NCBI GenBank assembly: GCA_017411385.1
Contig: JAFQQF010000006.1
Span: 62,001-126,000, forward strand
DNA: 64,000 nt
Source: Ruminococcus sp.
GTDB taxonomy: Bacteria; Bacillota; Clostridia; Oscillospirales; Acutalibacteraceae
Direction of reading: 5' to 3'
Program-made: the position numbers and the translations under genes
Shown here: positions 1 to 64,000 of the stretch, one piece after another
Layout of the letters: each line of letters opens with the position of its first letter
How positions within the stretch are numbered: position 1 is the stretch's first letter
The notes under the pieces: generated by a model
What the model was told of the DNA's origin: nothing
Database searches by the model: none
Seen by the model: the letters and a program-made list of their open reading frames with translations, nothing else

Positions 1-1
1 T

Positions 2-955
2 ATCTGGTTTGCAACCTTATTGTGTATTTTCTATGGTACCTATACTCTTACAATGCTCACATACTATGCAACCTTTGCTGAGATTGTAAAGGATGACAGG
101 GACAGAGTTCTCCTTTCAAACGTTAAGTCTATTTGTGACGTTGTGTATTTTTCTATGAGCTTTGCTCTTGTACCTGTGTTTGTAAGTATGCAGATGAATA
201 TCCGTGTGGTGGCACTCATCTTTATGCCCTTGGCACTTACAATGATGATTCCTCTGCTGATGATAAAGGAACAGCCTACCAACACTAAGGAAAGTCTTGA
301 AAATGTCAAGAGAGTCAGCTTTATTACATCTCTCAAATTTTCTTTCAAGAACACAAAATTTATTTATTGGCTGTGCCTTGTTTTTGTAATGAACATAGGA
401 CTTCAGCTATTTCTCTCCGGTATTAACGAGTTTTTCTCTACGACTGGCATTGATATGACCTTTGTAATGGCGTCTGCTTTTGCACCAGTGCCCTTTACAC
501 TTATGCTTTACAATAAGCTGGTGAAGAAGCACGGACTTAAGGTAGGCTTCCAGTTTGTATTGCTTACCTTTGCTATAGGTATGTCGCTTATGATGTTCTG
601 CAGGGTTCTCCCTCAGAATCTCATTCTTCCTTTTGCAATTATGTGCGGTATTATTGTTTCCTTTTCTATCGGTGCGTTCTTCTCTGTTACCTATACAATT
701 CCTTCTCAGATGGCTGCAGAGTATACCGAAAAAACAGGCATCAGTGCAGCTACAATGTACTTTGCTGTGCAGGGCCTTTTTGAGGCTGTATCCGCAGGTA
801 TTGCATCGGGTGTAATCCTTGTGTTCTTAAAGCAGTCCGGACTTGTTTCTATTATAACTCTTGTGGTTGCTTTTTTCTGCGTGGCGGCTTTTGTAATGGC
901 ATTCTTCCTGCCGGAGTCTGTGGCACTTATAGGAAAAGAAAAGGATAATAAATAA
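2..955 (+). CDS. MFS_2 (GPH-type) membrane transporter, 5' end cut off
   Basis: The frame is open from base 2, so this is the C-terminal part (about 317 residues) of a gene that begins before the window. It is almost entirely hydrophobic, with about eight membrane segments. The pattern around AEIVKDDRDRVLLS and the late QMAAEYTEKTGISAATMYFAVQG resemble the glycoside-pentoside-hexuronide/MFS_2 family of cation symporters. That family also includes lysolipid carriers such as MFSD2A. The stop overlaps the next start (TAATG), so it is translationally coupled to a ligase and an acyltransferase. This context makes a lipid or lysolipid substrate more attractive than a sugar, but the substrate is inference. 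Confidence 0.75.
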   Translation: MWFATLLCIFYGTYTLTMLTYYATFAEIVKDDRDRVLLSNVKSICDVVYFSMSFALVPVFVSMQMNIRVVALIFMPLALTMMIPLLMIKEQPTNTKESLENVKRVSFITSLKFSFKNTKFIYWLCLVFVMNIGLQLFLSGINEFFSTTGIDMTFVMASAFAPVPFTLMLYNKLVKKHGLKVGFQFVLLTFAIGMSLMMFCRVLPQNLILPFAIMCGIIVSFSIGAFFSVTYTIPSQMAAEYTEKTGISAATMYFAVQGLFEAVSAGIASGVILVFLKQSGLVSIITLVVAFFCVAAFVMAFFLPESVALIGKEKDNK

Positions 956-2877
956 TGGCATATATAAAAAAGACAGTAAGAGAAAATTGTCTTAAACTTA
1001 AGGAAACTTCAATGACTTTTGAGGATATATATAACATTGTGTTCAGCTTCAAGGACAACGTAATGGCTGAATACAATACCCTTATGGGTCCTCAGAGCGT
1101 TACATACAAGGAAGCACAGGATAATATCGAAAGCATCTCTGTTGCAATTATGAAGGAATACGGTACAGGTGAGTTTATCGGCTTGTATGCAGAAAACTGC
1201 GTGGAGTGGATTGAGCTTTTCTGGGCGATTCTCAGAAGCGGTAACAAGCCTTGCCTTATAAATCTTCGCCAGCCTGTAGCTTTCTCAAAAGGAATACTTG
1301 ATACACTTTCGGTAAAGCTTGTGCTTTGCAAGGATGAATGCCCTGATTTTTGTAGGGATAGCTTAAGCTTTGAGGCTTTGCTTGAGAAGGGCAGAAAGCA
1401 CAACCAAAAGGACAAAACAGATTTTGCAAATGAGTTTGCACTGTCTACTTCAGGTACTACCCTCAAAGAAAAAATCTGCATTTATTCAGGCAAAGAAGTA
1501 AGTTGTCAGATACTCAACATTTTATCTATGCAGGAGATAAATCCCGGATTGGTAGAAACCTACAAAGGAAAAATCAAAATGCTTGCATTCTTGCCTCTTT
1601 ATCATATTTTCGGTTTGGAGGCTATGTATCTTTGGTACTCCTTCTGGGGTTCAACCTTTGTTTTTCTCTCTAATATGAACCCTGACAATATACTCTACAC
1701 AATCCGCAGATACGAGGTAACACACATTTTTGCAGTACCTCTGCTGTGGGAGGCTGTGGAGAAATCTCTTTTGCGCACAATAGCCACAAGAGATGAAAAA
1801 ACTCAGAAAAAGTTTGAGAAGGCAACCAAAGCTTCTCTGAAGCTTCAGAAATTTTCGCCTGCCGTTGGCAAGGTGTTTGCAAAGCTTTTTCTTAAAGATG
1901 TCAGAAGCAGGCTGTTTGGTAACAGCGTACGTTTCTGTATATCAGGCGGAAGTGCAATCAAGGAGTCCACGCTAAGACTTATCAATGCACTTGGCTATGA
2001 GCTTTATAACGGCTACGGTATGAGTGAAATCGGTATTACCTCCGTGGAGCTTTCGCGCAGGGTTTGTGAGCGTATAGAAGGCTCAATAGGCAAGCCCTTT
2101 GACTCGGTAGAGTATAAAATCGGTGAGGATAACAAGCTTTTTGTCCGCGGTGAATCTATCTGCAAAAGCGTTATTGTTGAGGGTGATAAGCTTCCTACAG
2201 AGGGTTTCTTTGACACAGGCGATGTGATGGAGTGTGACAAAAGAGGCTGTTATCACATTAAGGGCAGAATCTCTGATGTGGTGTTTGGCCCTGACGGCGA
2301 AAATCTCAATCCTGATTTTTCTGAGGATGCTTTTACTCTTTCTGAGGCGGAGGCACTGAGTGTTCTGGGCAATGAGGATAACTCAAAGCTTATACTTGTA
2401 GTGAAGCTTTCCTCTCAGCTTCCCCATGCAAAGCTTAACAGTCTGAAAGAAAAAATTCTTATGTGCAATGCTGAATTGCCTTCGTCATATCAGGTTAAGG
2501 AGTTTTACTATACCTTAAATCCAATAATGGACTCTATGGCAATTAAGGTCAGCCGTGCTTACCTTAGAAAAGCAATTTCAGAGGGTAGGGTAGTGCTTCA
2601 TAGCTTTGAAGAAAAACCGAATGAGGAAAATGTCGATGAGGATAGCGAAATTCGCTTGGCTCTCCGTGAGCTTTTCTGCAAGGTGCTTCGTAAAACACCT
2701 GATGAGATTACCGATTCAGGTCATTTTATGAACGATTTGGGCGGTACAAGTCTGGATTATTTTGCTCTTGTGGGCGAGATTGATAACCGCTTCGGAATCA
2801 CTCTCGGTTTTGAGTCGGAGCAGTTTGGTTATTGCATAGATGATTTTGAAAGAATCATAAAGGAAATGATAAGCTGA
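955..2877 (+). CDS. AMP-dependent ligase with C-terminal acyl-carrier domain
   Basis: A 640-residue two-domain enzyme. Residues ~1-550 are an ANL-superfamily adenylating domain: YNGYGMSEIG (A5), FFDTGD (A7), a KGRISD hinge (A8), and a late Lys in MAIKVSRAYLR that fits the A10 catalytic Lys. The phosphate-binding loop reads STSGTTLKEK, which lacks the usual TG and P. Residues ~565-640 are a phosphopantetheine carrier with the attachment motif GGTSLDYF (Ser599). It would activate a carboxylic acid as acyl-AMP and load it on its own carrier for transfer. It overlaps the genes on both sides (TAATG and TGATG). The acyltransferase next door suggests the acid is fatty. An NRPS-like standalone module is the alternative. 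Confidence 0.85.
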   Translation: MAYIKKTVRENCLKLKETSMTFEDIYNIVFSFKDNVMAEYNTLMGPQSVTYKEAQDNIESISVAIMKEYGTGEFIGLYAENCVEWIELFWAILRSGNKPCLINLRQPVAFSKGILDTLSVKLVLCKDECPDFCRDSLSFEALLEKGRKHNQKDKTDFANEFALSTSGTTLKEKICIYSGKEVSCQILNILSMQEINPGLVETYKGKIKMLAFLPLYHIFGLEAMYLWYSFWGSTFVFLSNMNPDNILYTIRRYEVTHIFAVPLLWEAVEKSLLRTIATRDEKTQKKFEKATKASLKLQKFSPAVGKVFAKLFLKDVRSRLFGNSVRFCISGGSAIKESTLRLINALGYELYNGYGMSEIGITSVELSRRVCERIEGSIGKPFDSVEYKIGEDNKLFVRGESICKSVIVEGDKLPTEGFFDTGDVMECDKRGCYHIKGRISDVVFGPDGENLNPDFSEDAFTLSEAEALSVLGNEDNSKLILVVKLSSQLPHAKLNSLKEKILMCNAELPSSYQVKEFYYTLNPIMDSMAIKVSRAYLRKAISEGRVVLHSFEEKPNEENVDEDSEIRLALRELFCKVLRKTPDEITDSGHFMNDLGGTSLDYFALVGEIDNRFGITLGFESEQFGYCIDDFERIIKEMIS

Positions 2878-3521
2878 TGTATGAGTTCTTCAGATGGGTT
2901 GCCATAGTTACAGGTTGGCCCTTCCAAGGATTATTCTTCAAAAGAAAAACATATTATGAGGATAAAAAGGCTCAGAACAGAAAAGTCAAGGGTGCGGCGC
3001 TTGTTGTTATGAATCACTATAACATCCTTGATTATGTGATGAACGCTTTTGTGTTCTTTCCCAGAAAGCTTTGGATAGTGCTTTCTGAGTGGATATATCA
3101 GCAGAGTGATTTTTTTGAATTTGGAATGAAGTTCTTTGGTGGTATCCGTGCCGACAGAGATATCAAAAGTATGAGCTTTGTTGACAAGAGCGTTGAGGTG
3201 CTTGAAAAGGGCGGTATGGTACAGATTTTTCCCGAAGCACACAACACTCCCGACGGAGAGATGCATCCCTTCAAGCCAAGCTATGTGCTCATTGCTCTGC
3301 GTTCGGGTGCTCCTATTATCCCTGTGATTACAGACGGTAATTACGGATTTCTGAAACGTGCCCATATAATCATCGGCAAGAAAATCTATCTGCGTGATTA
3401 TTGCTCCTCTGTGAATCCTTCCCGTGAAGAGATTGAACGCCTTAACGGTATAGTCTTCGATAAGTGTTCACAGCTAAAAAAAGAGCTGTTAGTTTTATCA
3501 GACAAGACTCCTCATAAGTAA
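2877..3521 (+). CDS. PlsC-type lysophospholipid/glycerophosphate acyltransferase
   Basis: 214 residues, near the usual size for 1-acyl-glycerol-3-phosphate acyltransferases. The catalytic H(X4)D motif is present as NHYNILD (His47, Asp52). The second motif, usually FPEGTR, reads FPEAHN (Phe118-Glu120), so the Glu is kept but the Gly-Thr-Arg phosphate-binding part is altered. The APIIPV motif follows. The start overlaps the stop of the ligase-carrier gene (TGATG). The family transfers acyl groups from acyl-ACP or acyl-CoA to a lysolipid at the membrane. Here the carrier domain of the upstream gene is a plausible donor (inference). Confidence 0.85.
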   Translation: MYEFFRWVAIVTGWPFQGLFFKRKTYYEDKKAQNRKVKGAALVVMNHYNILDYVMNAFVFFPRKLWIVLSEWIYQQSDFFEFGMKFFGGIRADRDIKSMSFVDKSVEVLEKGGMVQIFPEAHNTPDGEMHPFKPSYVLIALRSGAPIIPVITDGNYGFLKRAHIIIGKKIYLRDYCSSVNPSREEIERLNGIVFDKCSQLKKELLVLSDKTPHK

Positions 3522-3545
3522 TTCATTATTGAAAGGTAAGTTTTT

Positions 3546-4502
3546 ATGTCGCCTGTATTACAAATAATACTGACCATATTGTTCTGGCTTGCTGTTTCCG
3601 GCCTTTTTATGCTTGTGTTCAGTTGGTTTCTTATATCTTATATTATTTACACAATGCACCTCAAACGCCGAGGCAAACACAGATGGACTCGTGAACGCTC
3701 AAGTGATGACCCACGCCAGATTGTTATGTACGACGAGGGTACACTGTGGAGCGAAAAATTCTCTGACAAAAAGCAGGACTTGCACATTGTAAACGAAGGA
3801 CTCAACCTTTATGGTGAGTACTATGATTTAGGCTACGACAGAGCTGTTATTATGCTATCAGGCAGAACAGAAGGACTCAGATATAATTACTACTTTGCAC
3901 AGCCTTATTCAGAGTGCGGCTTTAATGTGCTTACCATTGATCAGCGTGCTCACGGCGAAAGCGACGGAGAGTTCAACACCGTAGGCTTTGACGAGCACAA
4001 GGATGCGCTGGCTTGGGCGGAGTATCTGCATAAAAACTTTGGAGTAAAGAAAATTATTATGCATGGTATCTGTATCGGTGGCAGCACGGGACTTTTTGCT
4101 CAGGTAAGCAAAAACTGCCCAGACTATATTGACGGACTTGTGGTTGAGGGTATGCATCCCAATTTCTGTGAAAGCTTCAAAAATCACATGATAGAGCTTA
4201 ATAAAAGTGTAAATCCTGTTATCCACTTTGTTGATATGTGGATGCGGATTTTCACAGGCAACAGTATGAAGTATGGTCCCATTGACTGTATTGACAAAAT
4301 GCATAAACCGCTTCTGATGCTTCACTCCCGTGAGGATAAATACTCAACTCCCCAGTATGCACAGATTCTTTTTGATAAGTGTGCATCGGATAAAAAACGT
4401 ATTGTGTTCTTTGACAAGGGCGACCACTCTATGATTCGCATTGTTGACAAAGAAAAATACGATAATTCTATCAAGGGTTTCATAAAGGATTACTATTCCT
4501 AA
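3546..4502 (+). CDS. Membrane-anchored alpha/beta hydrolase with a Cys in the nucleophile position
   Basis: 318 residues. An N-terminal membrane segment (residues ~5-33) is followed by basic residues, then an alpha/beta-hydrolase domain. The strand-turn DQRAHGESDG, the nucleophile elbow HGICIGGST, an acid loop LHSREDKYS and a late His in GDHSMI are all visible. The elbow is G-x-C-x-G with Cys176 where most members have Ser. The gene lies 24 bases after the acyltransferase with no terminator between, and a strong hairpin terminator follows, so it is probably the last gene of the lipid-like operon. A lipase or thioesterase role is possible but unproven. Confidence 0.8.
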   Translation: MSPVLQIILTILFWLAVSGLFMLVFSWFLISYIIYTMHLKRRGKHRWTRERSSDDPRQIVMYDEGTLWSEKFSDKKQDLHIVNEGLNLYGEYYDLGYDRAVIMLSGRTEGLRYNYYFAQPYSECGFNVLTIDQRAHGESDGEFNTVGFDEHKDALAWAEYLHKNFGVKKIIMHGICIGGSTGLFAQVSKNCPDYIDGLVVEGMHPNFCESFKNHMIELNKSVNPVIHFVDMWMRIFTGNSMKYGPIDCIDKMHKPLLMLHSREDKYSTPQYAQILFDKCASDKKRIVFFDKGDHSMIRIVDKEKYDNSIKGFIKDYYS

Positions 4503-4525
4503 TATAATTTAATATTGCTTTGTAA

Positions 4526-4561
4526 TAAATGCTTCGGTATATCTGAGGCATTTATTTTTTT
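4526..4561 (+). terminator. Intrinsic terminator after the lipid-like operon
   Basis: An 11-bp stem (AAATGCTTCGG with CTGAGGCATTT, including G-U pairs) has a 5-base loop and is followed by a run of T. Confidence 0.85.
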
Positions 4562-4588
4562 ATTTTTACATTGTTTACATTTGTTTTA

Positions 4589-4618
4589 TTGCCTAAACGT
4601 AGTAAACCGTGGTATAAT
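4589..4618 (+). promoter_or_regulatory. Promoter of the LOG/MBL genes
   Basis: TTGCCT, 18-base spacer, TATAAT, with an extended -10 (TGG just before TATAAT). It lies 35 bases before the ATG at 4653. Confidence 0.65.
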
Positions 4619-4652
4619 AAAAAAGCAAAATATACAAGTCAGGAGTGATTAT

Positions 4653-5234
4653 ATGAAAATTTGTGTGTTTGGTGCGGCTTCTCCAAAGATAGACAAGGAG
4701 TATATTGAGCGTGTTGAGCTTCTTGGTGAAGAGATGGTAAAGCGCGGACATTCCCTTGTTTTCGGAGGCGGCGGTAACGGACTTATGGGTGCTGTAGCCA
4801 GAGGTGTTCAGGCACAGGGAGGATATATTGAGGGTATAATTCCCAGCTTTTTTGAGAATGAGAGCATCGAGGAGGTGTTCCCTTATTGTGATGAGGTTTT
4901 CGAAACCGCTACCATGCGTGAAAGAAAGCAGATTATGGAGGACCGCTCTGATGCTTTTATAATCGTACCCGGCGGAATCGGTACCTTTGAGGAGTTCTTT
5001 GAGATTATGACTTTAAGGCAGCTTTGCCGTCACAATAAACCTATTGCACTTTTTAACATAAAAGGCTATTACAACGAGCTTAATGCTATGATGCAGGCTG
5101 CTGTTGAAAAGGGCTTTGTCCGCTCAGCGGTGGACGCCCTTTATAAAACCACAGACAATATGGATGAGCTGTTCGCCTTTTTGGAGGCACCTCAGCCCGA
5201 GAATTTACTTGTAAAAGACCTGAAGGACGGTTGA
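4653..5234 (+). CDS. LOG-family nucleotide 5'-monophosphate phosphoribohydrolase
   Basis: 193 residues from the ATG at 4653, which has AGGAG seven bases upstream; the open frame extends further back but crosses the promoter. The Rossmann-like fold of the LOG/TIGR00730 family is shown by GGGGNGLMG and by PGGIGTFEEFFE (residues 106-117), the signature that binds the phosphoribose. Members cleave the N-glycosidic bond of (cytokinin) nucleoside monophosphates. In Gram-positive bacteria the physiological substrate is unclear; nucleotide salvage is usually assumed. The MBL-fold nuclease gene follows after four bases, so the two are probably co-transcribed. Confidence 0.88.
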   Translation: MKICVFGAASPKIDKEYIERVELLGEEMVKRGHSLVFGGGGNGLMGAVARGVQAQGGYIEGIIPSFFENESIEEVFPYCDEVFETATMRERKQIMEDRSDAFIIVPGGIGTFEEFFEIMTLRQLCRHNKPIALFNIKGYYNELNAMMQAAVEKGFVRSAVDALYKTTDNMDELFAFLEAPQPENLLVKDLKDG

Positions 5235-5238
5235 TTGT

Positions 5239-6852
5239 ATGAAGCTTACCTTTATCGGTGCCTGCCACGAGGTAACAGGCAGCTGTACTCTCATTGAGGT
5301 TGCAGGGAAGTACTCGCTTGTGGATTTCGGTATGCCTCAGGGAGTGGATGTGTTTGAAAATGCACCCTTGCCTGTGCACCCTGCAGAGATTGAAAACCTC
5401 TTTTTAACTCACGCTCACGTGGACCATTCGGGCTACATTCCTCTGCTTTATAAAAACGGCTTCCGCGGTACGGTTTTTGCAACAGCTGAAACCTGTGACT
5501 TGTGCGAAATTATGCTGCGTGATTGTGCACACATTCAGGAGTCGGAGGCAAACTACAAAAGCAGAAAGAGCAGACGTGCAGGAAAAGGTGCGGTTGAGCC
5601 CTTGTATTCTGTGGAGGATGCCGAGGCGGTGCTCAAACAGTTCAGACGATGCAGATATGCTGACAGATTTCAGATTAACGAGAATATCTCTCTGAGATTT
5701 ACTGATATAGGTCATTTGCTGGGAAGTGCCTGTGTTGAGCTGTGGCTTACTGAGGGCGAAACAGAGAAGAAGGTTGTTTTCAGCGGTGATGTGGGCAATA
5801 CAAACCAGCCTATCATAAATGACCCAAAGGCGGTCGAGGGGTGCGACTATCTTGTGATTGAGTCAACCTATGGCAATCGTATTCACGAGCGTCACAGAGA
5901 GGACACAATTAACACCCTTGCACAGTATATCCAAACTACGCTTGATAAGGGAGGAAGCCTGATTATACCTTCCTTTGCTGTGGGAAGAACCCAAGAGCTT
6001 TTATACTTTATCCGCGAAATTAAGAACGAGGGCTTGGTGAAAGGCCACGACGGATTCCCTGTTTACGTGGACTCGCCCCTTGCCAATGAAGCTACAAGCA
6101 TCTATATGCAGTGCAGTACGGATTGCTTTGACGAGGGCATAAAGGCAGTAATGCAAAGAGGCGAAAATCCCCTTGTTTTTGACGGGCTCAAAACCTATGT
6201 TACCATTGATGAGAGCAAAAAGCTTAACGCGGATGACACTCCTAAGGTGGTGATTTCTGCCAGCGGTATGTGTGAGGCAGGCAGAGTGTGCCACCACCTG
6301 AAGTATAACCTGTGGAAGAAAAACTGTACCGTGCTGTTTGTAGGCTATCAGGCACAGGGAACCTTGGGCAGGAAGATTCAGGATGGGGCAGAGAGTGTCA
6401 GAATTTTCGGTGATGAAATAGCAGTCAATGCCCGTGTGTGTTCTCTCAACGGTATCAGCGGTCACGCGGATAAAGAGGGGCTTTTAAACTGGATTGACAG
6501 CATAAAGAACAAGCCCTGTGAGGTGTTTGTAAACCACGGAGAGGATACCTCCTGCACAGAGTTTGCAAAGACAGTAAAGGAAGCCTTCGGTATAAAAGCT
6601 GAGGCTCCCTACTCGGGTACGGTGTATGACCTGCTTCGAGGTGAATACGAGTACAAGGCTTCTCCTGTTTATGTGAAGCAAAAAGCTAAATCGGCTCCGC
6701 CTGTTACAAAGAGCAGAATTGCTTTTTCCAAGCTTTCAAAGGCTGTGGATGAGCTTGTTTCTGTGGCATCAACCTGTGACGGTATTCCTAACAAGGAGCT
6801 TGAAAGGTTTGCCCGTGAGGTTCAGGCTTTGGCGGATAAATACAGAATCTAA
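5239..6852 (+). CDS. MBL-fold/beta-CASP RNA-processing hydrolase
   Basis: 537 residues. The metal-binding HxHxDH motif is HAHVDH (58-63). A later His (TDIGHLLGSA) and Asp (FSGDVGN) complete a two-zinc site. A beta-CASP insert and a C-terminal RMMBL module (SGHADKEGLLNW, then VNHGEDTS) follow. This matches the CPSF-like MBL hydrolases found across bacteria and is distinct from the RNase J at 54.4 kb. The role is probably RNA cleavage or exonucleolysis; the exact substrate is unknown. It starts four bases after the LOG gene with no separate promoter. Confidence 0.85.
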   Translation: MKLTFIGACHEVTGSCTLIEVAGKYSLVDFGMPQGVDVFENAPLPVHPAEIENLFLTHAHVDHSGYIPLLYKNGFRGTVFATAETCDLCEIMLRDCAHIQESEANYKSRKSRRAGKGAVEPLYSVEDAEAVLKQFRRCRYADRFQINENISLRFTDIGHLLGSACVELWLTEGETEKKVVFSGDVGNTNQPIINDPKAVEGCDYLVIESTYGNRIHERHREDTINTLAQYIQTTLDKGGSLIIPSFAVGRTQELLYFIREIKNEGLVKGHDGFPVYVDSPLANEATSIYMQCSTDCFDEGIKAVMQRGENPLVFDGLKTYVTIDESKKLNADDTPKVVISASGMCEAGRVCHHLKYNLWKKNCTVLFVGYQAQGTLGRKIQDGAESVRIFGDEIAVNARVCSLNGISGHADKEGLLNWIDSIKNKPCEVFVNHGEDTSCTEFAKTVKEAFGIKAEAPYSGTVYDLLRGEYEYKASPVYVKQKAKSAPPVTKSRIAFSKLSKAVDELVSVASTCDGIPNKELERFAREVQALADKYRI

Positions 6853-6862
6853 TTTTTTTACA

Positions 6863-6903
6863 AAGGCAAGATACTGCTGAACATTCGACAGTTATCTTGC
6901 CTT
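6863..6903. other. Intergenic hairpin before the MATE gene
   Basis: AAGGCAAGATA at the left pairs with TATCTTGCCTT at the right, and the stem continues inward with one bulge. No T-run follows on either strand, so it is not a standard terminator. It ends about ten bases before the MATE start and could affect read-through or mRNA processing. Confidence 0.5.
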
Positions 6904-6913
6904 ATGGTGTGTT

Positions 6914-8317
6914 ATGAATATAAGGAAATACATAGGTAATAAAGAGTTTTATAAAAAGGTTTTGGTGATTACCCTGCCTATACTCATACAGCAGGTAATT
7001 ACCAATTTTGTAAGCCTTATTGACAATATTATGGTCGGGCAAATCGGCACAGAGCAGATGTCGGGAGTTGCCATTGTAAATCAGCTTATTTATGTTTTCA
7101 ACGTGTGCATTTTTGGCGGAGTTTCGGGTGCCGGTATCTTTACCGCTCAGTACTTCGGCAAGGGTGACCACAAGGGTGTGCGTGCAACCTTCAGGGCAAA
7201 AATTATTATTGTGTCCTTGATGTCGGCACTTTGTATCGGACTTTTCCTTTTGTTTGACGAGGAGCTGATTTCTCTTTATCTGCACAAGGGACAGGACAAT
7301 CTTGATTTGTCTGCTACTCTTATGTACGGCAAGGAGTATATGAAAATTATGCTGCTGCAGCTACCCTTGTTTGCACTTACTCAGGCTTATGCAGGAACAC
7401 TCAGAGAAACAGGCAGGACTGTGCCTCCAATGCTGGGAGGTATGGTTGCGGTTTTTGTGAATGTAATCCTTGACTATGTACTCATATTCGGAGTGGAGTT
7501 TCTCTCTATTCCTGCAATGGGCATCAAGGGTGCCGCTATTGCAACGGTTTCTTCCCGTGTGTGTGAGTTTGCGGTAGTTGTGCTTTGGACTCATTGTAAC
7601 AGGAAAAAGAATGAGTATATTAAAGGTGCATTCAGAAGCTTTCGGATACCCCGTGAGCTTATGGGCGGAATTGTAAGAAAAGGTTTCCCCCTTATGCTTA
7701 ATGAGGTGCTATGGTCTACGGGGCAGGCTGTGCTTGTAGGCTGTTACTCCACCCGCGGACTTGAGGCGGTATCTGCAATGAATATAAGCTCTACGGTTTC
7801 CAACTTGTTCTTCTGTGCATTCTTTGCCTTCGGAAGTGCTATCAGTATTGTGGTGGGACAGCTCCTTGGAGCAGGGGAACTTCAGCGTGCAAAGGACGAG
7901 GACAGAAAGCTTATCGCTACCGCGGTTGCAATTTGCGTTGTAATCGGTACGGTTATGGCGTTTCTTTCTCCTTTGTTTCCGCAGATTTACAACACGACGG
8001 ATACAGTCAAAAGAATTGCGACGCAGTGCTTGTTTATAAGCTCGGTGATGATGCCCTTCCACGGATTTATCCACACAGCGTATTTTACTCTTCGTTCAGG
8101 AGGAAAGACAGTTGTTACCTTCCTTTTTGACAGTGTATATGTGTGGGTGATTTTGATTGTTGCGGCATTTTCGCTATCAAGGTTTACTACCCTTGATGTG
8201 GTGAAAATGTATGCAATAGTGCAGAGCCTTGACATACTCAAGTGCATTGTGGGATACGTCCTTGTTAAGAAGGGTGTGTGGGTGAATAACCTTGTTGAGG
8301 ACAAGTCTTTGGCTTAA
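6914..8317 (+). CDS. MATE-family multidrug/cation antiporter
   Basis: 467 residues with twelve predicted membrane segments in two similar halves, the expected MATE layout. The N-terminal half has ITLPILIQQVITNFVSLIDNIMVGQIG, the usual MatE opening, and the second half carries FPLMLNEVLWSTGQA. Such proteins export organic cations or drugs in exchange for Na+ or H+. A terminator follows, and a hairpin without T-run precedes it, so it may be partly co-transcribed with the MBL gene. No substrate can be read from the sequence. Confidence 0.9.
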   Translation: MNIRKYIGNKEFYKKVLVITLPILIQQVITNFVSLIDNIMVGQIGTEQMSGVAIVNQLIYVFNVCIFGGVSGAGIFTAQYFGKGDHKGVRATFRAKIIIVSLMSALCIGLFLLFDEELISLYLHKGQDNLDLSATLMYGKEYMKIMLLQLPLFALTQAYAGTLRETGRTVPPMLGGMVAVFVNVILDYVLIFGVEFLSIPAMGIKGAAIATVSSRVCEFAVVVLWTHCNRKKNEYIKGAFRSFRIPRELMGGIVRKGFPLMLNEVLWSTGQAVLVGCYSTRGLEAVSAMNISSTVSNLFFCAFFAFGSAISIVVGQLLGAGELQRAKDEDRKLIATAVAICVVIGTVMAFLSPLFPQIYNTTDTVKRIATQCLFISSVMMPFHGFIHTAYFTLRSGGKTVVTFLFDSVYVWVILIVAAFSLSRFTTLDVVKMYAIVQSLDILKCIVGYVLVKKGVWVNNLVEDKSLA

Positions 8318-8329
8318 TAAAAACGTACT

Positions 8330-8362
8330 AAAGGGACACGACAAACCGTGTCCCTTTTTCTG
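8330..8362 (+). terminator. Intrinsic terminator after the MATE gene
   Basis: AAAGGGACACG and CGTGTCCCTTT form a perfect 11-bp stem with a six-base loop, followed by T residues. Confidence 0.92.
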
Positions 8363-8389
8363 TTGCTTTTTATGTTTTTTCGACAGGTT

Positions 8390-8418
8390 TTGACATATCA
8401 AAAACAATGTGATATAAT
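8390..8418 (+). promoter_or_regulatory. Consensus sigma-A promoter of the lipid kinase gene
   Basis: TTGACA, exactly 17 bases, TATAAT, and also an extended -10 (TGA before TATAAT). This is one of the strongest promoters in the window by sequence. Confidence 0.85.
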
Positions 8419-8446
8419 TGTAGCATTATTCTAAGGAGATGTTACT

Positions 8447-9280
8447 ATGATATATATTCTGTATAATCCTCTTGCAGGCGGCGGTAAGGGAGAAACCTTC
8501 GCGAATGAAGCAAAGAAGGCACAGACAGGCGAGTGTGAGCTTCACTCGGTAATTGATATGGATATGAAGGCTTTCGTATCAAACTGCACCAAGGATGATA
8601 AAATAATCCTCTGCGGAGGCGACGGCACACTCAACCGATTTGCAAATGATGTGTACGGTATTGATTATCCTTGTGAGATTTATTTTTATAAATCCGGTAC
8701 AGGTAATGACTTCCTGAAGGATGTGGAGGACAAGATGCAGGGCAATATGCTGTATCTTAACGACTATATCAGCAAGCTTCCTACAGTTATTATCAATGGG
8801 GAAGAGAGAAAGTTTGTAAACGGTATCGGCTTTGGTATTGACGGTATGTGCTGTGAGGTTGCAGACCAGCTTATTGCTAAAGGCAAAAAAGCAAACTATG
8901 CACTGATATCTATAAAGCTTCTTATCCACGGCTACAAATGCCCTGATGCAGTTGTTACCGTTGACGGTGAGAAACACGAATTTAAAAAGGTATGGCTTGC
9001 TTCAGGTATGAACGGCAGATACTACGGCGGCGGAATGGAGGTTGCACCCGAGCAGAACAGATTGGGTGATAAGCTTACCTCCTGTATTATTTACGGCAGC
9101 GGTAAACTCAAGACTCTTATAGTGTTCCCTCAGCTTTTCAAGGGAACTCATATAAATCACAAGGAAATGACAGCGCTTTTCTCAGGTAAGGAGATTACAG
9201 TTGAGTTCAACATTCCCACAGCTTTGCAGATAGACGGCGAAACTGTGCTGGGAGTTACATCCTACACAATCAGAAAATAA
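8447..9280 (+). CDS. Diacylglycerol kinase-family lipid kinase
   Basis: 277 residues. The DAGK catalytic signature GGDGTLNRFAND (nucleotide-binding loop) and the downstream KSGTGNDF are clear, followed by the beta-sandwich half of YegS/DgkB-type enzymes (YYGGGMEVAP, IDGETV). These soluble kinases phosphorylate diacylglycerol or related lipids, recycling the DAG released during lipoteichoic acid and envelope synthesis. The AAGGAG site lies eight bases before the ATG. The gene has its own consensus promoter and terminator, so it is a single-gene unit. True DgkB and other DAGK-like lipid kinases cannot be told apart by reading alone. Confidence 0.88.
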   Translation: MIYILYNPLAGGGKGETFANEAKKAQTGECELHSVIDMDMKAFVSNCTKDDKIILCGGDGTLNRFANDVYGIDYPCEIYFYKSGTGNDFLKDVEDKMQGNMLYLNDYISKLPTVIINGEERKFVNGIGFGIDGMCCEVADQLIAKGKKANYALISIKLLIHGYKCPDAVVTVDGEKHEFKKVWLASGMNGRYYGGGMEVAPEQNRLGDKLTSCIIYGSGKLKTLIVFPQLFKGTHINHKEMTALFSGKEITVEFNIPTALQIDGETVLGVTSYTIRK

Positions 9281-9291
9281 TTTTTTACATC

Positions 9292-9322
9292 AAGCAGATA
9301 CCTTCGGGTGTCTGCTTTTTTA
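9292..9322 (+). terminator. Intrinsic terminator after the lipid kinase
   Basis: AAGCAGATACC, TTCG loop, GGTGTCTGCTT, then a T-run. Confidence 0.9.
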
Positions 9323-9327
9323 TTTAT

Positions 9328-9420
9328 TTGGCACAGCTTTTGCTGTGCCAACCTCTTTGAAGAGGAGAGCTTATACAGCTCCCTCTCAGAGATAGCTGTC
9401 ACCGCAGGTGACTGAGTAAG
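9328..9420. repeat. Palindromic intergenic repeat, degenerate
   Basis: Two parts are visible: a perfect hairpin TTGGCACAGC-TTTT-GCTGTGCCAA (9328-9351), and a GCTCCCTCTCAG-containing stretch ending in the palindrome GTCACC-GCA-GGTGAC. The CTCCCTC / GTCACNN...GTGAC composition resembles short dispersed palindromic elements of gut Clostridia. A related piece occurs at 21328. Confidence 0.55.
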
Positions 9421-9446
9421 TACATCAAGAATTTAAAAAATACCTC

Positions 9447-9477
9447 TTGACATATAATACTATGTGATGTATAGTAT
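9447..9477 (+). promoter_or_regulatory. padR promoter with overlapping inverted-repeat operator
   Basis: TTGACA (9447), 17 bases, TATAGT (9470). A perfect inverted repeat, ATACTAT-7 bases-ATAGTAT (9457-9477), spans the spacer and -10. This is the position expected for autorepression by the PadR protein encoded 20 bases downstream. TATAAT at 9475 is a less well spaced alternative. Confidence 0.6.
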
Positions 9478-9497
9478 AATGCGTAAGGAGGTATTGT

Positions 9498-9818
9498 ATG
9501 GATATTCAGCTTAAACGCGGACTTTTAGATGTTTGTGTCCTTGCGTCTATCAAAACCGATGAGTCCTACGGCTATCAGATGATAAAGGACATGAAACCGT
9601 ATGTAGAGGTTTCTGAGTCCACTCTTTATCCGATTTTAAGACGGCTTGAAGCGTCAGAACTTCTCACTGTCCGTACAGCAGAGCACAACGGCAGGCTCAG
9701 AAAGTATTATCGGATTACTCAGGCAGGGCTTGAAAGGCTTGAAGACTTCAAGCGGGAATGGAACGAGATGATTTCTATATACAATTTTGTTACAAGGGAG
9801 GCAGAAGACAATGGATAA
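9498..9818 (+). CDS. PadR-family transcriptional repressor
   Basis: 106 residues, the size of the short PadR_s2 subfamily. The winged-helix core is visible in RGLLDVCVLASI, SYGYQMIKD and the recognition region ESTLYPILRRLEA, followed by a wing GRLRKYYRIT and a short C-terminal dimer helix. It overlaps the next gene by eight bases and heads a three-gene unit. An inverted repeat over its promoter suggests autoregulation. In many Firmicutes this gene precedes HAAS/DUF1700 and DUF4097 proteins and responds to envelope stress or antimicrobials; the inducer here is not known. Confidence 0.9.
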   Translation: MDIQLKRGLLDVCVLASIKTDESYGYQMIKDMKPYVEVSESTLYPILRRLEASELLTVRTAEHNGRLRKYYRITQAGLERLEDFKREWNEMISIYNFVTREAEDNG

Positions 9819-10413
9819 ATATGATTTTTTGGATGCGTTGCGAGAGAAACTCAGCGGTTTGCCCAAAGAAGACGTGTGGCGCTCTGTGGAGTTTTACTCT
9901 GAAATGATAGATGACAGAATTGAAGAAGGCATGACAGAGGCAGAGGCTGTTGCAGATATTGGCGATGTAAGCGAAATTTCTCAGGAGATTATCCGCACAA
10001 CACCTCTTGCTAAAATTGTAAAAGAAAAGGTAAAGCCAAAAAGAAGACTTCGGTGGTGGGAGATTGTGCTCCTTGCGGTGGGCTCACCATTGTGGATTTC
10101 TTTGCTTGCAGCACTGTTCTGCATAATTCTTGCGGTTTATATTGTGATTTGGGTTGTAGTACTCACCTTTATCTGCGTTGACATTGCTTTCTTTGCAACA
10201 GCACTTGCGCTCTTTACGGCAGCTGCAGGACTCTTCTTTGAAGGCTTTGGTGCAGAAGCTGTGCTGTGTATGGGCACAGGGCTGGTTATGGGCGGTCTTT
10301 CGCTTCTGACTTTCCTATTTGTAAAGGTGCTTACAAAGGGTGCTGTGTGGCTGAGCAAAAAGATAGTTCTGGGTATTAAAGCTTGCTTTGTAGGAAAGGG
10401 TGGTGCAAAATGA
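9811..10413 (+). CDS. HAAS/DUF1700 signalling membrane protein
   Basis: 200 residues. Start at the ATG 9811, with GGAGG about nine bases upstream; a TTG at 9787 is in frame but less well placed. The N-terminal ~65 residues form the soluble HAAS helical domain (FLDALREKLSGLPKEDVWRS, ...ADIGDVSEISQEI), which commonly pairs with PadR regulators. The rest has three to four membrane segments. It overlaps padR upstream and the DUF4097 gene downstream (ATGA). It probably senses or transmits an envelope signal to PadR, as proposed for the family. Confidence 0.85.
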   Translation: MDKYDFLDALREKLSGLPKEDVWRSVEFYSEMIDDRIEEGMTEAEAVADIGDVSEISQEIIRTTPLAKIVKEKVKPKRRLRWWEIVLLAVGSPLWISLLAALFCIILAVYIVIWVVVLTFICVDIAFFATALALFTAAAGLFFEGFGAEAVLCMGTGLVMGGLSLLTFLFVKVLTKGAVWLSKKIVLGIKACFVGKGGAK

Positions 10414-11372
10414 AAAAGTCAAATTTGATTATTCTGATAATTGCGCTATGTATGTTTGTTTCGGGAATTTTTGTTTGTGTCGGTGCATTATCAATGAGAG
10501 GAATGAATTTTGACACTATGTTTAAGGATAACAGTACAGTCAGAACTGTAACTTATGATGAAGCTTTTCTCAGTGTGGATGCACAGGTTAAAGCAGGTAA
10601 TCTGGAGATTTTCCCCACATCAGAAGATGAACTGAAAATTGAGTGCACAGAGCCTGAAAACACTCATTATGATATTAAGTTTGAGGGAGATACCCTTGTT
10701 GTCAGACGGGTTGACAACAGAGATTGGCACCAATATTTTATGAACTTCAGCCGCGAGGGCATAAAAATCTATCTGCCTGAGAGAGCGTATGAGGATATAA
10801 AACTTGATGTTTCCTCGGGTAAGATAATTGTAAACGACGGGCTTTCTTGCCGAAATCTTATTGCAGAAAGCAGGAGCGGTTCTGTGCGTGCATACGGTGT
10901 GACTGCACAGGAAAAGATGAGTCTGAAGGCGACGAGCGGTCAGGTATCTTCTAATACTGTAAAGGCTGAGAATATGGAGGTATCCTGCACAAGCGGAAGA
11001 GTTACTCTTGGTAATGTTGTACTTACGGGAAAGCTCGATGTTGAAAATACAAGCGGAAGTATTGAAGTGATAGATGTTAATTGCCTGAGCCTTTCTGTGA
11101 ATAACACATCGGGAGGTATAACCTGCTCAGGTGTTATTGCACAGGATGCTATTACTGCTAAAACATCAAGCGGAAGTATTGAGCTTCTGCAGAGCGATGC
11201 GGATAATCTTAATGTTAAAACTACATCTGGAAGTATTCGCGGTACGCTTTTAAGTGATAAAATATTCATCGCCGAGAGCACAAGCGGAAGCGTTAGGGTG
11301 CCCCAGACAACTCGGGGCGGTATCTGCAAGGTAAAAACCACAAGCGGAAGCATTGATATCAAAATTGTATAA
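10410..11372 (+). CDS. DUF4097 beta-strand-repeat membrane protein
   Basis: 320 residues, starting at the ATG that overlaps the previous stop (ATGA). One N-terminal membrane segment (residues ~6-27) anchors an extracytoplasmic domain made of repeated strands with TSG(S/R/G) turns roughly every 18-20 residues (for example ENTSGSIEVI, KTSSGSIELL, ESTSGSVRV). This is the DUF4097/YvlB-type right-handed beta-solenoid. The repeats are also visible in DNA as recurring ACAAGCGGAAG. It completes the PadR-HAAS-DUF4097 cassette. Proteins of this kind are linked to envelope stress, but the molecular function is unknown. Confidence 0.85.
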   Translation: MKKSNLIILIIALCMFVSGIFVCVGALSMRGMNFDTMFKDNSTVRTVTYDEAFLSVDAQVKAGNLEIFPTSEDELKIECTEPENTHYDIKFEGDTLVVRRVDNRDWHQYFMNFSREGIKIYLPERAYEDIKLDVSSGKIIVNDGLSCRNLIAESRSGSVRAYGVTAQEKMSLKATSGQVSSNTVKAENMEVSCTSGRVTLGNVVLTGKLDVENTSGSIEVIDVNCLSLSVNNTSGGITCSGVIAQDAITAKTSSGSIELLQSDADNLNVKTTSGSIRGTLLSDKIFIAESTSGSVRVPQTTRGGICKVKTTSGSIDIKIV

Positions 11373-11381
11373 GGCATAAAA

Positions 11382-11414
11382 ACAAGGCACGGATTATTAA
11401 AATCTGTGCCTTGT
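11382..11414. terminator. Terminator between the DUF4097 and ktrA genes
   Basis: ACAAGGCACGGATT pairs with AATCTGTGCCTTGT (one G-U), followed by a short T-run on the plus strand. It lies between convergent genes and may serve both. Confidence 0.8.
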
Positions 11415-11424
11415 GCTTTTTGGT

Positions 11425-12075
11425 TTATTTGAGTTTTGAGAGTTTGTCAGAATTTACAACCACAATCAGCTCTGTGCCTTTTTTTAGAGGGAGTGTCGGG
11501 TCAACATCAATGCTCACGCTGTCGCCGTTTTTGATTGCCACTACGTTGAGTGCGTATTTTTTTCTCAGATTAAGGTCAATGAGGCTTTTGCCAACCCACT
11601 CGGGCTTTATGTCTATCTCCACCATAGAAACATCCTTGGAAAGCTCGACTATGTCTACAAAGCCTGAGGAAAGAAGATTTTTAGCAAGGCGGATGCCCGA
11701 CTCGTTTTCAGGGAATACAACCTTGTCAGCGCCTACTTTGAGCATAATCTTTCTGTGCATTTCGCTTGCACATTTTGCAATTATAGTGGGTACTCCTGCC
11801 TCTTTGCACAGGGTGATTGCCATAACACTCGCTTCCAGATTGTCAGCCATTGCAACGATAACAACATCTGCGTTGGAGATACCAAGCTCCTGTATAACAT
11901 CAGGGTCAGTAATATCTGCACATTTGCACACAGGGATAAAATCTATTGCAGAGTTTACAATGTTTTCGTTAATATCGACTGCAAGTACCTCGGCTCCGTT
12001 TTCAATAAGCTCTTTGGCAACAGCAAGACCGTATTTGCCAAGTCCGAATACTGCATAAAATTTGTTGATACTCAT
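11425..12075 (-). CDS. ktrA: TrkA/KtrA-type potassium uptake regulatory subunit
   Basis: 216 residues: an N-terminal RCK/TrkA-N Rossmann domain (FGLGKYGLAVAKEL nucleotide loop at the start, acidic residue in LAVDINE), and a C-terminal TrkA-C domain from about residue 135. A single RCK-N/C pair is the KtrA layout rather than the doubled TrkA of enterobacteria. It binds ATP/ADP, and in many Firmicutes c-di-AMP at RCK-C, to gate the membrane subunit. It lies 13 bases downstream of the KtrB/TrkH gene in the same operon. Confidence 0.92.
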   Translation of the reverse strand: MSINKFYAVFGLGKYGLAVAKELIENGAEVLAVDINENIVNSAIDFIPVCKCADITDPDVIQELGISNADVVIVAMADNLEASVMAITLCKEAGVPTIIAKCASEMHRKIMLKVGADKVVFPENESGIRLAKNLLSSGFVDIVELSKDVSMVEIDIKPEWVGKSLIDLNLRKKYALNVVAIKNGDSVSIDVDPTLPLKKGTELIVVVNSDKLSKLK

Positions 12076-12088
12076 AGTGGTACTCCTT

Positions 12089-13447
12089 TTATCCCACGCT
12101 GATTTTTTCGGTGGGGTTTGAGATTATGTTTTTGTTTTCTTTTCTCAGGGTGAAGGCAACAGCAAGGGAGATTGGCCCTATTCTGCCTAAATACATTGTA
12201 GCTGTAATAACTAGCTTGCCAAAGGTGTCAAGATAGGGTGTCAGGTTTCTTGAAAGTCCTACCGTTGCGGTGGCACTTACTGTTTCGAAAAGTATATTGA
12301 GAGCATTGGCATTTGTGCTTGCACATAAAAGTAAGGTGGAAATAAAGAGCGTTGCAAAGGATGTGGCGGTTACGGCTATTGCTTTGCTTACAGCTTCTTT
12401 TCTTAAGTTTCTGTTAAACAGAGTAACTTCGTTTCTGTTTCGCACAGTTGCAAGGGCAGAAGCTAAAAGAACAACGATTGTGACAGTTTTGACACCGCCT
12501 GCGGTACCCACAGGGGAACCGCCGATGAACATCAAAAAGAGCGATACCATAGCACTTCCGTTTGAAAGGTTTTCCTGAGGTACTGACGCAAAGCCTGCTG
12601 TTCTGGTGGTTATTGATTGAAACAGTGAAACCTGAATTTTGTCAAAGAGTGACATATTACCTATGGTGAGAGGATTGCCGAACTCAAAAACAAAGATGAA
12701 CAGAGCACCTGCAAGAATTAACACAGCAGTGGCTGTCAGCACAAGCTTGCTGTGAAGGGTAAGACTCTGAAAGCATCTGAGCTTTTGCTTTTTGAAGTTC
12801 TTTGTTACCCTGAGCAAGTCCCACCAGACAACGTAACCCAATCCGCCCAAGATAATCAGCAAAGCGGTTACCGTATTGATAAGCGGGTGGGTTGCATAAT
12901 TGCAAAGACTGTTACTGCCAATGATATCAATGCCTGCATTGCAGAATGCGGAAACGGAGGTGAACAGAGAAATCCATATTCCCTTTGCACCGAACTCGGG
13001 TACAAATACAATCATATACAGCAAAGCACCTGTTATCTCTACAATAAAGGTTCCGATAAATACCCTTTTTACGAATTTTACTAATCCTGACAGGGAGTTG
13101 AGGTTGAAGGCATCCTGCAGAAGAATTCTGTCTGCAAGTCCCATTCTTTTCTGCAGAATTATCATTATGCCCGAGAGAATTGTGATGATTCCAAGGCCTC
13201 CTGCCTGAATAAGACACAGTATTACAATGTGCCCGAAGGTGCTCCAAGAGGAGGCTGTGGTAAGGGTTACCAGTCCTGTAACACAGGTTGAGGTGGTGGC
13301 GGTGAACAATGCATCAATGTAGGGTACGGCTTCGTTTGTTGCTGAGCTTACGGGAAGGGCAAGCAGTATGCTTCCCACAAGAATTGTTAGCAAAAAACTG
13401 AGCATAATAATCTGGGAAGTAGAAAGAGAAAAAAATCTTTTCTTCAT
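12089..13447 (-). CDS. ktrB: TrkH/KtrB-type potassium channel-like subunit
   Basis: 452 residues with eight or more membrane segments and four pore-like loops typical of the Trk/Ktr/HKT superfamily; TATTSTCVTGL, TSVSAFCNAGID, TTRTAGFASV and ETVSATATVGLSR each carry the conserved pore Gly or Ala. Length fits KtrB (about 450). With KtrA it forms the K+ uptake complex, driven by ion gradients. It is the first gene of a two-gene minus-strand operon with its own promoter. The 5' leader is only about 40 bases, so no c-di-AMP riboswitch fits there. Confidence 0.92.
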   Translation of the reverse strand: MKKRFFSLSTSQIIMLSFLLTILVGSILLALPVSSATNEAVPYIDALFTATTSTCVTGLVTLTTASSWSTFGHIVILCLIQAGGLGIITILSGIMIILQKRMGLADRILLQDAFNLNSLSGLVKFVKRVFIGTFIVEITGALLYMIVFVPEFGAKGIWISLFTSVSAFCNAGIDIIGSNSLCNYATHPLINTVTALLIILGGLGYVVWWDLLRVTKNFKKQKLRCFQSLTLHSKLVLTATAVLILAGALFIFVFEFGNPLTIGNMSLFDKIQVSLFQSITTRTAGFASVPQENLSNGSAMVSLFLMFIGGSPVGTAGGVKTVTIVVLLASALATVRNRNEVTLFNRNLRKEAVSKAIAVTATSFATLFISTLLLCASTNANALNILFETVSATATVGLSRNLTPYLDTFGKLVITATMYLGRIGPISLAVAFTLRKENKNIISNPTEKISVG

Positions 13448-13490
13448 ATTTTATATCTCCGTTTTTGTTTCAAAACAATGATTTTCGAAA

Positions 13491-13519
13491 ATTATACCAT
13501 ATATTATCTGCACTTTCAA
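13491..13519 (-). promoter_or_regulatory. Promoter of ktrBA
   Basis: On the minus strand TTGAAA, 17 bases, TATAAT with TGG just before the -10. Confidence 0.75.
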
Positions 13520-13622
13520 TGCAATATAAGGCATACTTTTGCTTTTTTGCATAATAGTTTTTGAAAGGGGATAAAAAGGTTCGGAAAATATATGAAAAAA
13601 TCTTTATAATTCTTCTTAAGCA

Positions 13623-13651
13623 TTGACTTTCTGTAGCATTGATGATATCAT
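13623..13651 (+). promoter_or_regulatory. Promoter of the pyr operon
   Basis: TTGACT, 17 bases, TATCAT. The predicted start (about 13658) falls just before the first stem of the leader RNA. Together with the ktr promoter and the attenuator, this accounts for the gene-free stretch 13448-13817. Confidence 0.65.
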
Positions 13652-13660
13652 ATCTCTAAT

Positions 13661-13785
13661 AAATCTTTAAGAGCGGTACAGAGATGCCGACAAGATTTGT
13701 GTATATATACGTTCGCAGGGGTTATACTATACCTGCGTGCATTATGCAATTGTGTCTTGTCGTGTGTCTGCGGCAGGATTTTTTT
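13661..13785 (+). promoter_or_regulatory. Candidate PyrR-responsive attenuator of the pyr operon
   Basis: The first hairpin (13661-13698) has a perfect lower stem AAATCTT/AAGATTT, an internal loop, and an upper stem CGGTA/TGCCG closing the hexaloop CAGAGA. That hexaloop matches the CNGNGA loop known for PyrR-binding anti-antiterminators. The 3' part of this hairpin, CGACAAGA (13688-13695), is perfectly complementary to TCTTGTCG (13755-13762), an alternative antiterminator pairing. A weaker stem CCTGC/GCAGG ends at a run of seven T (13779-13785), a possible terminator. The folding is read by eye, and PyrR itself is not in the window. Confidence 0.6.
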
Positions 13786-13817
13786 ATTATATAAGAGTAT
13801 ATATACAGGTGACAGTT

Positions 13818-15083
13818 ATGAAGTATCTGCTAAAAAATGCAAAAGTGTATACAGCGGGCAAGTTCGAAAATGTTGACGTGCTCGTTGATGCTTCTTCCAT
13901 TGTCGCTCTGGATAAGGATATCCAGTGCGATGAGGCTACTATTCTCAATTTTAGCGGTTGTGTTATCTTTCCCGGCTTTGTGGATGTGCATGTGCATTTC
14001 CGTGAGCCGGGTTTTTCGTATAAAGAAACCATTCTCACAGGCTCAAAAGCGGCAGCACGGGGTGGTTACACCGCGGTGTGCACAATGCCCAACTTAAACC
14101 CTGTGCCCGATAGTTACGAGCACCTGAAAGAACAGCTTGATATTATCGAGCGTGATGCGGTTATCAAGGTTTATCCTTACGGTTCAATCACCGTGGGACA
14201 GCTTGGTGAGGAGCTTTCGGATTTGGATGCAATGGCAAAGGATGTTGTTGCTTTCTCCGATGACGGCAGAGGAGTTCAGAGTGCTGAAATGATGAAGGAA
14301 GCAATGCTGAAATCTAAGGCACTCGGCAAGATGGTTGTTGCCCATTGCGAGGATAACGCACTTCTAAAGGGCGGTTACATCCACGACGGTGAGTACGCAA
14401 AGGCTCATAATCACCGCGGCATCTGCTCAGAAAGTGAGTACGGCCCCATAATAAGAGATATTGAGCTTGTAAAGGAAACCGGCTGCAGTTACCACGTGTG
14501 CCACGTTTCTGCAAAGGAGTCAATAGAAGCAATCAGACAGGCTAAGAAAAACGGTGTGGATATTACCTGCGAAACAGGCCCTCACTATCTTGTGCTTGAT
14601 GACAGCTTTCTGCAGGAGGACGGACGCTTCAAAATGAACCCTCCTCTGAGAGATAAAACCGACAGAGAAGCTTTACTGGAAGGTATCCTTGACGGCACGG
14701 TGGATGTAATAGCCACCGACCACGCACCCCATAGCGAGGAAGAAAAGTCAAGGGGACTTGAAAAAAGTGCAATGGGAATCACGGGTATCGAAACCGCATT
14801 CCCCATACTCTACACAAAGCTTGTAAAAACCGGTGTAATCACTCTTGAAAAGCTTGTGGAGCTTTTAAACACAAATGCCAGAAAACGATTTGGCATAGGC
14901 TCAGAGATTGCAGTAGGGCAGAGTGCTTGTTTGACAGTCTTTGACCTTGCAGAAGAGTACACCATAAATCCCGAGGAGTTTATCTCTAAGGGCAAGGCTA
15001 CACCCTTCAAGGGTGAAAAAGTATTTGGAAAATGCCGCCTGACTATGTGCGATGGCAATATAGTCTGGCAGGATAATGAATAA
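13818..15083 (+). CDS. pyrC: Dihydroorotase
   Basis: 421 residues from the ATG at 13818 (AGGTGA upstream); the upstream in-frame extension lies inside the attenuator and is not used. The amidohydrolase metal motif DVHVHFREPG and the late DHAPHS loop are present, with further ligands in AHCEDN and CHVSA. It belongs to the ~45-kDa class I dihydroorotases of Gram-positives and interconverts carbamoyl-aspartate and dihydroorotate, step three of UMP synthesis. It is the first gene of the operon, directly under the candidate PyrR attenuator. Confidence 0.93.
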   Translation: MKYLLKNAKVYTAGKFENVDVLVDASSIVALDKDIQCDEATILNFSGCVIFPGFVDVHVHFREPGFSYKETILTGSKAAARGGYTAVCTMPNLNPVPDSYEHLKEQLDIIERDAVIKVYPYGSITVGQLGEELSDLDAMAKDVVAFSDDGRGVQSAEMMKEAMLKSKALGKMVVAHCEDNALLKGGYIHDGEYAKAHNHRGICSESEYGPIIRDIELVKETGCSYHVCHVSAKESIEAIRQAKKNGVDITCETGPHYLVLDDSFLQEDGRFKMNPPLRDKTDREALLEGILDGTVDVIATDHAPHSEEEKSRGLEKSAMGITGIETAFPILYTKLVKTGVITLEKLVELLNTNARKRFGIGSEIAVGQSACLTVFDLAEEYTINPEEFISKGKATPFKGEKVFGKCRLTMCDGNIVWQDNE

Positions 15084-15107
15084 AGGTAAATGGAAGGAGT
15101 AATTAAA

Positions 15108-18100
15108 ATGGCAAAACGTAAAGATATCAAAAAAATTCTTATTATCGGTTCAGGTCCTATCATCATCGGACAGGCTGCAGAGTTTGACTATGCAGGCACA
15201 CAGGCTTGCTTGGCTCTTAAAGAGGAAGGCTACGAGGTTGTGCTTTGCAACTCAAACCCTGCAACAATTATGACCGACACAACAATTGCAGACAAGGTTT
15301 ATATGGAACCTCTCACATTGGAGTATATCGCAAGAATTCTCCGCTATGAAAGACCCGACGCAATTATTCCCGGCATCGGCGGTCAGACAGGTCTTAACCT
15401 TGCAACCCAGCTCCAGAAGAAGGGTATCCTTGAAGAGTGCGGTGTAGAGCTTCTGGGTACAAGCTCAGAGAGTATCGAGCGCGCTGAGGACAGAGAATTG
15501 TTCAAGGAGCTTTGCGAGAGCATCGACGAGCCTGTTATTCCTTCCCGCATTACCTACAACCTTGAAGAAGCAAAGGAAGCCGCAAAGGAAATCGGCTACC
15601 CTGTAGTTCTTCGCCCTGCATTTACTCTGGGCGGTACAGGCGGCGGCTTTGCATACAACGAAGAAGAGCTTGTTGAGAAGGGTATTAACGCATTCCGTCT
15701 TTCTCCTGTATCTCAGGTTCTTATCGAAAAGAGTGTTCGTGGCTACAAGGAAATCGAGTTTGAGGTTATGCGCGACAGTGCTGACCACGCAATTATGATT
15801 TGCGGTATGGAGAATATCGACCCCGTAGGTGTTCACACAGGTGACTCTATGGTTGTTGCTCCCATTATGTCCCTCAACGACCACGACTTCAATATGCTCA
15901 AAGAGAGTGCTCTCAAGATTATCAAGGCTCTGAAAATCGAGGGCGGCTGCAACGTTCAGTATGCACTCAATCCCGACTCATCCGAGTATTACCTCATCGA
16001 GGTTAACCCCAGAGTTTCCCGTTCATCTGCTCTGGCTTCCAAGGCTTCAGGTTACCCCATTGCAAGAGTTACAGCAAAGATTGCTGTTGGTATGACTCTG
16101 GAAGAGATTAAGATTGCAAACACAAATGCGGCTTTCGAGCCTGACCTTGACTATGTGGTTGCAAAGCTTCCCAGATTCCCCTTCGATAAATTCCCCACAG
16201 TTTCCAACGAGCTTTCCACTCAGATGAAGGCAACAGGTGAGGTTATGGGCATTGGTTCCACCTTGGAGGAGTGCTTGCTCAAGGCTGTTCGCTCCCTTGA
16301 AACAGGTGTGTGCCACTTCTTTATGCCTAAGTTCACAAAGTGGACAACCGAGGATATTTATGCTTACATCAATAGCTTCCACGATGATAACTTCTTTGCA
16401 GTAGCAGAGCTTTTCAGAAGAGGCGAGAGCGTTGAGAAGCTCCACGAGGTTACCGAAATCACAGAGCTTTTCCTTGAAAACCTCAAGATGATTGTTGATT
16501 TTGAGAAGGTTATCACAGATAACAAGGGTGATATTGCAACCCTTAAAGAAGCTAAGAAAATCGGTTTTTCTGACAAGTTTATCGCTATGCTCTGGGGCAT
16601 GACTGATGACGAGATTTTCGCACTTCGTAAATCAAACAAGATTTTCCCCATTTACAGAATGGTTGATACCTGCCACACAGGTGCATACATCCCTTACTTC
16701 TATTCAAGCTATCAGGGTGAGAACAAGTCCATTGTTACAGACAGAGAGAAAACTCTGGTGCTTGGCGCAGGTCCCATCCGTATCGGTCAGGGCGTAGAGT
16801 TCGACTACTCCACCGTTCACGCTGTTTCAACTATCCGCAAGTCGGGTATTGAGGCAATTATTATTAACAACAACCCCGAAACAGTTTCCACCGACTACAC
16901 AACAGCAGACAAGCTCTATTTTGAGCCTCTTACTCCCGAGGATGTAATGAACGTTGTTGAGTTTGAGGGAGCTTACGAAGCTATCGCTTCTCTCGGCGGT
17001 CAGACTGCTATCAACCTTGCAGAGCCTATCGGCAGACGCGGTGTTAAGGTTATCGGTACAGACGTTGAGGCTATCGACAGAGCAGAGGACAGAAAGAGCT
17101 TTGAGCACATTCTTGCAGAGCTTAATATTCCTCAGCCCAAGGGAACAGCAGTTACAAACATCGAAGACGGTGTAAATGCCGCAAACGAAATCGGTTATCC
17201 CGTGCTTGTTCGTCCTTCCTTCGTTCTCGGCGGCCGTGCAATGCAGATTGTTGCAAACGAAGAGCAGCTCAGACGTTATCTCAGAACAGCCGTTGAGGTT
17301 GATGTTGATAAGCCTGTACTTGTTGATAAGTACATTATGGGTAAAGAGGTTGAGGTTGACGCTGTATGCGACGGAAACGATGTTTTCGTTGCAGGTATTA
17401 TGGAGCTTGTTGAGCGTACAGGTGTTCACTCAGGCGACTCTATCAGCGTTTACCCTGCATTCAGTATCAGTGATAAGGTTAAGGGCGTTATCCTTGAATA
17501 TGCAAAGAAGCTTGGTTTAGGTCTTGGCATTGTAGGTCTTTACAATATTCAGTTTATTGTTGACTCTAACGATGATGTTTATATCATTGAGGTTAACCCC
17601 CGTTCTTCAAGAACAGTTCCCTTCCTTTCAAAGGCAACAGGCTACTCCCTTGCAGATATTGCCACAAACGTAATTATGGGCAAGACTCTGAAGGAGCAGG
17701 GCATCTTCACAATCTATCCCACAGAGAAGAATCGTTGGTATGTAAAGGTTCCCGTGTTCTCCTTTAATAAAATCAAGGGTCTGGATGCTTACCTCTCACC
17801 TGAGATGAAGTCCACAGGTGAAGCTATCGGATACGATAAGAAGCTTAACCGTGCAATGTATAAGGCAATTCAGGCAGCAGGTATGACAGTTCAGAACTAC
17901 GGCACAGTACTTGTTACTGTAGCTGACAAGGACAAGGAGGAGGCTCTGCCTCTTATCCGCCGTTTCTATCAGCTTGGCTTTAACATTCAGGCCACAGAGG
18001 GAACTGCAAACTTCCTTATCAACAACGGCATCCGCACCCACAAGATGGGCAAGATTTCAGAAGGCTCCGAGGACATCCCCAAGGCTATCCGCAAGGGTCA

Positions 18101-18284
18101 CATTGCTTACGTTATCAACACCCGTGACATCGGCTCTATGAGCCAAGCAACAGACGGTTACGAAATCCGTGCTTGTGCATCAGAGAACAACGTAACAATG
18201 TTCACAGCTCTTGATACAGTTAAGGTTCTCCTTGATGTTCTGGAGGAAACAACACTTACAATTTCTACAATAGATGCAGAATGA
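15108..18284 (+). CDS. carB: Carbamoyl-phosphate synthase large subunit
   Basis: 1058 residues, the full length of CarB. The ATG at 15108 has AAGGAG ten bases upstream and is preferred over an ATG six codons earlier. Two homologous ATP-grasp halves are clear: GSGPIIIGQAAEFDYAG near the N terminus and GAGPIRIGQGVEFDYS near residue 555, each followed by VLVRPS/VVLRPA-type ATP-binding strands; the C-terminal allosteric MGS domain closes the protein. It makes carbamoyl phosphate from ammonia (supplied by CarA), bicarbonate and two ATP. The glutaminase subunit gene carA is not next to it. Confidence 0.96.
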   Translation: MAKRKDIKKILIIGSGPIIIGQAAEFDYAGTQACLALKEEGYEVVLCNSNPATIMTDTTIADKVYMEPLTLEYIARILRYERPDAIIPGIGGQTGLNLATQLQKKGILEECGVELLGTSSESIERAEDRELFKELCESIDEPVIPSRITYNLEEAKEAAKEIGYPVVLRPAFTLGGTGGGFAYNEEELVEKGINAFRLSPVSQVLIEKSVRGYKEIEFEVMRDSADHAIMICGMENIDPVGVHTGDSMVVAPIMSLNDHDFNMLKESALKIIKALKIEGGCNVQYALNPDSSEYYLIEVNPRVSRSSALASKASGYPIARVTAKIAVGMTLEEIKIANTNAAFEPDLDYVVAKLPRFPFDKFPTVSNELSTQMKATGEVMGIGSTLEECLLKAVRSLETGVCHFFMPKFTKWTTEDIYAYINSFHDDNFFAVAELFRRGESVEKLHEVTEITELFLENLKMIVDFEKVITDNKGDIATLKEAKKIGFSDKFIAMLWGMTDDEIFALRKSNKIFPIYRMVDTCHTGAYIPYFYSSYQGENKSIVTDREKTLVLGAGPIRIGQGVEFDYSTVHAVSTIRKSGIEAIIINNNPETVSTDYTTADKLYFEPLTPEDVMNVVEFEGAYEAIASLGGQTAINLAEPIGRRGVKVIGTDVEAIDRAEDRKSFEHILAELNIPQPKGTAVTNIEDGVNAANEIGYPVLVRPSFVLGGRAMQIVANEEQLRRYLRTAVEVDVDKPVLVDKYIMGKEVEVDAVCDGNDVFVAGIMELVERTGVHSGDSISVYPAFSISDKVKGVILEYAKKLGLGLGIVGLYNIQFIVDSNDDVYIIEVNPRSSRTVPFLSKATGYSLADIATNVIMGKTLKEQGIFTIYPTEKNRWYVKVPVFSFNKIKGLDAYLSPEMKSTGEAIGYDKKLNRAMYKAIQAAGMTVQNYGTVLVTVADKDKEEALPLIRRFYQLGFNIQATEGTANFLINNGIRTHKMGKISEGSEDIPKAIRKGHIAYVINTRDIGSMSQATDGYEIRACASENNVTMFTALDTVKVLLDVLEETTLTISTIDAE

Positions 18285-18297
18285 GTGGAGTGATAAA

Positions 18298-19029
18298 ATG
18301 AAACAGGTAATTTTCAAAGTAATCTCTAACGAGAAAATAGCAAAAGACGTGTTCAAGATGGTGATGGAGGGCGACTGTACCTTTATTGCCTGCGGACAGT
18401 TTGTGAATATTCAGATTGAAGGTCTTTACCTTCGCCGTCCTATTTCGGTATGCGAAGTGGTAGGGGATAAGCTCACCATTATCTACAAGGTAGTAGGAAA
18501 GGGTACAGAGGTTATGAGCAAAATGACTGAGGGTACAGAGCTTGATGTGCTCACAGTTCTTGGCAATGGCTACAACCTTTCCGAAAGCGGTGATAAGCCT
18601 CTGCTTGTAGGCGGCGGTGTAGGAGTACCTCCTATGTATCAGCTTGCAAAGGATTTGGTGGCTGAAGGCAAAAAGGTCACAGTAATCCTCGGCTTCAATA
18701 AAGCAGAAGAGATTTTCTACGAGGCTGAGTTCAAGGCTCTGGGTACTGAAGTTTTCGTTGCAACAGTTGACGGAAGCGTTGGTACAAAAGGCTTTGTTAC
18801 CGATGTAATGAAGACTCTTTCCGATTACACTTATGTTTACACCTGCGGTCCCGAGCCTATGCTCAAAGCAGTGTACAACGAGAGCAAAACTTCGGGCCAG
18901 TTCAGCTTTGAGGAGCGTATGGGCTGTGGCTTCGGTGCCTGTATGGGTTGCTCCTGCAAAACAAAGTACGGCAACAAGCGAATCTGCAAAGAAGGACCTG
19001 TGCTCACAAAGGAGGATATTATATGGTAA
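18298..19029 (+). CDS. pyrK: Dihydroorotate dehydrogenase electron-transfer subunit
   Basis: 243 residues from the ATG at 18298. The layout is that of FNR-like PyrK: an N-terminal FAD domain with RRPISV, a central NAD-binding GGGVGVPP, and a C-terminal [2Fe-2S] site with the cysteine order C-x4-C-x2-C-x12-C (CGFGACMGCSC ... RIC). PyrK passes electrons from PyrD to NAD+, so the dehydrogenase is the heterotetrameric class 1B type. It overlaps pyrD by seven bases, which suits equal expression. Confidence 0.93.
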   Translation: MKQVIFKVISNEKIAKDVFKMVMEGDCTFIACGQFVNIQIEGLYLRRPISVCEVVGDKLTIIYKVVGKGTEVMSKMTEGTELDVLTVLGNGYNLSESGDKPLLVGGGVGVPPMYQLAKDLVAEGKKVTVILGFNKAEEIFYEAEFKALGTEVFVATVDGSVGTKGFVTDVMKTLSDYTYVYTCGPEPMLKAVYNESKTSGQFSFEERMGCGFGACMGCSCKTKYGNKRICKEGPVLTKEDIIW

Positions 19030-19934
19030 ACACAAAGGTAACACTTTCCGGACTTACTCTTGACAATCCCATAATCCCCGCCAGCGGTACCTTCGGCTAC
19101 GGCTACGAATTTGCACAGCTTTATGATATTAACATCTTGGGTTCCTTCTCCTTCAAGGGCACAACCTTGGAGCCTCGTTTTGGCAATCCTACTCCCAGAA
19201 TCGCAGAAACGCCTATGGGAATGATTAACGCAGTTGGTCTGCAGAATCCCGGTGTGGACAAGGTTATCTCTGAGGAGCTTCCAAAAATGAGAGAGGTGTT
19301 CCACAAGAAGGTTGTGGCAAATATCAGCGGTTTCTGTGTTGAGGAATACGTGGCTTGCTGTGAGAAGATAGACAAGGAAGACTGCGTAGGTATCATCGAA
19401 GTCAACATCAGCTGTCCCAATGTTCACGGAGGCGGTATGGCTTTGGGAACAGACCCCGAGATGGCGGCTGAAATCACACGTGCTGTCAAGGCTGTAACCA
19501 CAAAGCCTGTGTATATAAAGCTCACACCCAATGTAACAAGCATTGTTCCCATAGCAAAGGCTGTAGAGGAGGCAGGTGCAGACGGAATTTCCCTTTGCAA
19601 CACCTTTCTTGGAATGAGAATTGACCTCAGAACAAAGAAGCCTGTAATTGCTAACAAAATGGGCGGTTTTTCAGGTCCTGCAATCTTCCCTCAAGCATTA
19701 AGACTTGTTTATCAGGTTTACGAAGCAGTCAACATTCCCATCATCGGTATCGGCGGTGTAGCTACTGCAGAGGATGTAATCGAAATGATGCTTGCAGGTG
19801 CAACTGCAGTTCAGGTAGGAGCACAGAATCTTGTTGACCCCTATGCCTGCAAGAAGATTATAGAAGACTTACCTGCCGTAATGGAAAAATACGGCATTAC
19901 AGATTTAAATGATATTATAGGAGGCGCACACTAA
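19023..19934 (+). CDS. pyrD: Dihydroorotate dehydrogenase catalytic subunit, class 1B
   Basis: 303 residues starting at the ATG that overlaps the pyrK stop. The FMN-dependent TIM barrel is shown by PASGTFGYG, the strand [22 protein letters not shown], and the phosphate-binding end [11 protein letters not shown]...GATAVQVG. It oxidises dihydroorotate to orotate, with electrons going through PyrK to NAD+. The stop overlaps the pyrF start (TAATG). Confidence 0.94.
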
Positions 19935-20632
19935 TGGGTAAAGACGTAATCATCGCCTGTGATTTTGCAGGCAAAGAGCAGTGCCTTGCATTCCTTGACA
20001 AGTTCACAGATTGCAAGCCTTTTGTAAAAATCGGTATGGAGCTGTTTTATTCCGCAGGTCCCGAGATTGTAAAAGAAATCAAGGCAAGAGGTCACAAGAT
20101 TTTCCTTGACCTTAAGCTCCACGATATTCCCAACACAGTTATGAAGTCAATGTCTGTACTTCGTAACCTTGATGTTGATATGACAAACCTTCATGCATCA
20201 GGCACAAAGGCTATGATGGAGGCTGCACTCAAGGGCTTAACCCGCGAGGACGGCACTCGTCCCATCCTCATTGCAGTAACTCAGCTTACTTCCACCAGCG
20301 AGGAAGCAATGAAAGAGGACCTGCTTATCAACGCTCCCATTGACGAGGTAGTCATGCACTATGCAAAGAATGCGGCTGACGCAGGTCTTGACGGTGTAGT
20401 TTGCTCTCCCTTGGAGGCTGGCAAGGTACACGACAAGTGCGGTAAGGACTTCGTAACAGTTACTCCCGGTGTGCGTTTTGCAGACGGTGACGTTGGCGAC
20501 CAGAAGAGAGTTACAACTCCTGAGCGTGCAAAGGAAATCGGTTCTGACTACATCGTAGTGGGCAGACCTATCACAGCAGCAGAGGACCCCGTTGCCGCAT
20601 ATAAGAGATGCGTAGCTGAGTTCGTTGGTTAA
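19934..20632 (+). CDS. pyrF: Orotidine 5'-phosphate decarboxylase
   Basis: 232 residues, the usual size of the short bacterial group 1 enzyme. The catalytic Asp-Lys-Asp array [10 protein letters not shown] is present, and the phosphate-binding end reads TPGVRF...VVGRPIT. It converts OMP to UMP, the last step of the pathway, and is translationally coupled to pyrD. Confidence 0.94.
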
Positions 20633-20665
20633 TTAAAGTGTAATAACAGAAAGGACATAAAGATT

Positions 20666-21301
20666 ATGGAAAAGACAGTAGCAAAAGCATTACTTGAGAT
20701 TCAGGCAGTATTCCTTCGTCCCGATGAGCCCTTCACATGGGCATCAGGCATCAAAAGCCCTATTTATTGCGACAACCGTCTGATTCTTACATCTCCCCAG
20801 CAGAGAAACGTTGTTGAGAATGCAATCGCTGAAACAGTAAAGCGTGAGTATCCCGAGGCAGAGGTTCTTATGGGTACATCCACAGCAGGTATCGCTCACG
20901 CCGCTATTGCTGCAAGCATCCTCGATATGCCTATGGGCTATGTTCGCGGTTCAGCTAAGGACCACGGCAGACAGAATAAAATCGAAGGCAGACTCAAAGC
21001 GGGTCAGAAGGTAGTTGTTATTGAGGACCTTATTTCCACAGGCGGCTCTGTTATTGACGTTGTAGACGCACTCAGAGAAGTAGGTGCAGAGGTACTCGGT
21101 ATTGTATCTATCTTTACATATGGTATGCAGAAGGGTCTTGACCGCCTTGCTGCCGCAAATGTAAAGAACGTAAGCCTTACAAACCTTGATGCTGTGGCAG
21201 AAGCCGCCGCAGAGATTGGCTACATCAAGGATGAAGACGTTGCTCGTCTTCTTAAGTTCAGAGATAACCCCTCTGATGAAAGCTGGATTACAGCTAAGTA
21301 A
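20666..21301 (+). CDS. pyrE: Orotate phosphoribosyltransferase
   Basis: 211 residues. The PRPP-binding signature VVVIEDLISTGGS lies in the centre, and the N-terminal substrate region FTWASGIKSPIYCDNR is typical for OPRTases. It couples orotate to PRPP to make OMP. It has a good ribosome site (AGAAAGGA) and lies 33 bases after pyrF. A palindromic repeat separates it from pyrB. Confidence 0.94.
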   Translation: MEKTVAKALLEIQAVFLRPDEPFTWASGIKSPIYCDNRLILTSPQQRNVVENAIAETVKREYPEAEVLMGTSTAGIAHAAIAASILDMPMGYVRGSAKDHGRQNKIEGRLKAGQKVVVIEDLISTGGSVIDVVDALREVGAEVLGIVSIFTYGMQKGLDRLAAANVKNVSLTNLDAVAEAAAEIGYIKDEDVARLLKFRDNPSDESWITAK

Positions 21302-21327
21302 AACATAGGATTTAATTTGTAATGCTC

Positions 21328-21348
21328 GGCTCCCTCTTTGAGGGAGCC
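21328..21348. repeat. Short palindromic repeat between pyrE and pyrB
   Basis: GGCTCCCTC-TTT-GAGGGAGCC is a perfect 9-bp hairpin inside the operon, without a T-run. It shares the CTCCCTC arm with the degenerate element at 9328-9420, consistent with a dispersed family. It may tune mRNA stability between pyrE and pyrB. Confidence 0.6.
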
Positions 21349-21374
21349 TGAGAAATGTTCAGGTGGTGTAAAGT

Positions 21375-22472
21375 ATGAGAGGACTTATTGATATCAGTGA
21401 ACTTACCATAGAAGAAATTGAAGCTCTTATGAATACAGCCGAGGATATAATTGAAAATCCTCAAAAGTACAGTGAGAGCTGTAAGGGCAAGAAGCTTGCA
21501 ACACTTTTCTTTGAGCCTTCAACAAGAACAAGACTTTCCTTTGAAGCCGCAATGCATGAGCTTGGCGGCTCCGTTATAGGCTTTAGCGACGGCAGTAATT
21601 CCTCAGCTGTAAAAGGCGAGAGTATTGCCGACACCGCAAGAGTTGTGGGTTGCTATGCAGACATTATTGCAATGCGACACTTTATTGAGGGTGCACCCTT
21701 TGTTGCAGACCGCAACTGCGTTGTACCTGTTATCAATGCAGGTGACGGCGGTCACAACCATCCTACACAGACACTTGCAGATTTACTTACAATCAGACGT
21801 AAAAAGGGTGATTTTTCTCACCTGACAGTAGGCTTCTGCGGCGACCTTAAATACGGCAGAACCGTGCATTCTCTTTGCACAGCACTTTCACGCTATAAGG
21901 GTGTTAAGTTTGTGTTCATTGCTCCCAAGGAGCTTCGAATTCCCAGCTACCTTGTGTATGAGGTGCTGGAGAAAAACGGAATTGAGTACGTTGAGTGCGA
22001 CAACCTTGAGGAGGCAATGCCCACCCTTGATATCCTCTATATGACAAGAGTTCAGGGTGAGCGCTTTGAGGATAAAGCAGAGTATGAGCGACTTAAGGAC
22101 AGCTACATCCTCACAGCGGAGAAGCTTGCGAATGCAAAGAGCGATATGATTGTTATGCATCCTTTGCCCAGAGTAAACGAAATTTCTGTTGAGGTGGATT
22201 ATGACAGCCGTGCTTGCTACTTCAAGCAGGTTTTAAACGGCAAGTATATGCGTATGGCGCTTATTCTGAAGCTGTTATCCGAAGCTAAGCAGGGCATCAG
22301 CGCTGATGCGGTACGCCCCAAGCCTATTTCAGATGATGCAGATGGCAAGCACATCTGCCAGAATCCCAAGTGCATTACGCACACAGAGCAGGAGCTTCCT
22401 CAGGCTTTCAAGTGCGTTGATAAGAGCAAGAATATTCTTCGTTGCAAATACTGTGAAGCAAGGGTAAAATAA
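21375..22472 (+). CDS. pyrB: Aspartate carbamoyltransferase with fused PyrI-type zinc domain
   Basis: 365 residues, about 55 more than a bare catalytic chain. The carbamoyl-phosphate motif [13 protein letters not shown], the HPLPR loop (HPLPRVNEI) and [10 protein letters not shown] are all present in the first ~305 residues. The tail (about 325-362) carries four cysteines spaced C-x4-C-x23-C-x2-C (Cys328, 333, 357, 360), ending CKYCEA. This is the spacing I recall for the zinc domain of the E. coli regulatory chain PyrI. The nucleotide-binding allosteric half of PyrI is missing. The tail probably holds catalytic trimers together without CTP/ATP control (inference). Confidence 0.93.
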
Positions 22473-22490
22473 AATACAGACATAATTAAA

Positions 22491-22526
22491 ACAGGCACAC
22501 ATCAAAACGATGTGTGCCTGTACTTT
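22491..22526 (+). terminator. Terminator of the pyr operon
   Basis: ACAGGCACACATC and GATGTGTGCCTGT form a perfect 13-bp stem with a five-base loop, then ACTTTT. Confidence 0.9.
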
Positions 22527-22544
22527 TATACTTTGATTAATAAT

Positions 22545-23474
22545 TTAATTAACTCTGTCAAATACCACGGGGTATAGATTCTCATTAGCTCCATTGGAGT
22601 TACTTGTGAATGTGAGAGTATCCTCTGTAAGAGTGAAGTTTTCGTAGTAGTCTTCTTCGTAACCCTCTTGTGTAATATAGAGCTTTGAGCCGTCTACTCT
22701 GTAGGTGGCATTTGTAGGTTTGGACATATCGTTTACTACATCCATAGGGAACATTTCGTCAACAAGCTCAGACATAGAATTGTAGCCCATAAACTTAATG
22801 AGCTGCTGTGCAGACATATTAAGACCGCTCTGCTTAGCAACAGCCTCAATGTAGTTTGCCAAATCTCCCTCAAGCTCTTCCTTTACCAGAATGATACCTG
22901 CTTCAACACTATTCTTTTCAGGTTCAGCAATCAGCTTGCCGTCATCTGTAAAGGTGTAAATAAGCTTTGCAGGGAAGGTAGTGATGTTTACATGCTCAAG
23001 GAGCAGTTCGTCATCGGTATATAAGGGAAGCATTTCGTTGATGGATTGTGCTAAATCTGATTCTGTTTCCCAAGTACCTACAAGGCTAAGCGCAGGAGCT
23101 TCTTCATCTGTGTAAAGCAGATGAAATACAGGCTGAGGAATTTCAAGATTTGCAAGCCATTTTTGAATGATGGTTGCATCTTTAATGGTAATGTCACTTG
23201 ACAAATCTGTATCTGCAAGAATCTCAGAAGCGCCTTCAAGAGTCAAAAGTCCTGCAATATGCTTCTGAATTGCAGTTGCATCCTTAACAGTAACATTCAG
23301 AGAGTTATCTGCATCACCGATATAGCCGATGGCTTCACCCTCAACAGAGTCAAAGGGGGTACCTTCTTCTGCTGAGATGGAGAAATTATCGGGTAGGGTA
23401 TAAGCTGAAGCTGATACAAGGCTTATGCCAAGGAGCAGCAACGTTGCCAATAAAATAGAAACAATTCTTTTCAT
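22545..23474 (-). CDS. Secreted dockerin protein with C-terminal domain of unknown function
   Basis: 309 residues. A signal peptide (residues 1-24, ending ASA) is followed at ~50-110 by a type I dockerin: two Ca-binding segments, GDADNSLNVTVKDATAIQKH and ADTDLSSDITIKDATIIQKW. The remaining ~190 residues (GTWETESDL... to VVFDRVN) are strand-rich; the alternating TYRVDGSKLYITQEG and LTEDTLTFTSN pattern suggests a lipocalin-like beta barrel, a weak guess. The dockerin would plug the protein into a cohesin on a surface scaffold. It starts 20 bases after the CoA-ligase gene ends, with AGGAGG upstream, so the two may share a transcript. Confidence 0.85.
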   Translation of the reverse strand: MKRIVSILLATLLLLGISLVSASAYTLPDNFSISAEEGTPFDSVEGEAIGYIGDADNSLNVTVKDATAIQKHIAGLLTLEGASEILADTDLSSDITIKDATIIQKWLANLEIPQPVFHLLYTDEEAPALSLVGTWETESDLAQSINEMLPLYTDDELLLEHVNITTFPAKLIYTFTDDGKLIAEPEKNSVEAGIILVKEELEGDLANYIEAVAKQSGLNMSAQQLIKFMGYNSMSELVDEMFPMDVVNDMSKPTNATYRVDGSKLYITQEGYEEDYYENFTLTEDTLTFTSNSNGANENLYPVVFDRVN

Positions 23475-23494
23475 AAGTTATACCTCCTGAAAGA

Positions 23495-25132
23495 TTAGGA
23501 TTTATTCTGTGCGTCTACAAGCTTTGAAGCACCGTACATCTCTCGGAGCTTGGGTTTTTCGATTTTGCCTGTGGGGTTGCGAGGCACCTTTGCAAAGATG
23601 ATTCTGTGGGGACGCTTGTATCTGGGCATACCCTTACAGAATTCGTTGATTTCTTCCTCTGTAGCGGTAAAGCCTTCCTTAAGCTCAATGATTGCCGCCG
23701 CAATCTCGCCAAGGCGTTCGTCAGGCAGACCGATAACAGCAACGTCGTTGATTGCCTTGTAGCCTCTGAGGAAGTCTTCAATCTGAACAGGATAGAGGTT
23801 TTCACCGCCTGAGATGATGACATCCTTCTTACGGTCTACTAGGAAGATGAAGCCGTCTTCATCCTCTTTTGCCATATCGCCTGTGTAAAGCCAACCGTCT
23901 TTGATAGAAGCCTCTGTTGCTTTTTCATCGTTGTAGTAGCAGGTCATAACACCGGGACCCTTTACGCACAGCTCGCCAACCTCGCCTTTTTCTACAGGTA
24001 GGTTATCTTCTCCTACAATCTTAACCTCCCAACCGTAGCCGGGCTTGCCGATAGCACCAACCTTGTGGATGTTCTCAACTCCCAAGTGAACACAGCCGGG
24101 GCCGATTGACTCTGAAAGACCGTAGTTTGTGTCGTATTGATGGTCGGGGAAGTATTCCTTCCAACGTTTAATAAGGCTCATAGGAACAGGCTGTGCGCCG
24201 ATGTGCATCAACCTCCATTGTGAAAGCTCGTAATCAGCAGGGTTAAGAGCACCTGAGTCCATAGCGTTGAGTATATCCTGTGCCCAAGGAACAAGCAGCC
24301 ATACTATTGTGCATTTCTCCTTGGAAACTGCATCGAATACATATTCAGGTCTTGTGCCCTTGAGCAGTACAGCCTTTGAACCTGAAAGAAGACTTCCGAA
24401 CCAGTGCATCTTTGCACCTGTGTGGTACAAAGGAGGAATGCAAAGGAACACATCGTCTTTTGTCTGTCCGTGGTGATTTTGCTCAACACGGCAGGAATGA
24501 GTCAGGCTCTGGTGCTTGTGAAGGATTGCTTTGGGGAAGCCTGTTGTGCCGGATGAGAAGTAGATAGCGGCAAAGTCATCTTCGGTGAGAGGTATCTCGG
24601 GGGACTGAGAAGAGCACTCCATAGTCATATCAGCATAGTCCTCTGCAAAGGTGGGACATCCCTGACCGCCGGCATAAATGAGTAAGCGGTTTTTGCTGAT
24701 TGATTCCACAATATCTTCAACTCGTCCGATAAACTCGGGACCGAATACAAGAGCATCACACTCTGCAAGGTTTAAGCAGTAGTCAATCTCGTCGCTTGCA
24801 TATCTGAAGTTAAGGGGAACAGCCAGTGCACCTGTCTTGAGAATACCAAAGTAAATGGGAAGCCACTCAATGCAGTTCATCAGAAGTATAGCAACCTTGT
24901 CGCCTTTTTTGATGCCTCTTGCCATAAGTGAGTTTGCAAAGCGATTTGCTTTTTCGTTGAAAACTCCCCATGTGATTTCACGGCGGAAATATTTCTTTTC
25001 GGTTTCCTGTACAAGGTCGTAGTCACGCCATGTAAGACGTCTGGTTTCGGGCTGACCTGGGTTAATCTCTACAAGTGCCACGTCAGAGGGGAATTCAGCG
25101 GCGTTTTTTTCAAGCATATCAATAATAGTCAT
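23495..25132 (-). CDS. Acyl/aryl-CoA synthetase (AMP-forming), T-box controlled
   Basis: 545 residues from the ATG at 25132, preceded by GAGGAGAT; upstream in-frame codons belong to the T-box leader. All ANL motifs are good: YFSSGTTGFPK (A3), NYGLSES (A5), YTGDMA (A7), DRKKDVIISGGENLYP (A8), and the catalytic Lys in PTGKIEKPKLRE. It activates a carboxylic acid via the adenylate and attaches CoA. Sequence alone does not say whether the acid is a fatty, branched or aryl acid. The T-box directly upstream, with a probable tyrosine specifier, points to an acid linked to amino-acid metabolism (inference). Confidence 0.88.
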   Translation of the reverse strand: MTIIDMLEKNAAEFPSDVALVEINPGQPETRRLTWRDYDLVQETEKKYFRREITWGVFNEKANRFANSLMARGIKKGDKVAILLMNCIEWLPIYFGILKTGALAVPLNFRYASDEIDYCLNLAECDALVFGPEFIGRVEDIVESISKNRLLIYAGGQGCPTFAEDYADMTMECSSQSPEIPLTEDDFAAIYFSSGTTGFPKAILHKHQSLTHSCRVEQNHHGQTKDDVFLCIPPLYHTGAKMHWFGSLLSGSKAVLLKGTRPEYVFDAVSKEKCTIVWLLVPWAQDILNAMDSGALNPADYELSQWRLMHIGAQPVPMSLIKRWKEYFPDHQYDTNYGLSESIGPGCVHLGVENIHKVGAIGKPGYGWEVKIVGEDNLPVEKGEVGELCVKGPGVMTCYYNDEKATEASIKDGWLYTGDMAKEDEDGFIFLVDRKKDVIISGGENLYPVQIEDFLRGYKAINDVAVIGLPDERLGEIAAAIIELKEGFTATEEEINEFCKGMPRYKRPHRIIFAKVPRNPTGKIEKPKLREMYGASKLVDAQNKS

Positions 25133-25156
25133 CTTGTTATCTCCTCGGATAGAAAA

Positions 25157-25633
25157 TAAAAAAGCCTCAAAAGCACAAAGTGAAAAAGTGCTTTTGAGGA
25201 CGAAAAATCGCGGTACCACCTCAATTTGTTTCTGCTTCACAGCAGAAACCTCTGCAGGTATCTTCTGTTGAAAATACCCTGCCGTGTAACGGACGGCTCC
25301 CGTCACAGCCTACTTATCAAACCTTAGCGAGGGTTACGCACCTCGGCGCTTCTTGTCACGCCTCGTTGTGCTCCGCTACTCTAAAAAAAGTCATCGTACT
25401 CCACAAAATTGTCTGTAAGCAAATGCACAGCATTTACTTACTGTTCGTCAATTTCGGTGTCGTACTTGATTTTTTTAGGCTGCGCACCTCGGCGCTTCTA
25501 TGATGTTCGGTGTGCTGCTCTCGGAATGTATTCGGCTTTAATTTACTACAGGCTCGCACCAGCCGCCTGCTCTCTGAAAGTACTTAGTAAAGCTTACTTC
25601 TTTCCGGTCAATGCATTTGTGCTTATGAAGAAT
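25157..25633 (-). promoter_or_regulatory. T-box riboswitch leader, probable tRNA-Tyr specifier
   Basis: Read on the minus strand. Stem I has the AGUAA bulge, AGAGAG (plus coordinates 25570-25575) and a GGCUGGUGCGAGCC distal part. The specifier loop is bounded by perfect helices GCUUUA/UAAAGC and CGGAA/UUCCG and reads CGAA-UAC-A; the UAC codon (25530-25528) would be Tyr. The T-box UGGUACCGCG lies at 25218-25209; its UGGU needs an A discriminator base, which fits tRNA-Tyr. A perfect 12-bp terminator stem (25165-25199) with a T-run follows. The stretch between Stem I and the T-box is long and contains a duplicated hairpin segment. Confidence 0.88.
25337..25499. repeat. Direct repeat pair inside the T-box leader
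   Basis: The same 17 bases (CGCACCTCGGCGCTTCT on the plus strand) occur at 25337-25353 and 25483-25499, with weaker similarity beyond. Between them lies a long hairpin whose outer arms are CTAAAAAAA and TTTTTTTAG, and whose tip is a 12-bp stem at 25404-25434. Confidence 0.7.
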
Positions 25634-25639
25634 AGACAA

Positions 25640-25668
25640 ATTATAGCATTTATAATATTCCTTGTCAA
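25640..25668 (-). promoter_or_regulatory. Promoter of the T-box/CoA-ligase transcript
   Basis: On the minus strand TTGACA, exactly 17 bases, TATAAT; the transcript would begin near 25633, just before Stem I. Confidence 0.85.
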
Positions 25669-25685
25669 TCATTATACTTTAATAT

Positions 25686-25717
25686 AATAAAAAATCCCCG
25701 ATAAAGCATCGGGGATT
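25686..25717 (-). terminator. Terminator after the CDF gene
   Basis: On the minus strand AATCCCCGAT, five-base loop, ATCGGGGATT, then TTTTT. It separates the CDF gene from the T-box promoter. Confidence 0.92.
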
Positions 25718-25721
25718 CTGC

Positions 25722-26894
25722 TTAGATTGTTGTGTAAGGTCTGTCAATAGTGACTACTGCATTGCAGTTTTCACACTTTGACTTTATTAGTGTGTTGATT
25801 TTTTCTTTGAGAACATCCTCTGTGTCAGCAACAGCGTGAGGGATAACAGCATCAAAAATCAGATTGCTAAAAACAGGGCCGGGGACCATACGGAAATCGT
25901 GTATTGTGGCATCGGGATGAAGCTCTTTAATTGCCTCAACTGCGATTTCTTTATAGTTTTTTATTGCTTCGTTGTCGGTTTCGATGGGGTCCATATGGAT
26001 TACTGTTTCACAGGCGAACTTTTCTCTTAGCTCCTGCTCAATAATATCAATCTCGTTGTGAAGAGCAAAAATGTCTTCCTTGCCGTCAACCTCAGCGTGG
26101 AGTGACATCATTTTTCTGCCGGGACCGTAATCGTGGATAACCATATCGTGAATACCCAGCACAACCTCGTGTGCCATAACTGTATTTTCAATATCTTTTA
26201 CAAAATCTTCCTCGGGAGAAAGGCCTAAAAGAGGTTGGATTGTTTCGTATGCTGAGCGGAAGCCTGCAAAGAGAACAAACATAGATACAGCGGCACCAAA
26301 CCATCCGTCTACTGCAACATCCGTTAAGGCACCGATGATAACGGAAATAAGTACCACAGCAGTTGCCGCACAGTCGGAAAGACTGTCGGTAGCAGTTGCC
26401 TTCATACCTGCAGAGTCAATCTCGCTACCAACCTTGCGATTATAGAAGAACATATAACCTTTTATAAGGATTGAAGCACAGAGAATGAGAATCGTAACCA
26501 AAAGATTTCCTGTGAGAGGCTCGGGATTCATAATCTTTTCAATGGAGGTTATAAGAAGCTCAAAGCCTACAATTACGATTACAATTGAAACCAGAAGTCC
26601 CGATATGTACTCAATTCTTCCGTGACCGAAGGGGTGCTTCGGGTCGGGCTTCATTCCTGCAAATTTGAAACCAATCAGAGTAATTACCGAGGAGCCTGCA
26701 TCGGAAAGATTGTTGAAGGCATCGGCGGTAATGGCAATAGAGCCCGAAAGGGTTCCTGCCAAGAGCTTTATGCCGAAGAGTACTATGTTAAGTCCTATGC
26801 CTAAAACAGAGCACATCATACCCCAAAGCCGTCTTCCGGAGTCTGTGTCCTTAGATACACCTTTTAGAAAAAGAGATGAAAGAATTTTAATCAT
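25722..26894 (-). CDS. Cation diffusion facilitator, possibly Mn2+ exporter
   Basis: 390 residues, start at the ATG 26894 with GGTGA seven bases upstream. Six membrane segments are followed by a C-terminal cytoplasmic CDF dimer domain (VLGIHDMVIHDYGPGRKMMSLHAEV). The intramembrane metal site residues read N-x3-D in segment 2 (NNLSD) and D-x3-D in segment 5 (DSLSD), instead of the D-x3-D/H-x3-D of zinc exporters such as YiiP. From general knowledge of the family, a histidine-free site favours manganese. An extra ~90-residue tail ends with CENCNA, a possible metal-binding Cys pair. Single-gene unit with its own terminator. Confidence 0.88.
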   Translation of the reverse strand: MIKILSSLFLKGVSKDTDSGRRLWGMMCSVLGIGLNIVLFGIKLLAGTLSGSIAITADAFNNLSDAGSSVITLIGFKFAGMKPDPKHPFGHGRIEYISGLLVSIVIVIVGFELLITSIEKIMNPEPLTGNLLVTILILCASILIKGYMFFYNRKVGSEIDSAGMKATATDSLSDCAATAVVLISVIIGALTDVAVDGWFGAAVSMFVLFAGFRSAYETIQPLLGLSPEEDFVKDIENTVMAHEVVLGIHDMVIHDYGPGRKMMSLHAEVDGKEDIFALHNEIDIIEQELREKFACETVIHMDPIETDNEAIKNYKEIAVEAIKELHPDATIHDFRMVPGPVFSNLIFDAVIPHAVADTEDVLKEKINTLIKSKCENCNAVVTIDRPYTTI

Positions 26895-26971
26895 TTTTAT
26901 CACCAACAAAAAATTATATCATAAACCGCAAAAAAATGCAAATTTTGGAAAATTATGCGTTTTTTGAGGTG

Positions 26972-27011
26972 AAATCGCAGGATGCAACAAAAGCCGCATC
27001 CTGCGATTTTG
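26972..27011. terminator. Hairpin at the end of the LysM gene
   Basis: AAATCGCAGGATGC and GCATCCTGCGATTT form a 14-bp perfect stem around a ten-base loop. T residues after the stem are few on either strand, so termination strength is uncertain. Confidence 0.65.
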
Positions 27012-27012
27012 T

Positions 27013-27324
27013 TCAGGCTCTAAGGCGAAGTATCTGTCCGGGATAAATCAGATTAGGGTTTGAAAGGGCGTTGAGCGAAATAATTTCATTTACGTTCAGA
27101 TTATAGCGTTTTGCAATGCCCCACATTGTGTCTTCGGGACGGACAGCGTAGTAACGGGGGGCAGTAGGTTTGTCAACAGGAACCTTGATTTCCTGACCGG
27201 GAAAAATCAGCTCAGGCTCTTTCAAATCGTTGATCTTTATGATTTCCTCCACAGTTGTTCCGAAGAAGTTTGCAATGCCCCACAGAGTGTTTCCTTCGAG
27301 CACTGTATAAAGTACGGTTTCCAA
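27013..27324 (-). CDS. Small protein with two LysM domains
   Basis: 103 residues when started at the TTG 27324, nine bases after AAAGGAGG; a TTG two codons earlier is the alternative. It consists of two LysM modules (YTVLEGNTLWGIANFFGTT... and YAVRPEDTMWGIAKRYNLN..., each ending in a YPGQ/FPGQ turn). LysM binds N-acetylglucosamine-containing glycans such as peptidoglycan. No signal peptide or enzyme domain is seen, as in the SafA/YocH-like small LysM proteins of spore formers. The role is unknown. Confidence 0.8.
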   Translation of the reverse strand: METVLYTVLEGNTLWGIANFFGTTVEEIIKINDLKEPELIFPGQEIKVPVDKPTAPRYYAVRPEDTMWGIAKRYNLNVNEIISLNALSNPNLIYPGQILRLRA

Positions 27325-27397
27325 GCACAAAAACCTCCTTTCTATTAAATAATATCCGAAAAGCAGAGATGTGTTCACGAATATTGAAGGGCTTTGA

Positions 27398-28684
<1,287 letters not shown>

Positions 28685-28768
28685 CATCGTATGGTTAAAT
28701 GCTATCCGAGATTTTTGAAATAAGTAAAATTATTGCCATAAAAAATGTTTTTTGCAGTGCTCAACCTA

Positions 28769-28798
28769 TTTACTTTGGTAAAGAGTCTGTGGTATAAT
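28769..28798 (+). promoter_or_regulatory. Promoter of the cytoplasmic pullulanase gene
   Basis: TTTACT, 18 bases, TATAAT with an extended -10 (TGG). A 60-base leader follows that contains an imperfect inverted repeat GGAAAATC/GGTTTTCC (28815-28847). Confidence 0.6.
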
Positions 28799-28864
28799 AC
28801 ACGTGTATGTTTTTGGAAAATCAACTAAATTTCAAGGTTTTCCGAAATTTTCCGAGGGGTATAT

Positions 28865-30841
28865 ATGAATAATTACAAACACGTTTTAGCAAACTCCGGA
28901 GTGTTACTGGATAAATACTATTATTTTGATGGCAAGCTCGGAGCAATCTATAACAAGGAGTGCACAGAATTCCGTTTGTGGTCACCAACCGCAACAGATG
29001 TAAAGGTGCGTTTTTTCTCTACGGGCAGTGACTCAGAGCCCGGTGCAAAGGTGCTTGGCACCTATCCTATGACAAAGAATGATAAAGGTGTGTGGTCATA
29101 TACTGCTGTGGGTGACCTTGCAGGTATGTACTACACTTATCTGGTTTCGCATTCCGATTTCGGCGAGAGGGAAACAGGCGATATTTACGCAAGAGCTGCC
29201 GGTGTAAACGGCAACCGTTCAATGGTTGTAAACCTTGAAACCACCAATCCTCAGGGTTGGGAGAATGACAAGAGAATTTTGTTTGAGCATCCTACGGATG
29301 CCATTATCTGGGAGGTTCAGGTCAGAGATTTTTCATACTGTGAGTCAAGCGGTGTTTCTGAAAAGCACAGAGGCAAGTTTATGGCTTTCACAGAGCACAC
29401 AACCCTTTTTGGCAAAGAAGGCGCACCTGCTACCTGTGTTGATTATCTGAAGGAATTAGGTATTAACTGTGTGCAGATTAATCCCTTCTACGATTTCGGC
29501 TCTATTGATGAAGCATCAACAGCTGACCAGTACAACTGGGGCTATGACCCCAAAAACTTCAATCTTCCTGAGGGTAGTTTTTCTACTGACCCCTACAAGG
29601 GCGAGGTAAGAATTCGTGAGTGCAAGGAAATGATTAAGGCACTCCATGAGGCTGGCATTGCAGTAGTTATGGACGTTGTTTATAACCACACCTACTCAAG
29701 CGTAGGCTCTTGGTTTGATATTTCAGTTCCCGGCTACTATTACAGATACAACAAAGACGGCAACTGGTCCAACGGCTCTGGCTGTGGCAATGATACAGCT
29801 TCTGAGCACAAGATGTACCGCAAGTTTATGATTGACTCCATTATGTACTGGGCTCAGGAGTATCATCTTGATGGTTTCCGCTTTGACCTTATGGGACTTC
29901 ACGATACAGACACAATGAACGAAATCAGAAAAGCTCTCAACACCCTTGAAAACGGTGAGAAAATTCTGATGTACGGTGAAGCATGGGATATGTTCACAGC
30001 TTGCCAGCCCGGAACAATTATGGCAAATCAGAAGAATATGCATTACTTGCCCAATAATGTTGCCGCTTTCTGCGATAATTACCGTGATGCTGTAAAGGGT
30101 AATGAGTTTGAACAGCACAGCTGCGGCTTTGTTCAGAACGGCTCCCGTCGTAATGAGCTCTTCCGTGCAGTTCGTGCAGAAACCGATTTCTGGGCACGTA
30201 CACCTTCTCAGGCTGTTAACTACGCTTCCTGTCACGACGGAAGAACTATGTATGATAAGCTTTGTGTTTCTGTTCATCACAATAATCCTCAGTATGATAA
30301 GCGTCATGAAGATATTGTTAGAATGAATAAGCTTGCCGCTGCCATTATGTATACAAGTCAGGGTATTCCCTTTATTCTTGCAGGCGAAGAAATGGCGCGT
30401 ACAAAGCTTGGAGAGCACAACAGCTATTGCTCACCTTCAAAGCTTAATCGCATTGACTGGACTCGTATTGTTGAGTATAAAGACCTTGTGGATTATTACA
30501 AAGGTCTTATTAAACTACGTAAGGCATTTGCTCCTTTCCGTGACCATACCGAGGGCACCATCCACAAGGGTATGTGGCTCTTTACCGATAATCCCACAGG
30601 CGCAGGCTATACTCTGGAGGGTGAGGCTTATGGCAAACACCGCAAGATGCTTCTGCTCTTCAATGGTGCAAATCATCAGGAATGCTTTGATTTGGCTTCC
30701 CACGGACTCACAGGCTGGTGGGATGCTCTTGTAAATCATGAGGAAGCCGGCACAGAGTTTATTGGTGAATACAGCCGAGTGATCTGCGTGCCTCCCACAA
30801 GTGCTTTGATTCTTGTGGAACAGGACGAAATAAATCCTTGA
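28865..30841 (+). CDS. Type I pullulanase, cytoplasmic (GH13)
   Basis: 658 residues with no signal peptide. Residues ~15-110 form a CBM48-like N-terminal module (FRLWSPTATDVKV). The barrel follows with the type I pullulanase marker YNWGYDP, DVVYNHTY, the nucleophile in GFRFDLMG (Asp341), the acid in YGEAWD (Glu372) and the third Asp in SCHDGRT (Asp458). It hydrolyses alpha-1,6 branch points of imported maltodextrins or of glycogen. It is clearly related along its whole length to the secreted pullulanase next door. Promoter, leader and terminator make it a single-gene unit. Confidence 0.93.
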   Translation: MNNYKHVLANSGVLLDKYYYFDGKLGAIYNKECTEFRLWSPTATDVKVRFFSTGSDSEPGAKVLGTYPMTKNDKGVWSYTAVGDLAGMYYTYLVSHSDFGERETGDIYARAAGVNGNRSMVVNLETTNPQGWENDKRILFEHPTDAIIWEVQVRDFSYCESSGVSEKHRGKFMAFTEHTTLFGKEGAPATCVDYLKELGINCVQINPFYDFGSIDEASTADQYNWGYDPKNFNLPEGSFSTDPYKGEVRIRECKEMIKALHEAGIAVVMDVVYNHTYSSVGSWFDISVPGYYYRYNKDGNWSNGSGCGNDTASEHKMYRKFMIDSIMYWAQEYHLDGFRFDLMGLHDTDTMNEIRKALNTLENGEKILMYGEAWDMFTACQPGTIMANQKNMHYLPNNVAAFCDNYRDAVKGNEFEQHSCGFVQNGSRRNELFRAVRAETDFWARTPSQAVNYASCHDGRTMYDKLCVSVHHNNPQYDKRHEDIVRMNKLAAAIMYTSQGIPFILAGEEMARTKLGEHNSYCSPSKLNRIDWTRIVEYKDLVDYYKGLIKLRKAFAPFRDHTEGTIHKGMWLFTDNPTGAGYTLEGEAYGKHRKMLLLFNGANHQECFDLASHGLTGWWDALVNHEEAGTEFIGEYSRVICVPPTSALILVEQDEINP

Positions 30842-30891
30842 TTTGTTATTTTGCAGTGAATAATTTTAAAACTGAATGATTCATAAAAGAT

Positions 30892-30925
30892 AGGGGATAG
30901 GCATTTGCCTGTCCCTTATTTGTCT
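30892..30925 (+). terminator. Terminator after the cytoplasmic pullulanase
   Basis: AGGGGATAGGCA pairs with TGCCTGTCCCTT (two G-U), two-base tip, followed by a T-rich tail. Confidence 0.75.
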
Positions 30926-31008
30926 TTGTTTTAAAAATGTCAACTTTTTTACATTTGTGTCTAGAAATTTCCTTTGAAATATTATATACTATATATGAGT
31001 TAATTTTC

Positions 31009-31028
31009 CCTCGTTGGTCTTGACGAGG
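31009..31028 (+). promoter_or_regulatory. Leader hairpin of the secreted pullulanase gene
   Basis: CCTCGT-8 bases-ACGAGG, ending 14 bases before the AAGGAGG ribosome site. The upstream promoter is not clear; TATACT at 30985 is a possible -10 but has no good -35. Confidence 0.4.
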
Positions 31029-31056
31029 AATTTATAAAATTAAGGAGGAATTACTT

Positions 31057-34000
31057 ATGAAACTCAAAAGAACCATCTCTCTTTTGCTTTGCTTGCTTCT
31101 TGTAGTAGGCACAGTTACTGTTTCTATGGTTACAGCAGGTGCCGAAGACGTAACCGAAGCACCCACAGAGGCAGTTACAGAGCCAACAACTGAGGCATCA
31201 GAAGACGAGATTACAAATCCCTATTCTATTGCTGCTCAGGCTCTGGATAAGGAGTTTGCTTATGACGGTGAGTTAGGTTGCTTCTATACACCCGAAACAA
31301 CCACCTTCAAGCTTTGGGCTCCTACATCCGCAGAGGTTAAGGTTAACCTTTATGCAACAGGCAGTGACGATGAAGAAGGTGCCGCTGACCTTGGCGTTTA
31401 TGCAATGGCAAAGGTTATGGACGGCGACAAGTGGACAGGCGTATGGTCTGTAGATATTAAGGGTGACCTCAAGAATGTTTACTACACTTACACATCCACA
31501 ACCACCGCGCTTGTAACAGAAAAAGAAAACACTGCTACCTTTGTTGACCCCTATGCTAAGGCAACAGGTGTTAACGGTGACAGAGCAATGGTAGTTGACC
31601 TTGATTCCACAGACCCTGAAGGATGGGACAAGGATGCTCATATTTATGTTGATGAGCAGACAGATGCTATTGTCTGGGAAGTAGTTGTACGTGACTTCTC
31701 CGCTTCCGAAACCTCCGGTGTAAGTGAAGCAAACCGCGGCAAGTACCTTGCTTTCACAGAAAGTGGCACTACTGTTAACGGTGAGGGTATGATTCCCACT
31801 TGTGTTGACTATCTTAAGGAACTGGGTATTACTCACGTTCAGATTAACCCCTTCTATGACTTTGCAACAGTTAATGAGGCAAAGGATCTTGCTGATCAGT
31901 ACAACTGGGGATACGACCCTGAGAACTACAATGTTCCCGAGGGTAGCTATTCCTCAAACCCCTATGACGGTAATGTTCGTATCAACGAGTGCAAGCAGAT
32001 GATTCAGGCTCTCCACGAGGCCGGTATCGGTGTTATTATGGACGTTGTTTACAACCATACATATTTCACAGATACATCAAACTTCCAGCTTGCAGTTCCC
32101 AACTACTACTATCGCTTTAACGAGGCAGGCGGTTGGTCAAACGCTTCCGGATGTGCAAACGATACAGCTTCCGAGCGTGCAATGTACCGTAAGTTTATGA
32201 TTGACAGCTGTCGCTACTGGGCAGAAGAATACCACGTTGACGGCTTCCGCTTCGACCTTATGGGTATTCACGATGTAGAAACAATGAACCTTATCCGTGA
32301 GGATTTGGACAAGATTGATTCCAGAATCATTATGTATGGTGAGGGCTGGTCTGCAGCATCTTCTGTGTTTGACAAGACAACCTGCACAGGCGAAAAGACA
32401 GTAAGCGCTTCTCAGAAAAATGCAAAGGTTCTCTCTGAGCGTGTTGCTCTTTTCAACGACGAAATCCGTGACGGTATCAAGGGTAATGTATTCTCTGATG
32501 CAGGCAGCGGTTATGTTCAGGGTAATATTTCTTGCTATCGCAACATTGCATACGGTATACGCGCAAACACCGTAGGTAAGGGCTGCACATGGTCTGCTGT
32601 TGCACCTTCTCAGTGTGTAACCTATGCAAGCTGTCACGATAACCACGCACTCTACGACAGACTCGTTACTTCCATCTACGGCTTTGACGCAGAGTACAGA
32701 CAGAGATATTCCGACCTTATTGAAATGAACAAGATGTCAGCCGCTATTATTACCACATCTCAGGGTATCTGCTTCTACCTTGCAGGTGAAGAGATGGCAC
32801 GTACAAAAGACGGCGACACAAACAGCTACAAATCTCCCATTGAGGAGAATATGATTGACTGGGAGCTTGTAGTTTCCAATGCAGATTTGGTATCCTACTA
32901 CAGAGGCCTTATGGATATCCGTAAAGCTTTCTCTCCCTTTACAGCAGCAACAAAGGATTATTCAACAAAGTACACACTCAATAACGCTCCCGCTTCTATG
33001 GTTGACACTCTCGGATATACATTAGAGAATGACACCGAGGGTGAGTGGAAGAAGATTGCAGTTCTTGCAAACTCCAGCAGAACAGAAACAAAGGAAATCA
33101 CACTTGTTGATGATTCTGTTTCTGAGTGGGTTGTTATTGCTGATAACACCAGTGCAGGTGTAGATGCTCTTTATGAGGTAAAGGGCAGCACCTTCACAGT
33201 AGCTCCTTCAAGTGCTGTTATTGCAGTTGACAAGGAGAGTTTTGACGCTGTAGGTCTTGAGTCCGGTGACAGCAAGGTTGTTGTTAACCACGTTAACAAG
33301 GATACAGGCGAAGTTCTTACAAGACAGGTAATTACAGGCAAGGTTGGCAACGGCTACGAAACCTCCGCTGACTCTTCTCTCGCTCTTGAGTACGACTTTA
33401 TTGAAACCGAGGGCGAAGCAAAGGGTGTGATTACAGAGGGTGTTACTACCGTAACCTACAAGTATGAGCTTTACAAAGCACCCAGACTTGTAACAGGTGA
33501 TGTAAACGGCGACGGCAAGGTTAACATTTCTGATGCAACATCTATCCAGAAGCACATTGCATATCTTATTACACTTGATGAAGAGCACCTGCTCGAAAAC
33601 GGCGACTATGACTACACAGGTTCAATCAACATCAAGGATGCAACAATGCTCCAGAAGCACCTTGCAGGCTTCTCCGTAAGCATTGCTACAGTTACAACCA
33701 ATTTCTATGCAGTGAAAGAGGATGGCACAACTGCTTCTATTGCAGCTCCTGTTGTTAAGACCTACAGAGTAGGCACAGAGTACGAAACAGAGGCAATCAA
33801 GGTTGAGCTCTACGAGGTAAGCTCAAAGCTTCCTGAGAACGCAAAGGGTATCGTAGCAGCAGGCAACACAAATGTTGACTATTATTACGATTACTCTGCA
33901 TCAGGATACAAGATTCACGCAGCACATCTGAATGCTGAGGAAACATGGACTCCTTACCTTTGGGCTTGGAGCACCTCAGGCGGTAATGCATTCAAATCTT

Positions 34001-34281
34001 GGCCCGGTGTAGCAATGATGGATGACGGCGACGGCTGGTTCTCGGTTAATGCTGCTCTTCCCGAGGGCGAGGCATACTCACTTATTATCTCTAACAATGG
34101 TTCTCCTCAGTCTGCTGACTACACAGGTGTTGAGGGTGAAGAGATCTGGATTGTAATTGATGACTACAATCTGGTTAATATGGGTAAGTACCTCACAATT
34201 TATACAGAGAAGCCTGATTTGGAGGCACTTCGTGCAGAGCTTGCTACAGAGGCTCCCACAGATGCTCCTGTTGAGGAATAA
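31057..34281 (+). CDS. Secreted type I pullulanase with internal dockerin and starch-binding module
   Basis: 1074 residues. Signal peptide (1-~30), acidic TEAPTEAVTEPT linker, CBM48-like module, then a GH13 barrel with YNWGYDP (from Tyr282), GFRFDLMG (Asp400), YGEGWS (Glu429) and SCHDNHA (Asp528). After the barrel come a MucBP-like repeat (VNHVNKDTGEVL...), a type I dockerin at ~812-875 (GDVNGDGKVNISDATSIQKH and a second KDATMLQKH segment), a second MucBP-like stretch, and a CBM26-like starch-binding domain (TPYLWAWSTSGG... SWPGVAM). It would debranch starch while docked on a surface amylosome. The dockerin is internal rather than terminal. Confidence 0.93.
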   Translation: MKLKRTISLLLCLLLVVGTVTVSMVTAGAEDVTEAPTEAVTEPTTEASEDEITNPYSIAAQALDKEFAYDGELGCFYTPETTTFKLWAPTSAEVKVNLYATGSDDEEGAADLGVYAMAKVMDGDKWTGVWSVDIKGDLKNVYYTYTSTTTALVTEKENTATFVDPYAKATGVNGDRAMVVDLDSTDPEGWDKDAHIYVDEQTDAIVWEVVVRDFSASETSGVSEANRGKYLAFTESGTTVNGEGMIPTCVDYLKELGITHVQINPFYDFATVNEAKDLADQYNWGYDPENYNVPEGSYSSNPYDGNVRINECKQMIQALHEAGIGVIMDVVYNHTYFTDTSNFQLAVPNYYYRFNEAGGWSNASGCANDTASERAMYRKFMIDSCRYWAEEYHVDGFRFDLMGIHDVETMNLIREDLDKIDSRIIMYGEGWSAASSVFDKTTCTGEKTVSASQKNAKVLSERVALFNDEIRDGIKGNVFSDAGSGYVQGNISCYRNIAYGIRANTVGKGCTWSAVAPSQCVTYASCHDNHALYDRLVTSIYGFDAEYRQRYSDLIEMNKMSAAIITTSQGICFYLAGEEMARTKDGDTNSYKSPIEENMIDWELVVSNADLVSYYRGLMDIRKAFSPFTAATKDYSTKYTLNNAPASMVDTLGYTLENDTEGEWKKIAVLANSSRTETKEITLVDDSVSEWVVIADNTSAGVDALYEVKGSTFTVAPSSAVIAVDKESFDAVGLESGDSKVVVNHVNKDTGEVLTRQVITGKVGNGYETSADSSLALEYDFIETEGEAKGVITEGVTTVTYKYELYKAPRLVTGDVNGDGKVNISDATSIQKHIAYLITLDEEHLLENGDYDYTGSINIKDATMLQKHLAGFSVSIATVTTNFYAVKEDGTTASIAAPVVKTYRVGTEYETEAIKVELYEVSSKLPENAKGIVAAGNTNVDYYYDYSASGYKIHAAHLNAEETWTPYLWAWSTSGGNAFKSWPGVAMMDDGDGWFSVNAALPEGEAYSLIISNNGSPQSADYTGVEGEEIWIVIDDYNLVNMGKYLTIYTEKPDLEALRAELATEAPTDAPVEE

Positions 34282-34302
34282 TTGAATAAGCTTTCATAAA
34301 AC

Positions 34303-34341
34303 AAAACGGTCGGAACAGATTACTCTGCTCCGACCGTTTTT
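34303..34341 (+). terminator. Terminator after the secreted pullulanase
   Basis: AAAACGGTCGGA and TCCGACCGTTTT form a perfect 12-bp stem with a 14-base loop, then TTT. Confidence 0.88.
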
Positions 34342-34367
34342 AGTAGGGCAGGGGCTTGCTCCTGCCG
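34342..34367. repeat. Short imperfect palindrome
   Basis: GTAGGGCAGGGGCTTGCTCC followed by TGCCGC: GGCAGG and CCTGCC pair around GGCTTGCT. It resembles dispersed palindromic intergenic units. The rest of 34368-34467 shows no gene. Confidence 0.4.
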
Positions 34368-34467
34368 CAAATAATAGAATACTGTTTTTTCGGTTTGTTC
34401 ATCGCTTAGTGATTTAGGTGTTGTGCTTAATTATTATAGGCTCCGAAACTCAGCGCTTCTTGTAAAA

Positions 34468-34500
34468 GTAAAAAGTCCTCCGATTACTCGAAGGACTTTA
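34468..34500 (-). terminator. Terminator of rpmB
   Basis: On the minus strand AAAGTCCTTCG, six-base loop, CGGAGGACTTT, then TTACTTTT. Confidence 0.85.
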
Positions 34501-34532
34501 CATACCGTTTTGCAATATGTGCAAAGAGCAGA

Positions 34533-34721
34533 TTAAACAGCTCTCTGAACTTTACCTGAACGTAAGCAACGGGTGCAAGCATAAACGTGCTTGGGTGAGC
34601 CGTTAACAACAGCCTTTACTCTCTGCACATTGGGCTTCCAAGTTCTGTTGGAGCGTCTGTGAGAGTGAGAAACCTTAATTCCGAACTTAACGTCCTTTCC
34701 GCAGAAATCACATTTTGCCAT
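34533..34721 (-). CDS. rpmB: Ribosomal protein L28
   Basis: 62 residues from the ATG 34721, with AAGGAGG ten bases upstream; codons before it are not part of the gene. The sequence begins MAKCDFCGK and continues with SHSHRRSNRTWKPN, the standard L28 pattern. It keeps both Cys pairs (CDFC and CTRC), so this is the zinc-binding form. It has its own promoter and terminator. Confidence 0.95.
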   Translation of the reverse strand: MAKCDFCGKDVKFGIKVSHSHRRSNRTWKPNVQRVKAVVNGSPKHVYACTRCLRSGKVQRAV

Positions 34722-34766
34722 GCTTCTGCACCTCCTTAATGACATAGTAGCATTTGTAACTCTGTT

Positions 34767-34795
34767 ATCATAACAGAAAAGCTTACAAAATGCAA
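34767..34795 (-). promoter_or_regulatory. Promoter of rpmB
   Basis: On the minus strand TTGCAT, 17 bases, TATGAT. Confidence 0.6.
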
Positions 34796-34914
34796 GTGTT
34801 TTTTTGAAAAACTTTTCTTGTTTTTTTATTTGACTTATTATATAATATAATGGTTAAGTTATATATAATAGCATAAGTGTGCTTTTTTCGGGCTTTTACA
34901 GGAGGTGACAGGGT

Positions 34915-35664
34915 TTGTATCGAATCATAATGAATCTTGATTTTTATTTGGAAAACAGAAACGGAACCATCTGCCTTTTCATCGGCATGGTTTTGGCAAT
35001 GGCCGTATTTGTGTTTCTTGTAGGACCTGTGCACAATCTTGTCAAAGCAAAGGTTGTAAAGCTCTGCGGTGATGATTGGGTAGAGGAAGCCGGTTATTTT
35101 TCACTGAATCCTGCAAACAGCTTTCATTGGATAGGTGCGTTTTCTGTTCTTCTTGTGTTTATGGGCTTTACTAAGCGTGTCCGTTACAGAAAAAGATATC
35201 TTGACAGACCTTTTTTAGGTGCTGTTATGATTTCTGTTTCGGGAATACTAACGTATTTTTTGTGCTTTTTATTTTTTGCTTTTCTTGTTTCCTTGTTGGG
35301 AAGTGTTAATTCTTACGGAATGACAAATCCTTCGGTTATGCCTGAAACAGAGCTTCCCTTTTGGGGGTGTGTGTTTCATGCTGTTTTTTTAGCTGTGTTT
35401 TTTCTCACAAGAATCTGCCTTTATTCTGCTTTCTTTAATCTTATCCCTCTTGCTCCAATGGATATGGGAGAGTTGCTTTTTGCTTTTATCGGAAAGCATT
35501 GGTCAGAACAGATAAAGAAAAACGAAATGCTTATTTCTGTTGGTTTGTTCCTTCTTGCTTTCTTATCACTTGGACTGCCTAATAGCTTTATCGTTCAGAC
35601 CTCTTTGGATATTATTACCTTTTTTCAAAATGGCTTTAGCTTTATTATCAATATCTTTATTTAG
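34915..35664 (+). CDS. Catalytically dead M50 (site-2 protease-like) membrane protein
   Basis: 249 residues from a TTG with AGGAGGTGA upstream. Its first helix region, GPVHNLVKAKVVKLCGDD, lines up with LPVHEFAHAGVAYLLGDK of the next gene, as do FSLNP/LSLNP and NLIPLAPMD/NLIPIPPLD. The HExxH zinc motif has become H40-N-L-V-K44, losing the catalytic Glu and the second His ligand, though the late Asp survives. It is therefore a pseudoprotease paralogue with about five membrane segments. It sits 16 bases before the intact protease gene and probably works with it (inference). Confidence 0.72.
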   Translation: MYRIIMNLDFYLENRNGTICLFIGMVLAMAVFVFLVGPVHNLVKAKVVKLCGDDWVEEAGYFSLNPANSFHWIGAFSVLLVFMGFTKRVRYRKRYLDRPFLGAVMISVSGILTYFLCFLFFAFLVSLLGSVNSYGMTNPSVMPETELPFWGCVFHAVFLAVFFLTRICLYSAFFNLIPLAPMDMGELLFAFIGKHWSEQIKKNEMLISVGLFLLAFLSLGLPNSFIVQTSLDIITFFQNGFSFIINIFI

Positions 35665-35680
35665 TACGGAGATGTTTTAA

Positions 35681-36346
35681 TTGCTTTTTAATCTTTTGCG
35701 CGGCAATATGGATTTGCATTCTGTGTTGGTTCATTTTGCTGTTGTGTTTCTGATGATATTCCTTATACTGCCTGTGCATGAGTTTGCTCACGCAGGGGTG
35801 GCTTATCTTTTAGGCGATAAATCTATCAAATACAGAGGCAGATTGTCCCTTAACCCTGTTAAGCACATCGACATTGCAGGTGCTTTGTGTATGCTTTTGT
35901 TCGGTTTTGGTTGGGCAAAGCCTGTACCAATTCACCCCGGCAATTTCAAAAAGCCCAAGCTTTATATGGGAATTACCGCCTTGGCAGGTCCTGTTTCCAA
36001 TATACTTTGCGGTATGCTGGGCGGAGCCTTGACTTTGCTTTATGTGAACCTTACCAGTGTTGAGTTTTTTTATTCAACAGCAGGTATCTTTGTTTGGGAT
36101 TTCCTTACTTATTATGTAAGCATCAATGTGTCCTTGGCGGTGTTCAATCTTATTCCCATTCCGCCTCTTGACGGAAGCCGAGTTGTTTCAATTTTCCTGC
36201 CTAATAAAGCAGTGAATTTTATCTACAGAATAGAGCGTTATACTTTCTTGTTGGTTATTATTCTTTCATATACAGGTGTGTTAAGCTATATTATGAACCT
36301 GTTTACACCGTTCCTTGTCAGACTCTGCTTTTTCTTCGCTATATAA
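35681..36346 (+). CDS. M50 site-2-type intramembrane protease
   Basis: 221 residues from the TTG 35681 (GGAG seven bases upstream); an ATG at 35708 is possible but has no ribosome site. The zinc motif HEFAH (His33-His37) lies in a membrane helix and the third ligand Asp in NLIPIPPLDGSR near the C terminus, with four to five membrane segments. This compact form lacks PDZ or CBS domains and belongs to the M50B-like family often found just upstream of scpA in Firmicutes. Its substrate is not known. Confidence 0.88.
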   Translation: MLFNLLRGNMDLHSVLVHFAVVFLMIFLILPVHEFAHAGVAYLLGDKSIKYRGRLSLNPVKHIDIAGALCMLLFGFGWAKPVPIHPGNFKKPKLYMGITALAGPVSNILCGMLGGALTLLYVNLTSVEFFYSTAGIFVWDFLTYYVSINVSLAVFNLIPIPPLDGSRVVSIFLPNKAVNFIYRIERYTFLLVIILSYTGVLSYIMNLFTPFLVRLCFFFAI

Positions 36347-36382
36347 TCTTTACTCAGAATTTCAGAAAGGAGGCAACAGTCA

Positions 36383-37105
36383 ATGCAGAACACAACTCAG
36401 CTTCAGTACAAGCTCCCCGTCTTTGAAGGGCCTCTTGACCTGTTGCTTCTGCTTATTTCAAAAAATAAAATTGACATCTGCGACATTGAGATATCGTTGC
36501 TTTTGGAGCAGTATATGGAGCAGATAAATGCTATGCAGGCTGATGATATGGACATAGCCTCCGAATTTCTGGAGATGGCGTCACGTCTTGTATATATCAA
36601 GTCTGTAATGCTTCTTCCCAAACATGAGGAAGAGGCTGAACAGCTCAAAAGCGAGCTGCAGGGACAGCTTATTGAGTATCAGCTTTGCCGAGCCGTTGCT
36701 GCTAAGCTTGCACCTATGGTCAGCTTTGACAGATTCACAAGAGAAGCTTCTCCTGTGGAATTCGACCTTACATACAACAGACTTCATCCGCCTACGGATA
36801 TTTCAAAAGCCTATGTTAATGCTGTGGGCAGAGGAAAAAGAAAGCTTCCTCCCAAGCGAGAGGCTTTTTCGGGAATTGTGGAGAAGAAGATTATCTCTGT
36901 AAGCTCCCGAATCATCCGCGTAATGCGCAACCTTTGGCACAAAAAGAATGTGCGCTATGGTGAGCTTTTTGAAGCTTGCAACGGAAAAAGCGATCTGGTT
37001 GCAACCTTTCTGGCTGTTTTGGAGCTTGTTAAGGGTAAGCGTGTTATTATTGACGGTGACGGAGAAAACGCCACAGTTACAATGCTGGAGGATAACAGAC
37101 GATGA
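36383..37105 (+). CDS. scpA: Segregation and condensation protein A (kleisin)
   Basis: 240 residues. The N-terminal FEGPLDLLLLLISKNKIDICDIEI is the SMC-binding helix signature of ScpA, and a C-terminal winged helix closes the protein. It bridges SMC heads and ScpB in the chromosome-condensing complex. AAAGGAGG precedes the ATG, and the stop overlaps the scpB start (ATGA). Confidence 0.95.
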   Translation: MQNTTQLQYKLPVFEGPLDLLLLLISKNKIDICDIEISLLLEQYMEQINAMQADDMDIASEFLEMASRLVYIKSVMLLPKHEEEAEQLKSELQGQLIEYQLCRAVAAKLAPMVSFDRFTREASPVEFDLTYNRLHPPTDISKAYVNAVGRGKRKLPPKREAFSGIVEKKIISVSSRIIRVMRNLWHKKNVRYGELFEACNGKSDLVATFLAVLELVKGKRVIIDGDGENATVTMLEDNRR

Positions 37106-37770
37106 GTGAACTTAACATAAAAAACGCTATAGAAGCTATACTATTTGCATCCGGAGATTCGGTTTCCTTGGGCAGAATGGCACAGGCGTTGGAGCTCACC
37201 GAAAAACAGGTGAGAAAGTATGCGGATGAGCTTTTGGAGGAATATAACAGCTCTTCCCGTGGCATAACAATAATAAGACTTGAAGATTCCTACCAGATGG
37301 TGTCAAACGAGGAGTACGCTCCTCAGATTCGCACGGTTATGGATTTAAGACGTAACACACCTCTTTCTCAGGCGGCTATGGAGGTGCTGGCAGTTGTTGC
37401 TTACAACCAGCCTGTAACCAAAGCTTTTGTTGAGCAGGTCAGAGGTGTTGACTGCTCAGGCGTTATCGGCAGCCTTACCGCAAAGGATTTGATTGAGGAA
37501 AAGGGCAGACTGGAGCTTCCCGGCAGACCCTTGGTTTATGGTACTACCGAGAATTTCCTAAGGTGCTTCGGTATTTCCGATTTATCTGAGCTTCCCGAAA
37601 TTCCTGCTTCTTCCTCTGAAAATTCAGAGGATACTCAGGGTGACGACTCTCAATTGAGTGTTTTCACAGAGGATGCACAACAGATTGAAGAAACCAAAAC
37701 TGAGCCTGATGCAATGATTGCCGCAACTGTAGGCGAGATTATCGAAGAAGCCACAAAGTCTGAGGCTTGA
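37102..37770 (+). CDS. scpB: Segregation and condensation protein B
   Basis: 222 residues: two winged-helix domains (NIKNAIEAILFASGDSVS and MEVLAVVAYNQPVTKAFVEQVRGVD), then an acidic, Ser/Glu-rich tail from ~165 typical of ScpB. It dimerises and binds ScpA to complete the SMC complex. Translationally coupled to scpA. Confidence 0.95.
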   Translation: MSELNIKNAIEAILFASGDSVSLGRMAQALELTEKQVRKYADELLEEYNSSSRGITIIRLEDSYQMVSNEEYAPQIRTVMDLRRNTPLSQAAMEVLAVVAYNQPVTKAFVEQVRGVDCSGVIGSLTAKDLIEEKGRLELPGRPLVYGTTENFLRCFGISDLSELPEIPASSSENSEDTQGDDSQLSVFTEDAQQIEETKTEPDAMIAATVGEIIEEATKSEA

Positions 37771-37801
37771 TATAAATAATACGGCATAGGGGAGGATACC
37801 C

Positions 37802-38461
37802 TTGATATATGCTTTTGTTGCAGTTGCCGCTGTCATTACTCTGATTGTGGTACTGCTTAACCTGAATGTTACAGTCAGGGTGCATTATGACGATGAGGAG
37901 CAGGTAATCCGCTGTACAGCTCATTACCTGTGGCTCAAATATGTTATTGCACCTACTGAGGAATCCAACAAGTATCTTCGTGAGGAAAAGCTTCTTAAAA
38001 AGGGCAAGGAGCTTAACTGGGATGACGAGGTCACCCTGCAGGGACTTTACGAAGAAAAAGGACTTATCGGATTTCTTCAGGTGTTGAAAATCACAATCAA
38101 AAACACTTGGAGCCTGCTTGTAAGCTTTCTGAAAAGGGCAACCTTAAGAAAGCTTGAGATAAAGCTCAACGTTGTAGGTGAAGACGCGGCTGATACCGCC
38201 ATTATCTACGGTTGGGCAAATTCTATAGTTTATCCTATAGTCGGTGCAATAGTTGAAAACGTAGCCGAGTATAAGGATTTGGACGTGCAGATTAATCCCG
38301 ATTTTACCGAGGGAGCTGACTCCTCTGTTCTTGCAAATGCAGTTGCTACCATTAAGCTTACAAAGCTTATTGCAATGCTTGTGGAAAGCGGAGTTGAAGC
38401 CGAAAATCTGCTTCTTGTACTAAGTAAAAATCCCAAACATACAAAGGAGAATTCAAAATGA
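37802..38461 (+). CDS. DUF2953 membrane-anchored protein
   Basis: 219 residues from a TTG with GGGGAGG upstream. One N-terminal membrane segment (1-~22) is followed by a mainly beta domain; RVHYDDEEQVIRC, the central basic-rich LSFLKR and the late LDVQINPDF match the DUF2953 family of Clostridia and Bacilli (YtfI-like). That family is commonly next to ytfJ, as here, where the stop overlaps the next ATG. A sporulation link is suggested by context only. Confidence 0.78.
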   Translation: MIYAFVAVAAVITLIVVLLNLNVTVRVHYDDEEQVIRCTAHYLWLKYVIAPTEESNKYLREEKLLKKGKELNWDDEVTLQGLYEEKGLIGFLQVLKITIKNTWSLLVSFLKRATLRKLEIKLNVVGEDAADTAIIYGWANSIVYPIVGAIVENVAEYKDLDVQINPDFTEGADSSVLANAVATIKLTKLIAMLVESGVEAENLLLVLSKNPKHTKENSK

Positions 38462-38880
38462 GCGAACTTCCCAAACAGCATCCTATCAACGGACTTATGG
38501 ACACAACCCTTGACAAAATCAAAAGTATGGTTGATGTAAACACCATCATTGGTGAGCCTATTACTTCACCTGACGGTACAATTATTATCCCTGTTTCCAA
38601 GGTGAGCTACGGCTTTGCCTCAGGCGGCTCTGATATCCGTCCTAAGCGTGAGAATATGCCTCCTACCTTTGGCGGCGGTTCAGGTGCAGGCGTTTCTATC
38701 AACCCTGTAGGTTTCCTTGCTGTATACAAGGGTGACGTTAAGTTTATCCCTGTTACAAAGTACGACGGACCTGCTGACAGAATTGTCGGTATGGTGCCTG
38801 AGCTTTTTGATAAAGTAAAGGAGCTTTTTAATAAGGAAAAGACAACTAATCCCGAAGTAGGCGACGACGAGCTTCTTTGA
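38458..38880 (+). CDS. ytfJ: GerW/YtfJ-family sporulation protein
   Basis: 140 residues. HPINGLMDTTLDKIKSMVDVNTIIGEPI at the N terminus and the glycine-rich GFASGGSDI...FGGGSGAGVSINPVGF core are typical of YtfJ/GerW. In Bacillus this protein is made in the forespore and is needed for normal germination. Its presence points to a spore-forming lineage, although presence alone does not prove sporulation. It overlaps the DUF2953 gene. Confidence 0.9.
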   Translation: MSELPKQHPINGLMDTTLDKIKSMVDVNTIIGEPITSPDGTIIIPVSKVSYGFASGGSDIRPKRENMPPTFGGGSGAGVSINPVGFLAVYKGDVKFIPVTKYDGPADRIVGMVPELFDKVKELFNKEKTTNPEVGDDELL

Positions 38881-38927
38881 TGAATAACTGAACATACCCC
38901 GAACATATATTGCTTCGGGGTGTGTTT

Positions 38928-40043
38928 ATGAAAAAAATACTTTCTTTGCTTATAAGCCTTACTCTATGTGCTGTTTCGTCTTTATGCGTTTTTGCAAGTG
39001 ACGATGTGCAGGTTTCTGCTTCAGCTTTTGTGCTTTACTGTGTTGATAATTCTCAAGTGCTTCTTGGCAGAAATGAGCATACAAAAATGGGTATGGCAAG
39101 TACCACGAAGATTATGACCGCACTGCTTACCCTTGAAGAAGCCGAGAGGGCTGACAGGGTGGTGGAGTTCACTGCTGAAATGACCGCTGAGGGCAGTTCA
39201 ATGTACCTGAAAAAAGGTGACAAGGTAAGGCTTTCTGATTTGGCGGCAGGTATGATGACCGTGTCAGGCAATGATGCGGCAAACGCGGCGGCAATTGCTA
39301 TCGGTACAAGCAAGGAGGGCTTTGCAAAGCTTATGAATGAGCGTGCAGAAGCTATCGGTATGAAGAATACACACTTTGTAACGCCCAGCGGGCTCTCTGA
39401 TTCTGAGCATTATTCCACTGCTTATGATATGGCATTGCTTATGAATGAGGCCATGAAGAATGAAGCCTTTTCTGAGCTTACATCAAAGAGCAGTGTTACT
39501 GTTGATTTTGTGTACCCACAGGACCAACAGGTTACATATAATAACCATAACAGGCTTCTTAAGGATTACGATTACTGCACAGGCGGCAAAACAGGCTACA
39601 CTATCAGTACAGGCAGATGTCTTGTAACCTCGGCTTGTCACGACGGACTTACGCTCATTGCCGTCACCTTAAACGACAGAAACGACTGGGCCGACCACAA
39701 GGCTCTTTATGAATATGGCTTTTCGACATATAAAGCTATAGGTGACTTTGACGATGTAACCTACAATGTAAAGGTAGCAGGAGCGTTAAAGGAAAGTGTG
39801 CGGGTGCGTGCAGAGCAAACTAAGAAGGCAGTAGTAAAAACCGAAGAGGCTGAGCGTATAAGGTGCAGGGTGTATCTGACTCCTTTGGTGTTTGCACCTG
39901 TAAAGAAGGGTGACGTGTTAGGCTGTGCGGTGTATACATCAGACTCAAAAACAGTTTTGAAATATAACCTTGTTGCACAGGAGTCGACGGATTATAAAGA
40001 GTGTAATAAGCTTGTGCGATTTTTCTATCAGCTGTTTCGCTGA
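38928..40043 (+). CDS. dacF: D-alanyl-D-alanine carboxypeptidase (DacF-like)
   Basis: 371 residues from the ATG 38928. A signal peptide (1-~22, ending FAS) precedes a penicillin-binding S11 domain: SxxK as S58-T-T-K61, SxN as S113-G-N115, and KTG at 221-223 followed by Y. It trims the terminal D-Ala of peptidoglycan stem peptides outside the membrane. The C-terminal ~100 residues form the usual beta domain; the last hydrophobic/basic stretch (NKLVRFFYQLFR) suits an amphipathic membrane anchor. It lies next to ytfJ. Confidence 0.9.
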   Translation: MKKILSLLISLTLCAVSSLCVFASDDVQVSASAFVLYCVDNSQVLLGRNEHTKMGMASTTKIMTALLTLEEAERADRVVEFTAEMTAEGSSMYLKKGDKVRLSDLAAGMMTVSGNDAANAAAIAIGTSKEGFAKLMNERAEAIGMKNTHFVTPSGLSDSEHYSTAYDMALLMNEAMKNEAFSELTSKSSVTVDFVYPQDQQVTYNNHNRLLKDYDYCTGGKTGYTISTGRCLVTSACHDGLTLIAVTLNDRNDWADHKALYEYGFSTYKAIGDFDDVTYNVKVAGALKESVRVRAEQTKKAVVKTEEAERIRCRVYLTPLVFAPVKKGDVLGCAVYTSDSKTVLKYNLVAQESTDYKECNKLVRFFYQLFR

Positions 40044-40075
40044 TAATCAAATATAAAGGAAAACAGGAATTATTT

Positions 40076-40831
40076 ATGGCTAAAAGAACTTATGTGCGTC
40101 TGCAGAAAATGCTTGCAGACTGCGGTGTTGCTTCCAGACGTAAGTCCGAGGAGCTTATCCGTGCAGGCTCTGTCAAGGTGAACGGAGTTGTGGCAGAAAT
40201 AGGAGATAAGGTAGACCCTTATAATGATAAGGTTATGGTTAACGGCAGACGTGTTACCGCCAATGCCAAGCCTAAATATCGTTATGTTATGCTGAACAAA
40301 CCCCGCGGTTATGTTACCACGATGAGCGACGAGCGTGGCAGAAAATGTGTTGCAGAGCTTGTGGCTGATATTGAAGAGAGGGTTTATCCTGTGGGCAGAC
40401 TTGACCGCGACAGCGAGGGTATGCTTCTATTTACAAATGACGGTGACTTTGCAAACAAGATTATGCATCCCAAAAAGGATATTTATAAGGTGTACCGAGT
40501 AACAGTTCGCCCTGCTGTAACTGACGAGATGCTCCAGCAGTTTGAAGAGGGAATGATGCTTGACGGCAGAAAGACTGCTCCTGCAGAGGTGCGTGTGATT
40601 TCACGGCAGGAGGGCAGAGTTGTGCTTGAAATACTCCTTCGAGAAGGCAGAAACCGTCAGATTCGCCGTATGTGCGAGATGCTGGGACTTGAGGTTGCAA
40701 GACTCAGAAGAACAGCTATCGGCGGTGTCAAGATGGGTATGCTGAAAAAAGGCGATTGGCGTGATTTGACTCAGGACGAGGTTAAGAAGCTTATGGCTGA
40801 CCCCAACCCCTCACGTCATATCCAGAAGTAA
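40076..40831 (+). CDS. rluB: 23S rRNA pseudouridine synthase (RluB/RsuA family)
   Basis: 251 residues. An N-terminal S4 domain (RLQKMLADCGVASRRKSEELI...GSVKVNG) is followed by the catalytic core, with the active-site motif GRLDRDSEGMLLFTNDG and RNRQIRRMCEMLGL. The family isomerises a uridine in 23S rRNA; the exact position (U2605 for RluB) is assumed from the family. It is 13 bases upstream of the next gene and probably co-transcribed. Confidence 0.92.
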   Translation: MAKRTYVRLQKMLADCGVASRRKSEELIRAGSVKVNGVVAEIGDKVDPYNDKVMVNGRRVTANAKPKYRYVMLNKPRGYVTTMSDERGRKCVAELVADIEERVYPVGRLDRDSEGMLLFTNDGDFANKIMHPKKDIYKVYRVTVRPAVTDEMLQQFEEGMMLDGRKTAPAEVRVISRQEGRVVLEILLREGRNRQIRRMCEMLGLEVARLRRTAIGGVKMGMLKKGDWRDLTQDEVKKLMADPNPSRHIQK

Positions 40832-40843
40832 GGAGGAAAAGGT

Positions 40844-41254
40844 ATGTTTTCAATTCTTCCCTGCAAGGATGCGGACAAGCTTTCCTGTTATCCTGAGGGC
40901 ACAACCTTGCTTATATACAAAGACGGGGAAAATGAACGCGGACACGTGGCTTACAAAAGATATATGTCTGCACTTGAGATTCTTTCGCTTGACACAGGTG
41001 TTAAGCGTGAGGCAGAGAGCGAAATCTCAAAAGAGGAGGTTTTGCACGCAGATGCGTTAATCCGTGCTGTTGCTTCCATTGCGTTGAGTGAAGGCTTGCT
41101 TACTGTTTGCTCAAAGGATGAAGCGCTCAGCCCCTTATTTGAAAAGTTCGGCTTTTTCAGAAACGGCGAGTTTTATACCCTGTATATAAGCAAGCTTTTC
41201 TCAAAAGGCTTCAGCGGTTGTGATGGTTGCAACTGCTGTGCTGACAAAAACTAA
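40844..41254 (+). CDS. Small GNAT-like protein with a C-terminal cysteine cluster
   Basis: 136 residues, no confident family. The middle (ADALIRAVASIALSEGLLTVC... LFEKFGFFRNGEFYTLYI) has the helix-strand ending of an N-acetyltransferase fold (a GFxxxGEF-type turn), but the usual acetyl-CoA loop is not obvious. The tail CDGCNCC packs four cysteines in seven residues, suitable for metal binding. AAGGAGG precedes it, and it follows rluB closely. Confidence 0.6.
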   Translation: MFSILPCKDADKLSCYPEGTTLLIYKDGENERGHVAYKRYMSALEILSLDTGVKREAESEISKEEVLHADALIRAVASIALSEGLLTVCSKDEALSPLFEKFGFFRNGEFYTLYISKLFSKGFSGCDGCNCCADKN

Positions 41255-41284
41255 AAAAATCACACATAAATTGTCAATATTCTC

Positions 41285-41314
41285 TTGATAAATTATGTGC
41301 ATATATTGTATAAT
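41285..41314 (+). promoter_or_regulatory. Promoter of the biotin-dependent carboxyltransferase operon
   Basis: TTGATA, 18 bases, TATAAT, about 50 bases before the ATG at 41364. Confidence 0.7.
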
Positions 41315-41363
41315 TTAATTTAGATATATTTTATATATTCAAAAATCCTTCGGGAGGTTAATT

Positions 41364-42614
41364 ATGAGTGTTGATAATAAAGTAAAATCACAGATTCCTG
41401 CAGACAAGCTTCTTACAATGCTGTTTGATGACGGAGTTTATACCGAGCTTACACCTGTTGCAAATGATGCTTTGAGTGTTGTGACAGCTTGTGGTAAAAT
41501 TCAAGGTCAGAATGTCTATGCTTTTGCACAGAACGCAGACTGCACAGGCGGTGCTATGACTGCAACCGTGGCACAGAAGCTCACAAAGCTTTATGCTATG
41601 GCTCTCAAGACAGGCTACCCTGTTGTTGCTTTCTACCTTGGAAGCCGTGCTCAGATTGCACAGGGCAATATGCTTTTGGATGCTCTTGGAGATTTGGTTG
41701 CAAGTGCTTCAAGACTCTCAGGCGTTGTGCCTCAGATTTCCGTAGTGCTTGGCGATGTTGTATCAAGCACAGCTATCCTTGCAAATTGTGCTGACTTCGT
41801 TGTGATGAGTGAAAATGCAAAGCTTTCAATGAGTGCTGACAGCGAGTGCAAGGGAATTTCAAAAGCCTCCTTGCTTGTTGCTGATGCAGGAGAGGCTGTG
41901 GATGCTGTTGTAAACCTCTTGTCTTTCCTCCCTGCAAATAACCTTTCACAGGCACCTGTGGTTTCTCAGGCTGTACCCTGTGCCGATACATACCTTGATA
42001 AAGACTCAGAGCTTGTTCTCTTTGAAAAGACAGGTGAGGGTGCTGTAGTTTCATTTGCACGTGTTGCAGGCAAGGCAGTTGGTGTTGTAAAAACTCTCGG
42101 CAAAACCCTTGATTGTAAAACCTGCAAAAAGATTGCAAAGTTTGTATCTGTTTGCGATGCCTTCTCAATCCCCGTGATTACAGAAGTGAATGCAGAAGAG
42201 TTTGAATGCCTCACAGGTGCAACAGCATTGCTCAGTGCTTACACAGAAGCAACAACATTAAAGCTTTCTGTGGTAACAGGTAAGGCTACAGGCCCTGTTT
42301 ATATGACACTTGCAGGCAAGGCAGGCAGAATGGATGCTGTGCTTGCACTTGAGGGTGCTGTGGTTTCTCCCATCAAGCCCGAAGCTGCCGCTTACCTTGC
42401 ACTTTCCGATGAGCTTACAGGTACAGTTGCAGAGCAGGATGCAAAGATTGCACAGTACGTTGCAACCGAGCTTTCTGCAGAAAATGCCGCAAAGGCAGGT
42501 TACATTGACGATGTAGCAACAACCGACACACTCAGAAATAAACTTATAAATTATCTTGATATTCTCAGCAGTAAGAGGGAATCCTCTCTGCCCAAGAAAC
42601 ATTCAACAATATAA
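41364..42614 (+). CDS. Degenerate acyl-CoA carboxyltransferase-like subunit (12S/MmdA-like)
   Basis: 416 residues against about 510 for MmdA/PccB/12S subunits. The crotonase-like carboxyltransferase fold can be followed in both halves: KLYAMALKTGYPVVAFYLGS, GVVPQISVVLGDVVSS, and later VSVCDAFSIPVITEVN. The motif that normally reads SGGARIQEG is LGSRAQIAQG here. The oxyanion glycines of GPCAGGA are replaced by GDVVSSTA. Both changes would damage acyl-CoA catalysis, so it may be structural or have a new activity. It lies 15 bases before the biotin carrier gene, in one operon with the OadA-type subunit. Confidence 0.75.
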   Translation: MSVDNKVKSQIPADKLLTMLFDDGVYTELTPVANDALSVVTACGKIQGQNVYAFAQNADCTGGAMTATVAQKLTKLYAMALKTGYPVVAFYLGSRAQIAQGNMLLDALGDLVASASRLSGVVPQISVVLGDVVSSTAILANCADFVVMSENAKLSMSADSECKGISKASLLVADAGEAVDAVVNLLSFLPANNLSQAPVVSQAVPCADTYLDKDSELVLFEKTGEGAVVSFARVAGKAVGVVKTLGKTLDCKTCKKIAKFVSVCDAFSIPVITEVNAEEFECLTGATALLSAYTEATTLKLSVVTGKATGPVYMTLAGKAGRMDAVLALEGAVVSPIKPEAAAYLALSDELTGTVAEQDAKIAQYVATELSAENAAKAGYIDDVATTDTLRNKLINYLDILSSKRESSLPKKHSTI

Positions 42615-42629
42615 CAGGAGGTCGCAAAA

Positions 42630-42995
42630 ATGAAAAATCTCAGAATTACAGTTAACGGTGTTTCCTATGACGTTCAGGTAGAAGAATTAGGTGAGGGTAC
42701 AGCAGTAGCTGCTGCTCCTGCACCTGCGGCAGCTCCTGCTGCGGCTCCTGCCGCAAAGCCCGTTGCTGCTCAAGCTACAGGCAGCATCAAGGTTACAGCT
42801 CCCATGCCCGGTACAATCCTTTCTGTAAATGCACAGGCAGGTAAGGCTGTTAAGAAGGGCGATGTGCTCGTAGTTCTTGAAGCTATGAAGATGGAGAACG
42901 AAATTTGTGCTCCCGAGGACGGTACAGTTGCTTCTGTTCACGTGGAAAAGGGTGCTAATGTAGAAACAGGCGCACTTCTGGTTTCAATGGGTTAA
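42630..42995 (+). CDS. Biotin carboxyl carrier protein (1.3S/GcdC-like)
   Basis: 121 residues: a short N-terminal segment (MKNLRITVNGVSYDVQVEE), an Ala/Pro linker (~30-50), and a biotinyl domain with EAMKMEN, where Lys87 is the biotin attachment site. This is the usual layout of the small carrier of oxaloacetate/methylmalonyl-CoA decarboxylases and of transcarboxylase 1.3S. It moves carboxyl groups between the partners encoded on either side. GGAGG precedes the ATG. Confidence 0.92.
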   Translation: MKNLRITVNGVSYDVQVEELGEGTAVAAAPAPAAAPAAAPAAKPVAAQATGSIKVTAPMPGTILSVNAQAGKAVKKGDVLVVLEAMKMENEICAPEDGTVASVHVEKGANVETGALLVSMG

Positions 42996-43005
42996 GGTGA
43001 ACAAT

Positions 43006-44406
43006 ATGGCAAAGCAGATTAAAATTACAGAAACAGGGCTTCGCGATGCACACCAGTCATTGCTTGCAACAAGAATGCCTACTTCTGATATGGTACCCAT
43101 TCTTGATAAAATGGACGAAATCGGCTTCTATTCTTTGGAATGCTGGGGCGGTGCAACCTTTGATTCCTGCCTTCGCTTCTTAAACGAAGACCCTTGGGAA
43201 AGACTTCGCACTATCCGCGACCATTGCAAGAACACAAAGCTTCAGATGCTCTTCCGCGGACAGAATATGCTTGGTTACCGTCACTATGCAGACGATGTGC
43301 TTGAGTACTTCGTTCAGCGTTCTGTTGCAAACGGTATTGATATTCTCCGAATCTTCGATGCTCTCAACGATATTAAAAATCTTGAGAGTGCAATTAAAGC
43401 CGCAAAGCGTGAAAAAGCAGAGGTTCAGGTAGCTATCAGCTACACTACAGGCCCTGTCTTCACCGATGAATATTATGTTGATTATGCAAAGCGTATTGCC
43501 GAGGCAGGTGCAGATACAATCTGCATCAAGGATATGGCAGCTCTGCTTACTCCTTACAAGACAGAATCTCTTGTAAAGGCTATCAAGTCTGCAGTTGACC
43601 TTCCTGTTCAGATTCACACCCACGCAACCTCAGGTCTTGCTTCCATGTGCCTGCTCAAGGGCATTGAGGCAGGTGCCGATATGATTGATACTGCAATCAG
43701 CCCTCTGGCACTTGGTACATCCCACGCACCCACGGAGTCTATGGTAGCTGCACTCCAAGGCACAGAGTTCGACACAGGACTTGACCTTGTGAAGCTCTCC
43801 GAAATCCGTAATTACTTTATGACTCTTCGTGAGAAGTACATCAAAGCAGGCCTTATTGATACAAAGATGCTTGCAACCGATGCAAATGCTCTTATCTATC
43901 AGGTTCCCGGCGGAATGCTCTCTAACCTTCTTTCTCAGCTTAAGCAGGCAGGCAAGGAGGACAAGCTCACAGAAGTTCTTCTGGAGGTTCCCAGAGTTCG
44001 TGAGGATTCAGGCTTCCCGCCACTTGTAACTCCCACATCACAGATTGTCGGTACTCAGGCAGTGTTCAACGTTATCGCAGGCGAGAGATACAAGATGTGC
44101 TCAGGTGAGTTCAAGGATATGGTAGCAGGCAAGTACGGCACAACTCCCGTTCCTATTTCTGATGAATTCAGAAAGAAGATTTGCGGCGATATGAAGCCTG
44201 TAACCTGCCGTCCTGCTGATTTGATTGCTCCCGAGCTTGATAAGCTCAAGGCAGAGGCTGCTCAGTATGTTCAGCAGGAAGAAGACGTGCTTTCTTATGC
44301 AATGTTCCCCAAGGTATCTGTTGATTTCTTTGAGAAGAGAAGACAGTCCCAGCTTGGTTTAAACCCTCAGCTTCTTGATAAGAAAAACGGCACATACCCT
44401 GTTTGA
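43006..44406 (+). CDS. oadA: Oxaloacetate/pyruvate carboxyltransferase subunit (OadA/5S-like)
   Basis: 466 residues from the ATG 43006 (AAGGTG eight bases upstream); a GTG three codons earlier is less likely. This is the HMGL-like TIM barrel of OadA, pyruvate carboxylase CT and transcarboxylase 5S: ETGLRDAHQSLLATRM with the metal-binding Asp, CWGGATFD, the lysine in CIKDMAALL, and the metal His pair in QIHTHATSG. It ends after the PYC-OADA domain and has no biotinyl tail of its own, so it depends on the carrier encoded upstream. No membrane beta subunit and no biotin carboxylase lie nearby. Confidence 0.92.
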   Translation: MAKQIKITETGLRDAHQSLLATRMPTSDMVPILDKMDEIGFYSLECWGGATFDSCLRFLNEDPWERLRTIRDHCKNTKLQMLFRGQNMLGYRHYADDVLEYFVQRSVANGIDILRIFDALNDIKNLESAIKAAKREKAEVQVAISYTTGPVFTDEYYVDYAKRIAEAGADTICIKDMAALLTPYKTESLVKAIKSAVDLPVQIHTHATSGLASMCLLKGIEAGADMIDTAISPLALGTSHAPTESMVAALQGTEFDTGLDLVKLSEIRNYFMTLREKYIKAGLIDTKMLATDANALIYQVPGGMLSNLLSQLKQAGKEDKLTEVLLEVPRVREDSGFPPLVTPTSQIVGTQAVFNVIAGERYKMCSGEFKDMVAGKYGTTPVPISDEFRKKICGDMKPVTCRPADLIAPELDKLKAEAAQYVQQEEDVLSYAMFPKVSVDFFEKRRQSQLGLNPQLLDKKNGTYPV

Positions 44407-44427
44407 TATAACGCTATAAAAGAATTA

Positions 44428-44459
44428 AACCTCTCTGTTTTTCGCAGAGAGGTTTTTTG
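44428..44459 (+). terminator. Terminator of the carboxyltransferase operon
   Basis: ACCTCTCTG, seven-base loop, CAGAGAGGT, then TTTTT. The convergent tmcAL gene ends just beyond it. Confidence 0.92.
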
Positions 44460-44464
44460 TTTAC

Positions 44465-45628
44465 TTATATTTTAATAATACCATTTGTAAAATCCTGATT
44501 GCACTCTGTGGGTGATTTCTCAAAAACTGTTCTCAGGTTGGTTGCTTTGATTTCAAGTTCTGCTATTTGCTTTGCGTTTGCGTCGAGGAGTTGATAATCC
44601 TTCGCAAAGTTGACAACCAAAGGAAGGGAAGCGGTGGCTTTAGCTTTTTTGAGCAATAATTCTCCGCAGGAACTAAACCCTAAAACTCTGATATACGGCA
44701 CCTGCATAATTTGGTGCTCTTTTGTAATACCAAGCAGAGCACAGGTGAGAATTCTTCTCAGTCTTGCCAAGGTATATCTTTTAGTTTTAATCTCTGTGAG
44801 GATTTCGCCAATACTGTTGTGACGGCAGACTGTTTCGTAAATTCTGTTGTGAAGTCCTTCGCTCACATCGGGGGTCTTCTCAAAACTTTCTGCACTCATA
44901 TTGCGTAAGGCATAAAGCACAGCCCTTTCTGAGTATTCATAAAAAGCAGGGTTGTCGCATTCACCGTTGCTTTCAGGCACAAATCCTTCTGTATTAATCT
45001 CCGACAAAATATCCTGTCTGAGCTTTGATGCGCTTGCAAAGCCTTTTGCAGCCTCTTCGCTGTCGTGCTCTGCACCTACACGCTTGATGGTTTTGATTTC
45101 AATGTTACTGTTCTTTAAGGCTTTTATATATTCAACAGCAAGGGTGTTGTTAGGAGTGGAAAGTACCTGTGCAACTTCCTTTCCGTAAACCTCACTCACA
45201 GCTTTCTCTAATGCGCAGGGATAATAATCTCCTTGCGACATATACGTATTTGTAATCTCATTAACCTTTTCATCAAGGGTAGCCTTTGTAGCTTTTATGA
45301 GCTTCTCTATATCTCCGCTTTCGCTTCCAAAATATACTCTGTCAACACATCCAAGGGCTTTAATAATCTCACAGCCTGCTTTAGCAAATCTTTGTGCAGA
45401 GGACACAGCCCACACAACAGGCAGTTCGATTACAATGTCAGCACCGCCTTTGAGGGCATCCTCGGCTCTTGTGAATTTTGAGTAAACAGCTACGTCACCT
45501 CTTTGAGTAAAGCTTGTGCTCATAACCGCCACAATGCAGTCACAGCCGTCACGCTTCATTTCATCGAGGAGATATTTATGCCCGTTGTGAAATGGGTTGA
45601 ATTCACAAATAACAGCTCCCGTAACCAA
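44465..45628 (-). CDS. tmcAL: tRNA(Met) cytidine acetate ligase
   Basis: 387 residues from a TTG with AGGAGTGG upstream. The N-terminal nucleotidyltransferase signature ICEFNPFHNGHKYLL and the following STSFTQRGDVAVYSKF and GADIVIELP are diagnostic of TmcAL (YlbM). It activates acetate with ATP and attaches it to C34 of elongator tRNA-Met (ac4C). It is divergent from ackA, whose product handles acetate, but no functional link is implied beyond position. Confidence 0.92.
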   Translation of the reverse strand: MVTGAVICEFNPFHNGHKYLLDEMKRDGCDCIVAVMSTSFTQRGDVAVYSKFTRAEDALKGGADIVIELPVVWAVSSAQRFAKAGCEIIKALGCVDRVYFGSESGDIEKLIKATKATLDEKVNEITNTYMSQGDYYPCALEKAVSEVYGKEVAQVLSTPNNTLAVEYIKALKNSNIEIKTIKRVGAEHDSEEAAKGFASASKLRQDILSEINTEGFVPESNGECDNPAFYEYSERAVLYALRNMSAESFEKTPDVSEGLHNRIYETVCRHNSIGEILTEIKTKRYTLARLRRILTCALLGITKEHQIMQVPYIRVLGFSSCGELLLKKAKATASLPLVVNFAKDYQLLDANAKQIAELEIKATNLRTVFEKSPTECNQDFTNGIIKI

Positions 45629-45655
45629 AGTTTACCACTCCTTTCAAAAAAACTC

Positions 45656-45684
45656 TTGAAACTTTCACAACATTGTACTATTAT
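45656..45684 (+). promoter_or_regulatory. Promoter of ackA
   Basis: TTGAAA, 17 bases, TATTAT. A small inverted repeat TACTAT-TAT-ATAGTA overlaps the -10 (45676-45690) but may be chance in A/T-rich DNA. Confidence 0.55.
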
Positions 45685-45732
45685 ATAGTATAGATTATTT
45701 TTCTATCGAATTCAATAAATGGAGGAAGAATT

Positions 45733-46944
45733 ATGAAAATTCTTGTAATTAATGCAGGCAGCTCTTCTCTGAAATATCAGCTGATTGATATGGACAATGA
45801 GCAGATGCTTGCTAAAGGTAACTGCGAGCGTATCGGCAACGAGGGCTCCTTTATCGGCCACAAAACAGCAGACGGCAGACAGATGACAAAGGAAATCGAA
45901 ATGCCCGATCACACAACTGCATTCCTGCAGGTTAAGGACGCTCTCCTTGATAAAGAGGTTGGCGTTATTTCCGACCTTTCCGAGGTTTCTGCTATCGGTC
46001 ACAGAATCGTTCAGGGTGGTGCTCTGTTCAGCGAGTCTGTAATCGTTGACGAGAAGGTTATTGAGGGTATCGAGAGTCTTATTCCTCTTGCACCTCTGCA
46101 CAACTCAGGTCACGTTCAGGCTATCCGCGGCTGTCTTTCCGTTTTCGGTGACTCTGTTCCCGAGGTTGTGGTTTTTGACACAGCTTTCCATTCTACAATG
46201 CCCGCAAAGGCTTATATGTATGCAGTACCCTACGAGTACTACGAGAAGTATCAGGTTCGCCGCTACGGCTTCCACGGTACATCCCACCGCTATGTATCAG
46301 GTGAGATGGCAAAGAACATTGGCAAGGATATCAAGGACTTGAAGCTCATCACTTGCCACATCGGTAACGGTTCTTCTATCACAGCTATTGACGGCGGAAA
46401 GGTTATCGACACATCTATGGGACTTACTCCCCTTGACGGCTTTATGATGGGTACACGTTCCGGTGGTCTTGACCCCTCCGTTGTTACCTTTATTGCTGAG
46501 AAGGAGGGCATTTCTCCCGAGGAAATGAGCAATCTCCTCAACAAGAAGAGCGGTCTTCTCGGTATTTCCGGCGTTTCTTCCGATGACCGTGACGTTTCTG
46601 CTGCTGAGGAAGCAGGCAACGAGCGTGCTCACCTTGCACATGAGATGCTCTACTATCAGATTGCTAAGTACATCGGCTCTTACTATGTAGCTCTTGGCGG
46701 CTGTGACGGCATTGTGTTCTGTGCAGGTCTTGGCGAGAATCAGCCCCAGCTTCGTGAGAAGGTTTGCGAATACCTCAAGTGCTTCGGCGTAAAGCTTGAC
46801 CTTGACTTTAACGCAAAGGCTTGGCGCGGTGTTGCAGGCAAGATTTCTGCTGAGGATTCTCAGATTCCCGTATGGGTTATCGAAACCAACGAGGAGCTTG
46901 TTATCGCAAGAGATACAAAAGCTCTTGTTGAGAAAAACGCATAA
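45733..46944 (+). CDS. ackA: Acetate kinase
   Basis: 403 residues, full length. The ASKHA phosphate-1 motif NAGSSSLKYQL opens the protein, then ARG-containing substrate motifs (GHRIVQGG), HIGNGSSI, DTSMGLTPLDGFMMGTRSG and a late GLGENQP. It makes ATP from acetyl phosphate, the main energy-yielding step to acetate in fermentation. The usual partner pta is not adjacent. GGAGGAA precedes the ATG, and a strong terminator follows. Confidence 0.96.
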   Translation: MKILVINAGSSSLKYQLIDMDNEQMLAKGNCERIGNEGSFIGHKTADGRQMTKEIEMPDHTTAFLQVKDALLDKEVGVISDLSEVSAIGHRIVQGGALFSESVIVDEKVIEGIESLIPLAPLHNSGHVQAIRGCLSVFGDSVPEVVVFDTAFHSTMPAKAYMYAVPYEYYEKYQVRRYGFHGTSHRYVSGEMAKNIGKDIKDLKLITCHIGNGSSITAIDGGKVIDTSMGLTPLDGFMMGTRSGGLDPSVVTFIAEKEGISPEEMSNLLNKKSGLLGISGVSSDDRDVSAAEEAGNERAHLAHEMLYYQIAKYIGSYYVALGGCDGIVFCAGLGENQPQLREKVCEYLKCFGVKLDLDFNAKAWRGVAGKISAEDSQIPVWVIETNEELVIARDTKALVEKNA

Positions 46945-46961
46945 TTCATTTTTACATAAGC

Positions 46962-46996
46962 AAAAGGACGACAGTTTGTAAACTGCCGTCCTTTTT
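46962..46996 (+). terminator. Terminator after ackA
   Basis: AAAAGGACG-A-CAGTTT and AAACTG-C-CGTCCTTTT form a long stem with one mismatch and a short loop, then T residues. Confidence 0.88.
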
Positions 46997-47005
46997 ATAT
47001 TTCGC

Positions 47006-47242
47006 TTACATTGAGTCGTGAGAAAGCTCGCCTTTGTCAGGTGTTTCGGTAACAGCACGCTCTCTGAAAAGAAAGGTAATGCACCAGAGTGCACACAAAC
47101 CTACAAGTGCGTAAACTATTCTTGATACAATGCCTGTCTGGCCGCCGCAAATCCAAGCTACGATATCAAACTGAAAAAGACCAACGCTGCCCCAGTTGAT
47201 TCCGCCTATAATAAGAAGCGCCAAAGCTATTTTATCCAGCAT
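47006..47242 (-). CDS. DUF378 small membrane protein
   Basis: 78 residues. The N-terminal MLDKIALALLIIGGINWGSVGLFQFD and the second segment VSRIVYALVGLCALWCI are the two membrane helices of the DUF378 (YuzA-like) family; a 20-residue hydrophilic tail follows. TAGGAGG precedes the ATG. Function of the family is unknown. Confidence 0.88.
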   Translation of the reverse strand: MLDKIALALLIIGGINWGSVGLFQFDIVAWICGGQTGIVSRIVYALVGLCALWCITFLFRERAVTETPDKGELSHDSM

Positions 47243-47321
47243 ATAAAAACCTCCTAATTTTTATTTGCTATAATAGTTTTGACGCAAAAATTCATTTTAT
47301 TCAATTTGAGTTAAATGCATT

Positions 47322-47693
47322 TTATATAAGGGCTACAATCAGAGCACCGATGCCGAAGGCAAAAAGCACGATTGAAAACAGTCGTACAAAGCTCATTGCT
47401 TTTTTGAGTTTGTTTTTTTTAATCATATTGTCAGTGGGGCAGGGGAGAAGCAAAGTCATAATTCCAACCGAGAGAGAGCCTGTTGCCATAAGCAGAGCAC
47501 CTACAAGGTTTGTAATTGCAAAAAGAAAAATGCCGACGGCTATTATACAAGTACCGACGATGTTTACTGCGGAAATCAAAGCTTGTAGCTTTGCACGCTT
47601 AGCAAAGTATTCTGTTGCTTTGTTTTCACAGTCCTCACAGCAGTATAAATCATGGTAGCTGATTTCCTTTGCACAGTATTCGCATTTTTTCAT
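47322..47693 (-). CDS. Zinc-ribbon plus three-helix membrane protein
   Basis: 123 residues from the ATG 47693 (TTGGAG eight bases upstream). The first 25 residues hold CEYC and CCEDC, a short zinc-ribbon/treble-clef pattern, followed by a basic helix and three membrane segments (ISAVNIVGTCIIAVGIFLFAI and two more). The layout is common in Clostridia for uncharacterised membrane proteins. Function unknown. Confidence 0.75.
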   Translation of the reverse strand: MKKCEYCAKEISYHDLYCCEDCENKATEYFAKRAKLQALISAVNIVGTCIIAVGIFLFAITNLVGALLMATGSLSVGIMTLLLPCPTDNMIKKNKLKKAMSFVRLFSIVLFAFGIGALIVALI

Positions 47694-47716
47694 ATATATC
47701 ATCTCCAATGACAGAA

Positions 47717-47745
47717 ATTATATCACAGCAGTTTGTTTTTTTCAA
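47717..47745 (-). promoter_or_regulatory. Promoter of the zinc-ribbon membrane protein
   Basis: On the minus strand TTGAAA, 17 bases, TATAAT, with TGA before the -10. Confidence 0.75.
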
Positions 47746-47890
47746 GTAATGAGATAGTAAACAATTGATAAGAATTTGTTTGAGTTGAATGGAATAGCAT
47801 TAATTTGTATGGCGGAAAATTATCTTTTGATAAAAGTTTCCGAAATTCACACATTTTATAAAAAATAGATAAGAACGTGGCAAAAAACTG

Positions 47891-47984
47891 TTGTATTTTT
47901 TATAATTTTAATGTATAATACATCTGTATGATGTGGTGGTGCACGCACTGCCGCTTGTCAGCAAGGGCGGTTTGCATTGCTGAC
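47891..47984 (+). promoter_or_regulatory. Promoter and leader hairpin of the alpha-amylase gene
   Basis: TTGTAT, 17 bases, TATAAT (47914-47919). In the ~90-base leader, GTCAGCAA (47957) and TTGCTGAC (47977) form a perfect 8-bp hairpin about 20 bases before the TGGAGG ribosome site. The rest of the gene-free stretch 47746-47890 is A/T-rich without recognisable genes. Confidence 0.65.
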
Positions 47985-48019
47985 GGGTACAAAAATTATT
48001 TTAATGGAGGCTTTTTACG

Positions 48020-50374
48020 ATGAAAGCAAAAAGATTACTTAGCGTAGTTCTTGCGGTTACAGTAGTTCTTTCTTGCGTAATGGCAATGGCATTCGCTCCC
48101 ACTGCAAGTGCAAGCGAATACAACACCTACGCAGACTTCCAGAACTCTATTAAGCCCGAGAACAACTACGGTCTTGAGGAGACCGTTAACGATGGTAAGA
48201 TTATTCAGGCTTGGAACTGGTCTTATAAGAATGCCATCGATTTGCTGGAAACAGTTGCTGAGCAGGGCTTCACAACTCTCCAGATTTCTCCTCCCAATGA
48301 AATCAAAATGCCTACTAAGGGCGTAGCAGTTTGTGCAGCTCCTGTTGACGGTATTGCTCCCAACGGTTGGTGGATGTTCTATCAGCCCGCAGGCTTCCAG
48401 CTCAACGAGTCTGAGGACAACGCTCTCGGTACAAAGGCTGAGTACATTGAGCTTTGCGAGAAGGCTCACGAGCTTGGTCTTAAGATTATCGCTGACGCAG
48501 TTATCAACCACATGGGTACTGATGACGACCACGTTGGTGTTTATGACAATGAGTCTACAGATCCTATGGCTCACGTTAACCCCAGAGCAGCTGAGTTCGA
48601 GCCCGAGCTCCTCGCTGCAAAGGCTTTCCACTCTCCTTGGGTTAATATGACCTACAAAGAGAACTACTGGGACGGTTTCTCCGATTACGACATCGAAGAG
48701 GACCTTACTCAGCATTGTACTTCCGGTCTTCCTGACCTTGCAACAGAAACACAGCTCGTACAGGATACAATCTACGATTACTTTGTAGAGCTTGTTGAGG
48801 CAGGCACAGACGGCTTCCGTTTCGACGCTGCAAAGCATATCGAAACATCTCACGACACATACTTTGCTTCTGACTTCTGGGAGGATACACTCCTCAAGCT
48901 CAGAGCTAACTACCCCGACAAGGAGCTCTATGCTTACGGCGAAATCCTTAACAAGTGCGGCGACGGTCGTCCCTTCCACGAGTACACAGAGCTTATGGAT
49001 GTTACTGACTCTTCCGCATACTGGGGCATCAAGGATGCTGTTCAGAAGAGCGGCAACGGCGGTAACCCCTTCCCCAATTATCAGTCTGAGGAAGATGGCT
49101 GTGACCCCACAACTGTAAACTTCACAAGAGAGAACGTTATCCAGTGGAACGAGTCCCACGATACATACATCGATGGCGGTACTTCTTCTCTGACAGTTCA
49201 GCAGAGAAACAAGATCTGGGCTCTTACAGCAGCTCGTCAGACAATCTCTGCAATCTACTTTGCACGTCCCGATGACAGAACAGGTGCAAACCGTGCTGCA
49301 ATCGAAACAATTTGCCAGGACATCCTCCTCGGTGATGCAAACGTAACATCTTGGGCAGACCCCGAGGTTGCAGCTGTTAACCAGTTTGACAACTACTTCG
49401 GTGATGCTCCCGAGTCCTGCAGAACAAAGGATAAGGTTGCTATGGTTGAGCGTGGCGGTCTTGGCGCAACACTTGTAAACCTCGCAGGCACAACTAAGTC
49501 TGTTGAAATGCCCACAAGAACTCTTGCAATGGGTACATACATTGATTCTCTTACAGGCAACGAGTTTGAAGTTGCTGCAGACGGTACACTCACAGGTACA
49601 ATCGGTTCCACAGGTATTGCAACTATCTACTATGCAGAGGATACAGCTCCTGTACAGCCCGAGCGTCCCGCTGATCCTTGGGCAGAGGAAATCGTTGGCG
49701 AAGAGTTCCCCACACTTGCGGGTTACAACACAGTTGTTTATTCCCAGAGCAACAGCTCTGACTGGTCAAAGGTTTACTACTACTGCTGGGTAGAGGGTAC
49801 AGAGGATTGCGAGTACGCATGGCCTGGTAGAGAGATGAAGTATGCACGCACAAATCAGTATGGTGAGAAGCAGTGGGTTGCTTATGTTCCCGTAGAGTAC
49901 AGCTGCTACATCATCAACAATGGTACAGGCGGCGGCTCCAACCAGACTATCGACCTTAAGATTACAGGCAACACAGGTATGTATATGAAGGATAAATCCG
50001 GTGCTGATGGTAAGTGGACAATCGGTGAGTGGACTCCCACTTTCTATGATATTACACCTGTTGAGAAGCCCACAGAGGCTCCTACAAATGGTCCCACAGA
50101 AGTTCCCACAGAAGTTCCCACAGAAGTTCCCACAAATAAACCCAGTGCTCCTGCAGATGAGTACATGATTGGTGATGCTGACGGCGACAATCAGGTTAAC
50201 ATCAAGGATGCAACTGCTATCCAGAAGAACATTGCTGACATAGAAGTTGCAAACTTCAATGAGGCAGCTGCTGATGCAAACCTTGACGAGCAGATTAACA
50301 TCAAGGATGCAACAGAAATTCAGAAGTGGATTGCTGAGCTTCTCACTGATTCTCAGATTGGCACACTTGCTTAA
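48020..50374 (+). CDS. Secreted alpha-amylase (GH13_28-like) with CBM26-like and dockerin domains
   Basis: 784 residues. The signal peptide ends near ASA (residue ~31). The catalytic barrel resembles Bacillus subtilis AmyE: DAVINHMG, GFRFDAAKHIE (nucleophile Asp269), YGEILN (Glu308) and ESHDTY (Asp381). A CBM26-like starch-binding domain follows at ~568-665 (WSKVYYYCWVEG...YAWPG), then a Pro/Thr linker with EVPT repeats, and a C-terminal type I dockerin (~717-775) with GDADGDNQVNIKDATAIQKN and DANLDEQINIKDATEIQKW. It should cut internal alpha-1,4 bonds of starch while docked on a cell-surface complex. It is a single-gene unit with a strong terminator. Confidence 0.95.
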   Translation: MKAKRLLSVVLAVTVVLSCVMAMAFAPTASASEYNTYADFQNSIKPENNYGLEETVNDGKIIQAWNWSYKNAIDLLETVAEQGFTTLQISPPNEIKMPTKGVAVCAAPVDGIAPNGWWMFYQPAGFQLNESEDNALGTKAEYIELCEKAHELGLKIIADAVINHMGTDDDHVGVYDNESTDPMAHVNPRAAEFEPELLAAKAFHSPWVNMTYKENYWDGFSDYDIEEDLTQHCTSGLPDLATETQLVQDTIYDYFVELVEAGTDGFRFDAAKHIETSHDTYFASDFWEDTLLKLRANYPDKELYAYGEILNKCGDGRPFHEYTELMDVTDSSAYWGIKDAVQKSGNGGNPFPNYQSEEDGCDPTTVNFTRENVIQWNESHDTYIDGGTSSLTVQQRNKIWALTAARQTISAIYFARPDDRTGANRAAIETICQDILLGDANVTSWADPEVAAVNQFDNYFGDAPESCRTKDKVAMVERGGLGATLVNLAGTTKSVEMPTRTLAMGTYIDSLTGNEFEVAADGTLTGTIGSTGIATIYYAEDTAPVQPERPADPWAEEIVGEEFPTLAGYNTVVYSQSNSSDWSKVYYYCWVEGTEDCEYAWPGREMKYARTNQYGEKQWVAYVPVEYSCYIINNGTGGGSNQTIDLKITGNTGMYMKDKSGADGKWTIGEWTPTFYDITPVEKPTEAPTNGPTEVPTEVPTEVPTNKPSAPADEYMIGDADGDNQVNIKDATAIQKNIADIEVANFNEAAADANLDEQINIKDATEIQKWIAELLTDSQIGTLA
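50097..50133 (+). repeat. 12-base tandem repeat in the amylase linker
   Basis: CACAGAAGTTCC recurs three times in tandem and encodes EVPT units. The near-identity of the DNA copies suggests recent slippage or length variation. Confidence 0.85.
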
Positions 50375-50407
50375 TCTTAATCAGCCTTTACTAATATAGT
50401 GCATATT

Positions 50408-50434
50408 GCCCCCGAGAAAACTCGGGGGCTTTTT
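50408..50434 (+). terminator. Terminator after the alpha-amylase
   Basis: GCCCCCGAG-AAAA-CTCGGGGGC followed by TTTTT. Confidence 0.95.
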
Positions 50435-50548
50435 GCGTGATGAGCACGTTTCTGATGTGCCTTTTTTCGGTGGTGAAAACATTGTTGACTTTGAATTGAA
50501 TATATAGTAATATTTAATTGCATCAAATTAGTTTTGGCGGTGAATGTA

Positions 50549-50971
50549 ATGAAGCGTCACGATTACGGCTTATATTTTTTCTCTGCAGGTCTTATTGTCC
50601 TTGTGATTCAATTTCTTATAATTCTATTCAATGCTGTTAACGGTACGCTTTCATTAGATGAAAATGTGTTTGTTTTTGCCGAAGAAATCAAAATTGCAGA
50701 TGTTCTGTCGACTGTTTGGTCATCGCTTTTAGGAACGGTGCTTCTGATTGCTCTATATATCCGCAGATTTATCAAGGGTAATGAAGCTATGCTTGTTCTT
50801 GTAGGCGGTATTTTATGGGTTATTCAGATTATCAGTCTTTATGAGTCGGGCTACGAGCTTAAAGCGTTTATCCTTCATTACATCCTTGGTATAATCGGTG
50901 TAGCACTTGTTTTTGCCACAGGACTGTATGAAGCATATGTTATCAAGCGCTACGAGAGTTCAGAAAACTAA
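50549..50971 (+). CDS. Small four-helix membrane protein
   Basis: 140 residues from the ATG 50549, with GGCGGTGA seven bases upstream. Four hydrophobic segments are evident (LYFFSAGLIVLVIQFLIILF, a second with LLGTVLLIALYI, MLVLVGGILWVIQII, and FILHYILGIIGVALVFATGL), separated by short polar loops. No family is recognised. It stands alone between two terminators. Confidence 0.75.
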   Translation: MKRHDYGLYFFSAGLIVLVIQFLIILFNAVNGTLSLDENVFVFAEEIKIADVLSTVWSSLLGTVLLIALYIRRFIKGNEAMLVLVGGILWVIQIISLYESGYELKAFILHYILGIIGVALVFATGLYEAYVIKRYESSEN

Positions 50972-50995
50972 TTTGAATATTTAGTGCAAAAAAAC

Positions 50996-51026
50996 GCCAC
51001 CTGTGTATGCAGGTGGTTTGTTTTTT
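50996..51026 (+). terminator. Terminator after the small membrane protein
   Basis: CCACCTG-TGTATG-CAGGTGG then TTTGTTTTTT. Confidence 0.9.
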
Positions 51027-51091
51027 AGCGTATTGAAACATTATTCCTTGAAAGATTTATAAATCTGTAACCATTCTTAAAAAATAGTAAC

Positions 51092-51119
51092 TTGTTTTTT
51101 CTAAATGTTGTGTTATAAT
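51092..51119 (+). promoter_or_regulatory. Promoter of nrdR
   Basis: TTGTTT, 16 bases, TATAAT with an extended -10 (TGT). Confidence 0.6.
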
Positions 51120-51161
51120 TTCAGTATAGGAAATTATATACTATATATGGAGTGTTTGTAT

Positions 51162-51620
51162 ATGAAATGTCCGTTTTGTGGATTTGAAGAAAGCAAGGTT
51201 ATTGATTCCCGCCCTGCTGATGACGGCGAGCGTATAAGACGCCGCAGAGAGTGCCTTGGTTGTGCCAAGCGTTTCACAACCCATGAGGTTATCGAAACCG
51301 TTCCTATTGTTGTTGTGAAAAGGGATAAATCCCGCGAGGTGTTCAACAGAAGCAAGCTTATGTCCGGACTTCTCCGTGCTTGTGAAAAACGCCCTATTTC
51401 TATGGAGCAGATTGAGGGAATGATCGACTCTATCGAAGCACAGCTTCAGAGTGGGTACGACAGAGAGGTCACCTCTCAGCATATCGGCGAGCTTGTTATG
51501 GAGATTCTCAAGGAAACCGACAAGGTAGCATATATCCGCTTTGCTTCCGTTTACAAGAATTTTGAGGATACAGACACCTTCCTCGAGGAGCTCAGCCGTC
51601 TGCATAAAACTCAGTCTTGA
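51162..51620 (+). CDS. nrdR: Transcriptional repressor NrdR
   Basis: 152 residues from the ATG 51162 (GGAG upstream); the in-frame extension before it covers the promoter and is not coding. The zinc ribbon MKCPFCG...[12 protein letters not shown] is followed by an ATP-cone domain ([24 protein letters not shown]). NrdR senses (d)ATP and represses ribonucleotide reductase operons. No nrd genes are in the window. It is a single-gene unit. Confidence 0.96.
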
Positions 51621-51664
51621 TTTGAAACTCAGAGCATAAGTGAATGCCGTTAATATTTGCTTGC

Positions 51665-51694
51665 AAAAACCGTCCTTTTATAGGGCGGTTTTTA
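51665..51694 (+). terminator. Terminator after nrdR
   Basis: AAAACCGTCC, short loop, GGGCGGTTTT, then T residues. Confidence 0.85.
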
Positions 51695-51763
51695 CTTTTT
51701 AAGCTTCCTGCACAGAAAATGTGAGTTTTGAAAATAACAAAACTCTGGTAGTGTGCAGACAAC

Positions 51764-51799
51764 GAAAAAAGGACAAGCAATGAAGCTTGTCCTTTTTAA
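51764..51799. terminator. Bidirectional terminator between nrdR and nifU
   Basis: AAAAAGGACAAGC-AATGAA-GCTTGTCCTTTTT: a perfect stem with T-runs on both strands. It serves the minus-strand Fe-S operon. Confidence 0.92.
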
Positions 51800-51814
51800 A
51801 GCTGATTTAATTAA

Positions 51815-52261
51815 TCAGTTGCAGCTGTCGCAACCGCAACCATGGTCGTGGTCACATTCCTTGATAACTCCTACAATAGGTGTGGGGTCAATGCCAAGTC
51901 TTGTGTAGTAATCGGAGAGAGCTGCCTTGATTGCCTGCTCTGCAAGCACGGAGCAGTGAACCTTAACAGGGGGAAGTCCGTCAAGAGCTTCCATAACTGC
52001 TTTGTTTGTAAGCTGGAGTGCCTCGTCAATTGTCTTGCCCTTGATAAGCTCAGTTGCCATGGAGCTTGTTGCAATAGCAGCACCGCAGCCGAAGGTTTTG
52101 AACTTGCAATCTGTAATCACATTGCCCTCAACCTTGATATACATTCTCATAATATCTCCGCACTTGGAGTTACCAACCTCGCCAACGCCGTCAGCATCGG
52201 GGATTTCGCCCACATTTCGGGGGTTAGCAAAATGGTCCATAACCTTTTCTGAATATGCCAT
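51815..52261 (-). CDS. nifU: Fe-S cluster scaffold NifU/IscU
   Basis: 148 residues. Three conserved cysteines are present (Cys34 in KCGD, Cys59 in FGCGAA, and one in VHCSVLAE), with the Asp after the first Cys. It ends in a Cys/His-rich tail CDHDHGCGCDSCN, which is longer than in E. coli IscU and often seen in Clostridia NifU-like proteins. It builds [2Fe-2S] clusters from sulfur given by the NifS encoded 19 bases upstream. Confidence 0.94.
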   Translation of the reverse strand: MAYSEKVMDHFANPRNVGEIPDADGVGEVGNSKCGDIMRMYIKVEGNVITDCKFKTFGCGAAIATSSMATELIKGKTIDEALQLTNKAVMEALDGLPPVKVHCSVLAEQAIKAALSDYYTRLGIDPTPIVGVIKECDHDHGCGCDSCN

Positions 52262-52280
52262 AATCTATACTCCTTAAATA

Positions 52281-53453
52281 TTAGTCATTCTTTATTTTGT
52301 CCCAAAGGGGAGAGAAGCTTCTCAGGTATGCCACAATCTCGGGAACAATCTTAAGAATATAATCAATATCTTCTTCTGTGTTATCATCGCTGAAAGAAAG
52401 CCTGAGGCTTCCGTGAGCGATTTCGTGGGGAAGTCCCAGAGAAAGAAGCACGTGGCTGGGGTCAAGGCTTCCTGATGTGCAGGCAGAGCCTGAGGATGCG
52501 CTGACTCCTTTAAGGTCAAGGCTTAAAAGCAGGCTTTCGCCCTCAATACCCTCAAAGCACATATTTACATTACCGGGGAGTCTGTGGTCGTGGCTTCCGT
52601 TAAGACGGCTTTTTTCAATATTCAGTAGACCGTCAATAAGGCGGTCACGCATTTTTGTAAGTCGCTGATTTCTTTCCTGCATTGTGGAAATGCTTAGCTC
52701 CATGGCCTTTGCAAGACCGACAATACCTGCTACGTTTTCTGTGCCTGCTCTGCGAGAACGCTCCTGTGCCCCGCCGTCAATGAGTGTTTCTACTCTGACA
52801 CCGCGGCGGATATATAAAGCTCCGATTCCCTTGGGACCGTGGAACTTGTGAGCAGTAAGAGAAAGAAGGTCGATGCATTCTTCCTCAACATTGATTGGGG
52901 TATTGCACACAGCCTGAACAGCATCTGTGTGGAAAAGAACTCCTGCCTCACGGCATATTTTACCAATCTCGGCAATAGGCTGAATTGTGCCTATTTCGTT
53001 GTTGGCATACATAATTGTAACAAGTGCTGTGTTGTCGCGGATAGCGTTCTTTACATCCTCTGCACGAACAAGACCGTCATCGTAAACATCAAGGTAGGTT
53101 ACCTCAAAGCCTTCCTTTGCGAGCTTTTCACATACGTGAAGCACAGCGTGATGCTCGAATTTAGAGGTTATGATGTGGTTCTTCCCTTTGTCTTTGAGCA
53201 TTTTGCAGACACCCTTGATTGCCCAGTTGTCTGCTTCAGAACCGCCTGATGTAAAGTAAATCTCATTTGCGTTTTTAGCACCTATGAGATTTGCCACAGT
53301 CTGTCTTGCTTCTTCTACTGCATCCTTAGCCGTTGCACCGATACGGTAAAGGCTTGAAGGGTTGCCGTAGATTTCTGTGAGATAAGGAGTCATAGCCTCC
53401 AAAACCTTAGGTGACAATGCGGTGGTTGCGGCATTGTCTGCATAAATCTGCAT
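52281..53453 (-). CDS. iscS: Cysteine desulfurase NifS/IscS
   Basis: 390 residues from the ATG 53453, with GGAGA eight bases upstream. This is a class V PLP enzyme: the cofactor Lys lies in [17 protein letters not shown], a His/Asp pair in FHTDAVQAV, and the mobile catalytic Cys in [10 protein letters not shown]. It takes sulfur from cysteine and passes it as persulfide to NifU and other acceptors. First gene of the nifS-nifU pair, 69 bases downstream of rnhA. Confidence 0.95.
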
Positions 53454-53522
53454 ATACACTTCTCCTTAAATAGTCTTTATGTGAGGAGATATTTGTATCT
53501 CCGATAAAATCGTTTGCAAAAC

Positions 53523-53972
53523 TCAGCTGAATTTACTAGACTGAGCAACAGCGAGTCTGTCGCATCTTTCGTTTTCGGGATGGCCTGCATGACCTCTCAC
53601 CCAGACGATATTCACCTTGTGAGTATCGTAGAGCTTTAAGAGTCGCTCCCATAAATCAGGATTCAGAGCAGGCTCCTTTTTGTTTCTCATCCAGCCGTTT
53701 TTTTGCCAATTCTTTGCCCAGCCTCTCTCCAATGCATTGCAAACATACTGAGAGTCAGAGTAAAGGGTTACCTCGCAGGGTTCTTTGAGAAGCTCCAAGG
53801 CACTGATAACAGCCATAAGCTCCATTCTGTTGTTAGTGGTGTTTGCTTCTCCGCCCGAGATTTCCTTCTCGGTTGTTTTGTAGCGGAGTATTGCTCCCCA
53901 GCCGCCGGGACCCGGGTTGCCTGAGCAGGCACCATCTGTAAAAATCTCCACTTGCTTCAAAGCACTCACCAT
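53523..53972 (-). CDS. rnhA: Ribonuclease HI
   Basis: 149 residues from the ATG 53972; GTG and TTG codons a few residues later are alternatives because AGGAAGG abuts the ATG. The catalytic D-E-D-D set can be read in [31 protein letters not shown] and ERCDRLA, with the His in RGHAGHPEN. It cleaves the RNA strand of RNA-DNA hybrids. Sits upstream of nifS on the minus strand. Confidence 0.94.
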
Positions 53973-54070
53973 CCTTCCTGCGGGCATATTGTGGCTTTTT
54001 TGTAAAAATATATACAAATTAAACCTTATTAAAAATCGTATAAACTTTACTTATTATTCCACCACACTAT

Positions 54071-54098
54071 ATTATAACACCAAAATTTCTATTTGCAA
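54071..54098 (-). promoter_or_regulatory. Promoter of rnhA
   Basis: On the minus strand TTGCAA, 16 bases, TATAAT with an extended -10 (TGT), about 100 bases before the rnhA start. Confidence 0.6.
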
Positions 54099-54176
54099 TA
54101 TTTTTTACGATTAAATTTGCCTCTTTGTGCCAAGAATAAGAATGATAAAATTAACTCTATAATTCTCTTTCTCACC

Positions 54177-54205
54177 TTGACACAAGGCATATAAAAAGGT
54201 ACAAT
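54177..54205 (+). promoter_or_regulatory. Promoter of the RNase J gene
   Basis: TTGACA, 17 bases, TACAAT. The predicted transcript has a ~185-base untranslated leader before the TTG at 54396; within it CACG-CGGCGGT-CGTG and CCGT...ACGG can pair. The stretch 53973-54395 holds no gene. Confidence 0.7.
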
Positions 54206-54395
54206 AAATTGAATAACTATATTAGGTACATATATCCTTTTTTGCGAAAAGCACACAGGATTAATTAATTTATCCGTAAAACTTAACGGTATTAATTTAG
54301 GATTTAGTTTCACGCGGCGGTCGTGTAAACATATAGAACGGACGAATAAACAAACAATCACGTTAAAGACACTTTGTCAGAAATGGAGGAATATT

Positions 54396-56270
54396 TTGAG
54401 TCAGAACAATACTGCTGAAAAGACTAAAACAGCTAAAAATCAGAGCTCTAAAAAAAGCTCAAAGCCTGCTTTAAATCAGAGCAAAAAAAAGAGCACTAAG
54501 CCTGCGGCAAAAAGCAACGGCAGTCAAGGTGCTAAGAAATCTGCTCAGACTAAAAAATACAAGAGAACGAATTATACACCTAAGAGAAAGAAGCAGAGTG
54601 TTGCTGAGAAAAAGCCTGCTGTACGTATAATGTTCCTTGGCGGACTCAACGAAATCGGTAAGAATATGACACTCTTTGAGTGTATGGGCGATATGGTGCT
54701 TCTCGATTGCGGTATGGCTTTCCCCGATGGTGAAATGCTGGGTGTTGACCTTGTGATTCCTGATTTCACTTATGTTGAGCAGAACAAGGATAACATCAAG
54801 GGTATTATCATTACCCATGCCCATGAGGACCACATAGGCGGTCTGCCTTATCTTCTGGGCAAGGTCAACGTGCCCATTTACGGCACAGCCCTTACAAACG
54901 GAATAATCGGCAATAAGCTTAAAGAGCACAGCTTGCCTAAAGCACCCCAGCTTGTGGATGTGAAGGCAGGTGCCCGTATAAAGCTTGGCTGTATGGAGAT
55001 AGAGTTTATCCACGTAAACCACTCAATTCCCGATGCAACAGCCATTGCTCTGCATACTCCTGCAGGCACTGTTATTCACACAGGCGACTTCAAGGTTGAT
55101 TACACTCCCACTTGGGGCGAGCCCATTGACCTTAACACCTTTGCCAGACTTGGCAGTGAGGGAGTGCTTTGTCTGCTTGCAGACTCCACCAACGCTTCCC
55201 GACCGGGGTCTACTCCCACAGAGCAGACTGTTTCCGAAAGCTTCGATAAAATCTTCAAGGGTGCAATGAACAAACGTATAATTATTGCAACCTTTGCTTC
55301 AAATGTTGGCAGAGTACAGTCTATTATCAACTGTGCCTACAAATACGGCAGGAAGGTAGCGTTCTCGGGCAGAAGTATGGTCAACTATATGTCCGTTGCC
55401 AAAGAGCTTGGCTACCTTGATGTTCCCGAAGGAATCCTTATTGATATAGATATGCTGTCACGCTACAGCCCCGAGCAGGTGGTGCTTATAACCACAGGCA
55501 GTCAGGGCGAGCCCATGTCTGCTCTTTCACGAATGGCATATTCCGACCATCGCAAGGTTGCGGTAGGTGAGGGTGACTGCATTATAATTTCCGCTAACCC
55601 TATCCCCGGTAACGAACGCACCGTAGGCAACGTTGTGGATGAACTCTTAAAGCGTGGTTGTGAGGTTATCTATGAGTCTATGTATGAGGTTCACGTTTCG
55701 GGCCATGCCCGTCAGGATGAGCTTAAGATTATCCATTGCCTGACAAAGCCTAAGTATTTTATCCCTGTTCACGGTGAGCAGAAGCATCTGAGAAAAAGCC
55801 GTGATATTGCAGTTTCTATGGGTATGCCCAAGGAGAATGTGTTTATCGGTGATATAGGCTCCTGCGTTGAGCTTCACGAGGATTATATGAAAGAGCTTGC
55901 ACCTGTTCAGGCAGGCAAGGTCTTTGTTGACGGTCTTGGAGTAGGCGACGTGGGAAGCATTGTGCTTCGCGACAGAAAGCATCTGGGTCAAGACGGACTT
56001 ATTATCATCGTTGCTTCACTTGATGTTTATGACGGCCACGTAATCAGCGGTCCCGATATAGTGTCCCGTGGCTTTGTATACGTAAAGGAAAGTGAATCCC
56101 TCTTTGACGAAATCCGTCATATTTCCTTGGATGTGCTGGAGGATTGTGCCAACAGAAACATCCACGAATGGGGAGTTATCAAGAACAGAATCAAAGACGT
56201 CGTGTCAAAGCATATCAGCGACAAGACCCGTCGTTATCCTATGATTCTGCCAATTCTTATGGAGGTCTGA
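54396..56270 (+). CDS. rnj: Ribonuclease J with basic N-terminal extension
   Basis: 624 residues from a TTG with GGAGG eight bases upstream. The first ~76 residues are low-complexity Lys/Ser/Ala (KSSKKSSKPALNQ-like), an RNA-binding-style extension. The MBL core follows with HAHEDH (141-146), then the beta-CASP segment, HGEQKHL and a C-terminal domain. RNase J is both endonuclease and 5'-3' exonuclease in mRNA decay and rRNA maturation. Its stop codon lies inside a perfect hairpin, and gdpP follows 64 bases on. Confidence 0.95.
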   Translation: MSQNNTAEKTKTAKNQSSKKSSKPALNQSKKKSTKPAAKSNGSQGAKKSAQTKKYKRTNYTPKRKKQSVAEKKPAVRIMFLGGLNEIGKNMTLFECMGDMVLLDCGMAFPDGEMLGVDLVIPDFTYVEQNKDNIKGIIITHAHEDHIGGLPYLLGKVNVPIYGTALTNGIIGNKLKEHSLPKAPQLVDVKAGARIKLGCMEIEFIHVNHSIPDATAIALHTPAGTVIHTGDFKVDYTPTWGEPIDLNTFARLGSEGVLCLLADSTNASRPGSTPTEQTVSESFDKIFKGAMNKRIIIATFASNVGRVQSIINCAYKYGRKVAFSGRSMVNYMSVAKELGYLDVPEGILIDIDMLSRYSPEQVVLITTGSQGEPMSALSRMAYSDHRKVAVGEGDCIIISANPIPGNERTVGNVVDELLKRGCEVIYESMYEVHVSGHARQDELKIIHCLTKPKYFIPVHGEQKHLRKSRDIAVSMGMPKENVFIGDIGSCVELHEDYMKELAPVQAGKVFVDGLGVGDVGSIVLRDRKHLGQDGLIIIVASLDVYDGHVISGPDIVSRGFVYVKESESLFDEIRHISLDVLEDCANRNIHEWGVIKNRIKDVVSKHISDKTRRYPMILPILMEV

Positions 56271-56303
56271 TAAGGTTCAGACCTTTCGGGAGTCTAAGAC
56301 TCC
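56264..56303 (+). other. Two perfect hairpins between rnj and gdpP
   Basis: GGTCTGA-TAAGGT-TCAGACC (56264-56283) contains the RNase J stop codon; five bases later GGAGTC-TAA-GACTCC (56289-56303). Neither has a T-run. They may be processing or stability elements. Confidence 0.7.
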
Positions 56304-56334
56304 TTGTGCCGAATCAGTCGGCGGAGGTATGAGT

Positions 56335-58278
56335 ATGAAGAAAAAAGCTTGGATTACAGTTCCGTATCTTGCTTTGTTTTCACTTGCAATGATAATAATG
56401 GCACTGATATCCCTCAGCGTCAGCAAGACTCTCTTCATAATCGAAGGGATAATTGCACTTGTGAGTATTATTGCGGCGCTAGTGATTTATCTGCTTTTTG
56501 CAAAATATGTCCGAGTTTCCGTTAAAGGTGCTGTGGAGAGTATCCGTGGCTTGGATAAAAAGTATTTGGAGCGATTTGGCTTTCCTGTAGCTGTAGTAAG
56601 CGAAGATGGTCAGATACTCTGGTACAACAGCACCTTTGAAAGAAACCTGTGCAAGGATGAGAATATGTTCGGTATGTACGTATCCTCAATAATCAAAGGC
56701 AAAAGCGTAGAGGAGCTGTGCTCAGCTCACGGCGGTGACATTGAGCTTGATGATAAAAAATTCACCGTTTATGCAAATCCCATTGAACAGGGATTTGTGC
56801 TGTATTTTTTTGATGATACATATTACAAGGACACAGAAAAGGAATTTAAGGAAACCCGTCAGTCTGTGGCTTTGGTTGTTCTGGATAACCGAGAGGCTCT
56901 GGAAAATGTAGATGACGAGGACGAAGCAATGCGCGTTTTGGTGCAGGTAGAATCCCTTCTGCAAAAATGGGCGGCTGAGTATAATGCTCTTTATCGTAAG
57001 TGGGGCAACAGCCGATATATGATAATCTTTGAAGAACGAGAAATTCAAAAGCTTGTTGAAAATAAGTTTGACATTCTTGCAAAGATAAGAGAGCTTCGCA
57101 TAGGCGACGTGGGAGCCACCATTTCAATCGGTATCGGCAGAGGTGAGCAGGGACTCAGACGCAGCCAAGCAGCTGCAAAGCGTGCTCTCGATATGGCTTT
57201 GGGCAGAGGCGGCGATCAGGTTGCGATTCTTAAGAGCGGCGACTTTGAGTTCTTTGGCGGAAAATCCGCAGGAGTAGAGCGTCAGAGCAAGGTGAGAGTC
57301 CGTGTTATTGCACGAAGTCTTATGGAAGCAATCGAAGACAGCGACAAGGTTTACATAATGGGACACAAATTCTCTGACCTTGATTGCATAGGCTCTGCTG
57401 TAGGTCTTTACGGGGCAATAACCTCCACAATGGGTAAACCTGTGCAGATTGCAGTTGATTACGAAAACTCTATGGCTAAAAGCTTGATTGATGCCTATAA
57501 AACCCAGTGCGGCGAGGGAGTGTTTATAAGTCCCCTGCAGGCATCGGCAGAGATTACCCCCAAAACTCTGCTTATTGTAGTTGATACCCAGTCTGAGAAC
57601 AGATTGGAGAGCAAGGAGCTTTATCTGGCTTCTCAGCGGGTGGTTGTTATTGACCACCACAGAATGAGTGTTGACCATCTGGAAAACACTCTGGTGTTCT
57701 ATCACGAACCCAGTGCATCCTCCGCTTGCGAAATGTGCACAGAGCTTATCGACAGCTTCCCTGATATTAACCTTAAAAAGCCTGAGGCTGAGGCGTTGCT
57801 CTCGGGTATTATTCTTGATACAAAGAACTTTGTTGTGAATGCAGGTGCACGTACCTTTGAAGCGGCGGCATACCTTAAAAAGCATGGTGCGGATACTGTT
57901 TCCGTGCGTCAGCTTTTCTCTGATTCCATCGAAATTTACAGAAATAAATATAAGCTGGTATCCACAGCCAGAATATATAAAAAATGTGCAATCGTTATTG
58001 CTGAGGAGGATATGAGCGACATCCGTCTGATTGCCTCTAAGGCTGCAGACGAGCTTTTGGGACTTAAAGGAGTTAACGCTTCCTTTGTTGTGTTCCGTAC
58101 TGATGAGGATACAATCAACATCTCAGCAAGAAGCTACGGCAAGCGTAACGTTCAGCTTATTATGGAGAAGCTGGGCGGCGGCGGTCACCACGCAATGGCG
58201 GCGGCACAGCTGAGCGGCGTCAGCTTTGAGGCTGCTGTCAGACAGCTTGTAGAGGCTATCGACAGCGAAGCTCAGTAA
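56335..58278 (+). CDS. gdpP: Cyclic-di-AMP phosphodiesterase GdpP
   Basis: 647 residues from the ATG 56335, seven bases after GGAGG; an ATG two codons earlier is too close to that site. Two N-terminal membrane segments (to ~55) precede a degenerate PAS domain (FPVAVVSEDGQILWYNSTFE), a degenerate GGDEF domain, then the DHH domain (GHKFSDLDCIGS, VVDTQ, VVIDHHRMS) and DHHA1 with GGGGHHAMAAA. It hydrolyses c-di-AMP to pApA and so influences K+ transport and cell-wall stress. The order gdpP-rplI-dnaC is the standard Firmicutes arrangement. Confidence 0.95.
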   Translation: MKKKAWITVPYLALFSLAMIIMALISLSVSKTLFIIEGIIALVSIIAALVIYLLFAKYVRVSVKGAVESIRGLDKKYLERFGFPVAVVSEDGQILWYNSTFERNLCKDENMFGMYVSSIIKGKSVEELCSAHGGDIELDDKKFTVYANPIEQGFVLYFFDDTYYKDTEKEFKETRQSVALVVLDNREALENVDDEDEAMRVLVQVESLLQKWAAEYNALYRKWGNSRYMIIFEEREIQKLVENKFDILAKIRELRIGDVGATISIGIGRGEQGLRRSQAAAKRALDMALGRGGDQVAILKSGDFEFFGGKSAGVERQSKVRVRVIARSLMEAIEDSDKVYIMGHKFSDLDCIGSAVGLYGAITSTMGKPVQIAVDYENSMAKSLIDAYKTQCGEGVFISPLQASAEITPKTLLIVVDTQSENRLESKELYLASQRVVVIDHHRMSVDHLENTLVFYHEPSASSACEMCTELIDSFPDINLKKPEAEALLSGIILDTKNFVVNAGARTFEAAAYLKKHGADTVSVRQLFSDSIEIYRNKYKLVSTARIYKKCAIVIAEEDMSDIRLIASKAADELLGLKGVNASFVVFRTDEDTINISARSYGKRNVQLIMEKLGGGGHHAMAAAQLSGVSFEAAVRQLVEAIDSEAQ

Positions 58279-58313
58279 TTTTCATTGATAACTATTAGAA
58301 AAGAGGATATATT

Positions 58314-58757
58314 ATGAAACTTGTTTTATTACAGGATGTTAAGTCCCTTGGCAAAAAAGGCGAGCTTGTAAACGCTTCTGACGGCTATGCAAGAAACTAC
58401 CTTATTCCCAGAGGGCTTGCAAAGGAAGCTAATGCTCAGGCTATGAATGAGTATCAGAATGCAGAAAACTCCAAAAAGTATAAGCACGACCAAGAGGTTC
58501 TCGCTGCAGAGAACGCAAAGGCTGCACTTGACGGAAAGACTATTTCTCTCAAGTCAAAGGCAGGCAAGGAAGGCAAGCTTTTCGGTTCTGTTACTACCAA
58601 GGAGGTTGCCGCAGAGCTTAAGGCTAAGTACGGCATCAACGTAGACAAGCGTAAGATTGCTATGGCTGACATCAAAACCTGTGGAAGCTACAAGGCAGAA
58701 ATTAAGCTTTTTCAGGGCATTACTGCAGTTGTAACTGTGGCTGTAAGTGAACTGTAA
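58314..58757 (+). CDS. rplI: Ribosomal protein L9
   Basis: 147 residues. The N-terminal [35 protein letters not shown] is the L9 signature, followed by the long helix and the C-terminal rRNA-binding domain ([13 protein letters not shown]). Lies between gdpP and dnaC. Confidence 0.97.
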
Positions 58758-58796
58758 TTTCTGTCATAGAATTATAAATTCAAGGAGAACACCATT

Positions 58797-60170
58797 ATGG
58801 CTGATTATACTCCGAAAACCGAATATGACGGTCTGAGCTTGCCTTACAGCTCTGAGGCTGAGCAGGCGGTGCTGGGTGCTATTATCTTTGAGCCTGAGTG
58901 CCTTGACAGAGTAACCGATATTCTGCCAAACTCTGACTATTTTTACATAGCACTGCACAGACTTATATACAGCACTATGCTTTCAATGCTCTCTTCGGGC
59001 AGAAGCATTGACTTTGTAACTCTTTACGAAGAACTAAGACGTGAGAAGGACTTTGACCCAACCGAGGGTAAAACCTACCTTGTTGGTCTGGTTGAAAACT
59101 GCCCTTCAACCTCTAACGTTGAGATTTACGCCCGTCTTGTAAGGGATAAGTTTGATATTCGTCAGCTTATTTACGCAGGACGTCAGATTATCGACAAAGC
59201 CACCGCAGGCGAGTATGAGTCCGATATTCTTGTGGATAATGCGGAGCAGATGATTTTTGATATCCGCCGAGGCAAGAATGTAGCAGGGCTTGAGCTTGTA
59301 GGTGACGTTATCCTCAAAACTTTTGACCGACTGGATGCCCTCAATAAGGATGACCCTGAGCTGAAGCCTGTTTCCTCAGGTATCGGCGACCTTGACCGTG
59401 TAATCACAGGTCTTAATCGCTCAGACCTTATTTTGTTGGCGGCACGACCCGGTATGGGTAAGACCAGCTTTGCTCTGAACATTGCAAAGAATGTTGCAGG
59501 ACCTCAGAAGCGTACTGTTGCTTTCTTCTCATTGGAAATGTCCAAGGAACAGCTTGCATCCCGTTTGCTTTCAACAGAATCTCTTGTTGAAGGCACAAAG
59601 CTCAGAACAGGCAAGCTTACAGACGAGGAGTGGCAGAGAATCATTGCAGGCGGAGATATTTTGTCTAAAATGAAGCTCTATCTTGATGATACACCGGGTA
59701 TCACCGTACCTGCTATGAAAGCAAAGCTAAGACGTCTTCGTGGTATTGATTTGGTGGTAATCGACTACCTCCAGCTTATGTCCACAGGCAGACGAGGAGA
59801 TGGCAACCGAGTACAGGAAATTTCTGAAATCACAAGAAACCTTAAGATTATGGCTAAGGAGCTCAATGTTCCCGTAATCTGTCTTTCACAGCTATCTCGT
59901 GCCAGCGAACAGCGTACCGACCACAGACCTCAGCTTTCAGACCTGCGAGATTCAGGTTCTATCGAGCAGGATGCTGATATTGTTCTTTTCCTTTATCGCG
60001 AGGGCTACTATGATAAAGAAGGTTCACCCGAGGCTTCTCAGAATGTAGACCAGAATGCGGCAGAGTGTCTTGTTGCCAAAAACCGTCACGGCGAAACAAG
60101 GTCTGTTAAGCTTCATTGGCAGGGACAGTTTATGCGGTTTACCTCCGTGGAGAATAACCGTGATTACTAA
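58797..60170 (+). CDS. dnaC: Replicative DNA helicase (DnaB/DnaC)
   Basis: 457 residues. The N-terminal helical domain (LPYSSEAEQAVLGAII) is followed by the RecA-like ATPase with Walker A ARPGMGKTSFAL (~216-226), Walker B LVVIDYLQLM, and DNA-contacting SQLSRASEQR and RDSGSIEQDADI. It is the hexameric replication-fork helicase. No intein is present. The end overlaps the tilS start by 11 bases. Confidence 0.97.
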   Translation: MADYTPKTEYDGLSLPYSSEAEQAVLGAIIFEPECLDRVTDILPNSDYFYIALHRLIYSTMLSMLSSGRSIDFVTLYEELRREKDFDPTEGKTYLVGLVENCPSTSNVEIYARLVRDKFDIRQLIYAGRQIIDKATAGEYESDILVDNAEQMIFDIRRGKNVAGLELVGDVILKTFDRLDALNKDDPELKPVSSGIGDLDRVITGLNRSDLILLAARPGMGKTSFALNIAKNVAGPQKRTVAFFSLEMSKEQLASRLLSTESLVEGTKLRTGKLTDEEWQRIIAGGDILSKMKLYLDDTPGITVPAMKAKLRRLRGIDLVVIDYLQLMSTGRRGDGNRVQEISEITRNLKIMAKELNVPVICLSQLSRASEQRTDHRPQLSDLRDSGSIEQDADIVLFLYREGYYDKEGSPEASQNVDQNAAECLVAKNRHGETRSVKLHWQGQFMRFTSVENNRDY

Positions 60171-61506
60171 GGTACGCAGAACCCTCACAGCTCGAAATCT
60201 TCTAAAAAAGGGTGACAGGGTTATAGTGGCACTTTCGGGAGGAGCAGACTCCGTTTCGCTTTTGCACGTGTTGCTTACTCTGAAAGATGAGTTTGAGTTG
60301 ACCATAATGGCGGCACACGTAAATCACAACCTCAGAGGCGAAGAATCTCTTAGGGATGAAGCTTTTGTAGCTGATTTGTGTGAAGCCGAGGGTGTGGAGC
60401 TTTTTGTTCGCAATGAGGATGTTAATGCCCTTGCAATAAAGCAAAAAAAAAGTGTGGAGCTGTGTGCCCGAGAGATAAGGTATGAGTTCTTTGAGAAGCT
60501 CTCAAAAGCTTATAATGCAAAGGTCGCAACAGCACACACCTTGAGCGATAGTGAGGAAACAATGCTCTACAATGTGGCAAGAGGGACAACCCTGCATGGA
60601 TTATGCTCAATTCCTTACAAACGGGATTATATTATCCGACCCTTGCTTGATGTGTCGAGGGAAGAGGTAGAGGCTTTTTGCCGTGAAAACAATATAGACT
60701 TTGTTCAGGACAGCACTAATTTCTCTGAGGAAGTCTGCAAGCGTAACAAAATCCGCTTGTCGATTTTGCCGCCTCTTCGAAGTCTAAACGATGGCTTTCA
60801 CCCGAATTTTTACAATCTTCGTGAGGATTTGCTTTGCGTTGATGACTTCCTTCGCTATAGTGCCGAGGAGGCTTTGAAAGCTTCAGAATGCAAATTTGGC
60901 TTTGATGCAAGTAAGCTTTGCTCTTATCACAGGGCAGTAGTAAACTATGCACTGGCTTTGATTGTTTCAAGGTCGGGTGCCAAGGCGGAAAACCGCCACA
61001 TAAAGCTGTGCTCTGAGCTTCTGCGTATTGGCGGTGTGGTTGCTCTAATAGGTAACCACACAGCTGTGTGTACTCAGGGGATTTTTCGCGTTGTGTCCGA
61101 TGTGAAGAATGAAGATTTTCAGGTGATTCCTTTCAGAGAAGGTCTGAGTTTTGTTTATAAGGGCTCAGAGTATTTTGTAAAGGAAATAACAGGCGATAAT
61201 AAATTTAACAAAAAGTTAGCAAGTTTTTGTATTGGATATGATAAAATAAGTGATGATACAGTAATCCGTACTCGGCATGAAGGGGATACCTTCTCACCTA
61301 TAGGCAGAGGACACACAAAGCCTCTGCGAAAGCTCCAGAATGAGCTAAAAATCCCTGCGGAAAAACGTGATACCAACCTTGTGGTTGCCACAGGGAGTAC
61401 TGTTTTGTGGGCAGAGGATATAGGCGCTTCCGCTCACGGAGTAATGGACAAGGATGCTTTAAACGGACTCTGTATTTATATAAAAAGGGGAGAGCAAAAT
61501 GCATAA
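60160..61506 (+). CDS. tilS: tRNA(Ile)-lysidine synthase
   Basis: 448 residues from the GTG 60160, with GTGGAG seven bases upstream; codons before it lie within dnaC. The PP-loop SGGADSVSLLHVL (from Ser26) and AAHVNHNLRG are diagnostic, and the C-terminal lysidine-synthase domain ends the protein (RTRHEGDTFSPIGRGHTKPL). It changes the wobble C of tRNA-Ile(CAU) to lysidine with lysine and ATP. It overlaps dnaC and hpt; tilS-hpt-ftsH is a conserved Firmicutes cluster. Confidence 0.95.
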   Translation: MITKVRRTLTARNLLKKGDRVIVALSGGADSVSLLHVLLTLKDEFELTIMAAHVNHNLRGEESLRDEAFVADLCEAEGVELFVRNEDVNALAIKQKKSVELCAREIRYEFFEKLSKAYNAKVATAHTLSDSEETMLYNVARGTTLHGLCSIPYKRDYIIRPLLDVSREEVEAFCRENNIDFVQDSTNFSEEVCKRNKIRLSILPPLRSLNDGFHPNFYNLREDLLCVDDFLRYSAEEALKASECKFGFDASKLCSYHRAVVNYALALIVSRSGAKAENRHIKLCSELLRIGGVVALIGNHTAVCTQGIFRVVSDVKNEDFQVIPFREGLSFVYKGSEYFVKEITGDNKFNKKLASFCIGYDKISDDTVIRTRHEGDTFSPIGRGHTKPLRKLQNELKIPAEKRDTNLVVATGSTVLWAEDIGASAHGVMDKDALNGLCIYIKRGEQNA

Positions 61507-62035
61507 GGATTGCGAATACATACTGCTTTCGGAGCAGGAAATCAAAGATATTGTCAAGGATATGGCAAAGAAAATCAGTGAGGATTACAAGGATAAGAAT
61601 CTGATTCTCATAGGACTTCTCAAGGGTAGTGTCTTGTTTATGTCTGATTTGATGAGGGAGCTTTCCATTGACTGCGCTATCGACTTTATCTGTGCCTCAA
61701 GTTACGGTTCAGGTACAGAGTCCTCTGGCAGAGTCAATATCGTCAAGGACGTTTCTCAGCCTCTTGACGGCAAGGATGTGCTCATCGTTGAGGATATTAT
61801 TGATTCGGGAAATACTCTCAATTTCATAACTAAGTATTTTGCTGCAAAAAATGCCGCAAGTGTAAAGATTTGCACAATGCTCTCAAAACCATCCAGAAGG
61901 GTTGTAGAAATCCCTGTGGATTATGTAGGCCGTGAAGTGCCTGATGAGTTCGTAATAGGTTACGGACTTGACTATGCAGAAAAATACAGAAATCTTCCAT
62001 ACATCGGTGTGCTGAAGCCTTCTGTTTATTCATAA
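61499..62035 (+). CDS. hpt: Hypoxanthine phosphoribosyltransferase
   Basis: 178 residues. The PRPP motif VLIVEDIIDSGNTL, the flexible loop CASSYGSGTESSG and VGREVPDEFVIGYGLDYAEKYRNLP are typical. It salvages hypoxanthine and guanine to IMP and GMP. Its ATG overlaps the tilS stop. Confidence 0.96.
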   Translation: MHKDCEYILLSEQEIKDIVKDMAKKISEDYKDKNLILIGLLKGSVLFMSDLMRELSIDCAIDFICASSYGSGTESSGRVNIVKDVSQPLDGKDVLIVEDIIDSGNTLNFITKYFAAKNAASVKICTMLSKPSRRVVEIPVDYVGREVPDEFVIGYGLDYAEKYRNLPYIGVLKPSVYS

Positions 62036-62077
62036 TTTCAAAATATTTTTCCATACTACACTAAGGAGTGAAGCAAT

Positions 62078-64000
62078 TTGCAGAATAATAAATTATCAGC
62101 AAAAAAACTTTTAATCTACTTAGGAATCCCGATTCTGGTTATTCTTTGTGTTGCCTTGATGTTCTCGTTCGGCAAAGAGAAGAAAGAGTATAAATATTCA
62201 GATATTGTTGGATTTTTTAAAGCACAGCAGGTTGAAAGCTTTTCTGTGAATGTGGGTACAGGTGCCCTTGAAATGATGGTTAAGGATGAGGCATTGGTAT
62301 CTGACAAGACCGCGGAAAAGGATGATAGTCCATCACAGACAGGTAATATCTTTTCAGGACTTGTAAAGCCCGAGGATAAGAAGGACGATGACGGACTCAC
62401 TAAGATTAAGTACAAGCTTGCAAGTGTTGACTTGTTTTATATGGATGTAAACGATTACATTCTTGAATACAACGAAAAGCACTCAGAGCCTTTGGAGTAT
62501 GACTATATTCCTGCAACCAACAACTCCTTCCTTCTGGAGCTTATCCCCATCTTATTCTTTATAATTGTTGCTGTTGTGTTCTGGTTCTTCATTATGAAGA
62601 GGATGAATGCCGGCGGTATGGGCGGTAAGGAGTTCCAGTTCGGCAAGGCAAAGTTTAAGGATACCAACGATGAGAAGCGTAAGACTACCTTTGAGGATGT
62701 GGCAGGTGCCGACGAGGAAAAGGAAGAGCTTGAAGAAATCGTGGAGTTCCTGAAAAATCCCGGCAAGTATAACGAGCTTGGTGCAAGAATTCCCAAGGGT
62801 GTTCTCCTTGTAGGCCCTCCCGGTACAGGTAAAACTCTTCTTGCACGTGCTGTAGCAGGTGAGGCAGGAGTTCCCTTCTTCTCAATCTCAGGTTCTGATT
62901 TTGTAGAAATGTTTGTAGGTGTGGGTGCCTCCCGTGTGCGTGACCTTTTTGAACACGCAAAGAAGAACTCCCCCTGTATTATATTCATCGACGAGATTGA
63001 CGCCGTTGGCAGACAGCGAGGCACAGGCCTTGGCGGCGGACACGATGAGCGTGAGCAGACCTTGAACCAGATGTTGGTTGAGATGGACGGCTTCGGTGCA
63101 AACGAGGGTGTAATCGTTATTGCGGCTACCAACCGCCCCGATATACTTGACCCTGCACTGCTCAGACCCGGTCGTTTTGACCGTCAGGTGACTGTCGGCT
63201 ATCCCGATGTTCAGGGCAGAGAGGCAATCCTTAAGGTACACGCCAGAAAGAAGCCTCTTGCTCCCGATGTAAAGCTCAAGACTATTGCAAAAACTACCGC
63301 AGGATTTACAGGTGCTGACCTTGCAAACCTTTTGAACGAAGCAGCCCTCCTTGCAGCACGCAGAGGCAAAAAGGCTATCACTATGCAGGAGGTTGAGGAA
63401 GCTACAATCAAGGTTGTAGTGGGCACAGAGAAGAAGTCAAAGGTTATGTCTGACAAAGAGAAAAAGCTCACAGCATACCACGAGGCAGGTCACGCAGTTG
63501 CTACCTATGTGTGCGAAACTCAGGACCCTGTTCATCAGATTTCTATTATACCCACAGGTATGGCAGGCGGTTACACAATGCACCTGCCCGCTGAGGATAA
63601 GTCCTACCAGTCCAAAAAGGGAATGGAAGAGGATATCGTTGTGCTTCTGGGTGGCCGTGTTGCCGAGGCTTTAGTGCTCGGCGATATTTCCACAGGTGCA
63701 TCCAATGATATTGAGCGTGCTACCTCAACAGCCCGTGCAATGGTTACAAAGTACGGAATGTCTGAACTGCTCGGTTGCATCAACTACGCATCAGGCAGTA
63801 CAGAAGTGTTCATTGGCAGAGATATGGGACAGGTTAAGGATTATTCCGACGATACTGCATCTAAAATTGACTTGGAGATTCATCGTATTATTACAGAGGG
63901 CTACAAGAAGTGCGAAAGCATTCTTACCTCAAATATGGATAAGCTCCACGAGGTTTCTGCTTACCTTATGAAGCACGAAAAAATGTCGGGCGCAGACTTT
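62078..64000 (+). CDS. ftsH: ATP-dependent zinc metalloprotease FtsH, 3' end cut off
   Basis: The frame is open to the window edge (641 residues visible). It starts at a TTG with AAGGAG nine bases upstream. Order: membrane segment (~10-27), an extracytoplasmic domain with an acidic insert, second membrane segment ([19 protein letters not shown]), then the AAA+ module with Walker A GPPGTGKT (246-253), [21 protein letters not shown] and Walker [11 protein letters not shown], and the M41 zinc site HEAGH (468-472). It degrades misassembled membrane proteins and selected regulators. Only the last stretch is missing. Confidence 0.95.

Follow-up and report, generated by a model that had tools for sequence, protein, structure and literature searches.

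The window, by which we mean the whole analysed stretch of 64,000 nucleotides, carries on its minus strand a gene for an AMP-forming acyl-CoA ligase that is preceded by a T-box leader and followed by a gene for a secreted protein. The following features could be identified at this locus:

25640..25668, minus strand: promoter, read from the sequence, with -35 box TTGACA (25668-25663), -10 box TATAAT (25645-25640) and a spacer of 17 nt
25193..25620, minus strand: full-length T-box leader (RF00230, 114.9 bits, E 1.1e-24, model positions 1-219)
25522..25620, minus strand: Stem I with AGAGAG, its basal stem CGGAA/UUCCG closing the specifier loop (from the Rfam match, the alignment, and covariation in Stem I of relatives)
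25528..25530, minus strand: specifier codon UAC (Tyr), placed by a position rule checked on six T-boxes of the same genome
25332..25499, minus strand: insert, a copy of a dispersed repeat of ~146 bp, in the hairpin loop 3' of Stem I, with 22-nt flanking direct repeats (borders approximate)
25194..25224, minus strand: antiterminator with UGGU bulge at 25218-25215 (from the Rfam match and the genome's own tRNA-Tyr sequence)
25153..25199, minus strand: intrinsic terminator with perfect 12-bp arms (25199-25188 and 25176-25165) and a T run
23495..25132, minus strand: AMP-forming acyl-CoA ligase of 545 aa (PF00501 and PF13193), a proposed 4-hydroxyphenylacetate:CoA ligase
22545..23474, minus strand: secreted protein starting 20 nt past the ligase, weakly matching Lipocalin_4 and containing two repeats that look dockerin-like by eye

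The leader exceeds the curated RF00230 cut-off of 93 bits, its alignment covers all 219 model positions, and it ranks second by score among the eight T-box matches of its own genome. On the minus strand AGAGAG is followed by GGUGGUACCGCG and then by the terminator hairpin with its T run, which bears out the preliminary description of a complete T-box, with consensus promoter and perfect terminator, directly in front of an AMP-forming CoA ligase (leader 25620-25193, ligase start 25132). The strand 25199-25194 is common to the 3' arm of the antiterminator and the 5' arm of the terminator, and the two structures are therefore mutually exclusive; the minimum-energy fold of the leader contains the terminator. 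Among six aligned ligase leaders the -35 box is without variation and the -10 box is retained in most. The sequence GAGGAG is located just 5' of the ligase ATG (25132).

Specifier codons were read by hand from the sequence, as the triplet that lies 5' of the basal stem's 3' strand and is separated from it by a single spacer base. This rule gave the correct codon for all six other T-boxes of the genome used as controls, i.e. UUC for pheS, ACC for thrS, GCC for alaS, CUC for a leuA-like gene, UGG for trpB and UGC for cysE-cysS (control genes were named by NCBIfam, the leuA-like gene falling below its curated cut-offs). Applied to the remaining leaders, it yields UAC for the ligase and AUC for a gene encoding an HTH-cupin-ligase fusion. 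The alternative specifiers AUA and ACA were rejected, as they break the spacing seen in the six controls and in 14 ligase leaders. The covariance-model alignment also places the specifier at UAC, the codon originally read there. In addition, the 3' end of the genome's own tRNA-Tyr (GTA anticodon) is TTCTCCC-A-CCA; since this tRNA has A73, the UGGU bulge fits its discriminator base, as had been predicted.

The best NCBIfam model for the ligase is a long-chain-fatty-acid--CoA ligase (NF004837), with a score of 415.6 that stays below the cut-off of 476. The protein in fact scores under the curated cut-off of every model among the best 25 of 108 NCBIfam matches, and the PaaK model TIGR02155 is absent among these 25. 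The solved structures closest to it are those of FadD13, FadD5, a fatty-acyl-CoA synthase and a feruloyl-CoA synthetase. The ligase is FadD/4-coumarate-ligase-like, and apparently not PaaK-type. The gene for the secreted protein (22545-23474) is possibly co-transcribed with the ligase gene and probably incidental. It was rejected as the true target of the T-box, as no such dockerin-like gene is seen 3' of the ligase among the relatives for which a downstream stretch is listed.

The leader-ligase pair in related genomes

A genus-wide search (E <= 1e-200) found the ligase in 80 of 161 genomes. The upstream stretches of all 80 ligase genes were examined, 34 with Rfam and 46 by motif scan and model R1; this model contains no base pairs and did not detect the T-boxes of L140 and L109, both of which are Rfam-positive, and it served solely as a complement to motif scans and Rfam. 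Some stretches are truncated where a contig ends (339-522 nt in five cases; L033, 358 nt; L034, 393 nt). With each genome counted once (L080 = G085, L140 = G025, L150 = G075), a T-box above the Rfam cut-off precedes the ligase in 14 of the 80 members (G000, which is the window's own genome, G010, G020, G021, G026, G028, G069, G074, G077, G078, G081, G085, G090 and G182), and none is seen in the other 66. The specifier is UAC in all 14 leaders, and the spacer base is A, except for C in G074 and G085. The pair for which the preliminary description had suggested a search among relatives does therefore recur, with the same codon. Leader and ligase have no gene between them in any of the 14 genomes, the distance from the T-box motif to the ligase start being 71 to about 103 nt; the earlier concern that a tyrosine-related gene might have been lost from this position can be set aside, since the 14 leaders leave no room for it.

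Ligases of at least 83 percent identity are encoded in 13 genomes, 12 of which have the T-box. The thirteenth, G088, is the closest relative; its leader no longer has Stem I, although promoter, T-box motif and terminator are retained:

L205 (G088:C66), bases 1331-1500, reverse strand: decapitated T-box

The ligases of G021 and G182 fall in a separate clade in a quick tree, and in both genomes the gene order is T-box, ligase, symporter. Either a single origin of the ligase T-box with many losses, or two gains, can be envisaged. Six leaders, excluding that of the window, have a common fold in which 18 of the 50 base pairs show a pair-keeping change on both sides in at least one sequence.

The IorAB module and its T-boxes

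The proposed partner enzyme of the ligase is indolepyruvate:ferredoxin oxidoreductase (IorAB), and a recurring gene order in relatives is ligase-iorA-iorB-paaK-ACT. The ligase gene lies directly 5' of iorA in G016, G025, G011, G014, G075 and G076, in each case without a T-box on the ligase, and directly 5' of a sodium symporter gene in G005, G006, G007, G013, G015, G018, G021, G024, G031, G033 and G182; the UAC T-box is present in two of these, G021 and G182. In the 80 ligase loci from named genomes (Rfam on L080, L105, L109, L140 and L145, motif scan and R1 on the others) iorA was found in 26 and paaK in 20. At least one of iorA, iorB, paaK and the symporter occurs in 36 of these loci, and none of the four near the ligase in 44, some of the stretches being short. 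IorA is present in 24 of 25 ligase-bearing genomes, including the window's own, versus 15 of 34 genomes without the ligase (p = 2e-5, which is overstated because the genomes are related).

The window's genome encodes IorAB (IOR_alpha 711 bits, cut-off 650.9; beta 281.6, cut-off 230) in a symporter-iorA-iorB-paaK-ACT operon on a separate contig, C24, unlinked to the ligase; none of the eight T-box matches of this genome belongs to the operon. Within the window's own ligase clade, iorAB was not seen adjoining the ligase. Other parts of the module, and a second type of ligase, have T-boxes with other specifiers:

L275, L276, L171 and L105, between iorB and paaK: Phe (UUC) T-boxes in the ior operon before paaK
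L281:10848-11096 (G045:C5), minus strand: Trp (UGG) T-box heading trpB-symporter-paaK-iorA-iorB-ACT
G000:C24:98157-98398 (L009:6158-6399): Ile (AUC) T-box before the gene for an HTH-cupin-AMP-ligase fusion (L009:6481-8781), for which the nearest NCBIfam model is MbcS

The Phe T-box between iorB and paaK is above the Rfam cut-off in at least four genomes (G025, which is L140, G087, G089 and L105). In G016, G075 and G076 the iorB-paaK gap is only ~60 nt, so no Phe T-box is located there; L279 (G097), where the stretch ends before paaK, was left out of this comparison. A Trp T-box on the ior module is found in at least one genome, G045. The iorA loci L051-L079 were scanned by motif and R1, with Rfam on L069, and Phe and Trp T-boxes on the module may be commoner than counted. 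In Blautia, a Trp T-box precedes a TrpB-like gene that is convergent on the ligase (L109:8285-8524 and L145:8149-8383, both minus strand).

Three aromatic specifiers are thus present on parts of one module, and each part can be matched with the amino acid concerned. T-boxes raise expression when their amino acid is short. As they induce on shortage, the module should run toward synthesis, and the Tyr, Phe and Trp switches together argue for the anabolic direction, from arylacetate via arylacetyl-CoA and arylpyruvate to the amino acid.

For the HTH-cupin-ligase gene the AUC leader could be read in 15 of the 20 loci listed, the window's genome included. An Ile T-box on an MbcS-like ligase suggests that isoleucine is made from 2-methylbutyrate. 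Elsewhere in the same genome (G000:C45:12886-17567), 2-oxoacid:ferredoxin oxidoreductase-like genes with weak IOR_alpha matches are found, and a second HTH-cupin ligase is located close to a leuA-like gene that has a Leu T-box.

The same genome also encodes, in one cluster, DAHP synthase, TyrA, AroB, AroA, AroC and chorismate mutase/prephenate dehydratase, together with a shikimate dehydrogenase/kinase fusion and, by eye, AroQ. This complete shikimate/TyrA cluster implies that the arylacetate route would be an alternative and not the sole source of tyrosine; we infer that it provides a second, ATP- and ferredoxin-driven way to this amino acid. The idea that the ligase makes up for a lost shikimate route was rejected, since 54 of 59 genomes, the window's own among them, encode TyrA (PF02153). 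In G010 the T-box ligase gene is convergent with an aro/tyrA cluster.

Proposed function and alternatives

We propose, as the probable explanation of these data, that the leader is a tyrosine-starvation switch on a predicted 4-hydroxyphenylacetate:CoA ligase, which would feed an IorAB route to tyrosine. This transcription-terminating T-box would recognise uncharged tRNA-Tyr by its UAC specifier and UGGU bulge, and when charged tRNA-Tyr is scarce the antiterminator would be stabilised and the ligase made. The enzyme would form the CoA ester of an arylacetate, with gut- or rumen-derived 4-hydroxyphenylacetate as the most likely substrate; IorAB, encoded elsewhere with PaaK and the sodium symporter, would carboxylate the CoA ester to 4-hydroxyphenylpyruvate using reduced ferredoxin, and an aminotransferase would convert this into tyrosine. 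The initial suggestion of arylacetate activation for reductive carboxylation is supported by the iorAB/paaK/symporter context and by the Phe and Trp T-boxes, with 4-hydroxyphenylacetate as the presumed substrate. Several observations speak against the proposal: the absence of an iorAB neighbour in the window's own ligase clade, the complete shikimate route, the 66 of 80 genus ligases without a T-box, the loss of Stem I in G088, the fatty-acyl and hydroxycinnamoyl ligases among the closest solved relatives, the 44 of 80 named loci without a module gene, and the lack of a Phe T-box in G016, G075 and G076.

For the module as a whole, we see an even chance that T-boxes divide it into parts, with the FadD-like ligase serving 4-hydroxyphenylacetate and tRNA-Tyr, PaaK serving phenylacetate and tRNA-Phe, and the trpB-headed version responding to tRNA-Trp. 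Together with the Ile T-box on the MbcS-like ligase, these would then form a regulon that turns microbial waste acids into amino acids in gut and rumen Clostridia.

Alternatively, the ligase could be a broad arylacetate:CoA ligase, acting on phenylacetate, indoleacetate and 4-hydroxyphenylacetate alike, with tyrosine merely the signal that evolution adopted. In T-box-free relatives the ligase and PaaK are indeed encoded in one operon without evident division of labour, and in the two Blautia loci the ligase lies beside the TrpB-like gene under a Trp T-box. We nevertheless consider broad specificity rather unlikely, as UAC is invariant across two ligase clades and paaK takes UUC in at least four genomes.

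A second alternative concerns the insert of ~168 nt, a feature additional to those of the preliminary description, which is missing from the five other ligase leaders in the six-leader alignment and extends the leader to 428 nt, compared to 217-287 nt in the other 13. The repeat has 13 matches in the window's genome, the leader copy counted, of which three are partial and several are in tandem; weaker matches occur in five of ten relatives searched. A repeat at this position could disturb folding, so that the leader would no longer be functional in this strain, and such decay is in line with the restriction of the insert to one of the six aligned leaders, with the length of this leader, by far the greatest of the 14, and with the loss of Stem I in the closest relative. 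It is improbable, however, since the insert is confined to a hairpin loop, and the arms of this hairpin remain paired in the Rfam alignment, which still scores 114.9 bits; judged from this pairing, the switch may still work. The paaK leader of L276 also has additional sequence at the same loop position.

Thirdly, the module could be oxidative and convert tyrosine into 4-hydroxyphenylacetate (Stickland), as amino-acid fermenters use 2-oxoacid:ferredoxin oxidoreductases and acyl-CoA-converting enzymes in this manner (accessible text of PMC13285125 and PMC5897657). Induction by T-boxes on scarcity makes this very improbable, and the module's switches for Tyr, Phe and Trp fit synthesis; also, AMP-forming ligases favour acyl-CoA formation, according to the accessible text of PMC13285125. 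Finally, a general fatty-acyl-CoA ligase with a T-box recruited by chance is least credible of all, albeit that fatty-acyl-CoA ligases prevail among the nearest NCBIfam and PDB names, as the protein falls under the cut-offs of all 25 best models, many relatives have the iorAB/paaK context, and UAC is conserved.

According to rumen literature of the 1960s, rumen bacteria reportedly build aromatic amino acids from arylacetates. If the tyrosine-switch proposal is correct, it offers a direct genetic handle on this synthesis, and the substrate of a widespread ligase, annotated by models as a fatty-acyl enzyme, can be read from the specifier codon. It would also provide a way to tell anabolic from catabolic use of IorAB in gut genomes; on this difference depends whether a microbe is a producer or a consumer of 4-hydroxyphenylacetate, from which p-cresol is formed.

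Comparison with known systems

The tyrS gene of Bacillus subtilis has a T-box leader. Stem I with a UAC specifier, the UGGU bulge and the terminator/antiterminator switch are shared between such leaders and that of the window, but the latter precedes an acyl-CoA ligase gene instead of a tyrosyl-tRNA synthetase gene or shikimate genes, and it has the loop insert. B. subtilis tyrS is named among T-boxes in the accessible part of a 2008 T-box survey (PMC2494555), the main text of which has, to the same extent, zero occurrences of CoA, phenylacetate or oxidoreductase, and the T-box table entries accessible in PMC6167468 are not the ligase system. A literature search, with most subscription papers outside its scope, found no paper joining a T-box with phenylacetate and a CoA ligase, with an acyl-CoA synthetase, or with IOR.

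In methanogens, IorAB is found together with an AMP-forming arylacetate ligase. The Bacteroides system of IorAB and an AMP-forming arylacetate ligase has the same partner enzyme and the same proposed chemistry as the window ligase, whereas the latter is FadD/4CL-like and has a tyrosine T-box as regulator. The IOR-linked AMP-forming ligase of Bacteroides was assayed and is an arylacetate ligase, for which the authors propose a possible biosynthetic role because AMP-forming ligases favour acyl-CoA synthesis (accessible text of PMC13285125). PaaK phenylacetate--CoA ligase (TIGR02155) has the same proposed reaction type and is a neighbour of the ligase in operons of relatives, but it apparently belongs to a different branch of AMP-forming enzymes and is preceded by a Phe T-box in at least four relatives. 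The MbcS-like ligase with its Ile T-box in the window's genome represents a parallel design (MbcS is a 2-methylbutyrate/isobutyrate:CoA ligase according to the accessible text of PMC10026030); it differs from the window ligase in its branched-chain acid, HTH-cupin fusion and Ile specifier, and its score is far below the MbcS cut-off. T-boxes and IorAB-dependent use of arylacetates are already known, and the apparently new element is a T-box on an organic-acid:CoA ligase.
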